Positions 1 to 64,000 of a stretch of 64,000 nucleotides of DNA are shown here, piece by piece. A program made the translations under genes and the position numbers. Within the stretch, counting starts at the first letter, position 1. Each line of letters begins with the position of its first letter. The stretch is from Methanobacteriota archaeon (lineage in GTDB: Archaea; Halobacteriota; Methanomicrobia; Methanomicrobiales; Methanomicrobiaceae). The stretch covers positions 1 to 64,000 of the forward strand of contig JAENYT010000002.1 of assembly GCA_016841665.1 (NCBI GenBank), given 5' to 3'. Below the pieces are notes generated by a model, which was given only the letters and a program-made list of their open reading frames with translations, had not been told where the DNA came from and searched no databases.

Positions 1-603
1 GAGCGCCTCGCGGTAGCGGGCCGGCCAGCCCTGCGCCCGGGGGTGAGGGCGGAGCATGATTGCAGGATCGAGCCCGATCCCGCAGACGTAGTCCACGAGC
101 TCCCTGCGTTCCTGGCTGCCCCATTCCCTGACTTCCAGATCTCGGATATGGATATGGTAGCCGCGCCCCCCGGAAAACGCCAGTTCCATGGTTTTTTCTG
201 AAAATCCCAGCTCTCCAGAGAGCATGCCCACCAGTTTTTGCGTCTCCTCCTTGACCCGCTCGAGCATCACGTCGTAGGCAACGCCCCTGACGATATGGTC
301 GGCGTCGAGATCGAAGATGAGATCCGCACCGGTCCACTCCTTGTCGTTCATGGTGGCAGCGGCGGGGTAGGCATAGTAGGCGGTCGAATAGTAGGCATGG
401 GCGGGGACCATCGAACGGATATAATCGCTGAGCTCCTGGCGTGACGAAAACGACATGTGCCGGCGCATATGCACCTCGGCCGAGGGGTCGAAGAAGACAA
501 ACCCCCATTCGCGCTGCTCGAGTGCGGGGGGTATCCTGCGGGTGCTGGTGCGGTAGTAGGTGGAAAACCGCTGTTTGACAAATGCCAGCGTCGCTGCGTT
601 CAT
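1..603 (-). CDS. priS: DNA primase small subunit PriS (3' end beyond window)
   Basis: Catalytic subunit of the archaeal/eukaryotic-type primase, which makes RNA/DNA primers at the replication fork with PriL. Only the N-terminal 201 residues are in the window. I translated it from the ATG at 603: it opens MNAATLAFVKQRFSTYYR, has an EWGFVFF segment and the family's metal-binding motif DLDADH near residue 97, followed by FSGGRGYHIH, the nucleotide-binding loop. The start codon overlaps the TGA of elp3 (ATGA), so the genes are translationally coupled, with UPF0058 upstream in the same operon. Family assignment is firm; the C-terminus cannot be judged. Confidence 0.93.
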   Translation of the reverse strand, partial: MNAATLAFVKQRFSTYYRTSTRRIPPALEQREWGFVFFDPSAEVHMRRHMSFSSRQELSDYIRSMVPAHAYYSTAYYAYPAAATMNDKEWTGADLIFDLDADHIVRGVAYDVMLERVKEETQKLVGMLSGELGFSEKTMELAFSGGRGYHIHIRDLEVREWGSQERRELVDYVCGIGLDPAIMLRPHPRAQGWPARYREAL

Positions 604-2174
604 GTCAGTCTCTTCACCATATATGGTCCTTTACGCTCATAGCCGTGCCTGCGGTAGTACGGGCGGACGCCGATCCCGCTCATCACCGCCATCGCTGCAA
701 ACCCATCCGCGCGGGCGGTCTCCTCCGCCTCGGAGAGCAGCCGGTTGCCGTACCTCCTGTGCTGCCACTCGCGGGTTTCTGGAGTCTTTCCGAGAGAGAC
801 GAGGCTGCCGTAGACGTGCAGTTCCCGCAGGAGGGCGGCGCCTTCGAGTTCCTGCCTCCATGGAGAGGCGGGGAATCGCATCCGGGCAAAGCCGATGAGA
901 GCATTGTCGTCTCCCGCAGAGATAAAGTGCTCAGTTCCACCACAGCACTCGTAGGCCGTCATCCGGATCTCGGGCTCTTCGGTGAGCCGGGCCCTGCCCA
1001 CCTCCCTGCAGCGGATGCACCGGCACTGCTTTCCCTGCGAAGTGAGGCGCTCCTGCGCCAGCTGCCGGAAATTGCTGTGCCGCGACCCCGCCACGATGAG
1101 CTTTGCCGGGATATCGCGCTGGACGCGCTGGAGGCGCACGTATTCGGGGAGCAGGCTTTTGCCGTAGGCGATGAGATCGATGAGTTCATCCTCGCTATAT
1201 ACGCAAAACTCCCCCCGTTCCCAGAGCGCCTCGATCTCTGAGCCCGGGGTCACCAGGGTGGGGTAGATCTTGATGAAGTCCGGTTTGAACCGGGGGTCGG
1301 AAAAGAGGGTCTCGAAGAGGCTGCGGTCTTCTTCGATGCTCGATGCAGGGAGATTGGGCATGACATGGAAGCCCACCTTCAGCCCGGCGTCGCGTAAAAG
1401 CCGGTTCGCCTCGGCGCTCTCCTCCACGGTGTGCCCCCGCCGGTTGTAGGCGAGGATGCGGTCGTCGACATGCTGCACCCCCACCTCCACCTTGGTCACC
1501 CCGAGGGAGAGCATGCGATCGATGTGCTCGCGCCGGCACCAGTCCGGGCGCGTCTCGAAGGTGACGGCGATGCAGCGTACGTGAGCCCGTTCATTCGCCG
1601 CACAGAGTTCTTCGAAGGAGCGGTCATCGCTCCCCGGCTCCTGCCCGAATTCGTTCATCGCCCGGATGCACGCACGCATAAATTCGTCCTGGTAGGCAGG
1701 ATCGCGGGCGGTCATGGTCCCGCCCATGACGATCAGCTCCACCTTGTCGATATCGTGGCCGAGCTCGGTGAACTGCTGCAGGCGGACCCGCACCTGTGCG
1801 TAGGGGTCATAGGCGTTCTGGCGCCCCCGAAGGGCTGCCGGTTCCTCACCCGTGTAGCTCTGGGGCGAGTGGAAGGGATGATCCGGTCCGCCGGGGCAGG
1901 GGAGGCACGTGCCGTGCGGGCAGGGGTGGGGAGAGGTCATCACCGCCACCGGCGCCACCCCGGAGAGCGTCCGGGTCGGTTTCACCTGCAGAAGGCGACG
2001 CAGGTATTCCCGCTCCGCATCATTCGCCGCGGCGAGGATCGCGGAGTTTTTCGGGATGGAGGCAAGACCGTGGCTGCGGGAGACGGCAATCTTGATCCGC
2101 TGGACATCCGCGGGGGAACTATCCTCAGAAGTAAGCCGGGAGATGATCTCCCTCAAAATTGAGTGGTTTTCCAT
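600..2174 (-). CDS. elp3: Elp3-family tRNA uridine-34 acetyltransferase (radical SAM + GNAT)
   Basis: A 524-residue Elp3 homologue, expected to start cm5U-type modification of the tRNA wobble uridine from acetyl-CoA by a radical mechanism. The radical-SAM cluster motif CPHGTCLPCPGG is visible about 90 residues in, and the C-terminal GNAT domain carries the acetyl-CoA loop HRRYGNRLL and ends in RPYYRRHGYERKGPYMVKRL. Length is normal for archaeal Elp3. It starts at the ATG 3 bp after UPF0058 and its stop overlaps the priS start, so the three genes form one operon. Archaea have no full Elongator complex, so this enzyme probably acts alone (family knowledge). Confidence 0.93.
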   Translation of the reverse strand: MENHSILREIISRLTSEDSSPADVQRIKIAVSRSHGLASIPKNSAILAAANDAEREYLRRLLQVKPTRTLSGVAPVAVMTSPHPCPHGTCLPCPGGPDHPFHSPQSYTGEEPAALRGRQNAYDPYAQVRVRLQQFTELGHDIDKVELIVMGGTMTARDPAYQDEFMRACIRAMNEFGQEPGSDDRSFEELCAANERAHVRCIAVTFETRPDWCRREHIDRMLSLGVTKVEVGVQHVDDRILAYNRRGHTVEESAEANRLLRDAGLKVGFHVMPNLPASSIEEDRSLFETLFSDPRFKPDFIKIYPTLVTPGSEIEALWERGEFCVYSEDELIDLIAYGKSLLPEYVRLQRVQRDIPAKLIVAGSRHSNFRQLAQERLTSQGKQCRCIRCREVGRARLTEEPEIRMTAYECCGGTEHFISAGDDNALIGFARMRFPASPWRQELEGAALLRELHVYGSLVSLGKTPETREWQHRRYGNRLLSEAEETARADGFAAMAVMSGIGVRPYYRRHGYERKGPYMVKRLT

Positions 2175-2177
2175 GGG

Positions 2178-2435
2178 TTACTGTTCAACAGCGACCTTTT
2201 CTTTTGTAGAGAATTCCACCATGGGAGGCTGCTGCTGCCGCAGGTGCTGGACAATCTCCTCACCCAGGGTAAGGATTGCCTTCTTGTGACAGATCTTATT
2301 CTTGTGAATGTGCACCGGAGAGATGCCGAGTTCATCATAACTGGCGGTGGCGATCTCCTCCCCCCTCGATTTCTCATGGAATTTTTTCACATGAACCAGA
2401 AGCATATGCAAATGGAGCAATTCTTCTTTCTGCAC
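2178..2435 (-). CDS. UPF0058 family protein
   Basis: Small helical protein of 85 residues starting (M/V)QKEELLHLHMLLVHVKK, the hallmark of UPF0058, a conserved archaeal family without known function. I chose the GTG at 2435 because family members start exactly at QKEELL and because GGTGAG lies just upstream; a longer TTG start at 2453 would add six residues without a ribosome site of its own. First gene of the UPF0058-elp3-priS operon, which may hint at a role in information processing (inference only). Confidence 0.8.
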   Translation of the reverse strand: MQKEELLHLHMLLVHVKKFHEKSRGEEIATASYDELGISPVHIHKNKICHKKAILTLGEEIVQHLRQQQPPMVEFSTKEKVAVEQ

Positions 2436-2475
2436 GTTCTCACCAATCCTCAAAAAATACTACATTTCCCAGACT

Positions 2476-2486
2476 GATATAATTTA
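2476..2486 (-). promoter_or_regulatory. TATA box for UPF0058-elp3-priS
   Basis: Read on the minus strand this is TAAATTATATC, about 45 bp before the GTG at 2435. That gives a short leader holding the GGTGAG ribosome site. Confidence 0.5.
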
Positions 2487-2488
2487 TT

Positions 2489-2495
2489 GGTGATC
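2489..2495 (+). promoter_or_regulatory. Strong Shine-Dalgarno site fixing a TTG start
   Basis: GGTGATC matches the archaeal anti-SD exactly and sits 6 nt before the TTG at 2502. It argues against the in-frame TTG/GTG at 2487/2490, which overlap the site itself. Confidence 0.65.
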
Positions 2496-2501
2496 TTTAT
2501 A

Positions 2502-3374
2502 TTGAACTTCGTCAATGCAGCGGGAGTGATTATCGGACTTGCGATCGGCGACGCAATGGGCGCGCCCCTCGAGGGGCTCCCTGTGCCCCCTCGCCCGGTC
2601 CGATCCTTCGAGGGAGGAGGGCTCCACGGCATCCAAGCGGGCCATTTCACCGACGACACCCTTCAGGCGATGGCGATCGCAGAATCGCTCGTATTTTGCG
2701 CAGGTTTTTCCCCGGAAGATATTCTCAGGCGGTTTGTACAGGACTTTGCGCAATCCCCGCAATTCTACGGCCCCACGTCCTCTGCAGTCTTCGAGCTGAT
2801 CCGGGAGGGGGCACTTCCCCGGGAAGCGGCACAGCGGGTGTACGACGCCTCAGGCGGGGGGCGGAGCAATGGCGGTGTCATGCGCGGGGCGCCCATCGGG
2901 GTCTATTATCCTCCCCGGGCGGTGCGCGAGGTGAGTATCGAGTGCGCCCGTCTCACCCACCTTCATCCGGTCGCCGCCGAATGTTCGGCCTTCGTCAACC
3001 GGATGGTGAGCGGTCTTTGCCGCGGGGAGGACCGGTCACGCGCCCATTACCGCGCCCTGCGCGCCTGCGCGAGCGATGAGGTATGCGGGATGCTGGCGGA
3101 TCCGCTCCGTTTCCCCCTTTCCCCCTCCCTCGACGCGCTTGAAACGACGCACTGTGCGGTATCGATCTTTATGGATTCATCGTCGTTTGAGGATGCGGTG
3201 GTCGGCGCGATCAATCTCGGCGGCGATGCAGATACGATCGGGGCCATTTGCGGCGCGCTGGCAGGTGCCGACTATGGAATCGGGGCAATCCCTTTCGACT
3301 GGCTGGCCGGCCTTCACCGCGCCGGTGAACTGCTCGACCTCTCATGGAGGCTGTTTCTGGGTGCCCGCCGCTGA
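2502..3374 (+). CDS. ADP-ribosylglycohydrolase family protein
   Basis: Removes ADP-ribose from modified proteins or small molecules (DraG/ARH fold, two Mg ions). The N-terminal GLAIGDAMGAPLEG, the metal-binding HFTDDT segment and the C-terminal GGDADTIGAICGALAGA are the family's metal and substrate motifs, all intact in 290 residues. TTG at 2502 was chosen for the perfect SD upstream. No ADP-ribosyltransferase or nitrogenase gene is nearby, so a DraG role in nitrogenase control is not supported here; the substrate is unknown. Confidence 0.88.
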   Translation: MNFVNAAGVIIGLAIGDAMGAPLEGLPVPPRPVRSFEGGGLHGIQAGHFTDDTLQAMAIAESLVFCAGFSPEDILRRFVQDFAQSPQFYGPTSSAVFELIREGALPREAAQRVYDASGGGRSNGGVMRGAPIGVYYPPRAVREVSIECARLTHLHPVAAECSAFVNRMVSGLCRGEDRSRAHYRALRACASDEVCGMLADPLRFPLSPSLDALETTHCAVSIFMDSSSFEDAVVGAINLGGDADTIGAICGALAGADYGIGAIPFDWLAGLHRAGELLDLSWRLFLGARR

Positions 3375-3377
3375 CGC

Positions 3378-3830
3378 TCACACCGGGCGCAGTTCAACCA
3401 GTTTCAGGGCCCTGCCCCGCTCGCATTCGACAGGCGGGTTGCCGAGGACCTCCCCGACGAGGTAGTAATCACCCGACACCGCTCCCTCGGGGTTGCAGAG
3501 GTCGCAGCCCTTGCAGGACTCCTGCCTGCACCCGGGCTCGAAGAGTATCTTTGAATTGACGATGGCCTTTTCCGCGGGAATAAGGGCCAGAACAGGGGAT
3601 TCAATCACCTCCACTGCGCAGGCCTCTCCTCCTGCGTGAACACTGCATTCATGCCGGGTGGAGTTGCGCACGGTGACGATCCGGTACCGCTTCTTTGGCT
3701 GGAGGTTGTTGCACACCTTGTTCAGCTTGCAACCCTTGCACTCGGGCAGCGCGCCCTCGTACACGAACTCCAGATCCGGGCGTGCGAGGTGCCTCCCGAT
3801 CAGCGTGACCTTGGTCTTTGTATCCTGCAT
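3378..3830 (-). CDS. UPF0179 family cysteine-rich protein
   Basis: A 150-residue archaeal protein with eleven cysteines in clusters (ECKGCKLNKVCNN, RHECSVH, CRQESCKGCDLC), matching UPF0179. Function is unknown; the pattern suggests metal or Fe-S binding. It starts 6 bp after the egsA stop, so it is co-transcribed with egsA. It converges on the ADP-ribosylglycohydrolase with only 3 bp between the two stop codons. Confidence 0.85.
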   Translation of the reverse strand: MQDTKTKVTLIGRHLARPDLEFVYEGALPECKGCKLNKVCNNLQPKKRYRIVTVRNSTRHECSVHAGGEACAVEVIESPVLALIPAEKAIVNSKILFEPGCRQESCKGCDLCNPEGAVSGDYYLVGEVLGNPPVECERGRALKLVELRPV

Positions 3831-3836
3831 GCGTAG

Positions 3837-4916
3837 CTACTCTTTATAGAGCATTTTTATTAAGTCTCTGGCCCTTTCAGGTGTCAGCCCCATGTCCAGG
3901 ATGGTAAAACGTTCGGGGCGGATGTTTTTTGCCTCGAGGAGTGCCTGTACGGCGATTTCATCGTCGATACCCACTTCCTTTGGGGTAACCGGAGCGCCAA
4001 TTTTTCGCAGTGACGCCCTGATGCTCCGCCAGTCCCCTCCATGCAGGTACATGGTGATGATGGCGCCGATGCCGCACTGCTCTCCGTGCAGCCCCTTTCC
4101 CGGGGCCAGGCGGTCGAGTGCGTGGCTGAACTTGTGCTCCCCCCCGCTTGCCGGGCGCGAGGATCCTGCAATACTCATGGCCACCCCCGAGGAGACGAGC
4201 GCTTTCGTCACCATCCAGGCACTCTCTTCGGTGTTTGGTTTGAGCAGATCGGCGTTCTTCACCAGGATTTCCGCGGTCATACGCGAGAGTGACGCGGCAT
4301 ATTCGGAGAACGCTTCTCCCCGCAGGCGCTGGGAGAGCTCCCAGTCGAGGACGGCGGTGTAGTTGGAGATGATATCGGCGCATCCGGACGCGAGCAGCCG
4401 GTGCGGGGCGGAAGCGATGATGCCGGTATCGGCGATGATGGCCATGGGGGGGTGCGCTTCGAGAGATGCGCTCCCCCCCTCCACGGGAACCGAGGCTCGG
4501 GCGGAGCCGATCCCGTCGTGCGAGGCGGCGGTGGGCACGCTGATGAACGGGCGGTCGAGGTTGAAGGATGCGATCTTTGCGGTGTCGATCACCGTCCCCC
4601 CGCCGACCCCGACGAGAAAATCCGCCTCTCCTGCTTTTCCCTCGATTTCCTGGATGGTTTCGATGGAGATGGAATGGATGATCGCCGTCTCCACCGATTT
4701 CGATTCGGCGAGCAGGTCCACGACCTTCCTTCCGGCAACCTCCATGGTGCGGGGCCCGGCGATCACATACGCGGACCCCCCCAGTTTCAGGTCTTCACAG
4801 ACGGCGGGCAGCTGGACGAGAGCATCGTGGCCGATGACCACATCACGCGGCAGCTGCATCCACTTCGATTTGTCAAAAACCTGTTTTTTAAGTACGTTTA
4901 TACCGTCCGCGCTCAT
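3837..4916 (-). CDS. egsA: sn-Glycerol-1-phosphate dehydrogenase
   Basis: NAD(P)H-dependent reduction of dihydroxyacetone phosphate to sn-glycerol-1-phosphate, the enantiomer-setting step of archaeal membrane lipids. The 359-residue protein has the nucleotide loop VGVGGGTVIDTAK, the Zn-ligand segment PTAASHDGIGSARAS and the later ligands in GEHKFSHALD and GLHGEQCGIGAI. An ATG at 4925 would add three residues; I prefer 4916 (MSADGINVL) because a TATA-like element lies about 25-30 bp upstream, fitting a leaderless message. Divergent from DUF63 with almost no spacer. Confidence 0.92.
   Translation of the reverse strand: MSADGINVLKKQVFDKSKWMQLPRDVVIGHDALVQLPAVCEDLKLGGSAYVIAGPRTMEVAGRKVVDLLAESKSVETAIIHSISIETIQEIEGKAGEADFLVGVGGGTVIDTAKIASFNLDRPFISVPTAASHDGIGSARASVPVEGGSASLEAHPPMAIIADTGIIASAPHRLLASGCADIISNYTAVLDWELSQRLRGEAFSEYAASLSRMTAEILVKNADLLKPNTEESAWMVTKALVSSGVAMSIAGSSRPASGGEHKFSHALDRLAPGKGLHGEQCGIGAIITMYLHGGDWRSIRASLRKIGAPVTPKEVGIDDEIAVQALLEAKNIRPERFTILDMGLTPERARDLIKMLYKE
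4897..4902 (+). promoter_or_regulatory. TATA box for DUF63-SpoIIM-proS, inside egsA
   Basis: TTTATA centred about 28 bp before the ATG at 4928, the spacing expected for a leaderless transcript. It lies inside the first codons of the divergent egsA gene. Confidence 0.5.
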
Positions 4917-4927
4917 TACTATCATAA

Positions 4928-5794
4928 ATGATTGGGGAATTTATATCTAAATATTACGTCGATCCCATCATTCAAGGCCAGCCCTATACGATTGTCGACA
5001 CCCTGACCTACGCCGCGCTCCTCATCATCGCCGTCTTCCTGGTCTACCTGTGGCTCAGGCGCACCGGGATTTCCATCGATCACGACTTCGCCCTCTCCCT
5101 CATTCCGTACGTAGTGCTGGGAGGACTGCTGCGGGTGGTCGAGGATTCCGGCATGATCCCGTCTCCCTACCACGTGCTCCTGGTCACCCCGATCATATTT
5201 TTTGTCATCTTCGCCTACACCGTGAGCGCGCTGGTCATCGCCCGCGCTCTGGAGGCACGGGGGACGATCTCACAGTACTCGAAGGGTTTTGCGGCCGCAG
5301 GTATCGGGGCGTGTATACTCGTCGGGTTCATCCTCCTGCTCTTCGGCCTCGGCGTCATCCCAGTTGCGGGTTATACTCCCACCCTCGATATCGGGGTGGC
5401 TGTAATCATTCTCACCATGGCACTCTCCACGAGCCTCGTGATCTGGGCGGCGCTCCGTTACCTTGCGGGGTGGAGTTACGTCACGGACATCTTCTATAAA
5501 CTCCTGATATTCGGGCATATGCTCGATGCCAGCGCCACGAGCTTCGGCATCGACCTGCACACTATCCCCTACGTCGAGCAGCACGTGGTGGGGTCGGCCC
5601 TCATCGACGCCACAGGGACGGCATTTTCCATGTTCGCCCTCAAAGTGGCGGTGATTGTCCCGGCCATCTACATCCTGGAGCTCTACCGGAAAGAGGGGAA
5701 CCCCGCGCTCTGGTACCTGATCATCCTGGCAATGATCATGGTGGGGATGGCGCCGGGCATACGCGATATGGTGAGAATGGTGCTGTATGTCTGA
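4928..5794 (+). CDS. DUF63 family membrane protein
   Basis: A 288-residue archaeal integral membrane protein with about seven hydrophobic segments and the conserved features of DUF63 (DFALSLIPYVVLGGLLRVVEDSG near residue 50-75, then HMLDASATSFGID near 195-210). Function unknown. The start is the ATG 12 bp from the egsA start; the end overlaps the next gene by 8 bp, indicating translational coupling. Confidence 0.83.
   Translation: MIGEFISKYYVDPIIQGQPYTIVDTLTYAALLIIAVFLVYLWLRRTGISIDHDFALSLIPYVVLGGLLRVVEDSGMIPSPYHVLLVTPIIFFVIFAYTVSALVIARALEARGTISQYSKGFAAAGIGACILVGFILLLFGLGVIPVAGYTPTLDIGVAVIILTMALSTSLVIWAALRYLAGWSYVTDIFYKLLIFGHMLDASATSFGIDLHTIPYVEQHVVGSALIDATGTAFSMFALKVAVIVPAIYILELYRKEGNPALWYLIILAMIMVGMAPGIRDMVRMVLYV
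4940..4951 (-). promoter_or_regulatory. TATA box for egsA, inside the DUF63 gene
   Basis: Minus-strand TTTAGATATAAA about 25-35 bp before the ATG at 4916. It lies inside the first codons of DUF63, so the two promoters are interleaved with the two coding starts. Confidence 0.45.
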
Positions 5795-6353
5795 GGTGCG
5801 GCTTCTTCCTGCAATACTCGCCTCGCTGGCCATCTTCGGCCTGTGCGTCGGCATTGGTGTCGTTGCTGTCTGGCAGTCCCCCTCGCTCGGCGAGCAGGTG
5901 CTGGAGATGCTCGACGAGGAACTCTTCGGGGAGATTCTCGACGACAGTCCGGCAATGATCAGCCTGAAACTCTTCCTCAACAACCTCGAAGCATGCATTT
6001 TCCTTTTCCTGGGCGGTGCGTCCGCAGGACTGCTGACTGTGGCTATTCTGAGCGTCAATGGGGTGATCATCGGCGTGGTGATGGAACTGGTCCGGCAGGA
6101 GCAGGGGCTGCTCTTTGTAGCGGCATCCCTCATCCCTCACGGCATTTTTGAAATTCCTGCATTTATCACGGCAAGCGCCCTCGGGCTGATGCTCGGTCAG
6201 GCACTTCTCCTGGAGCTGCGGGGCGGGGGCGATGCGGCGCGAAGAGCCTCGGAACTTGGATCCGCGTTCTTACGTATCGTGATTCCTCTATTGGCGATTG
6301 CAGCGGTTGTAGAGGCTTTTATTACGCCCGCAATCATACCATTAGTAGCTTGA
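5787..6353 (+). CDS. SpoIIM-like (DUF95) membrane protein
   Basis: A 188-residue membrane protein of the stage II sporulation protein M family. It has an N-terminal anchor, a central region matching the family (FLNNLEACIFLFLGGASAG), then LIPHGIFEIPAFITASALGL, the most conserved SpoIIM motif. Archaea do not sporulate; archaeal members have been proposed to take part in membrane or cell-surface processes, without proof. It sits between DUF63 and proS in a rightward operon. Confidence 0.83.
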   Translation: MSEVRLLPAILASLAIFGLCVGIGVVAVWQSPSLGEQVLEMLDEELFGEILDDSPAMISLKLFLNNLEACIFLFLGGASAGLLTVAILSVNGVIIGVVMELVRQEQGLLFVAASLIPHGIFEIPAFITASALGLMLGQALLLELRGGGDAARRASELGSAFLRIVIPLLAIAAVVEAFITPAIIPLVA

Positions 6354-6365
6354 GGTGTCAATTCA

Positions 6366-7799
6366 ATGGAGGATGAGGCCGGTTCACTTCCCGCAAAATC
6401 GGATTTCAGTGCATGGTATAACGATATTCTCTGGCGAGCGGAGATCATGGACGTGCGCTACCCGGTTAAGGGGATTTACGTGTGGTTTCCGCACGGATTT
6501 GCCCTGAGACGGAATGTGTACCAGCGTCTTCGCGACCTGCTCGATGCGGATCACCAGGAAACCCTCTTTCCCCTCCTCATCCCGAAGCATGAGTTCATGA
6601 AGGAGGCGGAGCATATCAAGGGGTTCGAGGAGGAGGTCTACTGGGTCACCCACGGCGGTACCTCAGAACTCGACGTCCCCCTCGCCCTCCGCCCCACCAG
6701 CGAGACGGCGATCTACCCCATGTATGCGCTCTGGATCCGCTCGCACGCGGATCTTCCCCTGAAACTCTACCAGGTGGTCAATACCTTCCGCTATGAGACC
6801 AAGCATACCCGCCCCCTGATCCGGCTGCGCGAGATCACATCGTTTAAGGAGGCGCACACCGTACATGCCACCTGGGAGGACGCCGAGCGGCAGGTGGAGG
6901 AGGCGGTCGGCCTCTACCGGACCTTCTATGAACAGCTCTGTGTCCCGGTGATCATCTCCCGGCGGCCTGACTGGGACAAGTTCCCCGGGGCGGACTACAC
7001 CATCGCCGCCGACACCATCATGCCCGACGGGCGCACCCTGCAGATCGGGACCGTGCACCACCTGGGGGACCACTTCTCGCGTACCTTTGACATCACCTAC
7101 GAGGATGCGTCCGGCGAGCAGCAGTTTGCCCACCAGACCTGCTACGGCATCTCTGAGCGGTCGATCGCCGCGGTGGTGAGCGTGCACGGGGACGACCGCG
7201 GGCTGGTGCTCCCGCCGGCTGTCGCTCCCGTGCAGGTCGCCATCGTCCCTATCATCGTCGGCAAACGGGAGGAAGAGGTGCTGGCGCATGCGGCGGCACT
7301 CGAGGCAGAGCTCAAAGGTGCGGGGTACCGGACGACGGTCGATACACGTGCCATCCGGCCCGGGGCGAAGTACTACTACTGGGAGATGCGCGGCGTACCC
7401 CTGCGGCTGGAGGTGGGCCCTCGCGATATCGACGCCGGCACTGTGATGGCGGTCAACCGGCTTGGCGACAAGACTGCCGTGAACCGGACGGCGATCGTCG
7501 AGGAGGTGCAGGCACAGATGGAGCAGTTCAGGGATCGCCTGCGCACCCGCGCCGAGGAGGAGATGGCGCACAAGATCACTGCAGCGTCTGCGATGGAGGA
7601 GATTCCCGCGGCGGTGCGGGCGGGGGTTGCCGTTGTCAACTGGTGCGGCAGCGAGGAGTGTGCTGAGCGCATCGAAAAAGAGACCGGTGCTGCCCTGCTG
7701 GGCAGCGATATCCGCTCACGGTATGTTGAAAAGAAAGGGGGCCCGTGCGTTGCCTGCGGCGGGGCGGGAAGGCCGGCCTTGGTGGGCAGGAGCTACTGA
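6366..7799 (+). CDS. proS: Prolyl-tRNA synthetase (archaeal/eukaryotic type)
   Basis: Charges tRNA-Pro with proline. The 477-residue protein has class II motif 2 ([19 protein letters not shown]), motif 3 ([19 protein letters not shown]) and the archaeal C-terminal zinc-binding domain with cysteines in [10 protein letters not shown] and GPCVACGG, ending in a terminal Tyr as usual for this type. The ATG at 6366 is 12 bp after the upstream stop. Its 3' end overlaps the convergent zinc-ribbon gene by 7 bp. Confidence 0.95.
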
Positions 7800-8254
7800 C
7801 CGCAGGACGGGCAGAAAAAGGCGAATTGAAAATCGTTCAGCCTTATATTGCCGCAAATTTTCTTTTTCCCGCCACGCAAAAACCTCTTTTTACACTCGTG
7901 GCAGGTTTTCAGACGGAGATGGTCGATGATGGACATGGAAATGTCTAACATGATCTCGGATGGCTCGTCCTCCTCGTTTCCGGAAGCGAGCTGCTCTTCA
8001 TACCTGCTCACGAGCTGCATGATCTGCAGTGGGTTTGCGCCGAGGTTCTCCAGCCGCTTGTAGAGGAAATACTGGAATACCAGCCAGGAGAGATCCGATC
8101 GCTCGAGGAGATCGTCAAAGAGTTCTGACTGCTCTTCGGCTCCCTCAAGCGACTGTCCGCAAAGCGGGCAGCGGCCACCCACCAGTTCATCGAGGTAGAC
8201 CTCTTCTTTGCAGTGCGGGCAGGTGGTGTGGGGGGAATGGATCCGCGATGTCAT
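7793..8254 (-). CDS. Zinc-ribbon protein of unknown function
   Basis: A 153-residue protein with four CxxC-type knuckles: CPHC and CPLC near the N-terminus, CHEC around residue 115 and CPSC at the very end, with an acidic helical middle. The ATG at 8254 was chosen; a longer in-frame reading back to 8290 adds a Thr/His-rich stretch unlike a protein start. It follows pdaD by 37 bp and is probably co-transcribed. I do not recognise the family beyond its zinc-ribbon character. Confidence 0.7.
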
Positions 8255-8291
8255 ATGAGTGGTGTGGGGTGTTCGGGGTGTCTGCCTCACT

Positions 8292-8795
8292 CTACTCCAT
8301 CAAAAAGATGGCTGCAGCGAGCACGGTGGTCCATTCACCTTCATCGCCGACCACGGCGGTTTCGGTGACGTTGAGGGTTTTCTTGGGGATTTTGTCGGTG
8401 ATGCTGTGATACATATCATACGCCAGTTTTTCCGCATATTTTCCTGCCTGCTCCTTGCTCTGGCCAAAGGAATGGTGTTCTGCAAAGTATCCCCACTGGG
8501 TTTCCATCTCTTCGGGGATGGCAACCCCTATCGACGTGGAAATGCGCCGGTGGGGCTCGTTGGAGGAGAGCCGGGACATAACGGTGAAAATCACGCTGCC
8601 TGCCTCCATCTGCCTGAGCCCCTCATCCTTCGGAAGTATCTGGCATCTGGGGGGCAGAATCGAACTCACCGTGACAAGATTGTAACATTCGATGGACGCC
8701 TCCCTCAACGCCATTTCAAAGGACGCGAGGCGTTCGGGATCCCTCCCTGTTCCGCAGGTGAAAAAGACCTTTTTCGGCACAAAAAATCCTGTCAT
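8292..8795 (-). CDS. pdaD: Pyruvoyl-dependent arginine decarboxylase
   Basis: Makes agmatine from arginine, the first step of archaeal polyamine synthesis. The proenzyme self-cleaves to form a pyruvoyl group; the site is visible in NLVTVSSILPP (S44-S45), which splits the 167-residue chain into a small beta and larger alpha subunit. Downstream EEMETQWGYFAEHHSFG and WTTVLAAAIFLME are family-typical. GGGAGA precedes the ATG, and a TATA element (8844-8852) lies about 50 bp upstream. Three spaced repeats further upstream (8888-8966) may regulate it. Confidence 0.93.
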   Translation of the reverse strand: MTGFFVPKKVFFTCGTGRDPERLASFEMALREASIECYNLVTVSSILPPRCQILPKDEGLRQMEAGSVIFTVMSRLSSNEPHRRISTSIGVAIPEEMETQWGYFAEHHSFGQSKEQAGKYAEKLAYDMYHSITDKIPKKTLNVTETAVVGDEGEWTTVLAAAIFLME

Positions 8796-8843
8796 AGTAA
8801 CTATCTCCCGGTCAGTAATGTGCCTCTACGTTGGATGCATCCA

Positions 8844-8852
8844 CTAATAAAT
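8844..8852 (-). promoter_or_regulatory. TATA box for pdaD
   Basis: Minus-strand TTTATTAG-like element about 50 bp before the pdaD ATG, giving a leader of roughly 27 nt that contains GGGAGA. Confidence 0.45.
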
Positions 8853-8887
8853 CTATATGTTGTTACACGCGTTTTACAACGTTTTTA

Positions 8888-8966
8888 TCCAATTTGGACC
8901 GTTTTATTCATTTCTAGTCCAAATTTGTTCGTTTTAAATCATCTAAATTCAAATTTGCCGTTTTTT
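8888..8966. repeat. Three phased direct repeats in the pdaD upstream region
   Basis: The motif TCCAAATTTGNNCGTTTT occurs at 8888-8905 (as CCAATTTGG), 8918-8935 and 8949-8966, with starts 30 and 31 bp apart, i.e. about three helical turns. The CAAATTTG core is itself a palindrome. The array lies 35-110 bp upstream of the pdaD TATA box, an activator-like position, and about 280 bp before the DOMON gene. Confidence 0.6.
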
Positions 8967-9211
8967 CGTGGTCAAAATCAAAAACTATCGGCGTAATGAA
9001 GAGGCAATATCGTCGCTCCCTCCCCTGAATCGTCCTTCAGAAATTGTCGTTCACCCAACCCTGACAGCAGCGGTGTTCATCGTGTGCAGGCGGCCGGGCC
9101 CTGTTACGTTCGCGCTGGCTCCCGCAGCTGTTCCGCGCCGTCCGGTGCGGGAGCCCTCTCTTCCTCCTGCGCAAAGCAGCGGGGAGAATCCAGCTCATGT
9201 GACATACATTA

Positions 9212-9218
9212 TTTTTAT
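9212..9218 (+). promoter_or_regulatory. TATA box for the DOMON lipoprotein gene
   Basis: TTTTTAT centred 28 bp before the ATG at 9243, consistent with a leaderless transcript. Confidence 0.5.
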
Positions 9219-9242
9219 CGTGCGTGGTGTATACGACCTCCA

Positions 9243-9902
9243 ATGAAACTCCTTTCTCTCTGCTGCATGGTTGCCCTTCTGGTGATGGCGGCAGCGTGTA
9301 CGGAGCAGCAACCTCAGGATGCGCCGCCCACAGCAGATCCCACATCGGTGACGACTCCCTCTCCCTCCCCCGGTGGAGGTGCCGAACCGGCCGCGACGCT
9401 GATGCCCTCTACGTGGGTTGCCGACGGCGTCATCTCCGGGGGAGAATATGCCAGCAGCAAGGAGGTGGGGCCGGGCTACACGGTGCACTGGAACAACGAT
9501 GCGGAGCTGCTGACCATGGGGCTGGAGGCGCAGGTGGAGGGCTGGGTGGCCATCGGCTTCGATCCCACCAGCAGAATGAACGAGGCCGATATGGTGCTGG
9601 GATGGGTTGAGGGCGGCCAGGCGATCCTGCAGGACCAGTTTTCCATCGGCCCGACCGGGCCGCACCCCCCCGACACCGATCTCGGGGGGACCGATGATCT
9701 TCTGGAGCGTGCCGGGAACGAGCAGGACGGTACCACGGTTATTGAATTTTCCCGGAGGCTCGACACCGGCGATGCGTACGACAGAGTCCTCGTCCCCGGC
9801 CAGACCGTCCACATCATCTGGGCCCTCTCTTCGAACGACGATCCGACGCCGATGCATGACGTCGGCCGGGGAAGTGCGGAGATCACGCTTGCGACGGCGT
9901 GA
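9243..9902 (+). CDS. DOMON-domain lipoprotein
   Basis: A 219-residue exported protein: hydrophobic signal with lipobox MAAAC (residues 16-20), a Pro/Thr/Ser-rich linker to about residue 55, then a DOMON-type beta-sandwich (GYTVHWNNDAELLTMGLEA, GWVAIGFDP, ADMVLGWVEGG, HIIWALSSND). DOMON domains bind haem or sugars; a DOMON with a methionine near MNEADMVLGW fits a haem-binding version, though this is inference. It would be anchored on the outer face of the membrane. It converges on ferritin. Confidence 0.8.
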   Translation: MKLLSLCCMVALLVMAAACTEQQPQDAPPTADPTSVTTPSPSPGGGAEPAATLMPSTWVADGVISGGEYASSKEVGPGYTVHWNNDAELLTMGLEAQVEGWVAIGFDPTSRMNEADMVLGWVEGGQAILQDQFSIGPTGPHPPDTDLGGTDDLLERAGNEQDGTTVIEFSRRLDTGDAYDRVLVPGQTVHIIWALSSNDDPTPMHDVGRGSAEITLATA

Positions 9903-9967
9903 TCGCCCTCCCGTTCACGCATCCGTTAAAATTGGATCTCCCGGGGTAAAAAAGGAAAAGGATAATG

Positions 9968-10492
9968 TTACGGTGATTTCTCTGTCGCAGGCGGGGTGAA
10001 GACCCGTGCCTGCAGCTCCTTGTCCAGCATGTAGAGCATCCCGCTGCCGCCGCCCTCCTCGATCATCCTGAGATTGTCGAGGATCTCTGTGGCGTTTGCT
10101 TCCTCCTCCACCTGTTCGTTGACAAACCACTGCAACATGTTGTAGGTGGCGTGGTCTTTTTCCTCGATGGCGAGGTTGACGAGATTGTTGATCTTGGAGG
10201 TCACGAGCTGCTCGTGCTCGAGCTGGTGCTCGAAACCCCTTCGCGGGGACTCCCATTCGGCCTGGGGAGCATCCACCTGCTGGAGGATGACGCGGCCGCC
10301 GCGTGCGATGACGTAGTCGAGGAATTTCAGGGCATGCGCCTGCTCTTCCTGGAACTGCACCCTCTCCCAGTTGGCGAACCCGCGCAGGCCGAGGGATTCG
10401 TACCAGGTGCTCATGGAGAGATAGAGGTATGCGGAGTAGAACTCCCACTTGATCTGGTCATTGATCGCTTCTTCAATTCTCGCATTCAACAT
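9968..10492 (-). CDS. Ferritin
   Basis: Iron storage and ferroxidase protein of 174 residues. E17, E50 and H53, with the EEQAH motif, fall at the same positions as the ferroxidase ligands of bacterial FtnA. The ATG at 10492 is preceded by GGAAGTG; a GTG at 10501 would add only three residues. A TATA element (10536-10545, CTATATAATT) lies about 48 bp upstream. Confidence 0.92.
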   Translation of the reverse strand: MLNARIEEAINDQIKWEFYSAYLYLSMSTWYESLGLRGFANWERVQFQEEQAHALKFLDYVIARGGRVILQQVDAPQAEWESPRRGFEHQLEHEQLVTSKINNLVNLAIEEKDHATYNMLQWFVNEQVEEEANATEILDNLRMIEEGGGSGMLYMLDKELQARVFTPPATEKSP

Positions 10493-10535
10493 GGTTACCA
10501 CTTCCTTGGACTATGCGCTCTTGTTGAAGAGGGGG

Positions 10536-10545
10536 CTATATAATT
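10536..10545 (-). promoter_or_regulatory. TATA box for ferritin
   Basis: Minus-strand AATTATATAG about 48 bp before the ferritin ATG. Confidence 0.5.
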
Positions 10546-10570
10546 GTTCTGAACCTCTGGCCCCGCTCCT

Positions 10571-11914
10571 CTAGACGAATATGTTCCGAATATCCCACCC
10601 CCCGGTAGGATAGGCCCAGTTGATCCCCCGGAATACCTCGGCCGGGAGATGCTCCTTCATCGCCAGTGCGAAGAGATTGATCTGCTCATCGGCGCCGTAG
10701 CCGAGCAGGTGCGCACCCAGAAGAAAGCCGTCATCGTCGACCAGGATCTTGTATCCTGAAGTGGAGAGGCCGACACGCCGCGATGCGTACCATGAGGAGG
10801 TATCTTCGAAGTGGCGCACATAGCGAAGGTTTTTGGACTGCGCCTCCTCCTCGGTCATGCCGACCATGGCCAGGGGTGGGTAGGTGAACACGACGGCCGG
10901 GAAGAGGGAGTAGTCCGCCCGTACCGAATTGCCCTGGAGAAGGTTGTGGGCCACGGTCTCCCCGTCCGCGGTCGCCACGGAGGTGAGTTGGGGGCCGGCG
11001 GAATTGGCGTCGCCTGCGACATAGATGTCGGGATTGGTGGTGCTCTGGAGGAATTCGTTGACCTGGATCCGTCCACGGCTCACCGCCACACCGGCAGCCT
11101 CCAACTCGAGGTCTTCGACGGACGACACCCTCCCCGCCCCGTGGAGTGCCATATCCGCACCAAACTCCTGCCCCTCGTCCTCGCCGCCGACCACCACCAG
11201 TTCATCGCCGGTCTTTCGTATCGCCTTCACCGGCGCGTTCATGACAATCCTGATCCCTGCCTTTCGGGACTCCTCCGCCAGCATGTCGACCAGATCATGA
11301 TCAAATCCCCGGAGAAGGCGGGCACTCCGGTTGAGGATGGTCACCTCCGCGCCTGCACGGGCGGCGATATGCGCGAATTCAAACGAAATGAATCCTCCTC
11401 CCACGCATACGATCCGCCCCGGGAGCGCTTCGGCCGAGAGGAACTGATCGCTGGTGGTCAGGTGCTCTTCGCCTGGAATGTCCAGCGGTCGGGGGTGCGC
11501 ACCAGAGGCGATGACCACCTTCTGTCCTCTCACCTCTTCTTCCCCGATACGAAGTGTGTTCGGGCCGGAAAACCTTGCATGCCCCCGAAAGATCCGCATC
11601 CCCGCATCATCCATCGCACTTTTCATCGCCTCTGGAAGAGGCTCCGTGAAGGTGGTCTTGAACGCCACAAGATCCCCCCAGTCGATGGCCGGGGCATCGG
11701 TAATTCCCTTGTGCTCCAGCCCTTTCGCCCGGGCGACGACCTCGGCGGCGCCGGCAAGCACCTTCTTTGCATCGCATCCCCGCAGGGCGCAGGTCCCCCC
11801 GACGGGTCTCTCTTCGGCGACGGCCACCGACCATCCGGCATCCGCACATTCAAAGGCTACCGTTCTCCCTGCAGTACCGGTGCCGATGATCACCAGATCA
11901 AACTCCGCTGTCAT
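10571..11914 (-). CDS. FAD/NAD(P)-dependent disulfide reductase-like protein
   Basis: A 447-residue pyridine nucleotide-disulfide oxidoreductase. It has the N-terminal FAD loop IIGTGTAGRT, the redox pair GGTCALRGC (C42, C47), the NAD(P) loop CVGGGFISFE and the second FAD motif NPDIYVAGDAN. The C-terminal segment, which normally carries the HPTxxE catalytic base, reads NWAYPTGGWDI, so the His is a Tyr and the Glu is absent. It is therefore unlikely to be an ordinary glutathione, mercuric or dihydrolipoyl reductase. The ATG at 11914 was chosen because the fold begins there; the longer frame to 11998 is not needed. Confidence 0.85.
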   Translation of the reverse strand: MTAEFDLVIIGTGTAGRTVAFECADAGWSVAVAEERPVGGTCALRGCDAKKVLAGAAEVVARAKGLEHKGITDAPAIDWGDLVAFKTTFTEPLPEAMKSAMDDAGMRIFRGHARFSGPNTLRIGEEEVRGQKVVIASGAHPRPLDIPGEEHLTTSDQFLSAEALPGRIVCVGGGFISFEFAHIAARAGAEVTILNRSARLLRGFDHDLVDMLAEESRKAGIRIVMNAPVKAIRKTGDELVVVGGEDEGQEFGADMALHGAGRVSSVEDLELEAAGVAVSRGRIQVNEFLQSTTNPDIYVAGDANSAGPQLTSVATADGETVAHNLLQGNSVRADYSLFPAVVFTYPPLAMVGMTEEEAQSKNLRYVRHFEDTSSWYASRRVGLSTSGYKILVDDDGFLLGAHLLGYGADEQINLFALAMKEHLPAEVFRGINWAYPTGGWDIRNIFV

Positions 11915-12010
11915 TGCAATCCCCTTCAACGCGCAAAGGTTTTTTAGTTGTTGTGCCCCCCCGATCGAAGGGGCACGTGGCACGGTGAACCCGTACACAC
12001 CCTTCTGCTG

Positions 12011-12859
12011 CTATACACGCTGGTCCAGCAATGCGGCGATGGCCCCTTTCCGCTCCTCATCGCCCTGGCGCCCCTTGCTGAACTCCTCATCGAAGGTGGG
12101 TGCGCTGGTCCGGTAGAAGGTGCCGAGGGCGATTGCCGCATCACTGGAGTAGTCCCATTCCCGCATTTTTGCGCATGCGGCATTGAAGTCTGCGGGATCG
12201 TGGTCCTCCAGTTCATAGACCCGTGCATTGTAAGACTCGGTCATGTTGTAGTAGGTTGCGCATATCTGCAGCACGTCCACGAAAGAGAATCCCCGGTGAT
12301 CTATCGCCTCCCGTAGCGTCGAGCGGAGGTGATCGAGCTTGCGGGTGTAGGCGCGGGCAATGAAGGTCGACCCGCTCACCAGTGCCAGTTCCAGCGGATT
12401 GAAGGGCTTTTCAAGGCTGCCCGCGGGGGTCGACCGGCCGTGGAAATTGAGCGGCGAGGTGGGGGTGTACTGCCCGGTGGTCAGGCCGTACACCCTGTTG
12501 TCATGGACGATCAGGGTGATGTCAATGTTGCGCTTGGCGGCGAAGATCATGTGGGTGAGCCCTTCGGCATAGGCGTCGCCATCGCCCGCGCAGCAGATGA
12601 CAGAAAGATCGGGGTTGGCGATCTTGATCCCGGTGGCAACAGGAATGGTCCTCCCGTGGATGGCGTAGAAACTGTTGATATTCAGGTAGTCCGCCATTTT
12701 GCCGTGGCAGCCGATCCCGGTTACCAGCACCACATTGTCCAGTGACCTGCCCTCCTCTTCCATCCCGGCAAGCACGTCCTTGAGGGTGTGCTGGATGGAG
12801 AAGTTGCCGCATCCCGGACACCAGGTGTTCTTGGCATCGGTGATGAGCCGGCGGCTCAT
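12011..12859 (-). CDS. korB: 2-oxoacid:ferredoxin oxidoreductase, beta (TPP) subunit
   Basis: The thiamine diphosphate-binding subunit of an oxoacid:ferredoxin oxidoreductase, probably 2-oxoglutarate synthase making precursors by reductive carboxylation. It opens with WCPGCGNFSIQ, contributes cluster cysteines and has the TPP motif GDGDAYAEG followed by DNRVYGLTTGQYTPTS. Its 282 residues are normal. ATGA overlap with korA shows coupling. Substrate specificity cannot be read with certainty; pyruvate or branched-chain acids remain possible. Confidence 0.88.
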   Translation of the reverse strand: MSRRLITDAKNTWCPGCGNFSIQHTLKDVLAGMEEEGRSLDNVVLVTGIGCHGKMADYLNINSFYAIHGRTIPVATGIKIANPDLSVICCAGDGDAYAEGLTHMIFAAKRNIDITLIVHDNRVYGLTTGQYTPTSPLNFHGRSTPAGSLEKPFNPLELALVSGSTFIARAYTRKLDHLRSTLREAIDHRGFSFVDVLQICATYYNMTESYNARVYELEDHDPADFNAACAKMREWDYSSDAAIALGTFYRTSAPTFDEEFSKGRQGDEERKGAIAALLDQRV

Positions 12860-14508
12860 GCGATCACCTCCTCCACATGCTCACGCAGTTCTTCGAGGCT
12901 GAACGGGCGGCCGTCGTAGCGAAGGATAGCGTCATCGACACAGCATCCGAGCCCCTCCACGAGCCGGGTCAGCTGCCCGGTCAGGTTGTCCTCCACCGCA
13001 ACGAGGGTGGTGACGTCCTCGAGCGCAGCATTGAACGCCTGCACCGGAAACGGAGAGAGGACAAGCGGTTGAATCACCCGCAATCCTGCCTCCTCCGCGA
13101 CCTCGGTACAGACGCCGATGTTCGATCCCCAGCAGAGCAATGCGGTTTCCGCGGACCGCTTCCCGGCGGTGACCACCGGGGACAGGGTTTCGATCTGATC
13201 AAGCATGGCCTCTTCTTTTCGCATATGCTTTTCATTCAGCCAGGCGACGAGTACGGGGTCTTCGATGGTGGTGCCGTGTTCGTCGTGGTGGTAACTGTTC
13301 ACCTTGATCACCTCCCCCCCGAGGGGGACGGTAGCGAGAGGCGATACCCCCGATTCTGTGTCCGCATACCGGTGGTAGGGGGATCCCCCCTCCCATCGGG
13401 GTTCCCCCTCACGTCCGACCGGTTCGGGAATCTCCCGGTCAAAGGAGTAGGTTCCCTCGGCAAGCGTCTTGTCCACCAAGATAAAAGAGGGCGCCTGGTA
13501 CTTCCAGGAGAGGTTGAGCGCCCGTGCCGACCATTCATAAGCCTGCTCGGCATTCCCCGGGGAGATGACAAACCGCGGGAACTCCCCCTGGCCGGCATTG
13601 AGGATAAAATGCAGATCGCCCTGGGCAGTATAGGTGGGGATCCCCGTGCTGGGCCCTCCCCGCTGTCCCATCACGATCACCACCGGCACTTCGGTCATTC
13701 CCGCCATGGAGAGCCCCTCGGACATCAGGCAGAACCCGCCGCCCGAGGTTCCCACGGCGGTTCGTGCACCGGCATAGGCGCATCCCTGGGCCATGAGCAT
13801 CACGGCGATCTCGTTTTCGGGATGTATTACCTTGATCCCGAAGTCCCCGGCGGACCCGGCCAGGAAATGGAGGAGGCTTGAGGAGGGGGTCATGGGGTAC
13901 GCCACGTAGGCCTCGAGCCCGGCTTCGAGCAATCCGAGCCCTATCGCCTCGTTTCCCGTCAGAATGGGATGCGTCGTTTTTTCCTGGGGCGGGATGGGGT
14001 TCTGCTCTTCCACCGTATCGTACCCGCGGCGTGCAATGCGCAGGTTTGTCTCGATCTTTTTCGGGATCTCGAGGGTGAGCACCGCTTCCATGGTATCCCA
14101 GGGAATGCCTGCTGCCCTGCCGAATGCCCCGATAAGGCCGGTGTTCACCATGACAGAACTCCCTCCCTCTTCATCGACAATGTCCTCGATGGGAATTCCC
14201 ATGCCCTCGGCCTCGACTTTGTTGGCGTTGAACAGCACCACCGTCTCTGCATCACACCGCCACCGGTGGGTATCGACGGTGTTCTGGTCGAGCGCGAGGA
14301 GAAAATCAATCGCGTTGCGATGGGTGCCGATCCTGCGTGTGGATGCCCTGACGATGGCGAAATTGTGCCCGCCCCGGATCAGGGACGGGTAATCGTAGTA
14401 CATGTACTGGAAATAGCCCAGGTGGGAGAGGATCCTGGCGATCACGGATCCCGCCTTGTTGATGCCCTCTCCTGCTTTCCCCCCAATCAATATCGAATAA
14501 TCGTTCAT
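12856..14508 (-). CDS. korA: 2-oxoacid:ferredoxin oxidoreductase, fused gamma-alpha subunit
   Basis: A 550-residue fusion of the gamma domain (residues 1-180, GGKAGEGINKAGSVIARIL) and the alpha domain (from about 195, GNEAIGLGLLEAGLEAYVAYPMTPSS) of oxoacid:ferredoxin oxidoreductases. With korB it makes the two-gene form of the enzyme; no separate delta ferredoxin gene is next to it, so an external ferredoxin must be the acceptor. A TTTTATAG element lies around 14548-14556. Confidence 0.88.
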   Translation of the reverse strand: MNDYSILIGGKAGEGINKAGSVIARILSHLGYFQYMYYDYPSLIRGGHNFAIVRASTRRIGTHRNAIDFLLALDQNTVDTHRWRCDAETVVLFNANKVEAEGMGIPIEDIVDEEGGSSVMVNTGLIGAFGRAAGIPWDTMEAVLTLEIPKKIETNLRIARRGYDTVEEQNPIPPQEKTTHPILTGNEAIGLGLLEAGLEAYVAYPMTPSSSLLHFLAGSAGDFGIKVIHPENEIAVMLMAQGCAYAGARTAVGTSGGGFCLMSEGLSMAGMTEVPVVIVMGQRGGPSTGIPTYTAQGDLHFILNAGQGEFPRFVISPGNAEQAYEWSARALNLSWKYQAPSFILVDKTLAEGTYSFDREIPEPVGREGEPRWEGGSPYHRYADTESGVSPLATVPLGGEVIKVNSYHHDEHGTTIEDPVLVAWLNEKHMRKEEAMLDQIETLSPVVTAGKRSAETALLCWGSNIGVCTEVAEEAGLRVIQPLVLSPFPVQAFNAALEDVTTLVAVEDNLTGQLTRLVEGLGCCVDDAILRYDGRPFSLEELREHVEEVIA

Positions 14509-14640
14509 CGAATACCGCTTCCTGACACTCCGTTCATTCAGACGAAACTATAAAAGGATATCGAACGCAGTGGCGGCAGGAACGGGCGCAAGATCGCAGT
14601 ATATGGGCGAAGAGACGGCGCACCGGGAGATCCCGGCGCT

Positions 14641-15393
14641 TCAGAGTCCCCGCACCACCGGCGTTGCGGTCTCGTCGAAGGGATTGGTGCGCATCGCCAG
14701 CGAGAAGAGATAGGGATAGTTGCGTTTCATATATGCCATGTACTCAAGCCACTGGCAGACGAGGAGACCGTAGACGCGGTTGATGTCGCCGGCGAGGTGC
14801 TGGCGATCGCTCTCGGGGAGCCCGGTGAGGGCCGGACGGTGTTCGAGCTCCTCGGCGAGGTGAAAGGTCGCCCGCAGCACTTCGGTGAAAGATTCGTGCT
14901 CCAGCATGACCGGATTTTCCAGCATCCGCAAAAGAAAATCTCTCTTCTGTTTGAGAAAGTCCCGGAGCGCCACCAGGTCGATCTCGTCGACATCGACGGC
15001 GCAACGGTAGGTTCTGAGCTTTGCATCCACACGATCAAACTCCTCCGGTTCCCAGTCGCTGGTCACCACGAGGTCGTTTTTGATCGCACCAATGCCCGGA
15101 TCGTGATTGGAGAACAGGGTGAGCAGGGCGGTCCCCACCTCTGAGAAGAACGTGCCGATGACCACGCTCAGTTTCTCAAGTTTCTCCCGGCGTGCGCGAA
15201 CGGAGAGCAGCGAGTTGAGCACGATGGTGACCAGGAGGACGTTGACGGGGAGAAATCCCAGGGAGTTGAAGATGTAGTTCTCGGTACTTTCCAGGTTGTT
15301 CAGCACTGTCAGTTTAATGGCGTAGATGGTGATCGAGGTGAGGACAAGGAAGATGCCGAGTTTGATCTCCCAGCGGAGGGGTGTGTGCGTCAT
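14641..15393 (-). CDS. Membrane protein of unknown function
   Basis: A 250-residue protein with two N-terminal membrane helices (about 12-32 and 48-66) followed by a soluble helical region rich in charged residues (LKQKRDFLLRMLENP, HLAEELEHRP). The ATG at 15393 is the likely start; the frame remains open to 15429. I do not recognise a family. It stands alone between korA and a divergent lipoprotein gene. Confidence 0.6.
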   Translation of the reverse strand: MTHTPLRWEIKLGIFLVLTSITIYAIKLTVLNNLESTENYIFNSLGFLPVNVLLVTIVLNSLLSVRARREKLEKLSVVIGTFFSEVGTALLTLFSNHDPGIGAIKNDLVVTSDWEPEEFDRVDAKLRTYRCAVDVDEIDLVALRDFLKQKRDFLLRMLENPVMLEHESFTEVLRATFHLAEELEHRPALTGLPESDRQHLAGDINRVYGLLVCQWLEYMAYMKRNYPYLFSLAMRTNPFDETATPVVRGL

Positions 15394-15761
15394 GATAAGC
15401 AATGACCACGCGGGACGGTAAAAACGCAATGGTTTTTACCTTCGTTTTTCCTGGAGAAGGCTGGAAGGCAGGGGGATGCTTTAGCGGCTCCGGGCAGGCA
15501 GGGATGGCATCCGGGGAGGTGATCGTGGTTCTGGCCTCATTCCCGCGCCCGCCTTCGTGAACGGGCCCATCCGGACGATCTCGGAAGGCCGAATGGGGAG
15601 TGTGGGGCCGCTCCTCGATCACCGCTCATAGCTCCTCCCCGTCTCTCCCCCTCTTCTTTCGCCCTGAAAACGCCCATACGCTCACCGATTGCACGGTGTC
15701 CAGCCCGGTGGCATCGTCAAAGTACACAATCCTCATATAGCTTGCATTCAGAATTTTGGCT
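15394..15761. other. 368-bp intergenic region
   Basis: Separates two divergent genes. It holds the TATA element of the lipoprotein gene at its right end; I see no gene or repeat in the rest. Confidence 0.5.
15733..15740 (+). promoter_or_regulatory. TATA box for the 15762 lipoprotein
   Basis: TCATATAG centred about 25 bp before the ATG, consistent with a leaderless message. Confidence 0.4.
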
Positions 15762-16247
15762 ATGCAGTACAAACTCCTTGGACTGGTTCTCATCGCCGCA
15801 GTGCTCATGGCCTTTTCCTGTGCATGCACGGAAGAAGCAACAGAGGTGCAGACACCTGCCCCCACCACGGCAGCAACCCCCCTGCCGGCCACCCCTTCTC
15901 CAGAACCCACGGAAGAATTCTCACTGGAACCGTCTCCCACCGATGAAGTTCCTGTGTATAAGCAGGTGACCATTTCGGTGCATCGAAATGAGATTCCGGT
16001 GTATCCCTACCTCGCAATAAGGTTTGACGGCGGAAGAGGGCAGCCTGCCGTCACGGACCTTGATGTCACCGTGTATCTTGAAACCGGCGAAATTAAAAAG
16101 GCAAAACTGGAGAATAAAGTGGGAAGTGAAGTCCAGATTGATGGTTCTCTGGGAACCGACCGCGTCGTTGTCGTCGCCACCTACACGGATGGATCCCGGG
16201 CAAAAGTCTATGATAAAATTCATGAATTTGGAAAACGAGTACCTTAA
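15762..16247 (+). CDS. Small lipoprotein of unknown function
   Basis: A 161-residue exported protein: signal with a lipobox around AFSCAC, a Thr/Pro/Glu-rich spacer to about residue 62, then a small beta-rich domain (VTISVHRNEIPVYPYLAIRF, TDLDVTVYLETGEI, DRVVVVATYTDGSR). This resembles short surface domains seen in several methanogen lipoproteins but I cannot name the family. Confidence 0.65.
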   Translation: MQYKLLGLVLIAAVLMAFSCACTEEATEVQTPAPTTAATPLPATPSPEPTEEFSLEPSPTDEVPVYKQVTISVHRNEIPVYPYLAIRFDGGRGQPAVTDLDVTVYLETGEIKKAKLENKVGSEVQIDGSLGTDRVVVVATYTDGSRAKVYDKIHEFGKRVP

Positions 16248-16560
16248 TCCTTTTTTTATAGGTCCAGTCGCGCTCGGATCCCGATTGATTCCGTTATAGT
16301 ACCTTACAGGTTTTCGGACCGAAACCGGTATTCGCGTGCACACCCGTAGTAGCTCTCCGGGGGTGCCCCCCTCCACACAGGAGTATCTTCTGTCCGGTGC
16401 ACCTGCTGAAATTGGCGGGAAGGCCTCCTCTCTCCGGCGAGGGAGATGGCGGGACCGTCCCCTCCAACAACGGGTCTTCCCGCACGATCCCCTGACGATA
16501 TTTGCGAGCCTGGGGCCCCGTGAAGACGCGGGGCTGCCGCCTCCGCTTTGCTGTTCTTGC
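16248..16560. other. 313-bp intergenic region
   Basis: Lies between two converging genes. Apart from the T-tract at its left end I see no gene, repeat array or promoter. Confidence 0.5.
16251..16257 (+). terminator. Poly-T terminator after the lipoprotein gene
   Basis: Seven T directly downstream of the stop, in the form typical of archaeal termination. Confidence 0.4.
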
Positions 16561-17595
16561 TCATCTTCCGGCACGACCGCCCGCGGTCGGGGGGCTTTTA
16601 TTGTCCGCAAACGCGCCGCAGGCGAGCAGCGAGAGGAAGGGCAACACCAGTATCCAGTAGTGCAGGTACTGGCGCACAAAGATGGTCAGGAAGAATATGG
16701 CTGCAAAGAGAGCGATAGCCCGCTCTTCACGTGTGTTGAGCCCGTTCCTGGCGATCGCCGCGATGGCGAACACCGCCACCGGGAGCACGAACATACAGGA
16801 CAGCAGGAGGTTGGCGGCAAAGGAGAGCAGGTTGGTCGGCTGGTAGGCGGGGAGATCGGCAACACCGCCGGAGAGGTAGAAAGGGGTGATGCCGAAGGTC
16901 CAGGCGAGCGCCGCTTCGAAGGTCTCGGGGCCGTAGGCCGTGTAGAGGAGGAAGAAGGGGAGGGCGACAATTGCGATGAACGCAACAAAAAACGGCCATA
17001 ATGCTTTGCGGTCCCTCGTCCCCATCAGGTAGAGGAGCGGGATCATCCCCAGCACCGCATACTGCTTGAACCCCATGGCGAGACCGGCAAGCAAACCCGC
17101 GGCAGCTCCGTGGCCGCGGCGGGCGGCAATGTAGGCCCCGAGAAGAAACACGACGCAGAATTGTTCACTGAACAGAAAATATCCTTCCACAAACACCGCA
17201 GCGACCAGGTATATCAGCCCTGCGGTCACCCCGGACACCCACCCGTACACCTCCCTGCCGATGAAAAACATGAGAGCCGCTGCTGCAATGTTCAGGCCGG
17301 TCATGAGGGGAATATCCAGCGTCCCTGCCGGGGCGAGTGCGTCCATGGCCGCCACCGTGAAGAAGAGCAGAGGGGGCTTCGGATCGATATAGGCGATATA
17401 CGGGGAGAGCCCCGAGAGAATCGCCTCTGCCATGGCATGAAACCGCTGTGCGTCGTAGCTGATCCAGGCGCAGCCGGTGCCGCCGAGGAGAGCCATGATC
17501 ATGCCGATGCACCCCGCAATCAGGGTATAGCCCCCGATCACGACGGCAGGGTGGCGCAGCACTTCCCTGTTCAGGGTGACCGGGCGACCTTCCAC
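16561..17595 (-). CDS. ArnT/PMT-like (GT39-type) membrane glycosyltransferase
   Basis: A 344-residue polytopic protein with about nine membrane segments. The first extracytoplasmic loop has ISYDAQRFHAMAEAILSG and IDPKPPLLFF, the acidic-loop layout of GT-C enzymes that transfer sugars from polyprenyl-phosphate carriers. It is shorter than full ArnT proteins and lacks a C-terminal soluble domain. The GTG start overlaps the upstream reductase gene by 25 bp, so translation is coupled. The substrate is unknown; a role in surface glycosylation is likely. Confidence 0.72.
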   Translation of the reverse strand: MEGRPVTLNREVLRHPAVVIGGYTLIAGCIGMIMALLGGTGCAWISYDAQRFHAMAEAILSGLSPYIAYIDPKPPLLFFTVAAMDALAPAGTLDIPLMTGLNIAAAALMFFIGREVYGWVSGVTAGLIYLVAAVFVEGYFLFSEQFCVVFLLGAYIAARRGHGAAAGLLAGLAMGFKQYAVLGMIPLLYLMGTRDRKALWPFFVAFIAIVALPFFLLYTAYGPETFEAALAWTFGITPFYLSGGVADLPAYQPTNLLSFAANLLLSCMFVLPVAVFAIAAIARNGLNTREERAIALFAAIFFLTIFVRQYLHYWILVLPFLSLLACGAFADNKSPPTAGGRAGR

Positions 17596-18254
17596 CGCAG
17601 GAGCACCCCTTCATCCATCTGTTCTGCCGAAACCAGGGACAGGCGGGGGAACTCATCTTCGGCGACGAAGCCTGCACCGTCCGCCGGCGTTGGGGCATCG
17701 GCTCCCCCGATGACCATGTTCCCCACGAAGGTGCAGAACTCGTCCACCAGATCTTGTGCGAAGAGCGAGCCGATCAGGATCCCCCCGCCCTCGACCATCA
17801 GCCTGCGGATCCCCTTTGCGTAGAGCCGCTCCATGAGCGCCGTGAGATCGACCTGCCGGTCTCCGGTACTGATGATGTCGGCGACGAACTCGAGTTCCCT
17901 CACCTTCTCCGGCGGAGCCCTTGCCGACACGGCGATGATCCGTTTCCCCCGCCCTTTGTGGAGGATTTCTGCATTGGGGGGGATGCGGGCGGCACTGTCC
18001 ACCACGATCCGGACCGGGTTTTCGTCGCCGCCCCGGGCTCGCCGTCTCTCCCTGAGCTCGTCGGATTTTACGGTCAGAGAGGGGTTGTCCGCGAGGACGG
18101 TGCCGATCCCCACCATGATGGCATCGCTCTCCGCCTTGATCCGGTCGACACGCAGAAAATCATTGTTTCCAGAAATCTTGACCTGACGCCGCTCTTTCGT
18201 GGAGAGCTTTCCGTCGGCACTCATGGCGCAGTTCACGAGGACAAACGGCCGCAT
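17571..18254 (-). CDS. 2,5-diamino-6-ribosylamino-4-pyrimidinone 5'-phosphate reductase
   Basis: NADPH-dependent reduction of the ribose side chain early in riboflavin/F420 biosynthesis (RibD C-terminal / archaeal RED family). The 227-residue protein has the opening VNCAMSADGKLSTKERRQVKIS, MVGIGTVLADNPSLTV in the middle and LMVEGGGILIGSLFAQDLVDE near the end, all family signatures. Length is normal. It is the first gene of a pair with the GT39-like protein. Confidence 0.9.
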   Translation of the reverse strand: MRPFVLVNCAMSADGKLSTKERRQVKISGNNDFLRVDRIKAESDAIMVGIGTVLADNPSLTVKSDELRERRRARGGDENPVRIVVDSAARIPPNAEILHKGRGKRIIAVSARAPPEKVRELEFVADIISTGDRQVDLTALMERLYAKGIRRLMVEGGGILIGSLFAQDLVDEFCTFVGNMVIGGADAPTPADGAGFVAEDEFPRLSLVSAEQMDEGVLLRWKVARSP

Positions 18255-18501
18255 AGGTAAAGACTGGGCACCCCTCGCTCATCAATGTTGTGAGTTCCGA
18301 CTGCAAGGATGTAATTTCCCCTTTGTGGAGAGGGAGGAGGCCTTCGTGTGCGCGGTTCCAGAACGCGACATGCCAAAAACAGGCCGGCGGGTGGCTGTGG
18401 TTGCACGATTCACGTATGTCTGACGTCGGACCGACAGAACGCCTCCCGGGAACACTGTGGTTTGATGAAACAGGGGCGATTTCGCTGCAAAACCAAAACA
18501 C

Positions 18502-18509
18502 TTTATATA
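18502..18509 (+). promoter_or_regulatory. TATA box for the histidine kinase operon
   Basis: TTTATATA about 32 bp before the ATG at 18538, giving a leader of only a few bases. Confidence 0.6.
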
Positions 18510-18537
18510 ATTAACGGAACACAGTTAGTCATTAAAT

Positions 18538-20370
18538 ATGCCTTCTGAGGGGTTCTATTTCTTTAACGACAACCGTGGGGGTCTGAGTGAACAGGATCTC
18601 ATCCGTATTTGGGTGATCGCCTCGTTCGTGCTCATCTCTGTTCTGGTTACCATCTATGCATTTTCCGTGCCCCTTGGCGACATATATGCCCCCCTGATGT
18701 TTCTTTTCCCCCAGCTGTACTACATCCCCATCGTGCTGGTCTCCATCTGGTACCCGCGCTACGGGCTTCAGTGCACGGTCCTGCTGGTGGCGGCGTTTCT
18801 GGCCATCACCGCCTACTACACCTATCTTGGTTCGGCGTTCGATCCCTTCGTCACGGGCGTGAACGCGGCCATGTACCTCTGGGTGGTCGCTGCAACCACC
18901 CTGATGGCCAAAGAGGGCGGGCTGCTCAATATCAAATACTGGAACATCTTTCGCAATGCCGATGCGGGCATGTTCCTCTGTGATCCTGAAAGCGGGGAAA
19001 TTCTGGATGCGAACCCGAAACTGGCCGGGATACTGGGATATTCGGTGGATGAGCTGAAAGGAATGCCAGCTCAGGCGCTCTGGGAGCGGGGAGAGGACGG
19101 GTCCGCCCTCCTCGGGGAGTGCCTGGATGGCGGTGCGGTGGCCGAACGGAAGACGAGGTTTCTCGGGAAATCCGGCACGGTGGTGACGACACAGCTCACC
19201 TGCACGAAGAACGCCGATGAACCCATTATCGAATGCACAGTCATCGATATCAGCGGCCAGGAAAAGGAGAAAGCGACGTTGGAAGCATCGAAGGACCGCC
19301 TGCAGAACCTTGTCAATTCCTCCCTGGACCTCATTTTCATGCAGGATCCCGAGGGGCGCTTCCTGCAGTTCCACTGGGCAAAGGCCCGGGAGTTCGATAT
19401 TGATGCGGAAGCCATGGTTGGCAGGACGACCTTCGACCTCTTCCCCGCCGCAGTGGCAGAAGAGCTGAAACTGCATGCCGAGGGTGTGATGCAGGGCGGC
19501 AGTACCGTCACCACCACGTTCAAGGCTGCCATGGGCGGATCGGAACGCCTTTTTTCCCTTATCCTCGGTCCGGTGTTCGATGCCGACGGTGGGACGCTGG
19601 GGGTCATCGGCACCATGCGAGATGTCACCGGTATGACACTCGAGGAGAGGAACCTGATTCAGATGGAGCGGGAACTGGACCGGTGGCGCAATTTCATCAA
19701 TACCGCGGCGCACGAGCTCCGAACCCCTCTCCAGCCTATTCTTGGGTACCTGCATATGATTCTTGAGGACCCATCGAGTTTCGCCCTTGACAGTGAAACG
19801 ACAAAACTGCTCAACCTCTGCCTGGAAAATGTGGAGCGGGAGCGGCGGGTCGTCGACCGTATGCTCGAACTGGGGATCATGGACTCCTGCAAGGTACACC
19901 TTAACATCTCCGACATCGATCTCCGGCAGCTGGTCACCACCCTGATACGGATCGGCGGCTACGACACGAAGGCCGAGCTGATCCTGGAGATCTCGCCCGA
20001 TGTGAGCATCGCCGGTGACCGGGACCGCATGTTCCACGTGATCGACGGGCTGATCGCCAACGCCATCCAGTACAACAGCGACCCCAAGAAGGTCTGGATC
20101 ACCTATGAGGAAAACGGGGAGAACCACTATGTACGGGTGCGGGACAACGGCATCGGCATCGTCCCCGGGGCGCTCGGGTCAATCTTTGAACCGTTTTACC
20201 TTGCCGACATGGACAACCTGAGCCGGCAGTACGGACGCATGGGGCTCGGTCTCTCTATCGCCCAGCGGTATATGGAGATGCACGGGGGCAGGATCACCGT
20301 CTCCAGCGAGGTGGGTGTCGGGTCGGTCTTTACCATTCGCATCCCCAAGGAGGTGTCGCATGAAGCCTAA
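18538..20370 (+). CDS. Membrane PAS-domain sensor histidine kinase
   Basis: A 610-residue kinase: four membrane segments in residues 20-122, a PAS domain (about 135-240), a second PAS domain (about 255-370), HisKA with the H-box AAHELRTPLQPILGYL near residue 390, then HATPase motifs N (DGLIANAIQYNSD), G1 (VRDNGIGI) and G2 (GMGLGLSIAQRYMEMHGG). All catalytic boxes are intact. It overlaps the receiver gene by 11 bp, so the pair forms one two-component unit. The signal is unknown. Confidence 0.92.
   Translation: MPSEGFYFFNDNRGGLSEQDLIRIWVIASFVLISVLVTIYAFSVPLGDIYAPLMFLFPQLYYIPIVLVSIWYPRYGLQCTVLLVAAFLAITAYYTYLGSAFDPFVTGVNAAMYLWVVAATTLMAKEGGLLNIKYWNIFRNADAGMFLCDPESGEILDANPKLAGILGYSVDELKGMPAQALWERGEDGSALLGECLDGGAVAERKTRFLGKSGTVVTTQLTCTKNADEPIIECTVIDISGQEKEKATLEASKDRLQNLVNSSLDLIFMQDPEGRFLQFHWAKAREFDIDAEAMVGRTTFDLFPAAVAEELKLHAEGVMQGGSTVTTTFKAAMGGSERLFSLILGPVFDADGGTLGVIGTMRDVTGMTLEERNLIQMERELDRWRNFINTAAHELRTPLQPILGYLHMILEDPSSFALDSETTKLLNLCLENVERERRVVDRMLELGIMDSCKVHLNISDIDLRQLVTTLIRIGGYDTKAELILEISPDVSIAGDRDRMFHVIDGLIANAIQYNSDPKKVWITYEENGENHYVRVRDNGIGIVPGALGSIFEPFYLADMDNLSRQYGRMGLGLSIAQRYMEMHGGRITVSSEVGVGSVFTIRIPKEVSHEA
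20349..20355 (+). promoter_or_regulatory. Strong SD for the receiver-domain gene
   Basis: GGAGGTG inside the end of the kinase gene, 4 nt before the ATG at 20360. It fixes this start over longer in-frame possibilities. Confidence 0.65.
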
Positions 20371-20749
20371 GATCATGCTGATCGACGACGATATTCCCAC
20401 CCTCGAGGTCATGAAGTACGTGCTGCCCCGGCTGGGATGGGATCCGATCGTGGTCGATAACGGGCAGGATGCGCTGGATCTGCTCGAGCATGAGCGCCCC
20501 GCGGTGATCCTCCTGGACATCATGATGTCGCCGATGAACGGATGGGAGTTTCTCGACCGCCTGAGGGATAAACGCCACCTGGAAGGCATCCCGGTTATCC
20601 TCTTCACCGCCAAGCACATCTGGCCGGAGGAGTACCACCGCTACGCGGACCGCGTGGAACGCGTGCTGGAAAAGCCGGTGCTCCCTGCGGAGCTGAAAAA
20701 GGCGCTGGAAAAATACAGCTGTGCGGCTGAGGCAAATCCCACTGCCTGA
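20360..20749 (+). CDS. Receiver-only response regulator
   Basis: A 129-residue CheY-like protein. It has the acidic pocket IDDD (9-11), the phosphoacceptor D53 in ILLDIMM, the switch Thr in FTAK and Lys in LEKPV. No output domain follows, so it works by protein contact or as a phosphate relay. It is coupled to the preceding kinase. Confidence 0.92.
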   Translation: MKPKIMLIDDDIPTLEVMKYVLPRLGWDPIVVDNGQDALDLLEHERPAVILLDIMMSPMNGWEFLDRLRDKRHLEGIPVILFTAKHIWPEEYHRYADRVERVLEKPVLPAELKKALEKYSCAAEANPTA

Positions 20750-21062
20750 TCCCCCACGCGCCTCACCTCACCCCGCATGCCATCCCGCGGCATCCGGGAT
20801 ACTGCTATATAGGGGCTGCAGCACATCACGCCGGCGGCGTAGGACTCGTGCAGGAACCGGCGGGGAGTGGCACGCTCCCCGCTCACGTTTTCTGCTCCAT
20901 GTACGGACATCCCCGGTGGAGCAGGAGTTCAGTGTATCCCGGGCCATCCGTGGGAGAGGGGCGTCATCCCGGTGACGTTTCCCGGGACCGTGGCATTCTG
21001 CCCAAAAAAAGAGGTACCATATTCAGCGGGGTCCGGTTTCGGCGATCCCCCATCGGTCCCCT
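20750..21062. other. 313-bp intergenic region
   Basis: Between convergent genes. I see no gene, tRNA or repeat array; the sequence is GC-rich with a few local inverted repeats of no clear meaning. Confidence 0.5.
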
Positions 21063-21491
21063 CTACAAACTCGCCTCCCTGCTCTCCTCCTCGAGGATGT
21101 TGGCGATGCAGCTCAGCTCCTCGACGAGCAGGCGGAGGATGTCGTCCACAGTGATGATGCCCCGTAGCATCCCGTTCTCGTCGACCACCGGCATCCGACG
21201 CACGCCCTTACCCCGCATGAACTCCATGGCCTCGAAGAGCCCCATACCCGATTCGAGGACGATCGGGTCGTGGCTCATGATCTCGCTGACATGCGTGGTC
21301 TCCGGGTTCATCTGGTTGACAAACGCCCGCAGGGCGAGATCACGATCGGTGACGATGCCCACCGGTTTTTCCTCCTCGACCACCACCACGCTGCCCACGT
21401 TCTCCTCCTCCATCAGGGTGGTGATCGTGCGCAGCGACGTCTCCGGTCCGACGGTGACCACATCGGTTCGACAACATGCATACACGGTCAT
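21063..21491 (-). CDS. Two-CBS-domain protein
   Basis: A 142-residue protein made of a CBS pair, a module that usually binds adenine nucleotides or SAM and senses energy state. The repeats are visible as RTDVVTVGPETSLRTI...GIVTDRDLALRAF and MSHDPIVLESGMGLFEAM...GIITVDDILRLLVEE. AGGA precedes the ATG. It has no attached enzyme domain and no obvious partner next door. Confidence 0.9.
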   Translation of the reverse strand: MTVYACCRTDVVTVGPETSLRTITTLMEEENVGSVVVVEEEKPVGIVTDRDLALRAFVNQMNPETTHVSEIMSHDPIVLESGMGLFEAMEFMRGKGVRRMPVVDENGMLRGIITVDDILRLLVEELSCIANILEEESREASL

Positions 21492-21626
21492 GAGAGTTCC
21501 TCCAGATGATCGGTAGGATTGGGGGGGCAGTACTTAAAGGTGGTGGTGGGAGAACCGCATCCCGGCACAACCATTAATTATCGGCGGGGGAATGGTGCAT
21601 GCATCCTGCAGAGAAGAGTGGTGGAC

Positions 21627-22385
21627 ATGAGAAAGGTCATCCTGCTTGTGGCGGTTGTCGTGCTGTGCATCCTTCCCGGCTGCATCGATTCGGGCGGGGC
21701 AGCAGATGAAGAGCAGTTAGACGGGGATATGGTGGAGATCGAAAGCGGAGGCCTGACCTATCCCGCATACATCGCCTATCCCGCGGAAGAGGGGAAGTAC
21801 CCGGCAATTGTGCTGATCCATTCCTTCAATGGGCTTGAACCGGGTTATATGGATATGGCGGATCGCGTTGCTGCGGAGGGATTCGTGGTCGTTGCACCCG
21901 AGTGGCAGACCCACGAGCAGTCCCCGCCGGACGCGACGGTGGAAGCGCTCATCAGCGATTCCCTCACCTACCTGGATACCAGAACCGACGTCGATCCTTC
22001 CCGGTTCGGGCTGACGGGGTTCTGTGCGGGAGGGCGGTACACCATGCTCTTTCTGCCGCAAATGCCAGAATTCGGATCGGGCGTCGCATGGTACGGTTTT
22101 CCCTATTCCGGCGGATTCAACAATGAGACCATTCCTGCCGATGTAATCGAATGGCTGGAGGCTCCCCTGCTGATTATCCACGGCACCCGCGACGAGGCAA
22201 GCCCTGTCGGGGATATCTACCGGTATGCCACCGATCTCGATGCGGCCGGGAAATACTTCGAACTCAAGGTCTACCAGGGAGAACCGCACGGGTTCGTGAT
22301 CGAAGACGGCGGGCTCTCGGGGAGTTTCGTCGCAAATGATGCTTATGAGGAGATGGTCACCTTTTTCCAGAAGACGCTGGATTGA
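21627..22385 (+). CDS. Exported dienelactone hydrolase-family lipoprotein
   Basis: A 252-residue alpha/beta hydrolase with a lipoprotein signal (lipobox LPGC, C19). The Cys-Asp-His triad of dienelactone hydrolases is visible: C133 in GFCAGGR, D189 in HGTRDEASP and H221 in EPHGF. A cell-surface location is unusual for this mostly cytoplasmic family. The ATG at 21627 follows GGTGG. The natural ester substrate is unknown. Confidence 0.85.
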   Translation: MRKVILLVAVVVLCILPGCIDSGGAADEEQLDGDMVEIESGGLTYPAYIAYPAEEGKYPAIVLIHSFNGLEPGYMDMADRVAAEGFVVVAPEWQTHEQSPPDATVEALISDSLTYLDTRTDVDPSRFGLTGFCAGGRYTMLFLPQMPEFGSGVAWYGFPYSGGFNNETIPADVIEWLEAPLLIIHGTRDEASPVGDIYRYATDLDAAGKYFELKVYQGEPHGFVIEDGGLSGSFVANDAYEEMVTFFQKTLD

Positions 22386-22714
22386 TACCGCCTTCGGCTC
22401 AATCCCGCCCCACTTTATAATAATCATTATATAATTTGTAGAGGAAGGTTATGCCCTGTCCGCGTTCCGCCCATAGATTGATTCCCTGCGAGCCCTGAGA
22501 CCGATCGGCTTCGCCATCCGCCGGTACGGCGTATTGCCGCGCCCCGAAATGTTCCTGTCCGCAGGATCGCTGAGGAGAGATGTTTGGGGATTGAGACGCC
22601 CGGCGATAGATATCTCGCGAACACGCTGCGCCGGCGGAACGCAACGCAGACCTCGCAGAACGGCGGTTCCACCTCAGAACGGCGGTTCCGCACCGCAGTT
22701 GCGAGGGATCGCAT
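22386..22714. other. 329-bp intergenic region with a short tandem repeat
   Basis: An AT-rich TATA-like patch (about 22427-22437) begins the region, and a tandem pair CAGAACGGCGGTTCC (22656-22670 and 22675-22689) lies just before the PKD gene. No gene is supported in between. Confidence 0.5.
22656..22689. repeat. Tandem pair of a 15-bp element
   Basis: CAGAACGGCGGTTCC twice, 19 bp apart, 26-59 bp upstream of the PKD-protein start. Each copy has GAAC/GTTC ends as a short inverted repeat. It could be a regulator site or a chance duplication. Confidence 0.45.
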
Positions 22715-23542
22715 ATGAGGTGGATCATGCCGAACGTAACGACAACTGGCCTGATGGTTCTGGGAATGCTGCTGTTGATAAGCGCTGTTACGGCGGTGGG
22801 AGGGGCCGACATCTCAGTCAAGCCCCTCTCACCCCAGCATGACAAACTGATAACGAGCCCCCGGGAACTTCCGAATGAATCCCTCATTCTCATCACCGAG
22901 GTGAACCTGACGCCGGGGACATTTGTCCCGAACGGCCTTGAGAATGTGAGCGTCGATAACCTTACGCCCCTCGGGGCGGTGCATGTAGCGGCGGAACAGG
23001 GTGTGCTGACCTACAATGCGGGAGAGTACGCCTATGATAACGGCACCATATTCTATGCGGTCAACCAGATCAACGATATCGCCGACAATACCAGTGCGTT
23101 CCCCCCGATATTCTGGGGGTGGGGAAATTCTACCCTGATTTCTGATGACTTTTCCACCATCCAACTGACCGACGGCGATGAAATTGCGCTGCTCTACTAC
23201 CCCTACGTTGAGACCTTCAACGAGAGTGTTGTGGAAGCATGGGTGGGAATTACCGTGAATATCGAGGGGCAATCCGATGCCGACATGGCGAACGTCACCG
23301 CGAGCTTTTCCGCGGACACCACAACGGGGCACGCTCCCTTCACGGTGCAGTTCACCGATACCAGCACTGTTGCCAACATCACCGGGTGGGGGTGGGACTT
23401 CGGCAACGGGTTTGTGGCATTTACCCGGAACCCGCGCTTTACCTACCATGAGCCCGGAACCTATACTGTCGAGTTGACCGTGACCGATGAATTTGGCGTA
23501 CCCTACAGAATGGTGGCAGAGGATTATATCCGGGTGACCTGA
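22715..23542 (+). CDS. Exported PKD-domain protein
   Basis: A 275-residue secreted protein: signal segment (about 8-30), a middle beta domain with several N-glycosylation sequons (NVSVDNLT, NTSAF, NESVVE) and a C-terminal PKD domain (PFTVQFTDTS, GWGWDFGNGF, PGTYTVELTVTD). PKD domains are common on methanogen surface proteins and mediate adhesion or spacing. A second ATG at 22727 has an equally good GAGGTG site, so the start is uncertain by four residues. No membrane anchor follows the PKD domain. Confidence 0.78.
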   Translation: MRWIMPNVTTTGLMVLGMLLLISAVTAVGGADISVKPLSPQHDKLITSPRELPNESLILITEVNLTPGTFVPNGLENVSVDNLTPLGAVHVAAEQGVLTYNAGEYAYDNGTIFYAVNQINDIADNTSAFPPIFWGWGNSTLISDDFSTIQLTDGDEIALLYYPYVETFNESVVEAWVGITVNIEGQSDADMANVTASFSADTTTGHAPFTVQFTDTSTVANITGWGWDFGNGFVAFTRNPRFTYHEPGTYTVELTVTDEFGVPYRMVAEDYIRVT

Positions 23543-23649
23543 ATTTCCCCGGGGATGCACCGGAGTGCTTTCGGGCTCTGTTCGTCGAGTCACGAGTTCA
23601 ATGAGCGCAGTCTCGTTCAGGATTCAAGCGAAAACCACTGGTAACAACC

Positions 23650-24972
23650 ATGGGAAAAAAAATATACAGGCGCCGCGTTGCCGCAGCCATTGTGCTCGTA
23701 ACGCTCGGAGCTTGCCTGCTTGCGGGAGGAGCGTGTGCTTGGATAGCATCGCCTGCGTTTCAGGACAGGGCGACAGGATTTGAGGGTGCGAAACCTGTGT
23801 TCCCTGCCGAAATATCCGCGAAGGCTGTTTCCGAGACGATAGCAAAAGCCCGCATAATCGGGGAACCCGAGACGTTTCACTTCGATGGTGCGTCATTCAA
23901 TACCACCTGCGTGCAGGTCGGCAGCCATTGCGTGATCTTTCTTGAAGAGGGAGTTTTTGTGGATCCTGCGGAGATCAACCGGCTGCAAAGGGAGTTTGAC
24001 GAGATCATCTACCCCCTCGATACCGGGATATTCGGTGCGGAAACCGATGTTGACGGCGAGGAGAGAGTGTATATTGCGGTGGTATCAGGCCACGGCAATT
24101 GGGCGGGAGTGTTCGATCCTTTCAGCCTGCTCTCCGCCAACCAAAAGGACGTATTTTACCTGGATATCAGCGGCGCGGATTCTGCAGGCCTTGACGCGAC
24201 TGCGGCACATGAATTCCAGCATCTCATCCATTGCGGACACGATTTTGATGAAGGGTATATGGTAGACGAGGGGTGCGCCATCTATGCAGAGCTGCTCTAT
24301 GCGAATTTTTCCACCGAGAACCTCCCTGAATTCGAATCATTCCGGGAACACCCTATGGTGAGCCTTCAGTGGACCGCAGAGGAGTATGCGCGGGGAGAGT
24401 ACCAGGGGGTGCACTACGGTTCGAGCGGGTTGTGGATCCTCTACCTCTCGGAGAACTACGGTGACCTCTCGGGAAACCCCGATCATGCGCATTTCATCCG
24501 TGACCTGGTCGAGGAGGACGAAAACGGATTTGCGGGCGTCGACGCAGTTCTCGCCCGGCACGGCTACGAGGAGCGGTCCGAGGATGTCTTCAAGACCTGG
24601 GTGGTTGCCAACTATCTGGACAATACGGTCGGCAACCCGCTCTACGGCTACGAATCGATCGATTTCGACACAACGATGCGCAGGGAGGCCTCGGTAGAAC
24701 TCAGCGACCTCGACCTGACGAATGGCACCTATTCATTCCCTGCAGTCACCCTCCCCGCCTGGTCTGCCGGCTACTACACCATCAGCAGCGATGACCCCGT
24801 GAACCTGTCATTTTCCTGCGAGGGCGAATGCTGGTGGCATCGCATTGACGAGGGGAACCGATCGGTGACGGTGGTGGTATCACCGCTCAATGCATCGGGG
24901 GACGTGACGCTCATCGCGCACGCCGACAAGGTCCGGGAGTCCGTGAGGCAAAAGCATCCCCCGCCCGGATAA
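23650..24972 (+). CDS. Exported zinc metallopeptidase, M30/M6-like (HEXXH)
   Basis: A 440-residue secreted peptidase: twin-basic signal with a hydrophobic core (10-30), a prodomain-like region, then AAHEFQHLIHCGHD (H187, E188, H191) followed by VDEGCAIYAEL, whose Glu (E207) is the likely third zinc ligand of a gluzincin. This arrangement resembles M30 hyicolysin-type and immune-inhibitor-A-type peptidases. The C-terminus is a beta domain (YSFPAVTLPAWSAGYYTIS). Substrate unknown. Confidence 0.78.
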   Translation: MGKKIYRRRVAAAIVLVTLGACLLAGGACAWIASPAFQDRATGFEGAKPVFPAEISAKAVSETIAKARIIGEPETFHFDGASFNTTCVQVGSHCVIFLEEGVFVDPAEINRLQREFDEIIYPLDTGIFGAETDVDGEERVYIAVVSGHGNWAGVFDPFSLLSANQKDVFYLDISGADSAGLDATAAHEFQHLIHCGHDFDEGYMVDEGCAIYAELLYANFSTENLPEFESFREHPMVSLQWTAEEYARGEYQGVHYGSSGLWILYLSENYGDLSGNPDHAHFIRDLVEEDENGFAGVDAVLARHGYEERSEDVFKTWVVANYLDNTVGNPLYGYESIDFDTTMRREASVELSDLDLTNGTYSFPAVTLPAWSAGYYTISSDDPVNLSFSCEGECWWHRIDEGNRSVTVVVSPLNASGDVTLIAHADKVRESVRQKHPPPG

Positions 24973-25139
24973 CCATGGCACGGGGGTTGCCACCGCACGT
25001 CCGCGGGCATCCTGACAGTGCAACCCCGGCGAGAACCATTTCAGGCTCCGGGGTATCCGCCTCACCATGAACGTCACGTGCAAAATAGGGGAGCAGGTGA
25101 GGGACGCACCGGGACCTCCCGGAATGATCATCCCGGCAT

Positions 25140-26774
25140 CTACATCATGGGGGGCATGCCCATGCCGCCCATGCCCGCGGCCTGAGGCGGGAGTTCTCCG
25201 GGGCTCGGGGCGGCAGCGGCGATCACGTCATCGATGCGCAGGATCATAATCGCTGCTTCCGCCGCACTGGCAATCGCCTGGGTCTTCACGCGGAGGGGGT
25301 CGACGATGCCCTGCGCAACCATGTCCGCCGACTTGCCGGTGGCGACATCGATCCCTGCGGTGGATTCACCCCTCTCGTGTGCGGTGCGGAGATCCATGAG
25401 CGTATCGATGGGGTCAAAGCCAGCATTTTCCGCCAATGTGAGCGGGATGCGTTCGAATGCCCGGGCAAAGGCTTCGACAGCGAGCTGGGATCTGCCCCCT
25501 ATCCGGCCCGCGTAGTCGCGTAGCCCCACAGAGAGCTCGATTTCCGGTGCGCCGCCACCGGGCACCACACGCTGGTCCTCGAATGTCGTGGCCACCACGT
25601 GCAGTGCGTCGTCCACCGCACGCTGCAGCTCGAAGGCCACCGTTTCCGTGCCCCCGTGTACAAGGATGGTTCCCGCCTTCGGGTTTTTGCAGTCGGTGAC
25701 AAAAATGAACCTCTTGCCGGCAACACTCTTTTCTTCCACCAGGCCTGCAAAGCCCGTCTCATCACTGCTGATGGCGTCCAGGCTGCTGATGACGGAAGCG
25801 CCGGTAGCGCGGGAGAGGCGCTCCATATCGGATTTCTTCACCCTGCGGACAGCCATGATGCCTGCTTTCGCAAGGAAGTGCTCTGCCATATCATCGATGC
25901 CCTTCTGGCAGAAGAGCACCTTTGCTCCGGTTTCGACGATGCGGTCCACCACTGCCTTTATCATCCGCTCCTCCTCATCGAGGAATGCCTGCAGCTGTGC
26001 GGTGCTGGTGATGCTGATCTCCGCATCCATCTCCGTCTTTTTATACTCGATCGGCGCATTCAGGAGCAGGACACTGGCCTCCTTCGCCGATGCGGGCATG
26101 CTCGCGTTCACCCGTTCCTTGTCGATGACCACCCCTTCGATCAGCTTGGATTCTGCGGCACTCCCCCCGGTGAGACGCTCGATGGTGATAAAATCGGTGT
26201 CCACGGTGCCGTCCTCTTCGGCGATCAACTTGATCGCCTTGACGGCAATATCGCAGAAGATCTCCTTTTCCGCCTCCGCACCCTTGCCGGTGATCGCGGT
26301 GGCGGCAACCTGCCACAGCACCTCGTCATTCTTGCCGACGTCGATGGCGATGCTGTTCAGCAGCTCCTGTGCTTTGTTCTCGGCAAGGCGGTACCCCTTG
26401 GCGATGGTGCTGGGATGCACATCCTGCTCGAGGAGTTCCTCGGCATACCTGAGCAGCTCGGCTGCCATCACCACGGCAGACGTGGTACCGTCACCCACCT
26501 CGTCATTCTGGGTTTTCGCCACCTCCACCATCATCTTTGCCGCGGGGTGCTGGATCTCCAGTTCTTCGAGGATGGCGATACCGTCGTTGGTGATTACCAC
26601 GCTTCCGATGGTATCGACCAGCATTTTATCCATGCCCCGCGGCCCGAGCGTCGTCCTGACCGCCTCGGCGACCGCGCGTGCAGCAGCGATATTCTCTCGC
26701 TGGGCTTCGTAGCCCTGTTTTCGCTCGGTGCCTTCTTTGAGTATTATAACCGGTTGCTGCGTCTGTTCTCTCAT
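25140..26774 (-). CDS. Thermosome subunit (group II chaperonin)
   Basis: A 544-residue subunit of the ATP-driven archaeal chaperonin. ATPase motifs [20 protein letters not shown] and [12 protein letters not shown] are intact, and the C-terminal tail is the typical GGMGMPPMM. The ATG at 26774 is preceded by a TATA box (26801-26810) with a perfect palindrome in between, which suggests specific repression or heat-shock control. Confidence 0.96.
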
Positions 26775-26776
26775 GG

Positions 26777-26793
26777 TTGCCAGAAACTGGCAA
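26777..26793. promoter_or_regulatory. Perfect palindrome over the thermosome start site (candidate operator)
   Basis: TTGCCAG-AAA-CTGGCAA, 7-bp arms with a 3-bp centre, lying 3 bp before the thermosome ATG and about where transcription should begin (25 bp after the TATA box). This is the classic position for an archaeal repressor. The sequence does not match the Pyrococcus Phr site as I remember it. Confidence 0.6.
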
Positions 26794-26800
26794 TGCCGTT

Positions 26801-26810
26801 CTATATAAAG
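26801..26810 (-). promoter_or_regulatory. TATA box for the thermosome gene
   Basis: Minus-strand CTTTATATAG, about 30 bp upstream of the ATG. Confidence 0.65.
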
Positions 26811-27150
26811 GTATTCATATCTGCCCTGCCAGGGGGCCTGCGCCCGGTCCGCATAGATCTTTCCTATTGCGGATATTTTTACGATTAATCGCTAATTTGC
26901 CAACATATTGCCGATTGCGTTGCGCACCGTGAGGGAGAGTGGAATAGCAGGGTATATGGCACAAGGTTCATACATTCAGGTGATATACAGGAGATAAGAT
27001 TTTGAATATATGGGCGCTAAAATGAAAAATGTCCCTTAAAATGCCGTATCTTAATCTTTAATATACGATGCCCTAAAAAGTATATTCGTTAACCGACCCG
27101 GGGATACTTCGCAAAAGAACCGGGCGATATTTTTAATTGGTTGTGTTATT
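26811..27150. other. Intergenic region with inverted repeats before the betaine-binding gene
   Basis: AT-rich and without a gene. It holds an inverted repeat AATATAC (27060-27066) / GTATATT (27080-27086), a looser GTATAT/ATATAC pair (26952-26957, 26983-26988) and TATA-like stretches near 27053-27064 and 27127-27135. These may form the promoter and control region of the downstream lipoprotein. Confidence 0.45.
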
Positions 27151-28041
27151 GTGAATGGAAAAGGAATGAAAACATTCCTCATTATTGGATGTTGTATCGC
27201 TGCCAGTCTCCTGGTTGCAGGGTGCACCGATCAGGGTGCAGCCGTGCAGGGCGGAGAGGACGCAGTGCAGAAGAAGGTGGTGCTCGTCAGCACCCCGTAT
27301 GATACCGAATTGTCAAGTGCAAATGTTCTGAAACTGGTATACGAGCAGGCTGGGTACGATCTCGAGATCAAGATCGTCGACGTCGGCCTGGCATTCCAGG
27401 CGGTTGCCGGCGGATCGGTCGACTGTTTTGTCGGTGCCTGGCTGCCCACCTGCCACGGCAATTACCTTGCCAGCTACGAGGACCAGATGGAGTTCGTGCG
27501 GGTGAACATGCAGGGCACGCGCTGCGGCCTTGTGGTGCCCGGCTACGTGGACATCAATTCGATTGAGGAGCTGAATGCGGTGAAGGACCAGTTCGACGGC
27601 GAGATCATCGGCATTGAGCCGGGTGCCGGGATCATGAAGGGCAGCGAGGATGCCATCGAGACCTATGGCCTTGAGTACGACCTGCTCACCGGCAGTGAAG
27701 CCAGCATGGTGGCATCGCTCAAATCAGCAATCGACGATGACGAATGGGTTGTGGTGACCGGCTGGTCTCCCCACTGGAAGTTCGTGCGATGGGATCTCAA
27801 GTACCTCGACGACCCTGAAAACATCTACGGCGGCGAGGAGTACATCTCTACCTATACCCGCCAGGGTTTCAAAGAGGACATGCCTGAAGCATATGCCATT
27901 CTCGAGCGGTTCTCCTGGGACGCATCGGACATGGAGTCCATCATGCTCGACATGGAGGAGGGAATGTCCGAGGAGGAGGCTGCCGCCGTGTGGGTGGACG
28001 CTCACCCCGAGAAGGTAGCCGAGTGGCTGGGTGAGGCCTGA
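27151..28041 (+). CDS. Glycine betaine/proline ABC transporter substrate-binding lipoprotein (OpuAC type)
   Basis: A 296-residue periplasmic-type binding protein: signal with lipobox VAGC, then the OpuAC fold (VGLAFQAVAGGSVDCFVGAWLP, GWSPHWKFVRWDLKYLDDP) whose Trp residues form the aromatic box for quaternary amines. A GTG at 27151 and an ATG at 27166 (after GGAAAAGG) are both possible starts. No ATPase or permease gene is adjacent, so it is an orphan here; the partners must be elsewhere or lost. Confidence 0.87.
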   Translation: MNGKGMKTFLIIGCCIAASLLVAGCTDQGAAVQGGEDAVQKKVVLVSTPYDTELSSANVLKLVYEQAGYDLEIKIVDVGLAFQAVAGGSVDCFVGAWLPTCHGNYLASYEDQMEFVRVNMQGTRCGLVVPGYVDINSIEELNAVKDQFDGEIIGIEPGAGIMKGSEDAIETYGLEYDLLTGSEASMVASLKSAIDDDEWVVVTGWSPHWKFVRWDLKYLDDPENIYGGEEYISTYTRQGFKEDMPEAYAILERFSWDASDMESIMLDMEEGMSEEEAAAVWVDAHPEKVAEWLGEA

Positions 28042-28072
28042 TCCGCGGTTCGCGGGATCCGGGGTGATCCTG

Positions 28073-28090
28073 CCTTTTTCTCTCATTTTT
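28073..28090 (+). terminator. T-rich terminator after the betaine-binding gene
   Basis: Two T-tracts (TTTTT and TTTTTT) about 30-50 bp after the stop. Confidence 0.4.
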
Positions 28091-28250
28091 TGTATCCCTC
28101 CCAGATTCTTCGGTGCGCGGTGCACGTAGTCCTGTTCTCCGGCAATCACAGGTTTAATCCTGGTCTTCTGTCGTTCACCCCGAAAACGAGAGCCTGGTGG
28201 CTGGAGCGACCACAAACCCTCTATGCAACGGTTTGCATCATACCTGGATA

Positions 28251-28992
28251 ATGGAACAATCGTTTATCGTTGAGCTCCACGAGGATCTCCCGCGACAGGG
28301 CCCGACAGTGATGCCTGCACCGAAACGGCATTCAACATGATTCCCGGACTGCCAAAAGATGCGAAGATCCTTGATATCGGGTGCGGTTCGGGCATGCAGA
28401 CGCTCGCCCTTGCCCGGCTCTGCCCCCGCTGCTCCCGGCCGTTGATGTCCACCAGCCCTATCTCGACGACCTCATACGCCGCGTGGCATCGGCAAGGTGT
28501 GCGGACCGGATTTCGACTCTCTGTGCCTCCATGGACGACCTGCCCTTTAAGGAAGGTCAGTTCGACCTGATCTGGGCCGAGGGCTCCATTTTTATCATAG
28601 GGTTTGAGCAGGGGCTCTCGTACTGGAAGCGGTTTCTCAAGAAAGGCGGGTATATCGCGCTCACCGAGGCTGCATGGTTCACCGACACTCCCTCGGAAGA
28701 AGCCCGTGCATTCTGGCAGGAGTGCTACCCGGCAATAAAGGCGGTTGCGGAGCTTGAGGCTGCGGTGATCCGTGCAGGATTTCAGGTGATCGGGCGGTTC
28801 GCGCTCCCCGCCTCGGCATGGTGGGATGACTACTACCGCCCCCTCGAACGAAAGCTCGACGCTCTTGAGGTGCGCAAGAAGGACGATGCCGATGCGATGT
28901 CCCTGATCGAGATGACGAGAACGGAGATGGCGATCCACCGGGACCACCATGAAGAGTACGGGTACGTCTTTTTTGTAGGTTACTACCCCTGA
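28251..28992 (+). pseudogene. Class I SAM methyltransferase with two frameshifts
   Basis: The reading begins MEQSFIVELHEDLPRQGP, needs a shift near 28305 to continue SDACTETAFNMIPGLPKDAK and the SAM loop ILDIGCGSGMQTLALA, and a second shift near 28425-28435 to reach AVDVHQPYLDDLIRR and the long C-terminal part to FFVGYYP. Joined, the pieces give a near-complete methyltransferase of the usual order. Both shifts look like single missing bases, so the gene is dead, or the assembly has errors in two places within about 130 bp. Confidence 0.72.
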
Positions 28993-29094
28993 GGGCGGGA
29001 TGCGCCCCCTTGCGCACTGTGTATCCGGGAACCTGCGCCTCCCGGATCGCGTTTTTATAGTTCTTTTTCCCATGTTGCCAGTATAGGTGAATCT

Positions 29095-29406
29095 ATGCCG
29101 AGCGATTATTTTGAACTGCTGCTGACGACCCTGAACCTCACGCCCGAGGAGCGGGAAATGGTCATCGAACGGAGGAAAACGCGTTGCATCTGTGATATCT
29201 GCCCCACCTACCGGCTGTGCGCCGGTGAGGAGGGGGAGGAGCGGGCGTTTTGCACGGTGGGCCTGAGTGCGTGTATCGATACCGAAGATGAATGCCTCTG
29301 CTCGACCTGCCCTCTCTCCCGTGAGATGGGCCTTCGCTACTCCTTCTACTGCACCCGCGGTTCCGAAAACCAGCAGCATATCAGGGACATTATTGGAATA
29401 CGATAG
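29095..29406 (+). CDS. DUF2769-like cysteine-rich protein
   Basis: A 103-residue protein with cysteines in CICDICPTY, CTVGLSAC and CLCSTCPL, matching the methanogen family DUF2769 as I know it. The spacing suggests metal or Fe-S binding. GGTGA lies 4 nt before the ATG. Function unknown. Confidence 0.72.
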   Translation: MPSDYFELLLTTLNLTPEEREMVIERRKTRCICDICPTYRLCAGEEGEERAFCTVGLSACIDTEDECLCSTCPLSREMGLRYSFYCTRGSENQQHIRDIIGIR

Positions 29407-29460
29407 GGGGCATGAGGGGAGGGAACAAAGTGTTTATGGGATTGCTTCCATCATTGCGCC

Positions 29461-30291
29461 ATGAGCCCGTTGCACGAGCACATGAAGAAGGCGGAACATG
29501 CGACTGATGCACAGGTACTTGCACACCTCCAACCGGTCTGGTCCGGGAACCTCTCTCTCGGGCTGGTGAACGTACCGGTCAAAGCGCTCCCCCTCACGCA
29601 GGATCGCCAGATCCACTTCCGGATGATCCACAGGACGTGCGATACCCCCATCCATTACCAAAAGGTCTGTGAAGAGGGGCATGAGGTGCCCGATGGGGAG
29701 ATCTCCTTCGGGTACGAGCTCGCCGGAGGTGAACATGTCCTCCTTGAGAAGGAGGAGATACGGGACGCAAGACCCCGTTCAAGCGAAGAAATCCGCCTGG
29801 ACTCATTTATCAGCGTATTTGAGGTTGATGCACACTATTTTGAAAAGACCTACCTGCTGGTTCCCGAAGGGTCCGAAGCGGCGTATGCCCTGCTCAGGAG
29901 GGTGATGCAACGCTCGGGAAAGGCAGCGATTGGAAAGGTAACCCTGCATTCCCGGGAACGGGTGGTGCTGGTTCACCACTACCGGAATGCGATTGTGGCC
30001 ACCACGCTGCGCTACCACGACGAATTGCTCGATCCCTCGGATGCCCCCATGCTTGAGGGCCTCCCCGAGCCGGGGGACGAGGAGATCGATCTGGCACAGC
30101 GGATCGTGGAAAAGCTCTCCGCCCCGTTTGACCTTTCCGCCTATGAGGACAGCTATCGAACGCGTCTTGAGGCGCTGATCCGGGCGAAGATCGAGGGCAA
30201 AGCCATCATTCTAAAAGAAGAGGGCCGGGAGGTAACGGCAAAATCGCTCATGGAGGCGCTCCGGGAGACCGCGCTGTCCCTCGAGCGATAG
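29461..30291 (+). CDS. ku: Ku protein (bacterial-type, non-homologous end joining)
   Basis: Homodimeric DNA-end-binding ring protein. The 276-residue sequence has the family opening PVWSGNLSLGLVNVPVKAL, then HFRMIHRTCDTPIHYQKVC and a full beta-barrel (SFGYELAGGE, FISVFEVDAHYFEKTYLLVPE, SRERVVLVHHYRNAIVATTLRY) and ends in the helical C-terminal region. An extra 20-residue N-terminal lead precedes the usual start. TTTATG about 27 bp upstream may be the TATA box. Ku is scattered in archaea and no LigD-type ligase is in the window. Confidence 0.9.
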   Translation: MSPLHEHMKKAEHATDAQVLAHLQPVWSGNLSLGLVNVPVKALPLTQDRQIHFRMIHRTCDTPIHYQKVCEEGHEVPDGEISFGYELAGGEHVLLEKEEIRDARPRSSEEIRLDSFISVFEVDAHYFEKTYLLVPEGSEAAYALLRRVMQRSGKAAIGKVTLHSRERVVLVHHYRNAIVATTLRYHDELLDPSDAPMLEGLPEPGDEEIDLAQRIVEKLSAPFDLSAYEDSYRTRLEALIRAKIEGKAIILKEEGREVTAKSLMEALRETALSLER

Positions 30292-30299
30292 CGCGGCAC

Positions 30300-31598
30300 T
30301 CATTTCTGCGTGCCGGCGGGAGTTTGCGTCATGCGGAGTATCTTGCCCGCGAGAGAGGCGGCGACGATGATCACGCCGCCGATGAACAGGACCTTGATGT
30401 CGAGCTCGAAGAGAAAGAGCACACAGGTGAGGATCCCCAGCAACGGCAGTACGGGCAGGCGGCCGATGGACAGGGGCACCCTGAACGGACGGGGCCGGTC
30501 CGGCATGCGGAAGCGCAGCAGGATAACCGCGGCATTGATCACGGCGAAGGTGATATACAGGGTGAAATTCGCCACCATCGCCACATCGCTGATATTGCCG
30601 AGCGAGAGGAAGGCGAGCGAGAAGAGCAGTGCGACGACGATGGCCACCGCCGGCGTCTGGGTGGCGGGATGGATGTAGCAGAACGGACGGGGTAGCGTCC
30701 CGGCGCGTGCCATCCCATAGACGATGCGGGAGGAGGCCAGCAGCATGAGAAGAGCGGTGTTGGCGGTGGCAAAGAGGGCGATGACAGTGAAGATCAGGAA
30801 GGCTTCGGTACCGAACGCCTGTCCGGCAATCACTGCGAAGGGTGCGGGGGACCCGGCGATACCCTGCCATCCGGCGACGCTCACCGCGGCCAGCGAGACC
30901 AGCATGTAAAGAAGAATGGTCGCAGCAAGGGCGATGAGCAGGCTTTTCGGGATGGTGGACTCCGGGTTCACGGTCTCTTCGGAGAGCTTGACGATCTCCT
31001 CGAATCCCTGGTAGGCGAAGAAGAGGAGGGCGGCGGCAGAGAGCACCCCTCCGATGCCTGCGGGGGCTTCGAAATAGTCAACCGACCCCAGGTAGGGAAG
31101 GCCGATGGCAATGACCCCCAGCAGTCCGCCCGCCTCGATAAGGGTGAAGGTGATCACGAACGCGGCCGACTGCTTGATGCCGGCGAAGATGATGGCGGAA
31201 GTGAGGATCAGGAGCAGTGCGGCAGTGAGCACGAGGGGCATGTCCATGAGGCCCTGAAAATACCCGGCAAACCCCAGGGCAACGGTGGCCGCGCCGATAA
31301 TTCCCGAGAGGATCACCAGGATTCCCACTACAAAGGCCAGCACGTGTCCGAAGGAACGGGAGGTATACTCGTACTCGGCACTGGCAAGGGGGAACATGGA
31401 GGAGAGTTCGGCATAGCTCAGCCCGGTGAAGGCGGCGATGGTCGCGGAGAGGAGGAAGGCGAGCCAGAGGGCGTTTCCCGCCGTGAGCGCCGCCTCCCCG
31501 ATGAGGGCATAGATGCCCGCCCCCAGGATCACCCCGATCCCCGAGAGTATCACCTCAGGGGTCGTGAGGGCCCGCTTCAATGTAGTCTGCTCTGCCAT
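30300..31598 (-). CDS. APC-family amino acid permease
   Basis: A 432-residue transporter with about twelve membrane segments. The first helix has the unwound substrate-binding motif GIGVILGAGIYALIGE of the APC superfamily, and the sixth-helix region has FFAYQGFEEIVKLSEE. GGAGAAGG precedes the ATG. The substrate (an amino acid or amine) cannot be told from sequence, and no catabolic partner is adjacent. Convergent with Ku, 8 bp apart. Confidence 0.87.
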   Translation of the reverse strand: MAEQTTLKRALTTPEVILSGIGVILGAGIYALIGEAALTAGNALWLAFLLSATIAAFTGLSYAELSSMFPLASAEYEYTSRSFGHVLAFVVGILVILSGIIGAATVALGFAGYFQGLMDMPLVLTAALLLILTSAIIFAGIKQSAAFVITFTLIEAGGLLGVIAIGLPYLGSVDYFEAPAGIGGVLSAAALLFFAYQGFEEIVKLSEETVNPESTIPKSLLIALAATILLYMLVSLAAVSVAGWQGIAGSPAPFAVIAGQAFGTEAFLIFTVIALFATANTALLMLLASSRIVYGMARAGTLPRPFCYIHPATQTPAVAIVVALLFSLAFLSLGNISDVAMVANFTLYITFAVINAAVILLRFRMPDRPRPFRVPLSIGRLPVLPLLGILTCVLFLFELDIKVLFIGGVIIVAASLAGKILRMTQTPAGTQK

Positions 31599-31719
31599 CG
31601 TGCCTTCTCCAAACCACTCCCCGTGGGGGAGGGCCGTCGATCGGGATTACATTCTGCCGTAGTGGACAAAAATGCTGCTATGCGCTCCGGGAGGGGGGCC
31701 GCATGCACCCGGTCCTGCG

Positions 31720-32290
31720 TCACCTCCCCCTCCGGCATGCGCACTCCCGGTAGACCCGATCGGTCTGCCCGGCGATACCCTGCCAGTCGTACGCTGTAGC
31801 GAGGCGGTAGTTGTGTGCTCCCATGGCGGCCAGGTCCGCGTCCAGCGCATGCCGCATCGCAGCCTCCAACGCACCCGGATCCCCGCTGTCGTAGAGAAAC
31901 GCACCCCGGTCATCCAGCAGTTCCATGACGCACCCCAGGCGGGGGATGATCACCGGACGGCCGAAGGACATGGCCAGCAGGGCATTTCCCGAGGTGAGGA
32001 TGTCCCGGTAGGGGAGCACCACCACATCGGCGGCGTTCATGCAGGTCTGGATCTCGTCGTCGGGGATAAACCGTATGATGCTTCGGAGGCGTTCGTCACC
32101 CGAGCAGGCGTGCGTTTGGATCCTCGCGGCGCCCGAACGCCTCGATCAGTGCAAAAATCCCCCTTGTACGGGCGGATGAGCCCGAAATGGAGGAACACGG
32201 TCTTCTCGTCGCCAAAGTCGAGCGAGATCCGTGCCTGCACTCTGGAGACGGTGTTCGGGTAGATCCCGATATAGTTGCCGTGGGGTGTCT
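31720..32290 (-). pseudogene. Remnant of a GT4-type glycosyltransferase
   Basis: Read leftward, the pieces are HGNYIGIYPNTVSR...ARISLDFGDEKTVFLHFGLIRPYKG (to about 32155), then after a single-base shift in a G/T run IFALIEAFGRREDPNARLL, then after what looks like an internal deletion DERLRSIIRFIPDDEIQTC joined to ADVVVLPYRDILTSGNALLA and the C-terminus at 31720. This is the C-terminal half of a GT-B glycosyltransferase with the N-terminal half missing, a frameshift and an internal gap. It abuts a TPR fragment on the other strand. Confidence 0.7.
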
Positions 32291-32480
32291 GGACCGCGCC
32301 CTCGCTCTGGAGGATGCCGTCGTCTGGAGCTACCGGGGCTCGGTGCTCGGCGAGCTCGGCCGCTACGACGAGGCGGTGGCGAACTGCGATTGTGTGCTAG
32401 CCTTCGATCCCGCCGACGAGACGGCCCGGCAGTGCCGGGACTTTATGTGCGGGCAGGTGGCGGCGAACCAGCAACAATGA
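32290..32480 (+). pseudogene. C-terminal fragment of a TPR-repeat protein
   Basis: An in-frame stretch reads CLDRALALEDAVVWSYRGSV, LGELGRYDEAVANCD and VLAFDPADETARQCRDFM, i.e. about one and a half tetratricopeptide repeats and a natural C-terminus. No plausible upstream start in the same gene exists: the sequence before it belongs to the glycosyltransferase remnant on the other strand. It marks a rearrangement joint near 32285. Confidence 0.6.
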
Positions 32481-32504
32481 GCGTCCTGGAGCAATTCCGG
32501 GCGG

Positions 32505-33923
32505 TCAGGTCCGCCTGAACGCCCGTCCCGGCACGAGGATCTCGAACCGTGCCCCCGTGCCCGCCGTTCCGGTCTCCCTGATGCCTATCCCGGTGATGGC
32601 GAGAATTTCCCTGGTGAGAAAGAGACCCAGGCCGGTGTTTTTGCCGTATTTTCTCAGGAATATCTTCTCTTTTTCGGTCTCGGGGATGCCCATCCCGTCG
32701 TCTTCGACAGTGATCACGAGCATGCCCTCCCTTTCGGCTGCGTTGAGCGAAATGGTCGATATACCGTTGCCATGGCGCAGTGCATTGTCAAAGAGGTTGT
32801 AGAAGACCTTTTCAAGGAGAGGATCGGCATAGATCTCAATCCTCTCGAGACGAATGTCCGCGCGGATTCCGTTGAAATGGAACTTGCCTGTAGCAGTGCT
32901 GGCAACCAGCTGCACATTCTGCCAGGTTGGCGATGCGGTACCGATATCCGGGTAAATACTGGTAAAATTGATGAGATCCTCAATCCGGTCTATCGCCTCC
33001 CTCTCCCGTCCTAGTGGTAAAAGCAACTCATAATCCTCTATTTTTTCCCGTACAAGCTCATTGGATGCGCGAAGGACCATCACCATATTGAGGACATCGT
33101 GGCGGGTGATGCTGGAGAGCAGCTGCAGTTTTTCATTTGTCGCCCTGAGGGCGTCTTCTGCCCGTTTCTTTTCGGTGACGTCCCTGCACACGATACGGTA
33201 CCCGCAGAATGCGCCGTTATCGGCAATAGGTGTCCTGTTGATCTGGAGAATGACCTCGTGTCCGTCCCTGTGCAGATATGGGTGTTCGATGAGGGCAAAC
33301 GACTCCCGCGACGGTGGCTGTTCCTGCCATGTTCCTTGCATCAGCGGTGAGGGATCTCCGGAAGAAAACTCGGCAAACGATCTCCCGCTCATTTCTTCCG
33401 GTGTATACCCCAGCAGTTCCCTGATTTTGGGACTGACGTAGGTGAAGTGTCCTCTCTCGTCGATTTCACAGACTGCTTCAGGGATATTTTCGATAAGGGT
33501 GCGATACTTATCCTCGCTCTTTCTGAGTTTCTCCTCCCTCTCTGCTGCCCTGTTCAGATCGTCTTTGAAGGTGCGATAGGCAATGGAAAACCCGAATACG
33601 ATGATGGACAGCCCTGCAATGATGATGAAACCCTCGATCTGTGTGTTGATCAGGTCCGGTTCCTTCGTGAGTTCGTCCAGGAAATCGATCAGAAGGCCGA
33701 AAACGAACAGCCCGAAACCCAGCTCGATCCAGTGGTTGGCAAACCGCATCACATACAGGTATGCAGCGATTACCGCACCGAGGATGAGCCCTTCGATGAC
33801 GACATCCTGCAGATCGAAGGGTGGTTTCAGGGGGAATTGCCAGAACCAGAGGGCGAGTAATATGAGTGATGCGCCCAGCAATGCCCATTTGAAATGAATC
33901 TGGTGCTTTTTCAGGAGTTCCAT
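32505..33923 (-). CDS. Membrane PAS-domain sensor histidine kinase
   Basis: A 472-residue kinase with four N-terminal membrane segments (about 13-30, 40-60, 66-85, 95-115), a short coiled coil, one PAS domain (about 140-265, EAVCEIDERGHFTYVSPKIR) and the methanogen-type H-box SSITRHDVLNMV, followed by HATPase motifs NLFDNALRHG, VEDDGMGIP and NTGLGLFLTREI. The ATG at 33921-33923 is the natural start. No response regulator is adjacent. It differs from the 18.5-kb kinase in its H-box type. Confidence 0.9.
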   Translation of the reverse strand: MELLKKHQIHFKWALLGASLILLALWFWQFPLKPPFDLQDVVIEGLILGAVIAAYLYVMRFANHWIELGFGLFVFGLLIDFLDELTKEPDLINTQIEGFIIIAGLSIIVFGFSIAYRTFKDDLNRAAEREEKLRKSEDKYRTLIENIPEAVCEIDERGHFTYVSPKIRELLGYTPEEMSGRSFAEFSSGDPSPLMQGTWQEQPPSRESFALIEHPYLHRDGHEVILQINRTPIADNGAFCGYRIVCRDVTEKKRAEDALRATNEKLQLLSSITRHDVLNMVMVLRASNELVREKIEDYELLLPLGREREAIDRIEDLINFTSIYPDIGTASPTWQNVQLVASTATGKFHFNGIRADIRLERIEIYADPLLEKVFYNLFDNALRHGNGISTISLNAAEREGMLVITVEDDGMGIPETEKEKIFLRKYGKNTGLGLFLTREILAITGIGIRETGTAGTGARFEILVPGRAFRRT

Positions 33924-34262
33924 GGTAGTATATATAAAAACTTTTTTTTTGGCGAAATAAAGGTTGTTTTTTTATGTGGGAGAGGGGTGCCTTTCCATCC
34001 ATTCTCCCCTATTTTTGGGTGAATACTCCTGGTGCAACTGCCCGGTGCTTCCATGCACTTCTCACTCCGGTTTCCCTTGCTCTTCTGATCGGATCGGGGG
34101 GAGGAGGAAATCCGGGGCATGCCTCATGGTTTCTCGTTATGATCGAATGTCCTGCTGCCGGCCTGCGCCGGTGTATGATGCCTCCGTGTTGAATAGTGAT
34201 CTTTTTACAATAATAGAAGGAAATATCCTTCCATCCATTAATAAAAGGGTGGGATGAAAATC
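33924..34262. other. Intergenic region upstream of amt
   Basis: Contains a T-rich stretch next to the kinase start, a GC-rich middle with no gene, and at its right end the amt promoter (TTTTTA at 34202-34207) and NrpR-type operator. Confidence 0.5.
34219..34232. promoter_or_regulatory. NrpR-type operator (GGAA-N6-TTCC) before amt-glnK
   Basis: GGAAATATCCTTCC fits the NrpR operator consensus GGAA-N6-TTCC described in Methanococcus. It is embedded in a 6-bp-arm inverted repeat GAAGGA-AATA-TCCTTC (34216-34231) and sits where transcription should start, about 25 bp after a TTTTTA element (34202-34207). NrpR represses nitrogen genes when 2-oxoglutarate is low, which fits the downstream ammonium transporter. 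Confidence 0.72.
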
Positions 34263-35621
34263 ATGATTAAGCGATCACAATTAACGATGTTGATGGTTCT
34301 CATCTTCCTGGCAATGTTCGTCAGTCCGGTATGGGCTGGCGATCCTTCCGGGGAGGCGACCCTCGCTGAGTATCCTGATGCACCTCTGGATTTTATCTGG
34401 GTACTGATGTGCGGATTCCTCGTGATGTTCATGCAGCCCGGCTTCGCCATGCTTGAGAGCGGGTTCACGCGGGTGAAGAATGCGGCGAATATCATGATGA
34501 AAAACCTCATGGACTTCTCCATCGGGGCGCTCTCCTACTGGGCAATCGGATTCGCCATCATGTACGGCACCATGGAGGGGCTCAACTGGCTGATGGGCTG
34601 GTCGGGATTCTTCCTGATGGGAGATGCCTACGATGTGGTCACCATCCAGTCGTGGTTTTTCCAGATGGTGTTCGCCGCAACCGCAGCCACCATCGTTTCG
34701 GGGTGCGTTGCCGAGCGGTGCAAATTCAGCACCTATATCCTCGTGAGCATCGTCACCACGGCGCTCATCTATCCCATCTACGGGCACTGGATCTGGGGAG
34801 GCGGATGGCTCTCCGGGATGGGGGCGCTTGATTTCGCCGGCTCCGGCGTGGTGCATGCGCTCGGCGGGTGGATCGGTCTGGCCGGCGCCCTCGTGCTCGG
34901 CCCGAGGTTCGGCAAGTACCGGAAAGACGGCACGCCGAATGCCATTTCCGGTCACAGTATCACGATGGCAACGCCGGGTGTCTTCATCCTGTGGTTCGGG
35001 TGGTTCGGGTTCAACTGCGGTTCGACCCTCATCGGCACCGATCTGCGCACATCGATCATCGCTACCAACACCACGCTCGCGGCCGCCGCCGGCCTGGTGA
35101 TGGCGATGATCATCACCTGGAAGTGGCATGGCAAGCCTGATGTGGGCATGGCCGGAAACGGCGCCATCGCCGGTCTCGTGGGCATCACCGCGCCCTGTGC
35201 GTGGGTCACGCCGCTCTCGTCCGTCGTGATCGGCGCTGTCGCCGGCGTGCTCGTGGTCGCCGGGGTATGGTTCTTCGACTGGGTCCTGCACATCGATGAC
35301 CCGGTGGGTGCGGTCAGCGTGCACGGTATCAACGGCGCATGGGGATTGCTCGCCCTGGGCATCTTCGCCGACGGCACCTACGGAGGCGTGACCGGATTGC
35401 TCTATGGCGATTCCGGTTTCTTCGCCGTACAGGCGCTCAGTGTGGCGGTCAACTTCGTCTGGGCATTCGGGCTCGGTTTCATCGTGTTCTGGGTGCTCAA
35501 GAAGACCTTAGGGATCCGTGTCTCCCCCGAAGAGGAGCTGGAAGGCTTGGACATCGGCGAACACGGCATGTCGGCCTACCCCAACTATGTGATGACCGAA
35601 GCCTTTGTGGAGGTGGACTGA
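34263..35621 (+). CDS. amt: Ammonium transporter
   Basis: Membrane channel for ammonium, forming a trimer gated by GlnK. The 452-residue protein has a cleavable-looking N-terminus (to about VWAG), eleven membrane segments, and Amt signatures FAMLESGFTRVKNAANIMMKN, FAGSGVVHALGGWIGL and VHGINGAWGLLALGIF, with the twin pore histidines in VVHALGG and VSVHGING. I prefer the ATG at 34263 because GGTGGG lies 8 nt upstream; an ATG at 34254 adds three residues. Confidence 0.95.
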   Translation: MIKRSQLTMLMVLIFLAMFVSPVWAGDPSGEATLAEYPDAPLDFIWVLMCGFLVMFMQPGFAMLESGFTRVKNAANIMMKNLMDFSIGALSYWAIGFAIMYGTMEGLNWLMGWSGFFLMGDAYDVVTIQSWFFQMVFAATAATIVSGCVAERCKFSTYILVSIVTTALIYPIYGHWIWGGGWLSGMGALDFAGSGVVHALGGWIGLAGALVLGPRFGKYRKDGTPNAISGHSITMATPGVFILWFGWFGFNCGSTLIGTDLRTSIIATNTTLAAAAGLVMAMIITWKWHGKPDVGMAGNGAIAGLVGITAPCAWVTPLSSVVIGAVAGVLVVAGVWFFDWVLHIDDPVGAVSVHGINGAWGLLALGIFADGTYGGVTGLLYGDSGFFAVQALSVAVNFVWAFGLGFIVFWVLKKTLGIRVSPEEELEGLDIGEHGMSAYPNYVMTEAFVEVD

Positions 35622-35960
35622 ATGCAGAAGATTGAGGCCATTATCCGGCCCAGCAGGGTCGATGAGGTGAAGCGGGCACTCGAGGCCATCGGCAAGGTCT
35701 CGCTCACCCTCACCGATGTGAAAGGACGCTGCCAGCAGAAGGGAATCAAGCGGCAGTGGCGTGGGGCGGAGTATGTCCTCGACCTCCTCCCCAAGGTCAA
35801 GATCGAGGTCGTGGTGGCTGACGGTGATGTCGATGCCGTGGTCACCGCAATCTGTGAGGCGGCACGCACCGGCCAGTTGGGCGACGGGAAGATATTCGTC
35901 GTTCCGGTCGGCCGGACGATCCGGGTGCGGACCGGAGAGGAGGGGGACGCGGTGCTCTAG
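35622..35960 (+). CDS. glnK: P-II nitrogen regulator GlnK
   Basis: Trimeric signal protein of 112 residues that binds ATP/ADP and 2-oxoglutarate and blocks Amt when nitrogen is plentiful. The T-loop is KGIKRQWRGAEYVLDLLPK with the conserved RGAEY, and the C-terminal signature GDGKIFVVPVGRTIRVRTGE is intact. The ATG directly follows the amt stop, so the pair is one operon under the NrpR-type operator. Confidence 0.95.
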   Translation: MQKIEAIIRPSRVDEVKRALEAIGKVSLTLTDVKGRCQQKGIKRQWRGAEYVLDLLPKVKIEVVVADGDVDAVVTAICEAARTGQLGDGKIFVVPVGRTIRVRTGEEGDAVL

Positions 35961-36182
35961 GAGGAGGTTTCTCTCCTTCTCCACCGAGCGAAACTGAGGC
36001 TAATCTCTCATGGAAAGGACCATTCAGGCTCGTCCGAAGCGCAGAAACATTGGTTGGAGGTGTCTGGTATGTAAATGAATGATGGAGATTTGTGCCGACG
36101 CGAGCTCCCAACGCCCGGCGCTTGTTGCGTGTGGAATAGATCCCACAATCATGGACCTTTGTGTCGCACTCCATATGTGTCA

Positions 36183-36202
36183 GGAGGGGCGTATCCCCCT
36201 CC
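36183..36202. repeat. GC-rich hairpin upstream of the MBL fusion gene
   Basis: GGAGGGG, six-base loop, CCCCTCC; 25 bp before the ATG at 36227. Could be a leader hairpin; no known riboswitch motif is recognisable. Confidence 0.4.
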
Positions 36203-36226
36203 CTGCCGCTCATCCTATCATGAACC

Positions 36227-37411
36227 ATGATTCGAAACCTTGCCGACGATCTCTATCAGGTTAAACTCGGGTCGAACTCAAGCAACTGCTACCTCATCAC
36301 CGGGGATATCACGATCCTGATCGATACAGGAACGGTACTGAGGATTCCCGAGATGGCAAACACGCTCTCTGAAATTGGATATTCTACTCCAGACATCGAT
36401 TTGGTGATCAATACCCACGAGCATTCCGATCATATCGGCGGAAATGTCCTTTTCCAGAAGACGGCACTCATTGCTGCCCATCGGAATGCCGCGGTGAAGA
36501 TCATTTCGGGTGATGACGAGGTCATGCACTGCCGGGCACACGCCCAGAAGTTCGAGGGGTATCACGTCCACGCATGGCTTTCCAATACTGATGTGATCGA
36601 TGCGGACAGCTGGTTCCTGAAAGTGCTTCATACACCCGGGCATACCTCCGGGTGTATCTCGCTCTACGATCCCCGGCGAAGGGTGTTATTCTCGGGAGAT
36701 GCCCTCTTTGCAAGTGGCACGCTCTCCACAATCTATGAATCGGGAAGCCTCGGTGAGTATTTCAACTCGCTGCGCAGGTTGGGGACAATGAAGATCGATC
36801 TCCTCTTTCCGGGGCATGGCCGGGAATCGAACAATGTTGACGGCGATCTTGAGCTTACCATCAGGAATGCCATCGCGCAATTCCCCGGTGCAGCCCGCCT
36901 TGCAGCGATGTTCGTGCCCGTTATCGCCGGCCTCTGCCTCTTCGAGACGATTAGCAGCATTGACAATGCCATCATCAACGCCGAGGTGCTGGCCACCATG
37001 GACCGGTGGGCCCAGCGCTGGTTTCTCATCTGGGGGCTGCTCATCGCCGTCGCGGGCATCCGGTTCCTCCTCCCCTGGGTGATCGTCTGGGCGACGGTGC
37101 CCGAACTGGGCCCCATCGAGGCCATCACCGCAACGTTCAGCGATGACCCGGCGGTCATCGAGGCGATCGAACGGTCCGCTCCCGTGCTGTTGATGTTCGG
37201 GGGCACGTTCCTCGTCTTCCTCTTCTTCCACTGGCTCTTCCTCGAGGACAAGCACTACGGGCTGCGGGGGGAGCGCTACATACGCACCAGGGGGGTCTGG
37301 TTTTTTGCGGTGGTCTCCATCCTGCTCTCCCCCATCGTCACCTTCATGATTGTGGGTTATTTCTTAGCCCTTTCCGTCCGGTCGCCGCCGGGCGGAGGTT
37401 CTCGGGCATAA
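36227..37411 (+). CDS. Metallo-beta-lactamase-fold hydrolase fused to a truncated DUF475 membrane domain
   Basis: A 394-residue hybrid. Residues 1-215 are a complete MBL-fold hydrolase with metal ligands THEHSDH (H64, H66, D68, H69), H139 in HTPGHT, D158 in SGDAL and H197 in GHGRE. From about 228 it continues as an integral membrane protein with the DUF475/TerC-like motif CLFETISSIDNAIINAEVLATM, IRFLLPWVIVW and FSDDPAVIEAIERSAPVLLMFGG. It stops after roughly the first half of DUF475. The frame is unbroken across the joint. It could be a real two-domain protein or a deletion fusion of two genes. Confidence 0.72.
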   Translation: MIRNLADDLYQVKLGSNSSNCYLITGDITILIDTGTVLRIPEMANTLSEIGYSTPDIDLVINTHEHSDHIGGNVLFQKTALIAAHRNAAVKIISGDDEVMHCRAHAQKFEGYHVHAWLSNTDVIDADSWFLKVLHTPGHTSGCISLYDPRRRVLFSGDALFASGTLSTIYESGSLGEYFNSLRRLGTMKIDLLFPGHGRESNNVDGDLELTIRNAIAQFPGAARLAAMFVPVIAGLCLFETISSIDNAIINAEVLATMDRWAQRWFLIWGLLIAVAGIRFLLPWVIVWATVPELGPIEAITATFSDDPAVIEAIERSAPVLLMFGGTFLVFLFFHWLFLEDKHYGLRGERYIRTRGVWFFAVVSILLSPIVTFMIVGYFLALSVRSPPGGGSRA

Positions 37412-37558
37412 GGGCAGGACGCGTTCGATGAAGGGGATAGGCGGGATCCCTGCGGTGCAGGAAGGCTCCGGTATGCTGCCAGGGATACCCGGGCGGACCT
37501 CACCATACCGGGGTGCACCGGGGGCGGTATCGCATACCGCAACGATGCGAAAGCAGCG

Positions 37559-37963
37559 CTACGTTTCAGCCGTTTTTGCCTGTTTCTGCCGATAATCCTC
37601 GATTGCCTTGTGAAGTGCGTCGGCAGCAAGGTTCGAGCAGTGCATCTTGATCGGCGGCAGCCCCTCCAGTTCGTCAGCGACATCCTGGCGGGTAATTTCG
37701 AGCGCTTCATCGAGGGATTTCCCCTCGGCCAGCTCGGTCACCATGCTTGCCGTGGCGATGGCAGACCCGCACCCGAACGTCTTGAACTTGATCTCGGTGA
37801 TGATCTCGTCCTCAACCCGGATGGAGACCTGCATGAGATCGCCGCACACGGGATTTCCCACGATACCTATACCGTCTGCATCTTCCACCTCACCTACGTT
37901 CCGCGGGTTGAGGAAATGGTCCATCACCTTCTTTGAATACCCGATCTGTGGTTTCTCCTCCAT
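37559..37963 (-). CDS. iscU: IscU/NifU-type Fe-S cluster scaffold
   Basis: A 134-residue scaffold on which Fe-S clusters are built. The three ligand cysteines and the Asp are present: NPVCGD, FKTFGCGSA and KMHCSN. The N-terminal GYSKKVMDHFLNPRNVGEV is typical. It is the last gene of tusA-dsrE-nifS-nifU, 26 bp after nifS, and should pair with that unusual NifS. Confidence 0.94.
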   Translation of the reverse strand: MEEKPQIGYSKKVMDHFLNPRNVGEVEDADGIGIVGNPVCGDLMQVSIRVEDEIITEIKFKTFGCGSAIATASMVTELAEGKSLDEALEITRQDVADELEGLPPIKMHCSNLAADALHKAIEDYRQKQAKTAET

Positions 37964-37989
37964 TGATATTCCTCCCTTCCTTCACTCGA

Positions 37990-39138
37990 TCAGAGTGCCG
38001 TAATCGCCCGCAGCCTCTGCACGGTTTTCTCCATCGCATCGACAACCACGGGAATGTCCGCATCGGTGTTCGACCGCCCGAGTGTCATGACGACCGATCC
38101 ATGCGCCTCCTCGTGTTTCAGGCCGATTGCAAGGAGCACATGGGATGGTTCGAGCGTTTGTGAGGTGCAGGCCGACCCTGTGGCAACCTGAATGTCGTGG
38201 ACAGTATCCAGATTCAACAGGATGCTCTCACCCTCGATCCTGCCGAACCGGAAACTGGCATGATTCGGCAGCCGCTGTGCGGGGTGCCCCGTGAGATACG
38301 CGTCCTCAATTGCCAGTATCTCCCCGATCAGGGCGTCACGCACCGTGGTGAGGCGCCGGCTTTCATGGTGCATCTCCTCGGCTGCAAGATGCGCCGCTTC
38401 ACCAAATGCCGCCACGGCGAAGATGTTTTCGGTCCCCGACCTCAACCCCCGCTCCTGACCGCCGCCGGGAAGGACGGGTTGCAAGCGTACGCCCTTTTTG
38501 ATGTACAGTGCAGCGGCTCCGCGAGGGCCGTAGAGCTCATTAGATGAGAGAGTGAGAAGATCGATCCCTTCTGCCTGCACATCGATGGGAATGGTGCCTG
38601 CCGCTGCCGTTGCGTTCACATGGAGGTAATTGCCGTTTTCGTGGACGATTTCGCTGATCTCGTGTATGGGTTCGATGGTACCAATCTCATCATTGGCATA
38701 ATTGATTGATGACAGGACGGTATCGGCCCTGACAATCCGGCCGAGTGCGTCCAGATCAATGATGCCATAAGAGTTCACGGGGACGATGGAGAGTTCAAAA
38801 CCCTGTTTTTGCAATTGTTTCATGGGATTGATGACCGAAATGTGGTCGATTGCACTGGTCACCACATGTGTCCCCATTTTACGGTTTCTGAGTGCTCCCC
38901 CCACAAGTGCGAGATTGTTCGCTTCAGTGGCGGTCGCAGTGAACACGATGCACGAAGGCGTCTCCGCACCGATGAGCCGGGCCACCTTCACGCGGGCCTC
39001 CTCAAGCGCTGTCCTGGCGGTGAGTCCGCGGGAATAGAGGGTTGACGGATTGCCAAAGTCCTCCCTCAGGTATCGCCCGGCGAATGCGAGCACGCGGGGA
39101 TCGACCGGCCTCGATGATGCATGATCAAGGTATACCAT
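37990..39138 (-). CDS. NifS/IscS homologue lacking the PLP lysine
   Basis: A 382-residue protein with the full cysteine-desulfurase fold: MVYLDHASSRPVDPRV start, H99 in AIDH, and the mobile active-site loop GSACTSQTLEPSHVL with C324 intact. Yet the cofactor residues are changed: the usual SxHK motif reads SSNELYG (Asn200, Glu201 for His-Lys), and the usual DAxQA reads NATAA (Asn175 for Asp, Ala178 for Gln). It should not bind PLP as a Schiff base, so ordinary cysteine desulfuration is unlikely. The ATG at 39138 was chosen as the fold starts there. An Archaeoglobus IscS also lacks this lysine. Confidence 0.9.
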   Translation of the reverse strand: MVYLDHASSRPVDPRVLAFAGRYLREDFGNPSTLYSRGLTARTALEEARVKVARLIGAETPSCIVFTATATEANNLALVGGALRNRKMGTHVVTSAIDHISVINPMKQLQKQGFELSIVPVNSYGIIDLDALGRIVRADTVLSSINYANDEIGTIEPIHEISEIVHENGNYLHVNATAAAGTIPIDVQAEGIDLLTLSSNELYGPRGAAALYIKKGVRLQPVLPGGGQERGLRSGTENIFAVAAFGEAAHLAAEEMHHESRRLTTVRDALIGEILAIEDAYLTGHPAQRLPNHASFRFGRIEGESILLNLDTVHDIQVATGSACTSQTLEPSHVLLAIGLKHEEAHGSVVMTLGRSNTDADIPVVVDAMEKTVQRLRAITAL

Positions 39139-39151
39139 GCCGCTGTACCAT

Positions 39152-39511
39152 TCAAAAGGTAATGACCCTGTCTGCATCAAGGGCGAGATCGTTGAGTGTC
39201 GCACCCCCGGCGATGATCCCCTCCGGGATGAAGTCTCCCCTCGGGATGCCAAGCAGCTGGGTGCTCTGCTCGCAGATATAGATCTTCACGCCCGCATCGA
39301 TCGCCTGCTGCATAATCTCCTTGAGCGTCGGGAATTCCCCGAGCTGAATTTTTTCAGCTTCCCCTTTCTTGACGACCGTGATTCCCTTGATCATGAAGAA
39401 CAGCACGGCCTCGACACCCATCGCTGCTGCGGTCATGCCAAGTACAAACGGGGCATACAGACGCTCTGGCGTGTCGGTCCCGCTCGTCTGAATATAGAGA
39501 ATTTTCGCCAT
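39152..39511 (-). CDS. DsrE-family sulfur-transfer protein
   Basis: A 119-residue DsrE/F-type protein (KILYIQTSGTDTPERLYAPF) with one Cys placed as in sulfur carriers (YICEQSTQLLG). Such proteins pass persulfide sulfur between TusA-like partners. GAGGTGG lies 3 nt before the ATG at 39511. It sits between tusA and nifS, 13 bp before the latter, so a sulfur relay onto the NifS Cys loop is likely (inference). Confidence 0.87.
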   Translation of the reverse strand: MAKILYIQTSGTDTPERLYAPFVLGMTAAAMGVEAVLFFMIKGITVVKKGEAEKIQLGEFPTLKEIMQQAIDAGVKIYICEQSTQLLGIPRGDFIPEGIIAGGATLNDLALDADRVITF

Positions 39512-39519
39512 TTTCCACC

Positions 39520-39762
39520 TCATGTTCTCCTTTTGATGTAGAAGGTGAGAATTCCCCCTTCGTGTTCAAATTTCAGGATCTCCTGGCCGGTGCGTTTCGC
39601 CCACCGCAGGATATCTTCTTCTGCTGCCGGATCGTCGGCTTCTACACGCAGAACCTGCCCGATTTCGATCTTCTCGATCTCTGTTTTCGTGAGAGAGATC
39701 GGCATGGGGCAGAAGAGCCCCACACAGTCAAGTTCGCGGTCGGGGACAATGGTCTCGGTCAT
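39520..39762 (-). CDS. tusA: TusA-family sulfur carrier
   Basis: An 80-residue protein with the TusA/SirA signature LDCVGLFCPMPISLTKTEIE, whose CPMP cysteine carries persulfide sulfur. First gene of the sulfur operon; the stop overlaps the longer reading of dsrE. A TATATTTA element lies about 45-55 bp upstream of the ATG. Confidence 0.9.
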   Translation of the reverse strand: MTETIVPDRELDCVGLFCPMPISLTKTEIEKIEIGQVLRVEADDPAAEEDILRWAKRTGQEILKFEHEGGILTFYIKRRT

Positions 39763-39958
39763 ACAACACCCACAATAGGTATCCGTGCATTGTGAAACGG
39801 AGGTAAATATATTTGTGGCAAAATAATTGTTGTGCAGGGAAACCGCGCGGAGAAACCAGTGAGGATAGGCTGATCAGGAGAACTCCTCCTATCATGGGTA
39901 CGATAGAGGGTGGTGGCAGAGTGCTTCAGCTCTCCGTGGTGACGTGAAAAAGAACAAG

Positions 39959-40032
39959 TGCCCCCGCCCGGATTTGAACCGGGGACAACCAGATCTTCAG
40001 TCTGGCGCTCTCCCAGACTGAGCTACAGGGGC
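39959..40032 (-). tRNA. tRNA-Phe (GAA)
   Basis: A complete cloverleaf on the minus strand. The acceptor GCCCCTG pairs with CGGGGGC with one G-T pair, the D-arm is AGCTCAGTCTGGGAGAGC, the anticodon loop CTGAAGA gives GAA (39996-39998), and the T-arm has GGTTCAAATCC. CCA is not encoded. A TATA-like GATAATAAA (40059-40067) lies about 31 bp upstream. Confidence 0.95.
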
Positions 40033-40058
40033 TTGGGATAACACTATTGGACATCCTA

Positions 40059-40067
40059 GATAATAAA
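40059..40067 (-). promoter_or_regulatory. TATA box for tRNA-Phe
   Basis: Minus-strand TTTATTATC, 31 bp upstream of the tRNA 5' end. Confidence 0.5.
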
Positions 40068-40171
40068 GAATTTGATTGCCGTTTCCCCGGGCTCCAGCGA
40101 AAATCTCCGGCCATTTGGTCGCAGGGGAGGAACCTGACTTTTTATCATCCCTGCAGGTGAACTGGTATGCA

Positions 40172-41137
40172 ATGAGGAGCGACGGAAAGGAACGATCTGT
40201 GGAATCCGGAAATTTTATGAAGGCGCTTTCCGAGCGAAGCCAGCATGTGGTCCACCTCACCCACAACGACCTCGATGCCGCCGGTGGGGATGCCATCCAC
40301 CGCCTGTGCTACGGGGAGGTGTTCACCATCTGGAGCTCGGTGGGCAAATTCTCCTCGCTCTTCAATGCCGTTGCAGGTTCGCCTGGCAGAGGCGATCTCC
40401 TCTCCATCTCCGATCTGGGCTGCCAGAACGGGTATGTGGAGAAGATCAAGAAGGCGAAATCCAACGGATGGCGGGTCGAGTGGCGAGACCATCACCGCTG
40501 GCGCCCCGAGGAGATTGCCGCCGTCGAGAATCTTATCGACGTACTGCACGTCGATCCGTCTGTCTGTGCCACGGCGATCGTGGCCCGCGATCTTTTGCCC
40601 GGTGATGGGACGGCGGCGGAGATCGCCAGGGTGGTCTGCGACTACGATCTCTGGAAGCACGAGGACCCCCGCTCGCGGGTGCTCGGCATGGTGGTGATGC
40701 GGAAAGGAAACCGCGACTATGTCCGGGACCGCCTGGCCGAAGGGGTATTCACCGATCCGCATATCGAGAAGGTGTACACGGACATCACCCGGGAGATGCA
40801 TGAGAAGATCCAAAAGAGCATCCGCCATACGAAGATTTACGGCACAAAATACCGGGTCGCCTTTGCACCCCTCTATGGCTACCCGAGCGAGACCGCCCAT
40901 GCCATCAGGGACGAGATGGGCACCGACATCGAGGTGGTGGTCTCGGCGGGGGGAAAATTCTCCATTCGCTCCGTTCCCGGCATAAGCCACCTGATCGCCC
41001 GTGAATTCGGCGGCGGAGGCCACCCGAACGCCGCGGGAGGCAATTTCCCGTTCGGCCTCCTGGATAAAATCGCGTTTTTACTGCTGAAAAGAACCCGCCA
41101 TTTCGCACGGCTCGTCGAGGTTGCCGAGAGTTTGTGA
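40172..41137 (+). CDS. DHH/DHHA1-family phosphoesterase
   Basis: A 321-residue protein with the DHH catalytic motifs HNDLDAAGGDA (near residue 35) and WRDHH, followed by the DHHA1 motif FGGGGHPNAAGGNFP near the end. The family includes oligoribonucleases (Nrn), c-di-AMP phosphodiesterases and RecJ-like exonucleases; the short single-DHH plan fits a nanoRNase or cyclic-dinucleotide enzyme. The ATG at 40172 is 30 bp after TTTTTAT (40139-40145), suggesting a leaderless message. Confidence 0.85.
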   Translation: MRSDGKERSVESGNFMKALSERSQHVVHLTHNDLDAAGGDAIHRLCYGEVFTIWSSVGKFSSLFNAVAGSPGRGDLLSISDLGCQNGYVEKIKKAKSNGWRVEWRDHHRWRPEEIAAVENLIDVLHVDPSVCATAIVARDLLPGDGTAAEIARVVCDYDLWKHEDPRSRVLGMVVMRKGNRDYVRDRLAEGVFTDPHIEKVYTDITREMHEKIQKSIRHTKIYGTKYRVAFAPLYGYPSETAHAIRDEMGTDIEVVVSAGGKFSIRSVPGISHLIAREFGGGGHPNAAGGNFPFGLLDKIAFLLLKRTRHFARLVEVAESL

Positions 41138-41154
41138 GGGGGGAAAAAACCCTC
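41136..41154 (-). terminator. Hairpin and T-run between convergent genes
   Basis: GAGGG...CCCTC with a run of six A (T on the minus strand) between the DHH and PEBP-like stops. It fits termination of the leftward gene. Confidence 0.4.
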
Positions 41155-41168
41155 TATTGGGTCTGCGT

Positions 41169-41651
41169 CTACCGCGTGGCGGTTGAGGCGACCTGCTCTT
41201 CCCGCTTGTACTGGGCGATGGCATAGCCGCCATACTGCAGCATATGCCCCTCCATCGCCCGCTCGAGATCGCTTTTTGTTGCAGTGGACGGAAGGTCCAG
41301 TTTGGCATCCAGGCCGTACACGTTGAAGAAGATGCGGTGGGTCTCTCCTTTCGGTGGGCAGGGACCACGGTAACCGATTGTGCCGTACGTGTTTGTTCCC
41401 TGGACGCACGAGATGGGTGAGGTCGGGGCGGGATCGTTGGGGATGCCCTCCGGAATGAGATCGGTCGCCTCGATATTCCAGGCCACCCAGTGGTTGAAGG
41501 CGCGCCCGGGTGCGTCCGGGTCGTTGACGATGATTGCCAGGTAAGGTGCGTGCACTCTTTTAAGCACGATTTCGGGTGAGATATTCTCGCCGTCGCAGGT
41601 ATGCCTGGGCGCGAACTCCGTAAATCCGATCTCCACGATGAGGTTTTCCAT
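41169..41651 (-). CDS. YbhB/YbcL family Raf kinase inhibitor-like (PEBP) protein
   Basis: A 160-residue protein with the PEBP signatures ISPEIVLKRVHAPYLAIIVND, DPDAPGRAFNHWVAWNI and YRGPCPPKGETHRIFFNVYGLD, which form the anion-binding pocket. Prokaryotic members are soluble and of unknown role. A TTTATACC element (around 41690) lies about 40 bp upstream of the ATG. No signal peptide is present. Confidence 0.9.
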   Translation of the reverse strand: MENLIVEIGFTEFAPRHTCDGENISPEIVLKRVHAPYLAIIVNDPDAPGRAFNHWVAWNIEATDLIPEGIPNDPAPTSPISCVQGTNTYGTIGYRGPCPPKGETHRIFFNVYGLDAKLDLPSTATKSDLERAMEGHMLQYGGYAIAQYKREEQVASTATR

Positions 41652-41760
41652 ACTCTATTTCCTCCGGTTGGGGAGAATACTGGTGGCAGGTATAAATAAT
41701 TTTGTGAGGGCAGCAATTGCAGCAATCCGTGAGGATATAATAAAAAAGAGGGCCTGATCC

Positions 41761-42546
41761 TCACAGGAGGAGGTGAGCGGCGGCTGCAAGGCTCTCCCAG
41801 TAGCGGTCGCAGGACCCCGTGCAGTAGCCGCCGGCAGCAAGATTCCCCGGATCAAAGTGCTCCAGTGCGGCCTCGAAGTGCTCGGGGTCGGGGTCGACGA
41901 TCACCAGCTGCCGGACGTCGTACTCACCGATCAGATCGAGCAGGGAGGAGAGATCCCTGCCGAAGACGGCGATGCGGTCCTGTTCCTCGAGGATCGCCGC
42001 AAGGGTATCCGGCGTCTGGTGCGTGGCAAAGAGAAAGAATCTCCTGCCCGTAAGGGCCTCTATCTCCACCGGGTCGAATGCCCCGGCGATCAGCACGTGG
42101 CCCCGGACTCCTGCATCCCGCATCTCCCGGGCAAGGCGCCGGTAGACATCTGCGAGCGCAGCGTAGTACTCGTCCTCGCCTGCAAAGTAGGCGTTCTTGA
42201 TGGCGAGCATGGAGGGTGCCGGTGCGGCGACCCATGCCTTCTTGCGCATGGATGCGATACGCTGTGCATCTTCGATGAGCGATCCCGCCTTCGGTTCGGG
42301 ATCGGCAATCAGCCGCCCGTCCTCCACCCCGGCGACGGCTTCCTCCCAGCGGCTGCGGTAGAAGAGCCCCCCGGCACAGGGGACGTCGATTTCGCGCTGG
42401 GGCTCGAGGGAGCGGTCGAGCTGGCAGGAGAGGAGATCGCCCGGGCGGCCATGCTGGTGGCCGATCCAGGCGGCAAGCTCACCTGCGTCGGGCGGCTCGA
42501 CCTCAGCGCCGAGCGCCCGAACCGGGATGTTCTGACGTCTCTTCAT
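41761..42546 (-). CDS. Conserved protein of unknown function
   Basis: A 261-residue soluble protein I cannot place. It has an alpha/beta pattern: EALTGRRFFLFATHQTPDT and AILEEQDRIAVFGRDLSSLL look like Rossmann-like units, and the C-terminus is Cys-containing (GGYCTGSCDRYW). The ATG at 42546 is divergent from metG and preceded by GGGAT. No domain motif is recognised; its place beside metG gives no strong clue. Confidence 0.65.
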   Translation of the reverse strand: MKRRQNIPVRALGAEVEPPDAGELAAWIGHQHGRPGDLLSCQLDRSLEPQREIDVPCAGGLFYRSRWEEAVAGVEDGRLIADPEPKAGSLIEDAQRIASMRKKAWVAAPAPSMLAIKNAYFAGEDEYYAALADVYRRLAREMRDAGVRGHVLIAGAFDPVEIEALTGRRFFLFATHQTPDTLAAILEEQDRIAVFGRDLSSLLDLIGEYDVRQLVIVDPDPEHFEAALEHFDPGNLAAGGYCTGSCDRYWESLAAAAHLLL

Positions 42547-42560
42547 GGGATATCATGATA

Positions 42561-42567
42561 TTTATAG
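42561..42567 (+). promoter_or_regulatory. TATA box for metG
   Basis: TTTATAG about 27 bp before the ATG at 42591, so metG is probably leaderless. Confidence 0.55.
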
Positions 42568-42590
42568 CATCAATCGCAAAAAACATAGGG

Positions 42591-44582
42591 ATGAGTGACA
42601 GACCCCTGCTGGTTACCTGCGGACTCCCCTATACCAATGGTCCGTGTCATATCGGGCACCTGCGGACCTATGTGCCCGCCGATTTTTATGTGCGCTACAT
42701 GCGGCGTGCAGGAGAGGATGTTGTCTTTATCTGCGGATCCGACAACCACGGCACCCCGATCGTGATCAGTGCCGAGCAGGAGGGGATCACCCCCCGTGAG
42801 CTCTCCGAGCGGTACCATCGCCACTTCGACGAGACCTTCAGGCGGATGCACATCCGCTTCAACCACTTCGGGATGACCGACGATCCCACCAACCATGCCC
42901 GAACCAGATCCATCGTCCAGCGGCTTATCGACGGGGGGTACGTGTACGAGCAGACGGTCTGCCAGAGCTACTGCCCCGCGTGCGAGCGGTTCCTCCCCGA
43001 CCGCTACGTGGAGGGCATCTGCCCCTACTGCGGAGCCCCGGCCCGCGGCGACGAGTGCGACCAGGGCTGTGGCAAACACCTCGAGCCGGGAGAGATCAAA
43101 GAACCGATCTGCAAGGTCTGCGGCGGCAAGGCCGAACTTCGCGACCAGGAGCACTTTTTCTTCAGGCTCGGCGAGTTCTCGGACTTCCTGCTCGACTACC
43201 TTCCCCGTCTCGGCGGCACGACCAACGCACGCAACTACGCCCTGGGGTGGGTCAGGGAGGGACTGCACGACTGGTGCATCACCCGGACCCTCGACTGGGG
43301 GGTGAAGTTTCCCGCCCACGAGGACCTTGTGGTCTACGTGTGGGTGGACGCCCCCATCGGCTATATCTCCTTTACCGAGGAGTGGGGAGAGAAGAGTGGC
43401 AATGACTGGACGCAGCTGTGGTGCGGCGATGCGAGAATCACGCACTTCATCGGCCAGGATATCATCTACCACCACTGTGTCTTCTGGCCTGCCCTCCTCA
43501 GGGGTGCCGGCTATGGGCTTCCCTCCGATGTAGTGGCCAGCGGGATGGTCAAGATCGATGACAAGACATTTTCCAAGACACGCGGCTACGTGGTCTGGAC
43601 CAACGACGACTATCTCGACCAGGGACTGCCCGCCGACTATCTGCGCTACTACCTGCTGGCGTATACCAGCCACACCAAGGAGCTGAACTTCTCCTGGAAG
43701 GTCTTCTCCGAGCGGGTGAACAATGAACTCGTGGACACGCTCGGGAATTTCATGTACCGCACATTGCACTTTACGGTCAGAAAGTTGGGGGGCATTCCTG
43801 ACCTGGATACCGATCCCGAAATTATCGCCGAGATCGAGGCAACCCTTGCCGCGGTCGATACCGCGATGCGTGACTACGAGTTCAAGAATGCGATCGACTC
43901 CATGATGGCGCTCGCCTCGTTCGGCAATTCCTACATCCAGAAAAACGCCCCCTGGAAACTGATCAAGGAGGACGAGCGTGCCGCGGCACAGATCATCCGC
44001 AACTGCTGCCAGATCGTCAAGGCACTTGTCCTGCTATTCGAGCCGGTCATCCCTGTAAAGGGGCAGGAGGCGTGGGAGATGCTCGGGTACACCGATGAGA
44101 TTGGGGCCCACGGGCTCGGCGAAGCCCTCACCGGGTTTGCGGGACGCGATCTGCCCGCCCCGGCGCCGCTCTTTGAAAAGATCGATGAAGACACGCTTGC
44201 ACGGCTTGAAGAGATCCTGCACATGCGGGTGGAGCACGCGACCATGAAAGAACAGAAAGACGAAACCCTACTATCCATCGACGAGTTCGCCGCCGTTGAC
44301 CTGCGTGTGGCAACGATTGTCGAGGCAGAGAAGATCGAAGGCTCGGACAAGCTCTACAAACTGATCGTGGACCTTGGAGAAGAAACACGCCAGGTGGTCT
44401 CCGGCATCGCCCGGTTCTACACCCCCGAAGAACTCATCGGCACTGATGTAATCCTGGTGGCCAACCTCAAACCGGCAAAGCTCTTCGGCGTGGAGAGCAA
44501 CGGCATGATCCTCGCCGCAGGAGAGGATGCATCGCTTCTCGTGCCGCTCCGCAAGGTAGATCCCGGCACCAGGATACTCTAG
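42591..44582 (+). CDS. metG: Methionyl-tRNA synthetase with C-terminal tRNA-binding domain
   Basis: A 663-residue class I synthetase. HIGH is visible in GPCHIGHLRTYVPAD, a zinc knuckle in SYCPACERFLPD/CPYCGAPARGDECDQGC, and the KMSKS equivalent is TFSKTRGYVVW. Residues from about 555 form a Trbp111-type OB-fold (FAAVDLRVATIVEAEKIEGS, VSGIARFYTPEELIG, VANLKPAKLFGVESNGMILA) that holds the tRNA. I started it at 42591 (MSDRPLLVTCGLPYTN) because a TATA box lies 27 bp upstream; an in-frame ATG at 42555 would lie upstream of that box. Confidence 0.95.
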   Translation: MSDRPLLVTCGLPYTNGPCHIGHLRTYVPADFYVRYMRRAGEDVVFICGSDNHGTPIVISAEQEGITPRELSERYHRHFDETFRRMHIRFNHFGMTDDPTNHARTRSIVQRLIDGGYVYEQTVCQSYCPACERFLPDRYVEGICPYCGAPARGDECDQGCGKHLEPGEIKEPICKVCGGKAELRDQEHFFFRLGEFSDFLLDYLPRLGGTTNARNYALGWVREGLHDWCITRTLDWGVKFPAHEDLVVYVWVDAPIGYISFTEEWGEKSGNDWTQLWCGDARITHFIGQDIIYHHCVFWPALLRGAGYGLPSDVVASGMVKIDDKTFSKTRGYVVWTNDDYLDQGLPADYLRYYLLAYTSHTKELNFSWKVFSERVNNELVDTLGNFMYRTLHFTVRKLGGIPDLDTDPEIIAEIEATLAAVDTAMRDYEFKNAIDSMMALASFGNSYIQKNAPWKLIKEDERAAAQIIRNCCQIVKALVLLFEPVIPVKGQEAWEMLGYTDEIGAHGLGEALTGFAGRDLPAPAPLFEKIDEDTLARLEEILHMRVEHATMKEQKDETLLSIDEFAAVDLRVATIVEAEKIEGSDKLYKLIVDLGEETRQVVSGIARFYTPEELIGTDVILVANLKPAKLFGVESNGMILAAGEDASLLVPLRKVDPGTRIL

Positions 44583-44590
44583 GCCTCAGC

Positions 44591-44597
44591 TTTTTTT
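44591..44597 (+). terminator. Poly-T terminator after metG
   Basis: Seven T, 9 bp after the metG stop. Confidence 0.45.
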
Positions 44598-44661
44598 ATC
44601 GCAGACGCGGCTGAACAGGCGAATATTTGCGACGTTCCTGGTGCAAGAGAAAAACGACGAG

Positions 44662-44736
44662 CGGGCCTGGAGGGATTCGAACCCCCGCCATCCGGGTTAG
44701 AAGCCCGGCGCTATGTCCTGGCTAAGCCACAGGCCC
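44662..44736 (-). tRNA. tRNA-Arg (TCT)
   Basis: Minus-strand cloverleaf. The acceptor GGGCCTG pairs perfectly with CAGGCCC, the anticodon stem CCGGG/CCCGG closes the loop CTTCTAA (anticodon TCT), and the T-arm has GGTTCGAATCC. No intron and no encoded CCA. A TATATTAT element lies about 34 bp upstream (44766-44774). Confidence 0.95.
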
Positions 44737-44765
44737 TGAAGATCCCTTTGATATTGGTGCTGCGT

Positions 44766-44774
44766 AATAATATA
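44766..44774 (-). promoter_or_regulatory. TATA box for tRNA-Arg
   Basis: Minus-strand GTATATTAT, 30-38 bp upstream of the tRNA 5' end. Confidence 0.45.
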
Positions 44775-44829
44775 CCCTTGGATAGGCGATTGCACACCGT
44801 CTGGTGCACAGGCCGAAAAGAAGTGTGCG

Positions 44830-45222
44830 TTATCCTGCATGGTAGCAGGATGATTTGACCACCTCGACAATGGTGGGTTTGGTCCAGTCCCGGCCCTCCA
44901 CGCCCTTGGCCATGATGCTGTCCAGGTACTTCACCTTGATCCGGGCGCTCATCCGCTCCCGTTCTTCGTAGAAGAAGGGCGTGATGGCCTCCACCATCCT
45001 CTTCATGTTGATAGTGATGGAGACGATGTCGACGATGATCCCAGAATCGCCTATCGCGAGGTCGTCGAGGTCGACCGGGGTCAGGAAGACACAGTCCCCC
45101 GGATTGACACTGGTGAGGGTGATGATGTTGTGAGCGCTCTGCAGCTCGAGGGTGCGGGCTTTTCCTTTTTTGAGCTCGCTGATCACCGAGGGGGATATTC
45201 CTGTTAATGCGGCACATTTCAT
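44830..45222 (-). CDS. DUF473 family protein
   Basis: A 130-residue archaeal protein (MKCAALTGISPSVISELKKG, RTLELQSAHNIITL, PGDCVFLTPVDLDDLAIGD) that matches DUF473 as I know it; no function is established. The ATG at 45222 follows GGTGATC closely and lies beside the stop of the PAC2 gene; a GTG at 45231 is also possible. Co-transcribed with the PAC2 gene. Confidence 0.75.
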   Translation of the reverse strand: MKCAALTGISPSVISELKKGKARTLELQSAHNIITLTSVNPGDCVFLTPVDLDDLAIGDSGIIVDIVSITINMKRMVEAITPFFYEERERMSARIKVKYLDSIMAKGVEGRDWTKPTIVEVVKSSCYHAG

Positions 45223-45227
45223 TGCGA

Positions 45228-45941
45228 TCACCCGTACATTGGAAGCTGCTCTTTCTTGGGCATCTGTTCCGTCTTCTCCACCTGCTCGGCCATCTTCTGC
45301 ATCGCCGCCTCGATCTCCGAGGCCTGCTCGAGCAGGGGTTCGATGTCCACATTGAGGTCGTACATGTCGTTGATCACCGAGAGGGTCGCTGCCGCGGCAC
45401 GCGGGTCGGGCGTGTTCACCGTTTCACCGAGGAGGCCGACCGCAGGGATGTCCCTGACCTTGCACTCCGTCAGCAGGCTGCCGGCGATGCCTGATATGCT
45501 GCCCATGGGCAGGATGACGGTCCGATCCTCGATCATGCTGAGGTTCTCCTCGCTTGTCGTCACGCCGAAAACCCGTTTTTCGACCTCGTTGGTGATGATG
45601 CCGGCAATGGTAAGCACCTCCCTGACGCCGAACTGGGTGATCCAGTCGATCAGGCCGTTCGCCACTTCGTAGCAGATCATGGGGTGAATGGGGATGTCTG
45701 CGACGATGACCATGAGGGAATCCTTCTCGTAGAACCGCACCGGGACGTTGATGACGCCCTTTGTCATCATTGCCAGTGGAGGGAAGTATTTGCTGGTGAC
45801 ATTCCCGATATGCTCGAACTCCATCTGTTCCACGAGATATTGGAGCGCGATGCTTCCCACAAGACCGCTGCCTGGAAATCCTATGAGGATAGTGGTCTCC
45901 GGCCCGCTCAGGGGTTTGGATATGATCTTAATATCTTCCAT
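45228..45941 (-). CDS. PAC2 family protein (proteasome assembly chaperone-like)
   Basis: A 237-residue protein with the PAC2 features ILIGFPGSGLVGSIALQYL, VIVADIPIHPMICYEVANGL and AVGLLGETVNTPDPRAAAATL. Archaeal members are homologous to proteasome assembly chaperones, although this role is unproven here. A coiled, Glu/Lys/Met-rich C-terminal tail follows. I start it at MEDIKII (45941); a GTG at 45953 is an alternative. Confidence 0.85.
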   Translation of the reverse strand: MEDIKIISKPLSGPETTILIGFPGSGLVGSIALQYLVEQMEFEHIGNVTSKYFPPLAMMTKGVINVPVRFYEKDSLMVIVADIPIHPMICYEVANGLIDWITQFGVREVLTIAGIITNEVEKRVFGVTTSEENLSMIEDRTVILPMGSISGIAGSLLTECKVRDIPAVGLLGETVNTPDPRAAAATLSVINDMYDLNVDIEPLLEQASEIEAAMQKMAEQVEKTEQMPKKEQLPMYG

Positions 45942-45999
45942 GGTATCACACACAGGCGCTTCACATTACATTAACATATGTTCATCACTAAAAAATGGT

Positions 46000-46317
46000 A
46001 TGCAAGAATACCCCATCAAGAGAGGATTTACCAAGGGTTTTGAGGTGCGCATGGTCGATGGGCTCGAAACATACTTCAAAACGCAGCCTGAAGAATCGGG
46101 CGACCGCTATCGCATCTCCTACGGGGCACTCAAACGTCTCGAGGTCTCTAGGGGGGAGAAGGGAAAGACGCTCGTGGTGGACACCGAATCAGACCGGAGC
46201 ATCGAGGACGACGAGGTGATCCTGGATACCAACCGGCGGTTCCGGGACTACCTCCAGCATGTCACCGGGTACACCGCCAAAGAGCGGGCAAAGAAGATGC
46301 AAAAGAAAGGTGATTGA
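46000..46317 (+). CDS. DUF5611-like protein
   Basis: A 105-residue protein starting MQEYPIKRGFTKGFE, consistent with the methanogen family DUF5611 as I recall it. It is soluble, alpha/beta (YRISYGALKRLEVSRGEKGK, LVVDTESD) with a basic C-terminus. The ATG at 46000 is in frame with the stop; a nearby ATG at 45995 is out of frame. Short leader or leaderless. Convergent with leuS. Confidence 0.7.
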   Translation: MQEYPIKRGFTKGFEVRMVDGLETYFKTQPEESGDRYRISYGALKRLEVSRGEKGKTLVVDTESDRSIEDDEVILDTNRRFRDYLQHVTGYTAKERAKKMQKKGD

Positions 46318-46323
46318 TTTTTT
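46318..46323 (+). terminator. T-run after DUF5611
   Basis: TTTTTT directly after the DUF5611 stop and before the convergent leuS stop. Confidence 0.35.
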
Positions 46324-46328
46324 CGTAG

Positions 46329-49106
46329 TTACTCGATCACGATGGCAGGCTTGAAGGGGAGGGCCGATGCCGCCTTGGGGTGCGTGCTCTCCCCTGCCCC
46401 GAGGATCGTGACCTGAACGCCGAATTCCCGCTCCAGGAACTCTTTTGCCTCTTCGAACACTGCGGTCTCGTCGACGGGTAAGATCGCCAGCTGCTCGACC
46501 AGCTGGGGCGGGAGGCGGTGGATGAGGTTGGTGATCTGCTTTGCGGCATCGGTTGCCGCCCTGCCCCGGTTCCGCATCTCCTCGTCCTTCATGATCTCCC
46601 TGATCACCTGCGTCCGGTCGGAGGATGCCGCGATGGTGGCAAATACCTGCTGCTTCCAGGCAGGCGCCGTGAAGAGGGTGATGCCTTCCGGCTCGATCTG
46701 GATGAGTTTCATGATGGATTCTATGTCCTCCGCGGTGCGGGCCAGCAGTTCCTCGGCGAGCTCGACGCCCGGGTCGATGAGGGCATCGTCTGCCTCGGGC
46801 CAGGGGGCGTAGGCGACCGGCCCCTCTCCGCCGAGGTCTGCCCAGAGCTGCTCGCAGGTGTGGGGTATGAAAGGAGCGAGCAGACGCACCCAGGTCGTGG
46901 CAAGGCTCTCGAGCAACGCCGAACCCCGCACTCCCTCGGGCAGGCGCCTGCGGTACCACTTGAGGTCTGCCTCGATGCCGAAGTAGGACTCCTGCAGCGC
47001 CTGGCGGGTCTGGAACGATTGAAGGGCACCGGTGGTCTGTTCAATCCGGTGCTGGATGCGGCTCTGCAGCCACCGTTCGATGGGATAGGTGCCTTCCGCG
47101 GTGGCAGCGTCGGTCACGGTATTCCAGAACCGCTCGATCTGTTTCCTGGTCGAGGTGACAAACTCATTCCGCCAGTCGAAGTCCTGCCAGGGCTCGGCAC
47201 TGCCTACCAGGAACATGCGCACCGTGTCCGCGCCAAACTCTTCGAGGGCGTCCTCGAGAAGGATTACGTTGCCCTTGGACGAGGACATCTTGGCCCCGTC
47301 GAGCAGGCCCATGCCGAAGACCACCATGCCCTCGGGCTGCAGGGCCGGCGGGAAGAGGGCTACATGGTGGAAGAGCTGGAAGGTCAGGTGGTTGGAGATG
47401 AGGTCCTTTGCCGAGAAGCGGTAGTCGTAGGGGTACCAGTACAGGAATTCCGACCGGAGAGAATCGAGTGTCTCCTGCGGCAGGGTATCAGGGCTGCCGG
47501 TGCCGAGGAAGATGTAGTCGAAGACCTCAGGGGTAAGCCGGCCGGGATCGATCTCCCGCAGCTTGTGGGCGATGGTGTAGTAGGCCATGTAGATCGTGGA
47601 ATCGCTCAGCGGCTCCACGAGCCATTCCTTATCCCACGGCAGCCTGGTGCCGAGGCCGATGCGCCTGGTGCATGCCCAGTCTTTGAGCCAGTCGACGGTG
47701 CGGTCGAATTCGGCTTTGATCTCGGAAGGGACGAGGGATATTGCGTTGAGTTCCTCGTGCACCTTCTCTTTCCACTCCGGATCGCTGTACTGGAGGAACC
47801 ACTGGTCGTGGAGGATGCGGACGTAGACGCGGCTTCCGCACCGGCAGATGACAGAGCGCGTGTCGAAATCGTACATCACCGCCGATCCGTAGCGCTCGAG
47901 CATGATGGCCGCAACCTCGTCCCGGGCCTCCCTGACCGGCTTTCCGCCGTAGGCGGGAAGCATTCTGCCCCTGGAGAACTCGGCATTGTAGACCTCCTGG
48001 GTGAGAACCTCCATGGCGGGATCGTTCTGATCCTCCACCCCCGCCTTCTCCACGGCATCTTTGGCCGGCACTTCTCCGTAGCCTTCCACCGCAATGAGGG
48101 GAACGGGGGTAATGCCGGTGTACTGCCCGGCCTGCTGGAGATCGCGCAGGGCGATGTAGTCGAAGGGGGCGTGGGCGGGAACGCTCATCACGATGCCGGT
48201 CGCCATGTCGGGGTCGACGAAGGTGGCGGGAAGGATGGGTACGTCACCGCTGAAGGGGTGGGAGACCGTCTGCCCGATAAGATCGCTGCCGTTGATCCTG
48301 CCCTCTATTGCCACCTCGTGGTCCTGCAGGCGGATCTTTTCGGCCGCCTCAAGGGAGAGTATCCATTTCTGGCCGTCCACCAAAACTTTGACGTATTCCA
48401 CTTCTGGATTGACCCAGAGATTGGTCACCCCGTAAGTGGTCTCCGGCCGCAGGGTTGCGCAGGGGAGGCGGTACTCGCCCCATGAAAACATGACCAGGAC
48501 GAACTTGATGATCTCCGCCTTGTCCCCTTCGAGCAGATCGTGATCGCCAACGGGGTTGTCGCACATGGGGCAGTACTTGACCGGGTGGGCGCCTCGCACC
48601 ACGTGGTTCTGCTCGTGGAGGTGAAGGTACTGCCACTCGATGAATTTGCTATACTGCGGATCGACCGTGGTGAACCTGCGCCTCCAGTCGATGGAGAGGC
48701 CGCAGCGGCGCATCACCCGTTCGTACTCCTGGGAGAAATAACGGACGATCTCCATCGGCTCTTCGAAACGGGCCAGCACATCTGCCGGAACCCTGTAGAG
48801 ATCGGTATAGAGCCGGATGGTCTTTTCATCGTTCTGTGCGATACGGCGGGATATCCCGATGACCGGCGTGCCGGTGACATGGAAGGCCATGGGGTAGAGC
48901 ACCTGCTTGCCGGTCATCCGCCAGAACCGGGCAATGACGTCTGGCACAATGTAGGTGCGCCCGTGGCCCACGTGCATGGCTCCGCTCGGGTAGGGGTAGG
49001 CCACTGTCAGGTAGAGCTTGTCACCCTGAACCGGGTCCGCGTCAAACATATGCTCCCAGCGTTCATTGCACTCCCGCTCACTTTTTTTCATGTCAAATCT
49101 GCTCAA
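46329..49106 (-). CDS. leuS: Leucyl-tRNA synthetase (archaeal/eukaryotic type)
   Basis: A 925-residue class I synthetase. HIGH is HVGHG in PYPSGAMHVGHGRTY, the editing domain includes the region around VPAHAPFDYIALRDL, and KMSKS is KMSSSKGNVI. The order of CP1 and the long C-terminal helical region is typical of archaeal LeuRS. I chose TTG at 49106 because GGAGG lies 9 nt upstream; ATG at 49091 would lose five residues and has no SD. It follows the PIN-PilT-KH gene by 38 bp. Confidence 0.94.
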   Translation of the reverse strand: MSRFDMKKSERECNERWEHMFDADPVQGDKLYLTVAYPYPSGAMHVGHGRTYIVPDVIARFWRMTGKQVLYPMAFHVTGTPVIGISRRIAQNDEKTIRLYTDLYRVPADVLARFEEPMEIVRYFSQEYERVMRRCGLSIDWRRRFTTVDPQYSKFIEWQYLHLHEQNHVVRGAHPVKYCPMCDNPVGDHDLLEGDKAEIIKFVLVMFSWGEYRLPCATLRPETTYGVTNLWVNPEVEYVKVLVDGQKWILSLEAAEKIRLQDHEVAIEGRINGSDLIGQTVSHPFSGDVPILPATFVDPDMATGIVMSVPAHAPFDYIALRDLQQAGQYTGITPVPLIAVEGYGEVPAKDAVEKAGVEDQNDPAMEVLTQEVYNAEFSRGRMLPAYGGKPVREARDEVAAIMLERYGSAVMYDFDTRSVICRCGSRVYVRILHDQWFLQYSDPEWKEKVHEELNAISLVPSEIKAEFDRTVDWLKDWACTRRIGLGTRLPWDKEWLVEPLSDSTIYMAYYTIAHKLREIDPGRLTPEVFDYIFLGTGSPDTLPQETLDSLRSEFLYWYPYDYRFSAKDLISNHLTFQLFHHVALFPPALQPEGMVVFGMGLLDGAKMSSSKGNVILLEDALEEFGADTVRMFLVGSAEPWQDFDWRNEFVTSTRKQIERFWNTVTDAATAEGTYPIERWLQSRIQHRIEQTTGALQSFQTRQALQESYFGIEADLKWYRRRLPEGVRGSALLESLATTWVRLLAPFIPHTCEQLWADLGGEGPVAYAPWPEADDALIDPGVELAEELLARTAEDIESIMKLIQIEPEGITLFTAPAWKQQVFATIAASSDRTQVIREIMKDEEMRNRGRAATDAAKQITNLIHRLPPQLVEQLAILPVDETAVFEEAKEFLEREFGVQVTILGAGESTHPKAASALPFKPAIVIE

Positions 49107-49144
49107 TGCCTTTTTCCTCCGTGATGGTCGCAAAATTCCGGTAT

Positions 49145-51013
49145 CTACACCGGTCTCAGTTTGATAATCTCCCCCTCGTCGTACCGGCGCAGCATCTCCT
49201 GGGAGATACTGCTGTTCTTGGCGAGGTGGATCTCGCCGTGGTCATCGACCGTGGCGGTGAAGAGGTATTCCTTTCCTCCGAAGACATCGACGATCTTGCC
49301 ACGCTGGTCCGGTGCGACGATGACGAGCTGCCGGTTGTCGATCCTGATCCGGACGCCGCCTTCAAGCTGGATATCCTCCTCCCTGGACGGGGCGGGTTCG
49401 ACCTTCTGGCGCTCCAGTTCGCTCCTCGGGCGGATGTCGATGCCGATGCTGAGTTTGTTGACGATGCTGGCCACGTTCTTGCCGCCTTTGCCGATGGCTG
49501 CAGGGATGTCCCTGTCGTCGATATAGACCACGGCCTTGTTGTCCGTCTGCATCCGCACTTCCACGTATCCGTCCGTGAAACGTCCCAGTTCACGCTGTAT
49601 TTCGCGTTCGGCAAGTTTCCAGGAGATTTTTTCCTCGGGTTCCGCCTTTGCAGCGGCAGGGATCTCCCTGGCCGCGGGCAGCACGATGATCTCGCCCTCG
49701 TATTTGAAGATCTCGAATTCGGTTGCCCCTGTTTCGTGTTCGGTGATGGTGATCACCGGTTTTTGGGTCGTTTCCGCGGGCATGCCTTCTGGGCGCTTGA
49801 TGGAGAAGCCGACGTCGTAAACCCTGCTGATCTCCCCTTCGGTGACGAAGATGATGGTGTTGATGATCTGGGGAAGGGTGCCGAAGTCCACCCGCTCGAG
49901 GAAGCGCTGCAATGCATCCTGCACCCGTGTGGCATGCACCACGCCGACCATGCCCAGACCGGCAAGCCGCATGTCGCCGAATGTTTTGAAATCTTCATTC
50001 TTGCGCAGCTCATCGAAGATGACGTAATCGGGGCGGAACAGCAGGAGCACCTCGGCGGTATTTCCCATGCTCCCGTCGAGAGAGGTATACTGGGTGATGT
50101 TGTCAGGGACCTGCAGGTCCCGCGGCGCCTCCATCGTCTTGATCACGAATCCGTGTTCTGCAAGGAACGTGGCGATGCTCTGGGCGAGGGTTGTCTTCCC
50201 GGCGCCGGGAGGCCCGGCAACGAGCAGCCCGCGCTGGTCGCCCAGGATGCGTTTCTTGATCAGCTCCGCCTTGCTGTACTCATTGAGGCTGATGTCCACG
50301 ATCGGGCGGACCGCCGAGATCTCCATGCCGTCGGAAAACGGCCTGCGTGCGATGGAGATTCTCAGTGACCCGATCTGTACCACCGTGATGCCCCTCTTCT
50401 CGATCTCGATGAACCCATCAGGGTCGCGTTTCGCACGTTCGACAATTTCCTGGGCCATCGTCCGGAGCTCGTGCTCTGTCAGGGGGACTTCGCGCAGGGT
50501 GACCAGCCGCATCTCCTTGAGCGTGCCTTTCTTGGCAACCGGCGGCACACGTTCCTTGAGATAGACTGCGGTGGTCTTTTCATCGAAGTACTGATCGATG
50601 GAGAGTGGGGAAAAATCGCCTATCTGAGGCCGCAGATAGAGTACTTCAAGCCCTTTTGCCTTGGCCACCTCGGCCTGGACGATGTCGCTGGTGATAAAAT
50701 TTGCCTCATAGTCGCTGGCAACGTTGCGGATCAATGCATCTATCTCGCCGCCGCTGGCAAGTTTCACCTGGTCGAGAGTGGGACGGTTCCCCACAAATTT
50801 CAGCTCGATAATGCCTTCATTTGCCATTTTGCAGAGCTGCTGGAGCTCGTTGAGGCCGCTGAATCCAATCTCGCGTCCCTGGTTGGCCTGTGATTCGAGT
50901 TCTGCGATAACAGCCTCGGCGATGATTATTGTTGCCCCTTTATATTCACCCGATTTTATCATTGAGGTGATGCGTCCGTCTATGACGACGCTGGTATCTG
51001 GTACTAATTTCAT
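49145..51013 (-). CDS. PINc/VapC-type ATPase with KH domain (PIN-PilT-KH)
   Basis: A 622-residue protein of a family common in archaea. It has an N-terminal PIN nuclease domain (LVPDTSVVIDGRIT, with D6 and D12 in place and FITSDIVQAEVA later), a PilT-like ATPase (GPPGAGKTTLAQSIATFL, then VIFDELRKNED) and a KH RNA-binding domain with the motif IPAAIGKGGKNVASIV. Probably an RNA-processing or RNA-surveillance ATPase. It lies between hisI and leuS, all leftward with short gaps. Confidence 0.92.
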   Translation of the reverse strand: MKLVPDTSVVIDGRITSMIKSGEYKGATIIIAEAVIAELESQANQGREIGFSGLNELQQLCKMANEGIIELKFVGNRPTLDQVKLASGGEIDALIRNVASDYEANFITSDIVQAEVAKAKGLEVLYLRPQIGDFSPLSIDQYFDEKTTAVYLKERVPPVAKKGTLKEMRLVTLREVPLTEHELRTMAQEIVERAKRDPDGFIEIEKRGITVVQIGSLRISIARRPFSDGMEISAVRPIVDISLNEYSKAELIKKRILGDQRGLLVAGPPGAGKTTLAQSIATFLAEHGFVIKTMEAPRDLQVPDNITQYTSLDGSMGNTAEVLLLFRPDYVIFDELRKNEDFKTFGDMRLAGLGMVGVVHATRVQDALQRFLERVDFGTLPQIINTIIFVTEGEISRVYDVGFSIKRPEGMPAETTQKPVITITEHETGATEFEIFKYEGEIIVLPAAREIPAAAKAEPEEKISWKLAEREIQRELGRFTDGYVEVRMQTDNKAVVYIDDRDIPAAIGKGGKNVASIVNKLSIGIDIRPRSELERQKVEPAPSREEDIQLEGGVRIRIDNRQLVIVAPDQRGKIVDVFGGKEYLFTATVDDHGEIHLAKNSSISQEMLRRYDEGEIIKLRPV

Positions 51014-51037
51014 AAAAAATCACCATTTTTCTCGCAC

Positions 51038-51406
51038 TTATTGTACAGTAGTATTGTATACCTTTTCAGGCTCAAATACCTTTTCAGCAATGATTTCACC
51101 GTCAATGGTGCGGTAAAAACAGCTTTTGTAGCCTGTATGGCAGGCAGCTCCATGCTGTTTCACCTGGTAAATGAGGGTGTCCTCGTCGCAATCGGTGAGG
51201 ATCCGGACAACCCTCTGGGTGTGTCCGCTCTCTTCCCCTTTTTTCCAGAGTTTCTGCCTGCTCCTGCTGAAATAGTGTGCGAATCCCGTGGTCCTGGTGA
51301 GCTCTACTGCCTCTTCGTTTGCGTAGGCCACCATCAGAATATCTTTTGTCTGCACGTCCTGTGCGACGACAGGTATCAATCCATCGGTAAAGTTCAGTGG
51401 TATCAT
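51038..51406 (-). CDS. hisI: Phosphoribosyl-AMP cyclohydrolase
   Basis: Third step of histidine biosynthesis; opens the adenine ring of PR-AMP. The 122-residue protein has the family core [20 protein letters not shown] and the zinc/metal residues in [21 protein letters not shown]. The ATG at 51406 follows GGAGTG. No other his gene is in the window, so the pathway is scattered, and the domain is not fused to a HisE part. Confidence 0.94.
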
Positions 51407-51411
51407 GGTAT

Positions 51412-52200
51412 TTACACTCCGTATATCGCGGTCATCGCCGCGTATATGAGATCCCCGAAAAACACCGCCGTGAGAAATCCGGCAGTGATCGGCACAATGA
51501 AAGGAACGCCGTATGAGATCCATACTTTTCCTGCGTTTCGGTAATGAGCGAGCTCCTGCGTATATTGTTCGGGGTTGCGCTTGAGATCTCTCGTATACAT
51601 TCGCCTCTCACCGGCAATCATCCGGCGTAGGGCTCCCCGGAAGGTGATAAACTGCCTGGTAAGCTTGCCGTCCTGCTCATCGAACTCCTCCATGATAAAC
51701 CCGAATGTGTCTTCGATGCCGTTTCCGTCCACAGGAAATCCGACAAACATGTAGTGGAGAGGTGCACGGTTGCCCCTGATGATATTCATGACAAAGATTC
51801 CGAGGGGGGTTGCAATATTGAGGAGTACGGCATTCAGAAATACCACAAGAGGAAAGAAGAATAATGGGGGATAGCCGAACAGAGGCTCGATCGGGAAGAG
51901 TGGAATGCAGGCGGTGATAAATATCATCGCCCAGGCGTCCGCACCGCCGAACAGGTGAACATAGGCTGCGAGAAAGTAGAACAGCCCGCAGAATATCGCT
52001 GCCGCGCTGATGATTCCCAGTGCCAGCTGCGTGTCTGAAATGATTAGAGCGAGGTATGTCCATGCGGCCATCGGCACCGCGATTGCCAGCATGGGGTACC
52101 ACGTCCTGAACGGAACCCTCCGCTCCCGAAGGTCGAGGAGGGAGGCGTACCCCAGGGTGAAGGCAACAGCCATTGAGGCGATGACCAGTTGCGGGATCAT
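51412..52200 (-). CDS. A24-family prepilin/preflagellin peptidase
   Basis: Membrane aspartyl protease that processes class III signal peptides of archaellins and pilins. The two catalytic Asp are D23 in [10 protein letters not shown] and D88 in FGGADAW. About six membrane segments are present, and a long cytoplasmic insert (about 150-215) extends it past the usual FlaK size. I start it at 52200 because a TATA-like ATATTTAAA lies 26 bp upstream; ATG at 52215 adds five residues. It fits the type IV pilus-like genes at 59-64 kb. Confidence 0.85.
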
Positions 52201-52308
52201 CTGGGGCAGAATCATGGGCCTTTAAATATTTGTTCCCGGAGCCATTTATGTGTGGCGATTCCCGGCATGCGTGCACCTGAAGCAGCCATACCGTGGGTCT
52301 TCCGGACC

Positions 52309-53403
52309 TCAGGTCCCCTGCTGGGAATTCCGCAGCGCCAGTTCCTGGAGAATTCCCCGTATCTGGCCCAGATGTGTCGTTGGTGAAGTGAGGAAACAGA
52401 TATGGGTGTCACGGTACGGCGCGATGATCACATTCTTTCCCTTCATCTGGAGGGTCATCTGGACAAAGGCGCCCATTCCCATTGCCGCTGCAATGCTCTC
52501 CGCCGCTCTGAGTGCATCTTCGGCAATCGCCGCCACCGCTTCGAAATCGGCATCGCCGAGTGCAACGACGGAGAACCCGTCACTGAACACTGATGCGGCA
52601 AGCACGCCGTTTCTCCGGAGAATCCATCCCATGTCGGCAACTTCCGAATCTTCGACCGGGAATGTGCGCGGCCCGGGAGAGGTCGTGAACGGTTCCGTAT
52701 CCCGTGCCCCGTCTTCTCTCTGTTCCGGTGCGCGTTGCGGTTCTGCGGAAGCGGCGGCGGGTGCGATCGGCCGGTCTTCCGTCTCCGTTTCTTCGAGCAA
52801 TTCTGCCCTGTCTTCAGGGAGTTCCTGGGCATCATCGTCCTCTTCGCTCTCCGTCACGTCGGATATCGAGTCGCTGAAATCAAGGGAATTCTCTGCAGAT
52901 TCAAGAATTTTGCGGACATCGGGGACGAATTCTTGTGATTCTTGTGATGTTGTGTCGTTGCCTTCCTCGGGATCAAATCCGGGGTACACGGCCGTTTTCT
53001 CGATCGGTTTGGCCTGGGCGGGCGGCCGGGATGATTCTGGAGCAGGTTTGACTGAAATGGCGGGAATATCCACGTCCAGGGGTGCAGGGGTCAGTTCCGA
53101 ACCCTGTTCACCATTATAGAGTGCGGATGCTTTCCGGTATTCTACCGCGTTGTACTTTTGCAGGCGGAAGGTGAGCAGGTCATACGTGCTGAAATAATCG
53201 AATGCCGGCTTCCCTCGCAGGACTTTTGAGCCGTGCTGGAAATAATAGGCTTCAGGCGTTCCCTTTTTGATCAGGATAAACCCTTCCCCGTCGCCGATCG
53301 TAATCACGACCGCCCCGATAAACCGCATGGTATGGGTCAAAATCCATTGCAGCGAGGCCTGCATGGCGCCGATACTCTTTCCTTTCGGCAGATCGTTGAT
53401 CAT
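52309..53403 (-). CDS. Multidomain protein with a C-terminal Roadblock/LC7-like domain
   Basis: A 364-residue protein. Residues 1-100 form a small N-terminal domain (GAVVITIGDGEGFILIKKGTPEAYYF) that resembles the start of the 58201 protein and may be DUF2226-like (uncertain). Residues 105-245 are a disordered acidic Pro/Glu-rich linker. The C-terminal 110 residues (GWILRRNGVLAASVFSDGF, EAVAAIAEDALRAAESIAAAMG, IAPYRDTHICFLTSPTTHLG) are Roadblock/LC7-like. It overlaps the 53400 Roadblock stop by 4 bp. The two probably form hetero-dimers. Confidence 0.7.
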   Translation of the reverse strand: MINDLPKGKSIGAMQASLQWILTHTMRFIGAVVITIGDGEGFILIKKGTPEAYYFQHGSKVLRGKPAFDYFSTYDLLTFRLQKYNAVEYRKASALYNGEQGSELTPAPLDVDIPAISVKPAPESSRPPAQAKPIEKTAVYPGFDPEEGNDTTSQESQEFVPDVRKILESAENSLDFSDSISDVTESEEDDDAQELPEDRAELLEETETEDRPIAPAAASAEPQRAPEQREDGARDTEPFTTSPGPRTFPVEDSEVADMGWILRRNGVLAASVFSDGFSVVALGDADFEAVAAIAEDALRAAESIAAAMGMGAFVQMTLQMKGKNVIIAPYRDTHICFLTSPTTHLGQIRGILQELALRNSQQGT

Positions 53404-53747
53404 AATGCGGCGGTAATGGTGTCCCTGTTCTTTTTCAGTTCATATCGTATTCTGCCAATATTAGTATTATTTTTTGTCATGATTGCCAGAATATGGTCAT
53501 CATCGAGCGATGTTGCCAGAAGCGTGCCCTCTTTTAGCTCCACGAAGATCATGGTCAGTTCATCGCGGCTGAGCTCGTAAGCCATCGAGCTCGATGCGAT
53601 CAGCCCCTGGTGCACTCGCTGCCCCAGTTCCTCGAGGTCCATAGTCACCCGGCCGGCCTTTTCAAGGACGGTGCCGCCGTCTTCTACGACACATGCCGCA
53701 AGGACACCTTCCAGAATCAAAAATTTTTTCAACGCCTGCTTCAACAT
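53400..53747 (-). CDS. Roadblock/LC7-domain protein (MglB-like)
   Basis: A 115-residue single Roadblock domain, a dimerising fold that in MglB acts on a Ras-like GTPase. The end NIGRIRYELKKNRDTITAAL is nearly the same as that of the 57848 paralogue, and MLKQALKKFLILEGVLAACVV opens the same way. A TATA-like element (53775-53782) lies about 31 bp upstream. No MglA GTPase gene is in the window. Confidence 0.83.
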   Translation of the reverse strand: MLKQALKKFLILEGVLAACVVEDGGTVLEKAGRVTMDLEELGQRVHQGLIASSSMAYELSRDELTMIFVELKEGTLLATSLDDDHILAIMTKNNTNIGRIRYELKKNRDTITAAL

Positions 53748-53774
53748 ATGATGATAAATAGTAGTATCCGTGGA

Positions 53775-53782
53775 CTATAAAT
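53775..53782 (-). promoter_or_regulatory. Internal TATA box before the Roadblock gene
   Basis: Minus-strand ATTTATAG, 28-35 bp before the ATG at 53747. It suggests that the Roadblock pair can be transcribed separately from the HAMP and small-protein genes. Confidence 0.45.
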
Positions 53783-53803
53783 ATTTCAGGATTTTTTTGG
53801 ATA

Positions 53804-54028
53804 TCATCCGAGTCCCTGGATACTGGTTTTCAATTTTTCTGCTGCCGGCTGCCCGAGGCTCATGAGAACCGTCTCATAAAAACTCTCCGAGAGGGGCTGG
53901 ATGTCCTGGACGGTGAGGTCGACGGCTTTTTTCCCGAGATTCTTGCTGCAGCAGCGGTCGAGGAGAATGGGTGCGGCGGGGCCGACCTCATCCTTGAGTA
54001 TGGCGATGATCTGTTCACGAAGGTGCAT
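53804..54028 (-). CDS. Small protein of unknown function
   Basis: A 74-residue soluble protein (MHLREQIIAILKDEVGPAAP) with a Cys pair DRCCSKN and a helical pattern. GAGGAA precedes the ATG at 54028. I do not recognise it. It sits 11 bp after the HAMP gene and 56 bp before the Roadblock gene, so it is probably part of the same signalling unit. Confidence 0.6.
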   Translation of the reverse strand: MHLREQIIAILKDEVGPAAPILLDRCCSKNLGKKAVDLTVQDIQPLSESFYETVLMSLGQPAAEKLKTSIQGLG

Positions 54029-54039
54029 GGGTATTCCTC

Positions 54040-54462
54040 TCATTCGAAGTCTTCACGCGCAAGGGTATCGAGAATATGGTAGGAGTTCAGCATCCGGTTG
54101 AACGATTGTGCGAGGTCCCCGATCTCATCGTTGCTCATGATATCGATCTGCGATGATTTGAGGTCCCCCCTGCTCACCCTGTCGGCAACCCTCGAGAGGT
54201 TTTCGATCGGGCTTGTAATGCTTCTCGCCAGGAAAAAACTCCACATCACCACGATGGTGAGAGTGATCAGGGTGAGTACGAAAATGCTGTTTTGAAGGCC
54301 GATCATCGAAATGATGCTCTCCGTATTGCCCGCGGACACGATTCCCAGGAGTGCGACGGGAATGACGGCGACAAAGAGCATGCTCACCATCAGCTTATAG
54401 AAGATGGGGATCTGGAGGGCCTTGGTCCCGCCATTCATGGGTGCGTTCAAACATTCGCTCAT
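54040..54462 (-). CDS. HAMP-domain membrane protein without output domain
   Basis: A 140-residue protein with two membrane helices (about 23-45 and 57-78), then a HAMP domain (SFFLARSITSPIENLSRVADR, VSRGDLKSSQIDIMSNDEIG, DLAQSFNRMLNSYH). It ends 15 residues after HAMP with no kinase, cyclase or methyl-accepting part. It could pass a signal to the partner proteins encoded next to it. GGAGAG lies upstream of the ATG. Confidence 0.8.
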   Translation of the reverse strand: MSECLNAPMNGGTKALQIPIFYKLMVSMLFVAVIPVALLGIVSAGNTESIISMIGLQNSIFVLTLITLTIVVMWSFFLARSITSPIENLSRVADRVSRGDLKSSQIDIMSNDEIGDLAQSFNRMLNSYHILDTLAREDFE

Positions 54463-54510
54463 TGTGATACTCTCCAGTGTGGCATCAGTACGTAGACGTA
54501 GACTTTAATC

Positions 54511-54522
54511 AATATATAAAAA
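54511..54522 (-). promoter_or_regulatory. TATA box for the leftward HAMP-Roadblock group
   Basis: Minus-strand TTTTTATATATT about 50-60 bp before the HAMP gene start. Confidence 0.5.
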
Positions 54523-54686
54523 TTGCGTTTAATGATTATCGGTATGGATATAGAATATGATATATCAAATGGATAATCTCCAACAAGAAGGTTCTTGTGA
54601 CATGAAAAAAAAGTATCCTTGATGACACGGTTGGCCTGGCGGTCGCCATTGCGCCTTCCCGTGGAGATCCGTCCGGTGGGATGAGT

Positions 54687-54932
54687 ATGATTGAGATTCG
54701 TGTCGATGAGGAGGCCTGCAACGGATGCGGGCTTTGCGTCAAGGACTGCCCGATGGGTGTATTTGAACTGAAGAGCAGTGTATCTTCTCCGGTACATCCG
54801 GAGAACTGCATGGGGTGCCTCTCCTGCCACGAGATCTGCCCGGCACAGGCGCTTGAACATCGCGGCGTGGTGCCATGCAGGCGTATGTATGTCAGCATGA
54901 AGGTCTGCCGCATGCTCAACCGGGTGATCTGA
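54687..54932 (+). CDS. Two-[4Fe-4S] ferredoxin
   Basis: An 81-residue bacterial-type ferredoxin with two full cluster motifs, CNGCGLCVKDCP and CMGCLSCHEICP. It probably carries electrons to or from the adjacent hydrogenase. GGTGGG upstream favours the ATG at 54687 over the one at 54681. Its stop overlaps the start of the V4R-like gene. Confidence 0.9.
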   Translation: MIEIRVDEEACNGCGLCVKDCPMGVFELKSSVSSPVHPENCMGCLSCHEICPAQALEHRGVVPCRRMYVSMKVCRMLNRVI

Positions 54933-55495
54933 TGAGCGAGAGTTTCATCAACGAGGCCAAGCAGAAGTTCACGACCGACCTCGTGTTTCGGGCCGAGGAC
55001 GTACCCATGCGGTGCGATCCCCCCGCAGAGGAACTCGAACAGACACTGCACGGGTTGATGCAGCTGAACGGTTATATCATCAAATCGCTCGAGGAGATTG
55101 CCGGAAGGGGGGCGAACGCCGTGACCTACCGGGCCGGGAAAAAATTCGGCCATGAGGTCGCCAAATATTTCGAAAAAAAGAGCGACGTGGAGGATGCCCT
55201 CCGTGAACTCTCCTATATCCTGCACGGCCAGTACACCTTCGAACCCTGGAAACCCTCGGACCGGGATGAGTATATCGTCGAGGAAAACGGGAGCACGTTC
55301 ATCTATCTTGTGTTCCACGACTGCATCGTCCGCCAGTCCTGCCGCCGCATCGGCCAGGAGCAGGGAGGTCCGCTCTGCCAGACGCTCTGCGGGTACGTGG
55401 TCGGCGCTGTCGAAGAGATCACCGGAAGGCGGGGCAAGCTTGAGATCATCCATACCGGGCCCAATGCCTGCTTGAAGAAGCTGATCCTGAAGTGA
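54932..55495 (+). CDS. V4R-like (hydrocarbon-binding) domain protein
   Basis: A 187-residue protein whose second half resembles V4R ligand-binding domains (VTYRAGKKFGHEVAKYF, CQTLCGYVVGAVEEITGRRG, IIHTGPNACLKKL). Several cysteines occur (CIVRQSC, CQTLC, NAC), as in V4R proteins that bind metal or small ligands. GGGTGATC precedes the ATG. Its place between ferredoxin and hydrogenase suggests a redox- or ligand-sensing role (inference). Confidence 0.6.
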   Translation: MSESFINEAKQKFTTDLVFRAEDVPMRCDPPAEELEQTLHGLMQLNGYIIKSLEEIAGRGANAVTYRAGKKFGHEVAKYFEKKSDVEDALRELSYILHGQYTFEPWKPSDRDEYIVEENGSTFIYLVFHDCIVRQSCRRIGQEQGGPLCQTLCGYVVGAVEEITGRRGKLEIIHTGPNACLKKLILK

Positions 55496-55504
55496 GGGCA
55501 TGGA

Positions 55505-56422
55505 ATGAAGATTGCTATAGAAGAACTGGCAGGCTGCTCGGGGTGCACCATCGCCGTCCTTGACCTCCACGAGATGATACTCGATGTGATCGAGCAGGCG
55601 GAAATCGTCTACTCCCCGGTAATCATGGACGTCAAAGAGCCTCCCGAGGGCATCGATATCGCCTTTGTGACCGGTGCGGTCAGGAACGCGGAAAACGAAG
55701 AACGCCTCAAAACGATCCGGGCGCGTGCGAACACTCTCGTGGCGCTCGGCACCTGTGCGGTCTATGGGGGTATTTCGGGGCTTTCCATGCTCAGCAGCCG
55801 GGAGGATCTCTTCAATTACGTCTACCGGGAAGTGGACACCGTACCCCCTGACGGCACCATTCCCACCGATGTGCCCCCGTTCCTCTACCGTGCGTTTGCC
55901 GTGGGCGACAAGGTAAAGGTCGATTACTTCATTCCCGGGTGCCCGCCCAAGGAAAACCGCCTGCGGCAGATCCTGCCTGCCATGATGGCCGGCGACCGCG
56001 TCTCCCTCTCCCGCAAATCGGTCTGCTCTGAGTGCGACCGGATCATGGGGCCCATCGAGAACTGGACGCTGAAACGGCGCTTCGAGGGTGAACCTGATCG
56101 CGAGTATTGCCTGCTCGGCCAGGGCTACCTCTGTCTCGGCCCGGTGACCTTCTGCGGGTGCGAGGCTGCATGCCCTGCGAAAAATGTCCCCTGCCACGGG
56201 TGCAACGGCCCCTCCCTCGACATCCTGCGAGAGCCCTGCAGGGATATCTTCAATATGACGGTGCGGCGGATCTCCGATCTCACCGACCGGCCCGAAAAAG
56301 AGGTTGCGGCGGAGCTCTACGACGTCGCCCATACGATGTACCCGTTTACCATGGGCAGCCAGGTGATGGAGGACAAGGAGATCTCGAAAATCCGTGAACT
56401 GATCAAGGAGGGAAACAGATGA
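55505..56422 (+). CDS. [NiFe]-hydrogenase small subunit, F420-non-reducing (Mvh/Vhu) type
   Basis: A 305-residue Fe-S subunit. Proximal-cluster cysteines are C11 and C14 (ELAGCSGC), then ALGTCAVYGG and GCPPKENRL. The C-terminal part has the extra cysteine-rich block typical of MvhG/VhuG (SVCSECDR, GPVTFCGCEAACPAKNVPC). It passes electrons from the active site to ferredoxin-like partners. It overlaps the large-subunit gene by 4 bp. Confidence 0.87.
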   Translation: MKIAIEELAGCSGCTIAVLDLHEMILDVIEQAEIVYSPVIMDVKEPPEGIDIAFVTGAVRNAENEERLKTIRARANTLVALGTCAVYGGISGLSMLSSREDLFNYVYREVDTVPPDGTIPTDVPPFLYRAFAVGDKVKVDYFIPGCPPKENRLRQILPAMMAGDRVSLSRKSVCSECDRIMGPIENWTLKRRFEGEPDREYCLLGQGYLCLGPVTFCGCEAACPAKNVPCHGCNGPSLDILREPCRDIFNMTVRRISDLTDRPEKEVAAELYDVAHTMYPFTMGSQVMEDKEISKIRELIKEGNR

Positions 56423-57870
56423 CGCAGATCACCATCAACCCGGTGACGAGGATCGAAGGACACGCCCAGGTGCGGATCAACCTCGATGAGGCCGGGGAAG
56501 TGGAGAGCGCTCATTTCAACGTGGTAGAACTGCGCGGCTTTGAGAAATTCCTCATCGGCGCCGCAGTGGAAGAGGCGCCCCGGATCACCCCGCGGATCTG
56601 CGGCATCTGCCCGACCTCGCACCACATCGCCTCTGCAAAGGCCTGCGACCAGATTTTCGGCGCTGAACCCCCGGCAACGGGAAAACGCCTCCGGGAGCTG
56701 ATGATGCATGGGCAGTTTGTCCATTCCCATGCCCTGCACTTTTTCATGCTCGCGGCGCCCGACTTTCTCATCGGGCATGAGGCACCCGCTGCCGAACGCA
56801 ACCTTGTCGGGCTCGTGCGAAAAGACCCGGATCTCGCGAAAAAAGCCATCGAGGTGCGGAAATTCGGCCAGCGCCTCACGGAGGCGATCGGCGGAAAGCC
56901 CATCCACCCCTCGACCGCGATCCCCGGGGGCGTTTCGGCACCCCTCGGGGAGCAGACGCGCACTGAACTACTGGAGATGGCCAGGCGGACGCTCTCAATC
57001 GCACAGGAAGGCTGGACGATGGCCCGCAGCATTCTCGGGGAAACCGATCTCTCCTTTGGCGCTGTGGATTCGGCCTTTGTGGGCCTGACCGACCAGGGCC
57101 GCCACAGCCTCACTGACGGAAAGGCGGAGATCGTGGGAAGCGACGGCAACACAATCGGCGCATTCAGCGGGGCAGACTATCTGGATTACATCGAAGAGTA
57201 CTCCGAGTCGTGGTCCTATCTCAAGTTCGCCCGTCTGAAGAGCGGCCAGTACTACCGGGTCGGCCCGCTCGCCCGCCTGAACCTTGCCCGGGAGATGGGC
57301 ACGGAGGCTGCCGATGCAGCACTGGAGGAATACCGCGAGAACTTCGGTAGATTTGTCCAGACGACGCTCGCCTACAACATCGCACGGTATGTGGAGTTCA
57401 TCGCCTCGTGCGAGCGTGCGGTCGAACTGCTCTCCGATCCCGGCATCACCGGCACCGATGTCCGTGCGCGGGTCGACGGGGTGGCCAACGCTCGGGGGGT
57501 GGGGATCATCGAAGCACCGCGGGGGACGCTCATTCACGACTACACCGTGGACGAGGACGGGTTCATCCAGCGCTGCAACCTGATCGTGGCAACCTGCCAG
57601 AACAACTGGGGCATGGACCGCGGGGTCGAGGATGTCGCCCGCAAAGTGGTACAGAACGGCGCGCTCTCCGAGGACGCGGCCAACCGCATCGAGATGGTGA
57701 TCCGCGCCTACGATCCCTGCATCTCCTGTGCGACGCATGCCATCGGTCGCATGCCGGTGAAAATCAAGCTCATACCAAAAAGAAAGTTTGAATACGCTCA
57801 ACAAGAGAGATTTTCGAAACCATGCGAATGGAATCCAGGTGAATCCAATGCTCAAGCAAATCCTGAGTGA
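56419..57870 (+). CDS. [NiFe]-hydrogenase large subunit, F420-non-reducing (Mvh/Vhu) type
   Basis: A 483-residue catalytic subunit. The four Ni-Fe ligands are C61 and C64 (RICGICPTSHH) and C434 and C437 (DPCISCATH, H440). After H440 a 43-residue tail (AIGRMPVKIK...) follows that would be cut off on maturation; this is longer than most. No mvhD or heterodisulfide reductase gene is in the window, unlike the usual Mvh cluster. The gene overlaps the next Roadblock gene by 23 bp. Confidence 0.88.
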   Translation: MTQITINPVTRIEGHAQVRINLDEAGEVESAHFNVVELRGFEKFLIGAAVEEAPRITPRICGICPTSHHIASAKACDQIFGAEPPATGKRLRELMMHGQFVHSHALHFFMLAAPDFLIGHEAPAAERNLVGLVRKDPDLAKKAIEVRKFGQRLTEAIGGKPIHPSTAIPGGVSAPLGEQTRTELLEMARRTLSIAQEGWTMARSILGETDLSFGAVDSAFVGLTDQGRHSLTDGKAEIVGSDGNTIGAFSGADYLDYIEEYSESWSYLKFARLKSGQYYRVGPLARLNLAREMGTEAADAALEEYRENFGRFVQTTLAYNIARYVEFIASCERAVELLSDPGITGTDVRARVDGVANARGVGIIEAPRGTLIHDYTVDEDGFIQRCNLIVATCQNNWGMDRGVEDVARKVVQNGALSEDAANRIEMVIRAYDPCISCATHAIGRMPVKIKLIPKRKFEYAQQERFSKPCEWNPGESNAQANPE

Positions 57871-58195
57871 ATTTTTGAAGCTCGATGGTGTATCCGCCGC
57901 CGTCGTCGTGGGGAGGGACGGCTTTGTTATCGAAAGCGCAGAGACCGGGGAGATCGACACCGAGGCCCTTGGTGCGATGGCATCAACCGGGATGGGTACC
58001 TCGGAAGCCATGGGTGCCGAGCTCGGCAAGGGCGAGATGCACCAGATGCTGGTGGAGCTGGAACACGGCCCCATCCTGCTCTCGCCCCTTTCGGATGACG
58101 AGCTGATCGCGATTGTTGGAGAAAAGGACGTTAATATCGGGCGCATCAGATACGAACTGAAGAAAAACAAGGAACGCATCATCGCCGCACTGTAA
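57848..58195 (+). CDS. Roadblock/LC7-domain protein (paralogue)
   Basis: A 115-residue Roadblock protein that is a paralogue of the 53400 gene (same length, same NIGRIRYELKKN ending). GGTGA lies 5 nt before the ATG at 57848, inside the hydrogenase gene, so the two are coupled. Expected to form dimers, perhaps with the next gene product. Confidence 0.83.
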   Translation: MLKQILSEFLKLDGVSAAVVVGRDGFVIESAETGEIDTEALGAMASTGMGTSEAMGAELGKGEMHQMLVELEHGPILLSPLSDDELIAIVGEKDVNIGRIRYELKKNKERIIAAL

Positions 58196-58200
58196 GAGCC

Positions 58201-58860
58201 ATGTTGCCTGAATGGAGATCCCTGGCACATATGCAGTGCCCGCTGAGTGAATTGCTTGAGTTTGCCGTTCAGTTGACCGTAGGAGCGAAAATTTCCGGAT
58301 TCGGCGGCGTAGGGTACCTGCTCGTGGATAAAGGGACGCCAATCGGGGCACATTTTAGCGATGATTTTCGGCAGCTCGAGGGCGATGAGGCGCTTGAATA
58401 CATCCAGGAACGCCCCCTCCTGGAATACGAAATCAAGATCTACAACGCCGATGAAATGAACCTGGCAATCAATCACTGTGCAGCACAGGGATGGATGATA
58501 CCCGATTCATCCACGCGTCGCGAACCTGCGGATACGGAAACGCTGGTGACCGAGGAAACATTACTCAGTATCGCCAAACAACGCGGGGTAATCGTCGTTT
58601 CAGCATTTTTTGAGGGATTTCCCGTCCAATCGGTGGGGATCGGCGATTTCGAGTACGAGGCGGCGATCGCCGAGGACCTGCTCAGGGCAGGAAAGAAAAT
58701 CTCCGATGATCTGGGAATCGGCCCGCTCGACCAGATGATCATCGAGACCCCGAAGGGCAAGTACCTGATTGCACCCTATCATGATCTCTCCTTATTTGTG
58801 CATGCAACGCCCGATGCGCACCTGGGCATGATCCGGCTTGCCCTCAAGGGCATCCAGTAA
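58201..58860 (+). CDS. Protein with N-terminal DUF2226-like and C-terminal Roadblock-like parts
   Basis: A 219-residue protein arranged as the 52309 protein but without the long acidic linker: an N-terminal domain (GGVGYLLVDKGTPIGAHF) and a C-terminal Roadblock-like domain (GVIVVSAFFEGFPVQSVG, EAAIAEDLLRAGKKISDDLG, IAPYHDLSLFVHATPDAHLG). It starts 5 bp after the Roadblock stop. So the Roadblock plus fusion pair is duplicated either side of the hydrogenase. Confidence 0.7.
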   Translation: MLPEWRSLAHMQCPLSELLEFAVQLTVGAKISGFGGVGYLLVDKGTPIGAHFSDDFRQLEGDEALEYIQERPLLEYEIKIYNADEMNLAINHCAAQGWMIPDSSTRREPADTETLVTEETLLSIAKQRGVIVVSAFFEGFPVQSVGIGDFEYEAAIAEDLLRAGKKISDDLGIGPLDQMIIETPKGKYLIAPYHDLSLFVHATPDAHLGMIRLALKGIQ

Positions 58861-59279
58861 TCCCTGCAGTGTCGGGTTCACCGTTTGCACCTCTGTCACT
58901 TCTCTATCGTTGGTTGGTGTAGTGTGATATGCCCCCTGGATATCCGCATGACTGACAAGCTAGTATATGAATGTTGTCAGTTTGAATTATCACTAAGGTC
59001 ATGATCCATCGATAATCATTAGGGGTAATGCTCATTAATGGCATGAGGCCCTGCCTGCGGTGACATTTGTCCCTTCAAAGCTCCAGATTCAGGAATCGGC
59101 CACCAGGAAGCCATACTTCGGCATCCTCATCACACTCGAAGCAGAAAGGGAAATTTCAAATGGTATGCCTCCCAAGTGAACCCTAAGAGAATCTATGGAT
59201 GCCATTTGTACAGAGGTCTGTCGATGAAGGTATCGGACACTTTCGATAGTACATCTGGTAGCTGTATGGGTTGGTCGTG
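58861..59279. other. 419-bp intergenic region before the pilus-like operon
   Basis: Holds no convincing gene. It is AT-richer than its surroundings, with TATA-like patches near 58962-58970, and an inverted repeat TATCG-N8-CGATA (59231-59248) about 32 bp before the next ATG. It probably contains the operon promoter and a control site. Confidence 0.5.
59231..59248. repeat. Small inverted repeat upstream of the pilus-like operon
   Basis: TATCG-N8-CGATA, 32-49 bp before the ATG at 59280. Possible operator; short arms make chance likely. Confidence 0.35.
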
Positions 59280-59900
59280 ATGCAGATAGCGGATCTCTTT
59301 GACAAAGTTATCAGCAATTCCAAATATGAGGGCAATTATGCCTTCGATGATCTCATCGAGCACATGAGTGTCTCAAAACAGAGTGGTCTTGCGATTGCGG
59401 AAGAGGGAACAAGAAATATCATTTTAATTTTTGTGAGGGGGGAGCCAGAAGGAGCGACGTTGATCGAGGATAGCGGCGTGCTGTTTGGGAATAAGGCACT
59501 GTATCTGTTGCAGCACAATGAAATATTCAAGGTATTCCTGACAGAGCACCTATTTAGCGAATCGCTCGCAGCAAGGTGCAGGGTTCACGACAAAATTCAC
59601 TTAAAAAAACGTCTTTCCGACGACCTTCCCACTATCGGTGGCTCAACGCAATCTCTGGGAAAACTCTGCATCATCATCAAGCGTGGCGGTGCACTGCAAT
59701 CGGGCATGCGGGTTACCATACGCAAGGGTCGTCAGGTCCTTTCAAGCGACATCACCGCAATTGACGGCAAAGTGTGCTTCAAACTCCAGAATGGGACGTA
59801 CGATTGTGTGGTGGTGGATAAGACCCACAATCTGCACCGATTTATGCTCGATTTCAGGGAGCGGTTTGGTGAGACGGTTATCGATTTAGGGGGAGCGTGA
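59280..59900 (+). CDS. Accessory protein of the type IV pilus-like operon
   Basis: A 206-residue protein I cannot name. The N-terminal part (SGLAIAEEGTRNIILIFVRG, GVLFGNKALYLLQHNEIFKV) resembles the input domains of the Roadblock fusions in pattern. The C-terminal part (LGKLCIIIKRGGALQSGMRV, GKVCFKLQNGTYDCVVVD) looks like a small carboxypeptidase-regulatory-type beta-sandwich. Its stop overlaps the GTG before the ATPase ATG, so they are coupled. Confidence 0.6.
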   Translation: MQIADLFDKVISNSKYEGNYAFDDLIEHMSVSKQSGLAIAEEGTRNIILIFVRGEPEGATLIEDSGVLFGNKALYLLQHNEIFKVFLTEHLFSESLAARCRVHDKIHLKKRLSDDLPTIGGSTQSLGKLCIIIKRGGALQSGMRVTIRKGRQVLSSDITAIDGKVCFKLQNGTYDCVVVDKTHNLHRFMLDFRERFGETVIDLGGA

Positions 59901-59902
59901 AT

Positions 59903-62518
59903 ATGGCAGGAGAAGAAAAAAGCAAGAGTAAATTGAGTGATGTAATCAAACGGATAAAAATGGGCAATTCGCAGGAATCTGCGAATGAGCCTGTTCCTGA
60001 CGAAAAACCGGCGGGTGCAGGAGAAGGCGACTCCGCAGAGCTGGGAGGATTATTAGACAGGATCAACCAGTTCGATTCGTCGTTTACATCGCCTGGCGGA
60101 AAAAAGGAGGAAAAGGAGGGGGCAGACGAGATCGATTCGCTCGCCGCCATGGTTGAGTCTGCTGATGAAGGTGAAGAAAAGGGGGAGCATCCTGAGGCTG
60201 CAGGGGTTCAGGGTGAAGCATCCCCGGCATCGGACCATGCCCCCGGAGGGGCGGATCAGGATGCTCACAAGAAACTGAGCAGCCTTATCCACAAAATCCG
60301 GCAGTTTGAAGAGGAGGGATCGGATACGGTATCTGAGCCCGTTGCGCCGCCGGGAACGAACCCGGTCCCCGAAACATCCGTGGACGAGACCGTCGAGCCC
60401 CTCACCGGAGACAGTGTTGCGGATGAAGAGCGCAGTCCGGAAGATGCTTCCCCCGAAAAAGAATCGGGAGGCGACCTCCGCGCCCTCATCGACGACATCG
60501 TGAAATCCCATGACAATTCGATGGAGGTCAAGCCTGAAAAGCAGGGTTCGTTCTCCATATCACCGGTTGACCTCAATGATGAGTCTCCCGGGCAGCCTGC
60601 AGACACTCCATCCGATGCCCATGCCATGGCGAAAGGCGAGGCCAAAAAGACCAAGTGGTCCGGTGAGGGCGACGAGGGGCCGAGGAGCATCGTGAATGTG
60701 GAGGAGATCGGTGACTTTTCCGATATGATCCTTCCCCAGGGTGCGACATTCGAGGTTGAAGACCTGCATCTGGGAACCAGTTCAAGTGCGTTTGACCTTG
60801 CTGATATGGGAACCGTCCTCTCCGAGATCGACGAGATCTGGAAACCCGGGTTTCCCACCATTCCCTTCGGGGCCGAGGAGCTCTCCCAGCTGTCCACTGA
60901 AAAGGAAAAAGCCGAAGGGGAGGCAGACCGGCGTGGCTTCATGCAAAAGATAGGTCTCTTCAAGGCAGCCGCGGGGAAGACTGAAGAGTACGACCCGCGC
61001 ATCCACGGACCCCTCGTCGATCTCACCATGAAGCTGGTACAGGGTCAGGAAGAGGTGGAGCTCTACCCGGTCAACGAGCCTTTTGCCTACATCCGCATCA
61101 TCTACGATAACAGCACCCACGAGCACGTCTATCAGATCATCGAGCCTGAACTGAATCCTGCCGAAAGTGAGCTTCTCGAGGAGCTGGAGATGCGGCTGTT
61201 CGAGACGCTCGATGTCAATACCAAGGATATTACCTACGAGACTGCCAGAAAAGCCCTTCGTGATGCGGTGGACGAGATCGTCTATGATTACGGCATCAAG
61301 CTCACCCCCGTTTCCCGGGAGAAGATCCTCTACAATATCGAGAAGCGATTCCTCGGGGACGGCCGGATTGACCCGATCATGCATGACAAGTATATCGAGG
61401 ATATCTCCTGTGACGGTCTCGGTAGCCCAATCTTCGTCTACCATACCGGCTACGAGTCAATCCAGACTAGTGCCTCCTACACCGACTCCGTCGAGCTGGA
61501 CTCCTTTGTGACCAAACTGGCCCAGCGTTCGGGGAAATATATCTCCATTGCGGAACCGATGCTCGATGCGACCATGAGCGACGGGTCCCGTATCCAGATG
61601 ACGCTGGGCACGGAGGTCACCGCACACGGCTCGACCTTCACCATTCGTAAGTTCAGGGATGAGCCGATCACGCCCACGGATCTCATCGAATGGCAGACCT
61701 TCTCTCCGCTCTCCATCGCATTCTTCTGGCTCGCCGTGGAAAACGGCAAATCCTGCATTTTCTGTGGGGGTACAGCATCAGGGAAGACGACGTCGCTCAA
61801 CGCCATCTCCCTGTTCATCCCTCCGCTGGCAAAGATCGTCACCCTGGAGGACACCCGCGAGCTGAAACTTCCCCACCCCAACTGGATCCCGAGCATCACC
61901 AGGGAATCGTTCGACGCGGACGGCAAGGGAACCATTGACATGTACGAACTGCTGAGGGCTGCACTCCGACAGCGCCCCGAGTATATCCTGGTCGGTGAGG
62001 TCCGCGGTCAGGAAGCCCTCACCCTCTTCCAGGCGATGAGTACGGGCCACGTCACCTACGCCACCATGCACGCCGATTCAGTGGCAAGTGCCGTCCACCG
62101 TCTCGAAAACCCGCCGCTGAACGTTCCGCGCAACATGCTCAATGCCCTCGACCTCGTGTCGGTGCAGGTGCAGGCCCGTATCGGCGGGCAGCGTATCAGG
62201 CGCACCAAGCAGCTGATCGAGATCCTGGACATCGACCCGCGCACCAACGAACTCATCACCAACGAGGTTTTCCGGTGGCATCCTGTGACCGATGAAATCC
62301 GCTATTCCGGGAAATCCTACATCCTCGAGGAGATCATGGAAGAACGCGGGTGGAGTGAGGCCCGGATGAGGGAGGAGCTCAAACGGCGTCAGGAAATTCT
62401 GGAATGGATGCGGCTGAAGAAGCTCAGGCATTTCAAGGATGTCGCCAAGGTGCTGATCTCCTACTTCAGAGATCCCGAGGCGGTAATGGACATCGTGCGG
62501 AGTGACCTGTATGAATAG
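59903..62518 (+). CDS. Type II/IV secretion (pilus assembly) ATPase with long acidic N-terminus
   Basis: An 871-residue GspE/PilB-like ATPase of archaeal pilus type. Residues 1-280 are disordered and acidic (runs of Glu/Asp/Ser/Pro). The catalytic part has Walker A CGGTASGKTTS (about 620), the Asp box LEDTRELKLPHPNW, Walker B-like ILVGEVRGQEALTLF and the His box STGHVTYATMHADS. It drives assembly of a filament or secretion. AGGGGGAG precedes the ATG at 59903. Ordinary archaellar ATPases lack such a long acidic lead. Confidence 0.9.
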   Translation: MAGEEKSKSKLSDVIKRIKMGNSQESANEPVPDEKPAGAGEGDSAELGGLLDRINQFDSSFTSPGGKKEEKEGADEIDSLAAMVESADEGEEKGEHPEAAGVQGEASPASDHAPGGADQDAHKKLSSLIHKIRQFEEEGSDTVSEPVAPPGTNPVPETSVDETVEPLTGDSVADEERSPEDASPEKESGGDLRALIDDIVKSHDNSMEVKPEKQGSFSISPVDLNDESPGQPADTPSDAHAMAKGEAKKTKWSGEGDEGPRSIVNVEEIGDFSDMILPQGATFEVEDLHLGTSSSAFDLADMGTVLSEIDEIWKPGFPTIPFGAEELSQLSTEKEKAEGEADRRGFMQKIGLFKAAAGKTEEYDPRIHGPLVDLTMKLVQGQEEVELYPVNEPFAYIRIIYDNSTHEHVYQIIEPELNPAESELLEELEMRLFETLDVNTKDITYETARKALRDAVDEIVYDYGIKLTPVSREKILYNIEKRFLGDGRIDPIMHDKYIEDISCDGLGSPIFVYHTGYESIQTSASYTDSVELDSFVTKLAQRSGKYISIAEPMLDATMSDGSRIQMTLGTEVTAHGSTFTIRKFRDEPITPTDLIEWQTFSPLSIAFFWLAVENGKSCIFCGGTASGKTTSLNAISLFIPPLAKIVTLEDTRELKLPHPNWIPSITRESFDADGKGTIDMYELLRAALRQRPEYILVGEVRGQEALTLFQAMSTGHVTYATMHADSVASAVHRLENPPLNVPRNMLNALDLVSVQVQARIGGQRIRRTKQLIEILDIDPRTNELITNEVFRWHPVTDEIRYSGKSYILEEIMEERGWSEARMREELKRRQEILEWMRLKKLRHFKDVAKVLISYFRDPEAVMDIVRSDLYE

Positions 62519-63437
62519 CTACGAGAGATTCTGCTTCAACCTGCTCGGCCAAAGAATGAAGAAAAAGCGGGCTGACCATCTCAACCTGCGCAATGATATG
62601 CTGGGTGCGAGGATGAAAACCCCCTTTGAAGCATATCTCTCGACAGCGTACGTCTCCTCGGTGATCGTCGGGCTTCTCTTCGCCCTCATCATCGGTCTGG
62701 TCAGCTGGATCCTTCGCATCCCCGAGATGATCACCTATAAGGGAGCCCTCCCCGCGAGCATCGTGGCGCTTTCCGACTACCGTCTTGCCGTCGGGACACT
62801 GGCGCTCACCATCTTCTCCCTCCTTGTATTCGGGGGCATCACCTACGCCATCTTTTTGATCTATCCGGGTATTCTGGCCGGCGAACGCCGAAGAAATATC
62901 GATGCTACGCTTCCCTATGCGATCAATTATGTGACTGCCATGTCGACTGCGGGCATCACCCCTGCCGAGGTATTCCGCCTGCTGGGCCAGAGCAGCATTT
63001 ACGGTGAGAGCGCCGTGGAGGCTCGATTTATCTCCCGGGAAATCGATATTTTTGGAAAAGATCTCATTGAAGCGCTGAGAATCGTCGGCACCTACACGCC
63101 GAGTTTGCGGATGAAGGATTTCCTGCAGGGGGCGATGGCAAGCATCTCCAGCGGCAGTAATCTCACCAAGTACTTCAGGACCAAGGCTGAGCAGTACTCT
63201 CTGGAAAACCGGCAGATGCAGAAGACGTTCCTTGAAACGCTCGGCCTTATCGCAGAGTCCTACGTGACCGCACTGGTGGCGGGAACCCTCTTTCTGATCA
63301 TTCTCCAGTCGATCATGTCCTCCATCAGTTCGTCAGGCGGCGATCCGATGCTCCTCTATGCGGTGATCTACGGTATCGTGCCGCTGGGGAGTGTCATGTT
63401 CATCATCCTGATCAGCTCCATGACCCCGGAGGTGTGA
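62511..63437 (+). CDS. Type II secretion F / TadC-like membrane protein
   Basis: A 308-residue pilus assembly platform protein: membrane segments near 45-70, 85-120 and at the C-terminus (VTALVAGTLFLIILQSIM, VIYGIVPLGSVMFIILISSM), with the conserved T2SSF cytoplasmic motif AMSTAGITPAEVFRLLG. It overlaps the ATPase stop by 8 bp; GGAGTGA precedes the ATG. Confidence 0.88.
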   Translation: MNSYERFCFNLLGQRMKKKRADHLNLRNDMLGARMKTPFEAYLSTAYVSSVIVGLLFALIIGLVSWILRIPEMITYKGALPASIVALSDYRLAVGTLALTIFSLLVFGGITYAIFLIYPGILAGERRRNIDATLPYAINYVTAMSTAGITPAEVFRLLGQSSIYGESAVEARFISREIDIFGKDLIEALRIVGTYTPSLRMKDFLQGAMASISSGSNLTKYFRTKAEQYSLENRQMQKTFLETLGLIAESYVTALVAGTLFLIILQSIMSSISSSGGDPMLLYAVIYGIVPLGSVMFIILISSMTPEV

Positions 63438-63438
63438 A

Positions 63439-64000
63439 ATGAAGTCAGGGAAAATTTTCGGTGATTTTCTGAACCGCAGTGGGTATCGCAGAGACGATAT
63501 CGACGTGGCTCAGCTGGACGCGTATGAAAAGAAACAGAAAGACATCCTCGACAAGATCGAGCATCAGCGCAAGAACCGCATCGGGGTGAACCGGTTGAAA
63601 GCACATCCCGTCGAGGTGCTCACCGAGCAGCCCGTCAACATCCTCATCGCCTCGCTCCCTCTTGCATTCCTGATCCTTATCCTGGGATTCTTCTTTTTGA
63701 TCACCCAGTACGGGGTGCAGGTCCTGTTTTCGTCGACGCTCTTCGACGACGTCTTCCTGCTGGCGATCCTCGTGGGCGTAGTTCCGCTGGCGTTTCTGGA
63801 TCTCAAGGAATCAAGACGGAGAAAGAGCATCGAGCAGTCGTTGCCGAACTTCTTCCGCGACGTTGCAGGGATGAACGAGAGTGGTATGACGCTCCCCAAT
63901 GCCATTTCCATCGTCTCGCAGGGCGAGTACGGCACCCTGACGCCATATATCAAGCAGCTCAACAACGAGATGTCGTGGAATGTCCCCTTTGTCGATGCAA
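63439..64000 (+). CDS. Second TadC/FlaJ-like membrane protein (3' end beyond window)
   Basis: Partial, about 187 residues seen. It begins MKSGKIFGDFLNRSGYRR, has two membrane helices (around residues 68-90 and 97-118), then the T2SSF motif region EQSLPNFFRDVAGMNESGMTLPNAI. GGAGGTG lies 4 nt before the ATG. With the preceding gene it gives the two-platform plan seen in several archaeal pilus systems. Confidence 0.88.
   Translation, partial: MKSGKIFGDFLNRSGYRRDDIDVAQLDAYEKKQKDILDKIEHQRKNRIGVNRLKAHPVEVLTEQPVNILIASLPLAFLILILGFFFLITQYGVQVLFSSTLFDDVFLLAILVGVVPLAFLDLKESRRRKSIEQSLPNFFRDVAGMNESGMTLPNAISIVSQGEYGTLTPYIKQLNNEMSWNVPFVDA

Follow-up and report, generated by a model that had tools for sequence, protein, structure and literature searches.

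Metallo-hydrolases of the metallo-beta-lactamase (MBL) fold, DUF475/TerC membrane proteins and the amtB-glnK pair are the described systems with which the gene analyzed here can be compared. The LACTB2-like and glyoxalase II-like hydrolases have the fold and the metal ligands in common with its MBL part, the best solved relative by sequence being 4ad9 (beta-lactamase-like protein 2; E = 5.7e-18). By sequence, however, these hydrolases are far from it and their substrate is not transferable. Full-length proteins of the DUF475/TerC family (PF04332, NF010612) have about 300 amino acids, nine helices and two acidic motifs, SSIDNA and VIDATFSID. For one such relative AlphaFold2 predicts nine long helices with a mean pLDDT of 84, if the paired segments 3-20 and 22-32 are counted as one and two short helices are left out; the search of this full-length fold against the PDB gave no significant match.

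In Archaeoglobus-type genomes an MBL gene is found as the third gene of a cassette. At six of seven Archaeoglobus-type loci (L127, L128, L130, L131, L132 and L133) the MBL gene is immediately preceded by glnK and this in turn by amtB, and the MBL of L130 and L132 has another amtB-glnK pair downstream. At two further loci, whose proteins are 44-45% identical (L134 and L135), amtB and glnK are likewise close by, the gaps being 151 and 859 nt; L129 and the L136-L140 group are without the amtB-glnK arrangement beside the MBL. One MBL-carrying genome encodes a GlnK which is identical over 112/112 residues to PDB entry 3ncp, named GlnB-2 in the PDB, which we take to be A. fulgidus GlnK2; in this genome the MBL gene is located between glnK2 and the next amt. 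A. fulgidus GlnK2 is a PII protein reported to be unable to bind 2-oxoglutarate (PMC3198391). In the literature searched, we found nothing relevant on an amt-glnK-linked MBL. Here we describe a locus of a methanogen-like archaeon, within the first 64,000 nt of a 206-kb contig (the window), at which the MBL gene of such a cassette runs in frame into a shortened DUF475 gene.

Results

The open reading frame at 36227-37411 (plus strand) has 394 codons and its translation is uninterrupted; neither a stop nor a frameshift is present at the joint, as already read from the letters alone. Pfam assigns Lactamase_B to residues 17-197 (E = 2.7e-39) and DUF475 to residues 245-347 (E = 2.6e-21, profile positions 1-102 of 293). 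The gene is the product of two in-frame junctions, at nucleotides ~36914-36920 and ~37322-37330. The first one was placed by the limits of homology, as the similarity to MBL proteins ends at F229 and the similarity to DUF475 begins at V232. The features of the locus are collected in Table 1.

Table 1. Genes and junctions of the amtB-iscS region (positions in the window)
Feature	Position	Strand	Basis
amtB, ammonium transporter, first cassette gene	34254..35621	+	PF00909, E 1.2e-129
glnK (PII regulator), second cassette gene	35622..35960	+	PF00543, E 9.5e-29
MBL-fold protein, complete, ORF residues 1-229	36227..36913	+	PF00753; 61-67% to free-standing proteins
First joint, MBL stop and short tail replaced by DUF475, which begins near its ninth residue	36914..36919	+	Homology limits F229/V232
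DUF475 N-terminal part, about family residues 9-144, with SSIDNA, three membrane helices and start of the fourth	36920..37327	+	
Second junction, in-frame internal deletion of ~137 residues	37322..37330	+	Flanks are family positions ~138-145 and ~281-300
DUF475 natural C-terminal helix and stop codon	37328..37411	+	blastp-short E 2.9e-8; blastn E 3.8e-5
iscU/nifU-like scaffold gene, right flank	37559..37963	-	PF01592, E 3.9e-49; 98.5% identical, collinear in congener
iscS-like cysteine desulfurase gene, right flank	37990..39252	-	PF00266; 97.6% identical in congener

All seven metal ligands of the MBL fold are present in the translation, that is, the HxHxDH motif (H64-E-H66-S-D68-H69) together with H139, D158 and H197. 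In this the sequence-only reading was correct, but it had let the MBL end at about residue 215 and the relatives align to residue 229. Six full-length free-standing homologues, which are 61-67% identical, all belong to a single family within the same phylum. In the alignment their C-termini, ...FPEAENLASMFE and ...FPDAKYLAEMFGLS, each followed by the stop, stand against ...FPGAARLAAMFVPVIAGLCLFE of the window at the joint, and the first of these ends aligns to ...FPGAARLAAMFV... of the window through residue 229. As the homologues end at the joint, the MBL is whole to F229, and just its stop and the few residues of its tail are replaced. By its identity and by its position after glnK the protein belongs to the amtB-glnK-linked MBL subfamily of Archaeoglobus-type genomes: the similarity extends over the whole MBL, the order and orientation amtB-glnK-MBL are common to both and the C-terminus is the same up to the joint. 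The Archaeoglobus-type proteins, however, end a few residues further on, whereas the window protein continues into DUF475. The MBL domain is probably a still-working metallo-hydrolase. The cassette neighbors are related as well: ahead of the MBL, Archaeoglobus-type genomes have an amtB with 61-62% identity to that of the window, and the window glnK is 50-60% identical to the glnK adjoining the MBL there.

The second part had been described as a DUF475/TerC-like sequence with the SSIDNA motif from about residue 228, and this holds, with homology from V232 and SSIDNA at residues 243-248. From residue 232 to L367 the protein is up to 77% identical to the DUF475 proteins of the Methanolinea/Methanoregula type. 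The claim that DUF475 stops half way, in contrast, is wrong. The tail, residues 368-385 (SPIVTFMIVGYFLALSVR), is the C-terminal helix of the family: with blastp-short it matches positions ~281-305 of ~307 in full-length relatives (E to 2.9e-8), none of 20,000 shuffles equalled the observed score, and blastn aligns the DNA of the tail with several DUF475 genes at their 3′ ends (E to 3.8e-5). By comparison with the relatives, about 137 residues are absent in frame after residue 367, and both ends of DUF475 are kept except for the first ~8 residues, in place of which the MBL stands. Helix 4 is thereby cut short at its end, helices 5-8 are lost together with VIDATFSID, the second acidic motif, and what remains is helices 1-3 followed by a 4/9 hybrid. 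The encoded protein is thus not a full-length nine-helix DUF475/TerC protein and it carries one of the two acidic motifs, SSIDNA. Deprived of half of its helices and of the second acidic motif, the DUF475 part could hardly be a normal transporter. Several relatives have a CTCTCC-like microhomology at both sites which flank the deletion, for example CTCTCGC or GCTCTCCC. These short repeats suggest a deletion via slippage. At columns which are conserved to at least 97% in the family the window has a single departure, F in place of G at residue 280, and other members depart 0.47 times on average. Either the cut is recent or the DUF475 part is still constrained.

The hydropathy of the fusion reveals four segments of membrane-spanning length (residues 219-245, 264-292, 316-340 and 354-385). 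If the protein is made, the DUF475 part would be at most a four-helix anchor which might hold the MBL at the membrane. In the AlphaFold2 model of the fusion, strands and helices follow one another in an MBL-like pattern, and most pLDDT values of the MBL part are 80-96. Residues 223-251 are below 50 and the pTM is 0.58. Thus, no well-defined structure is predicted for the joint, where the input alignment is thin, which lowers the weight of this result.

It is doubtful whether the gene is expressed. The gap between glnK and the MBL is 266 nt in the window versus 16-40 nt in Archaeoglobus-type loci. A GC-rich hairpin at 36181-36205 (GGAGGGG-CGTAT-CCCCCTCC; z = -2.7) lies ~22 nt upstream of the MBL ATG, within the stretch 36090-36226 that is missing from the congener, and no ribosome-binding-like sequence was found directly before this ATG. 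The doubt rests on these two features. The only conserved GGAGGTG is ~160 nt upstream and precedes an ATG-TAA. Archaea also use leaderless transcripts and the missing ribosome-binding site is thus not a proof against expression. At 36055-36075 (GGAGGTGTCTGGTATGTAA) we observe a ribosome-binding-like site, an ATG and then an immediate stop; the ATG-TAA is common to the window and the congener G002, and G015, a genome of the same family, shares just the GGAGGTGTCTGG part.

Between 25 and 44 kb the window is collinear with the congener G002, which has amtB and glnK followed by iscU and iscS on the opposite strand. Its glnK-iscU interval contains an MBL pseudogene in which residues 55-111 and 114-141 are kept with 82-84% identity and both ends are missing; a frameshift separates the two pieces and codon 77 is TAG. 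Neither a DUF475 gene nor a remnant of one was found in this interval. Relatives in which this place is occupied by an MBL and a DUF475 gene, separate and both full-length, had been named as the observation that would show a local deletion, and such relatives were not found. A 10-nt exact match (AGCGATGTT; E = 0.23) is present between the joint of the window and the sequence just after the MBL remnant of G002. It would fall where the C-terminus of the MBL belongs, which is only suggestive. Within the MBL, the window and G002 differ at 14 amino acids, of which ten changed on the G002 branch and two on the window branch, with two unclear, and by 13 synonymous differences. The split of ten to two argues that the MBL of the window was constrained for most of the time since the two separated; this count covers the whole of that time and not separately the time since the fusion. 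We note that the amtB match in G002 (G002:C24:107982-109277) has one in-frame TAG and begins at query residue 24, so the decay in G002 may reach beyond the MBL into amtB.

The congener G001 has solely an amtB of another type, which is 39-40% identical. G015 and G018, which are of the same family, have an amtB with 89-90% identity and a glnK. No MBL remnant was seen in either; the contig of G015 extends ~390 nt past glnK, and this genome resembles the window to ~36067, just before the ATGTAA of the window. Of 232 genomes of the order, 31 (the window included) carry the amtB of the window type, the other 30 at 64-95% identity, and two carry the MBL, which accordingly appears to be readily lost in that order.

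The same fusion had been proposed as something to be searched for in other genomes. It was found neither in 40 relatives nor in viral contigs, nor among the best 80 of 522 relatives from 84,980 species genomes; a second true fusion would be expected near the top of these 522. Within these sets the gene is not a member of a conserved MBL-DUF475 fusion family. No close MBL was present beside the DUF475 genes examined, and ancestral neighborhood of an MBL and a DUF475 gene, which we considered, was seen as a pair at none of the loci examined. The window frame is the sole DUF475 match in its genome.

Discussion

We suggest, with a probability of roughly three in four, that the gene is a lineage-specific chimera which arose by two in-frame rearrangements in the decaying stretch between glnK and iscU. 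The MBL would originally have been the free-standing third gene of an amtB-glnK-MBL cassette. In one event the stop of the MBL would have been removed and the frame joined to a DUF475/TerC gene just past the start of the latter. In the other event, and the order could be either, slippage at the CTCTCC-like repeats would probably have cut the ~137 residues out of DUF475. The outcome would be a complete MBL followed by helices 1-3 and the 4/9 hybrid. The anatomy of the gene, both junctions, the cassette context and the collinear congener with its decayed MBL and without DUF475 are seen directly, whereas we infer the course of events, how the deletions arose, that transport is lost and that the protein is at the membrane. 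As this close relative keeps just a dead MBL remnant at the same spot, gene decay seems to have produced the fusion once, and we would not regard it as an enzyme of a new kind. The sequence-only reading left the choice between an unusual membrane-tethered hydrolase and a deletion that fused two genes. The latter fits better, but with two junctions and not one, as comparison with the separate genes of relatives shows an MBL that is complete but for its stop and short tail, and a DUF475 that is without its start and, separately, without the ~137 internal residues. Two points speak against our account. Two random deletions would both be in frame just one time in nine, and thus selection may to some degree have kept the frame open. 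Furthermore no relative with two full-length neighboring genes was found that would document a prior adjacency of MBL and DUF475.

A selected enzyme would explain why the frame is open through both junctions: the cassette MBL could have gained a four-helix DUF475 anchor beside AmtB, with the frame kept by selection. The intact ligands and the few amino acid changes on the window branch, the four hydrophobic segments and the conserved DUF475 residues are in line with such a tethered hydrolase. We nevertheless regard it as doubtful, as the fusion occurs in one genome only among those examined, the congener is losing the MBL, the joint is poorly modelled and the conserved GGAGGTG lies far upstream of an ATG that has no such sequence directly before it. 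That the protein would be tied to AmtB and GlnK and act in nitrogen control as a membrane-anchored MBL hydrolase, tethered by the cut-down TerC domain, seems highly improbable to us. It could also be argued that a DUF475 fragment of another organism was stitched between real flanks during assembly, since the draft genome consists of 68 contigs at 85% completeness and neither sister genome has a DUF475 here. Such an assembly error is unlikely: both flanks are collinear with the congener inside a 206-kb contig, two false joins would be required, both in frame and one within DUF475 at a short repeat, and the assembly contains no second copy of DUF475 or of a close MBL elsewhere. The chimera is an example of how an open frame resembling a designed fusion can arise in a decaying locus, and it is a trap for surveys of domain architecture.

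As to the source of the DUF475 part, a phage origin was considered and rejected, since the phage matches are distant and viral contigs yielded none. DUF475-like membrane proteins occur in Caulobacter phages whose genomes exceed 310 kb and in Klebsiella phages (e.g., MH588546.1 and LC483177.1). We also observed DUF475 at eight loci on contigs labelled as Patescibacteria groups, 64-70% identical to the methanogen type over ~140 residues, which hints at a transfer between domains or at binning errors.

The history of the cassette can be read in more than one way. Since other amtB copies in the genus and family are ~40% identical, we considered whether an Archaeoglobus-like donor had recently passed on the entire cassette. 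This idea is not upheld by the distribution of the window-type amtB in the order, nearly all of whose carriers are without the MBL. The cassette may be ancient, with the MBL lost repeatedly, or the MBL may have been gained separately. In archaea of the Archaeoglobus type an uncharacterized MBL-fold hydrolase regularly accompanies amtB-glnK as the third partner, and this side result may matter more than the fusion itself. Locus L132 (G330:C1, bases 1111-3464), for instance, has the MBL as third gene after amtB and glnK, as is also the case at L127, L128, L130 and L131.
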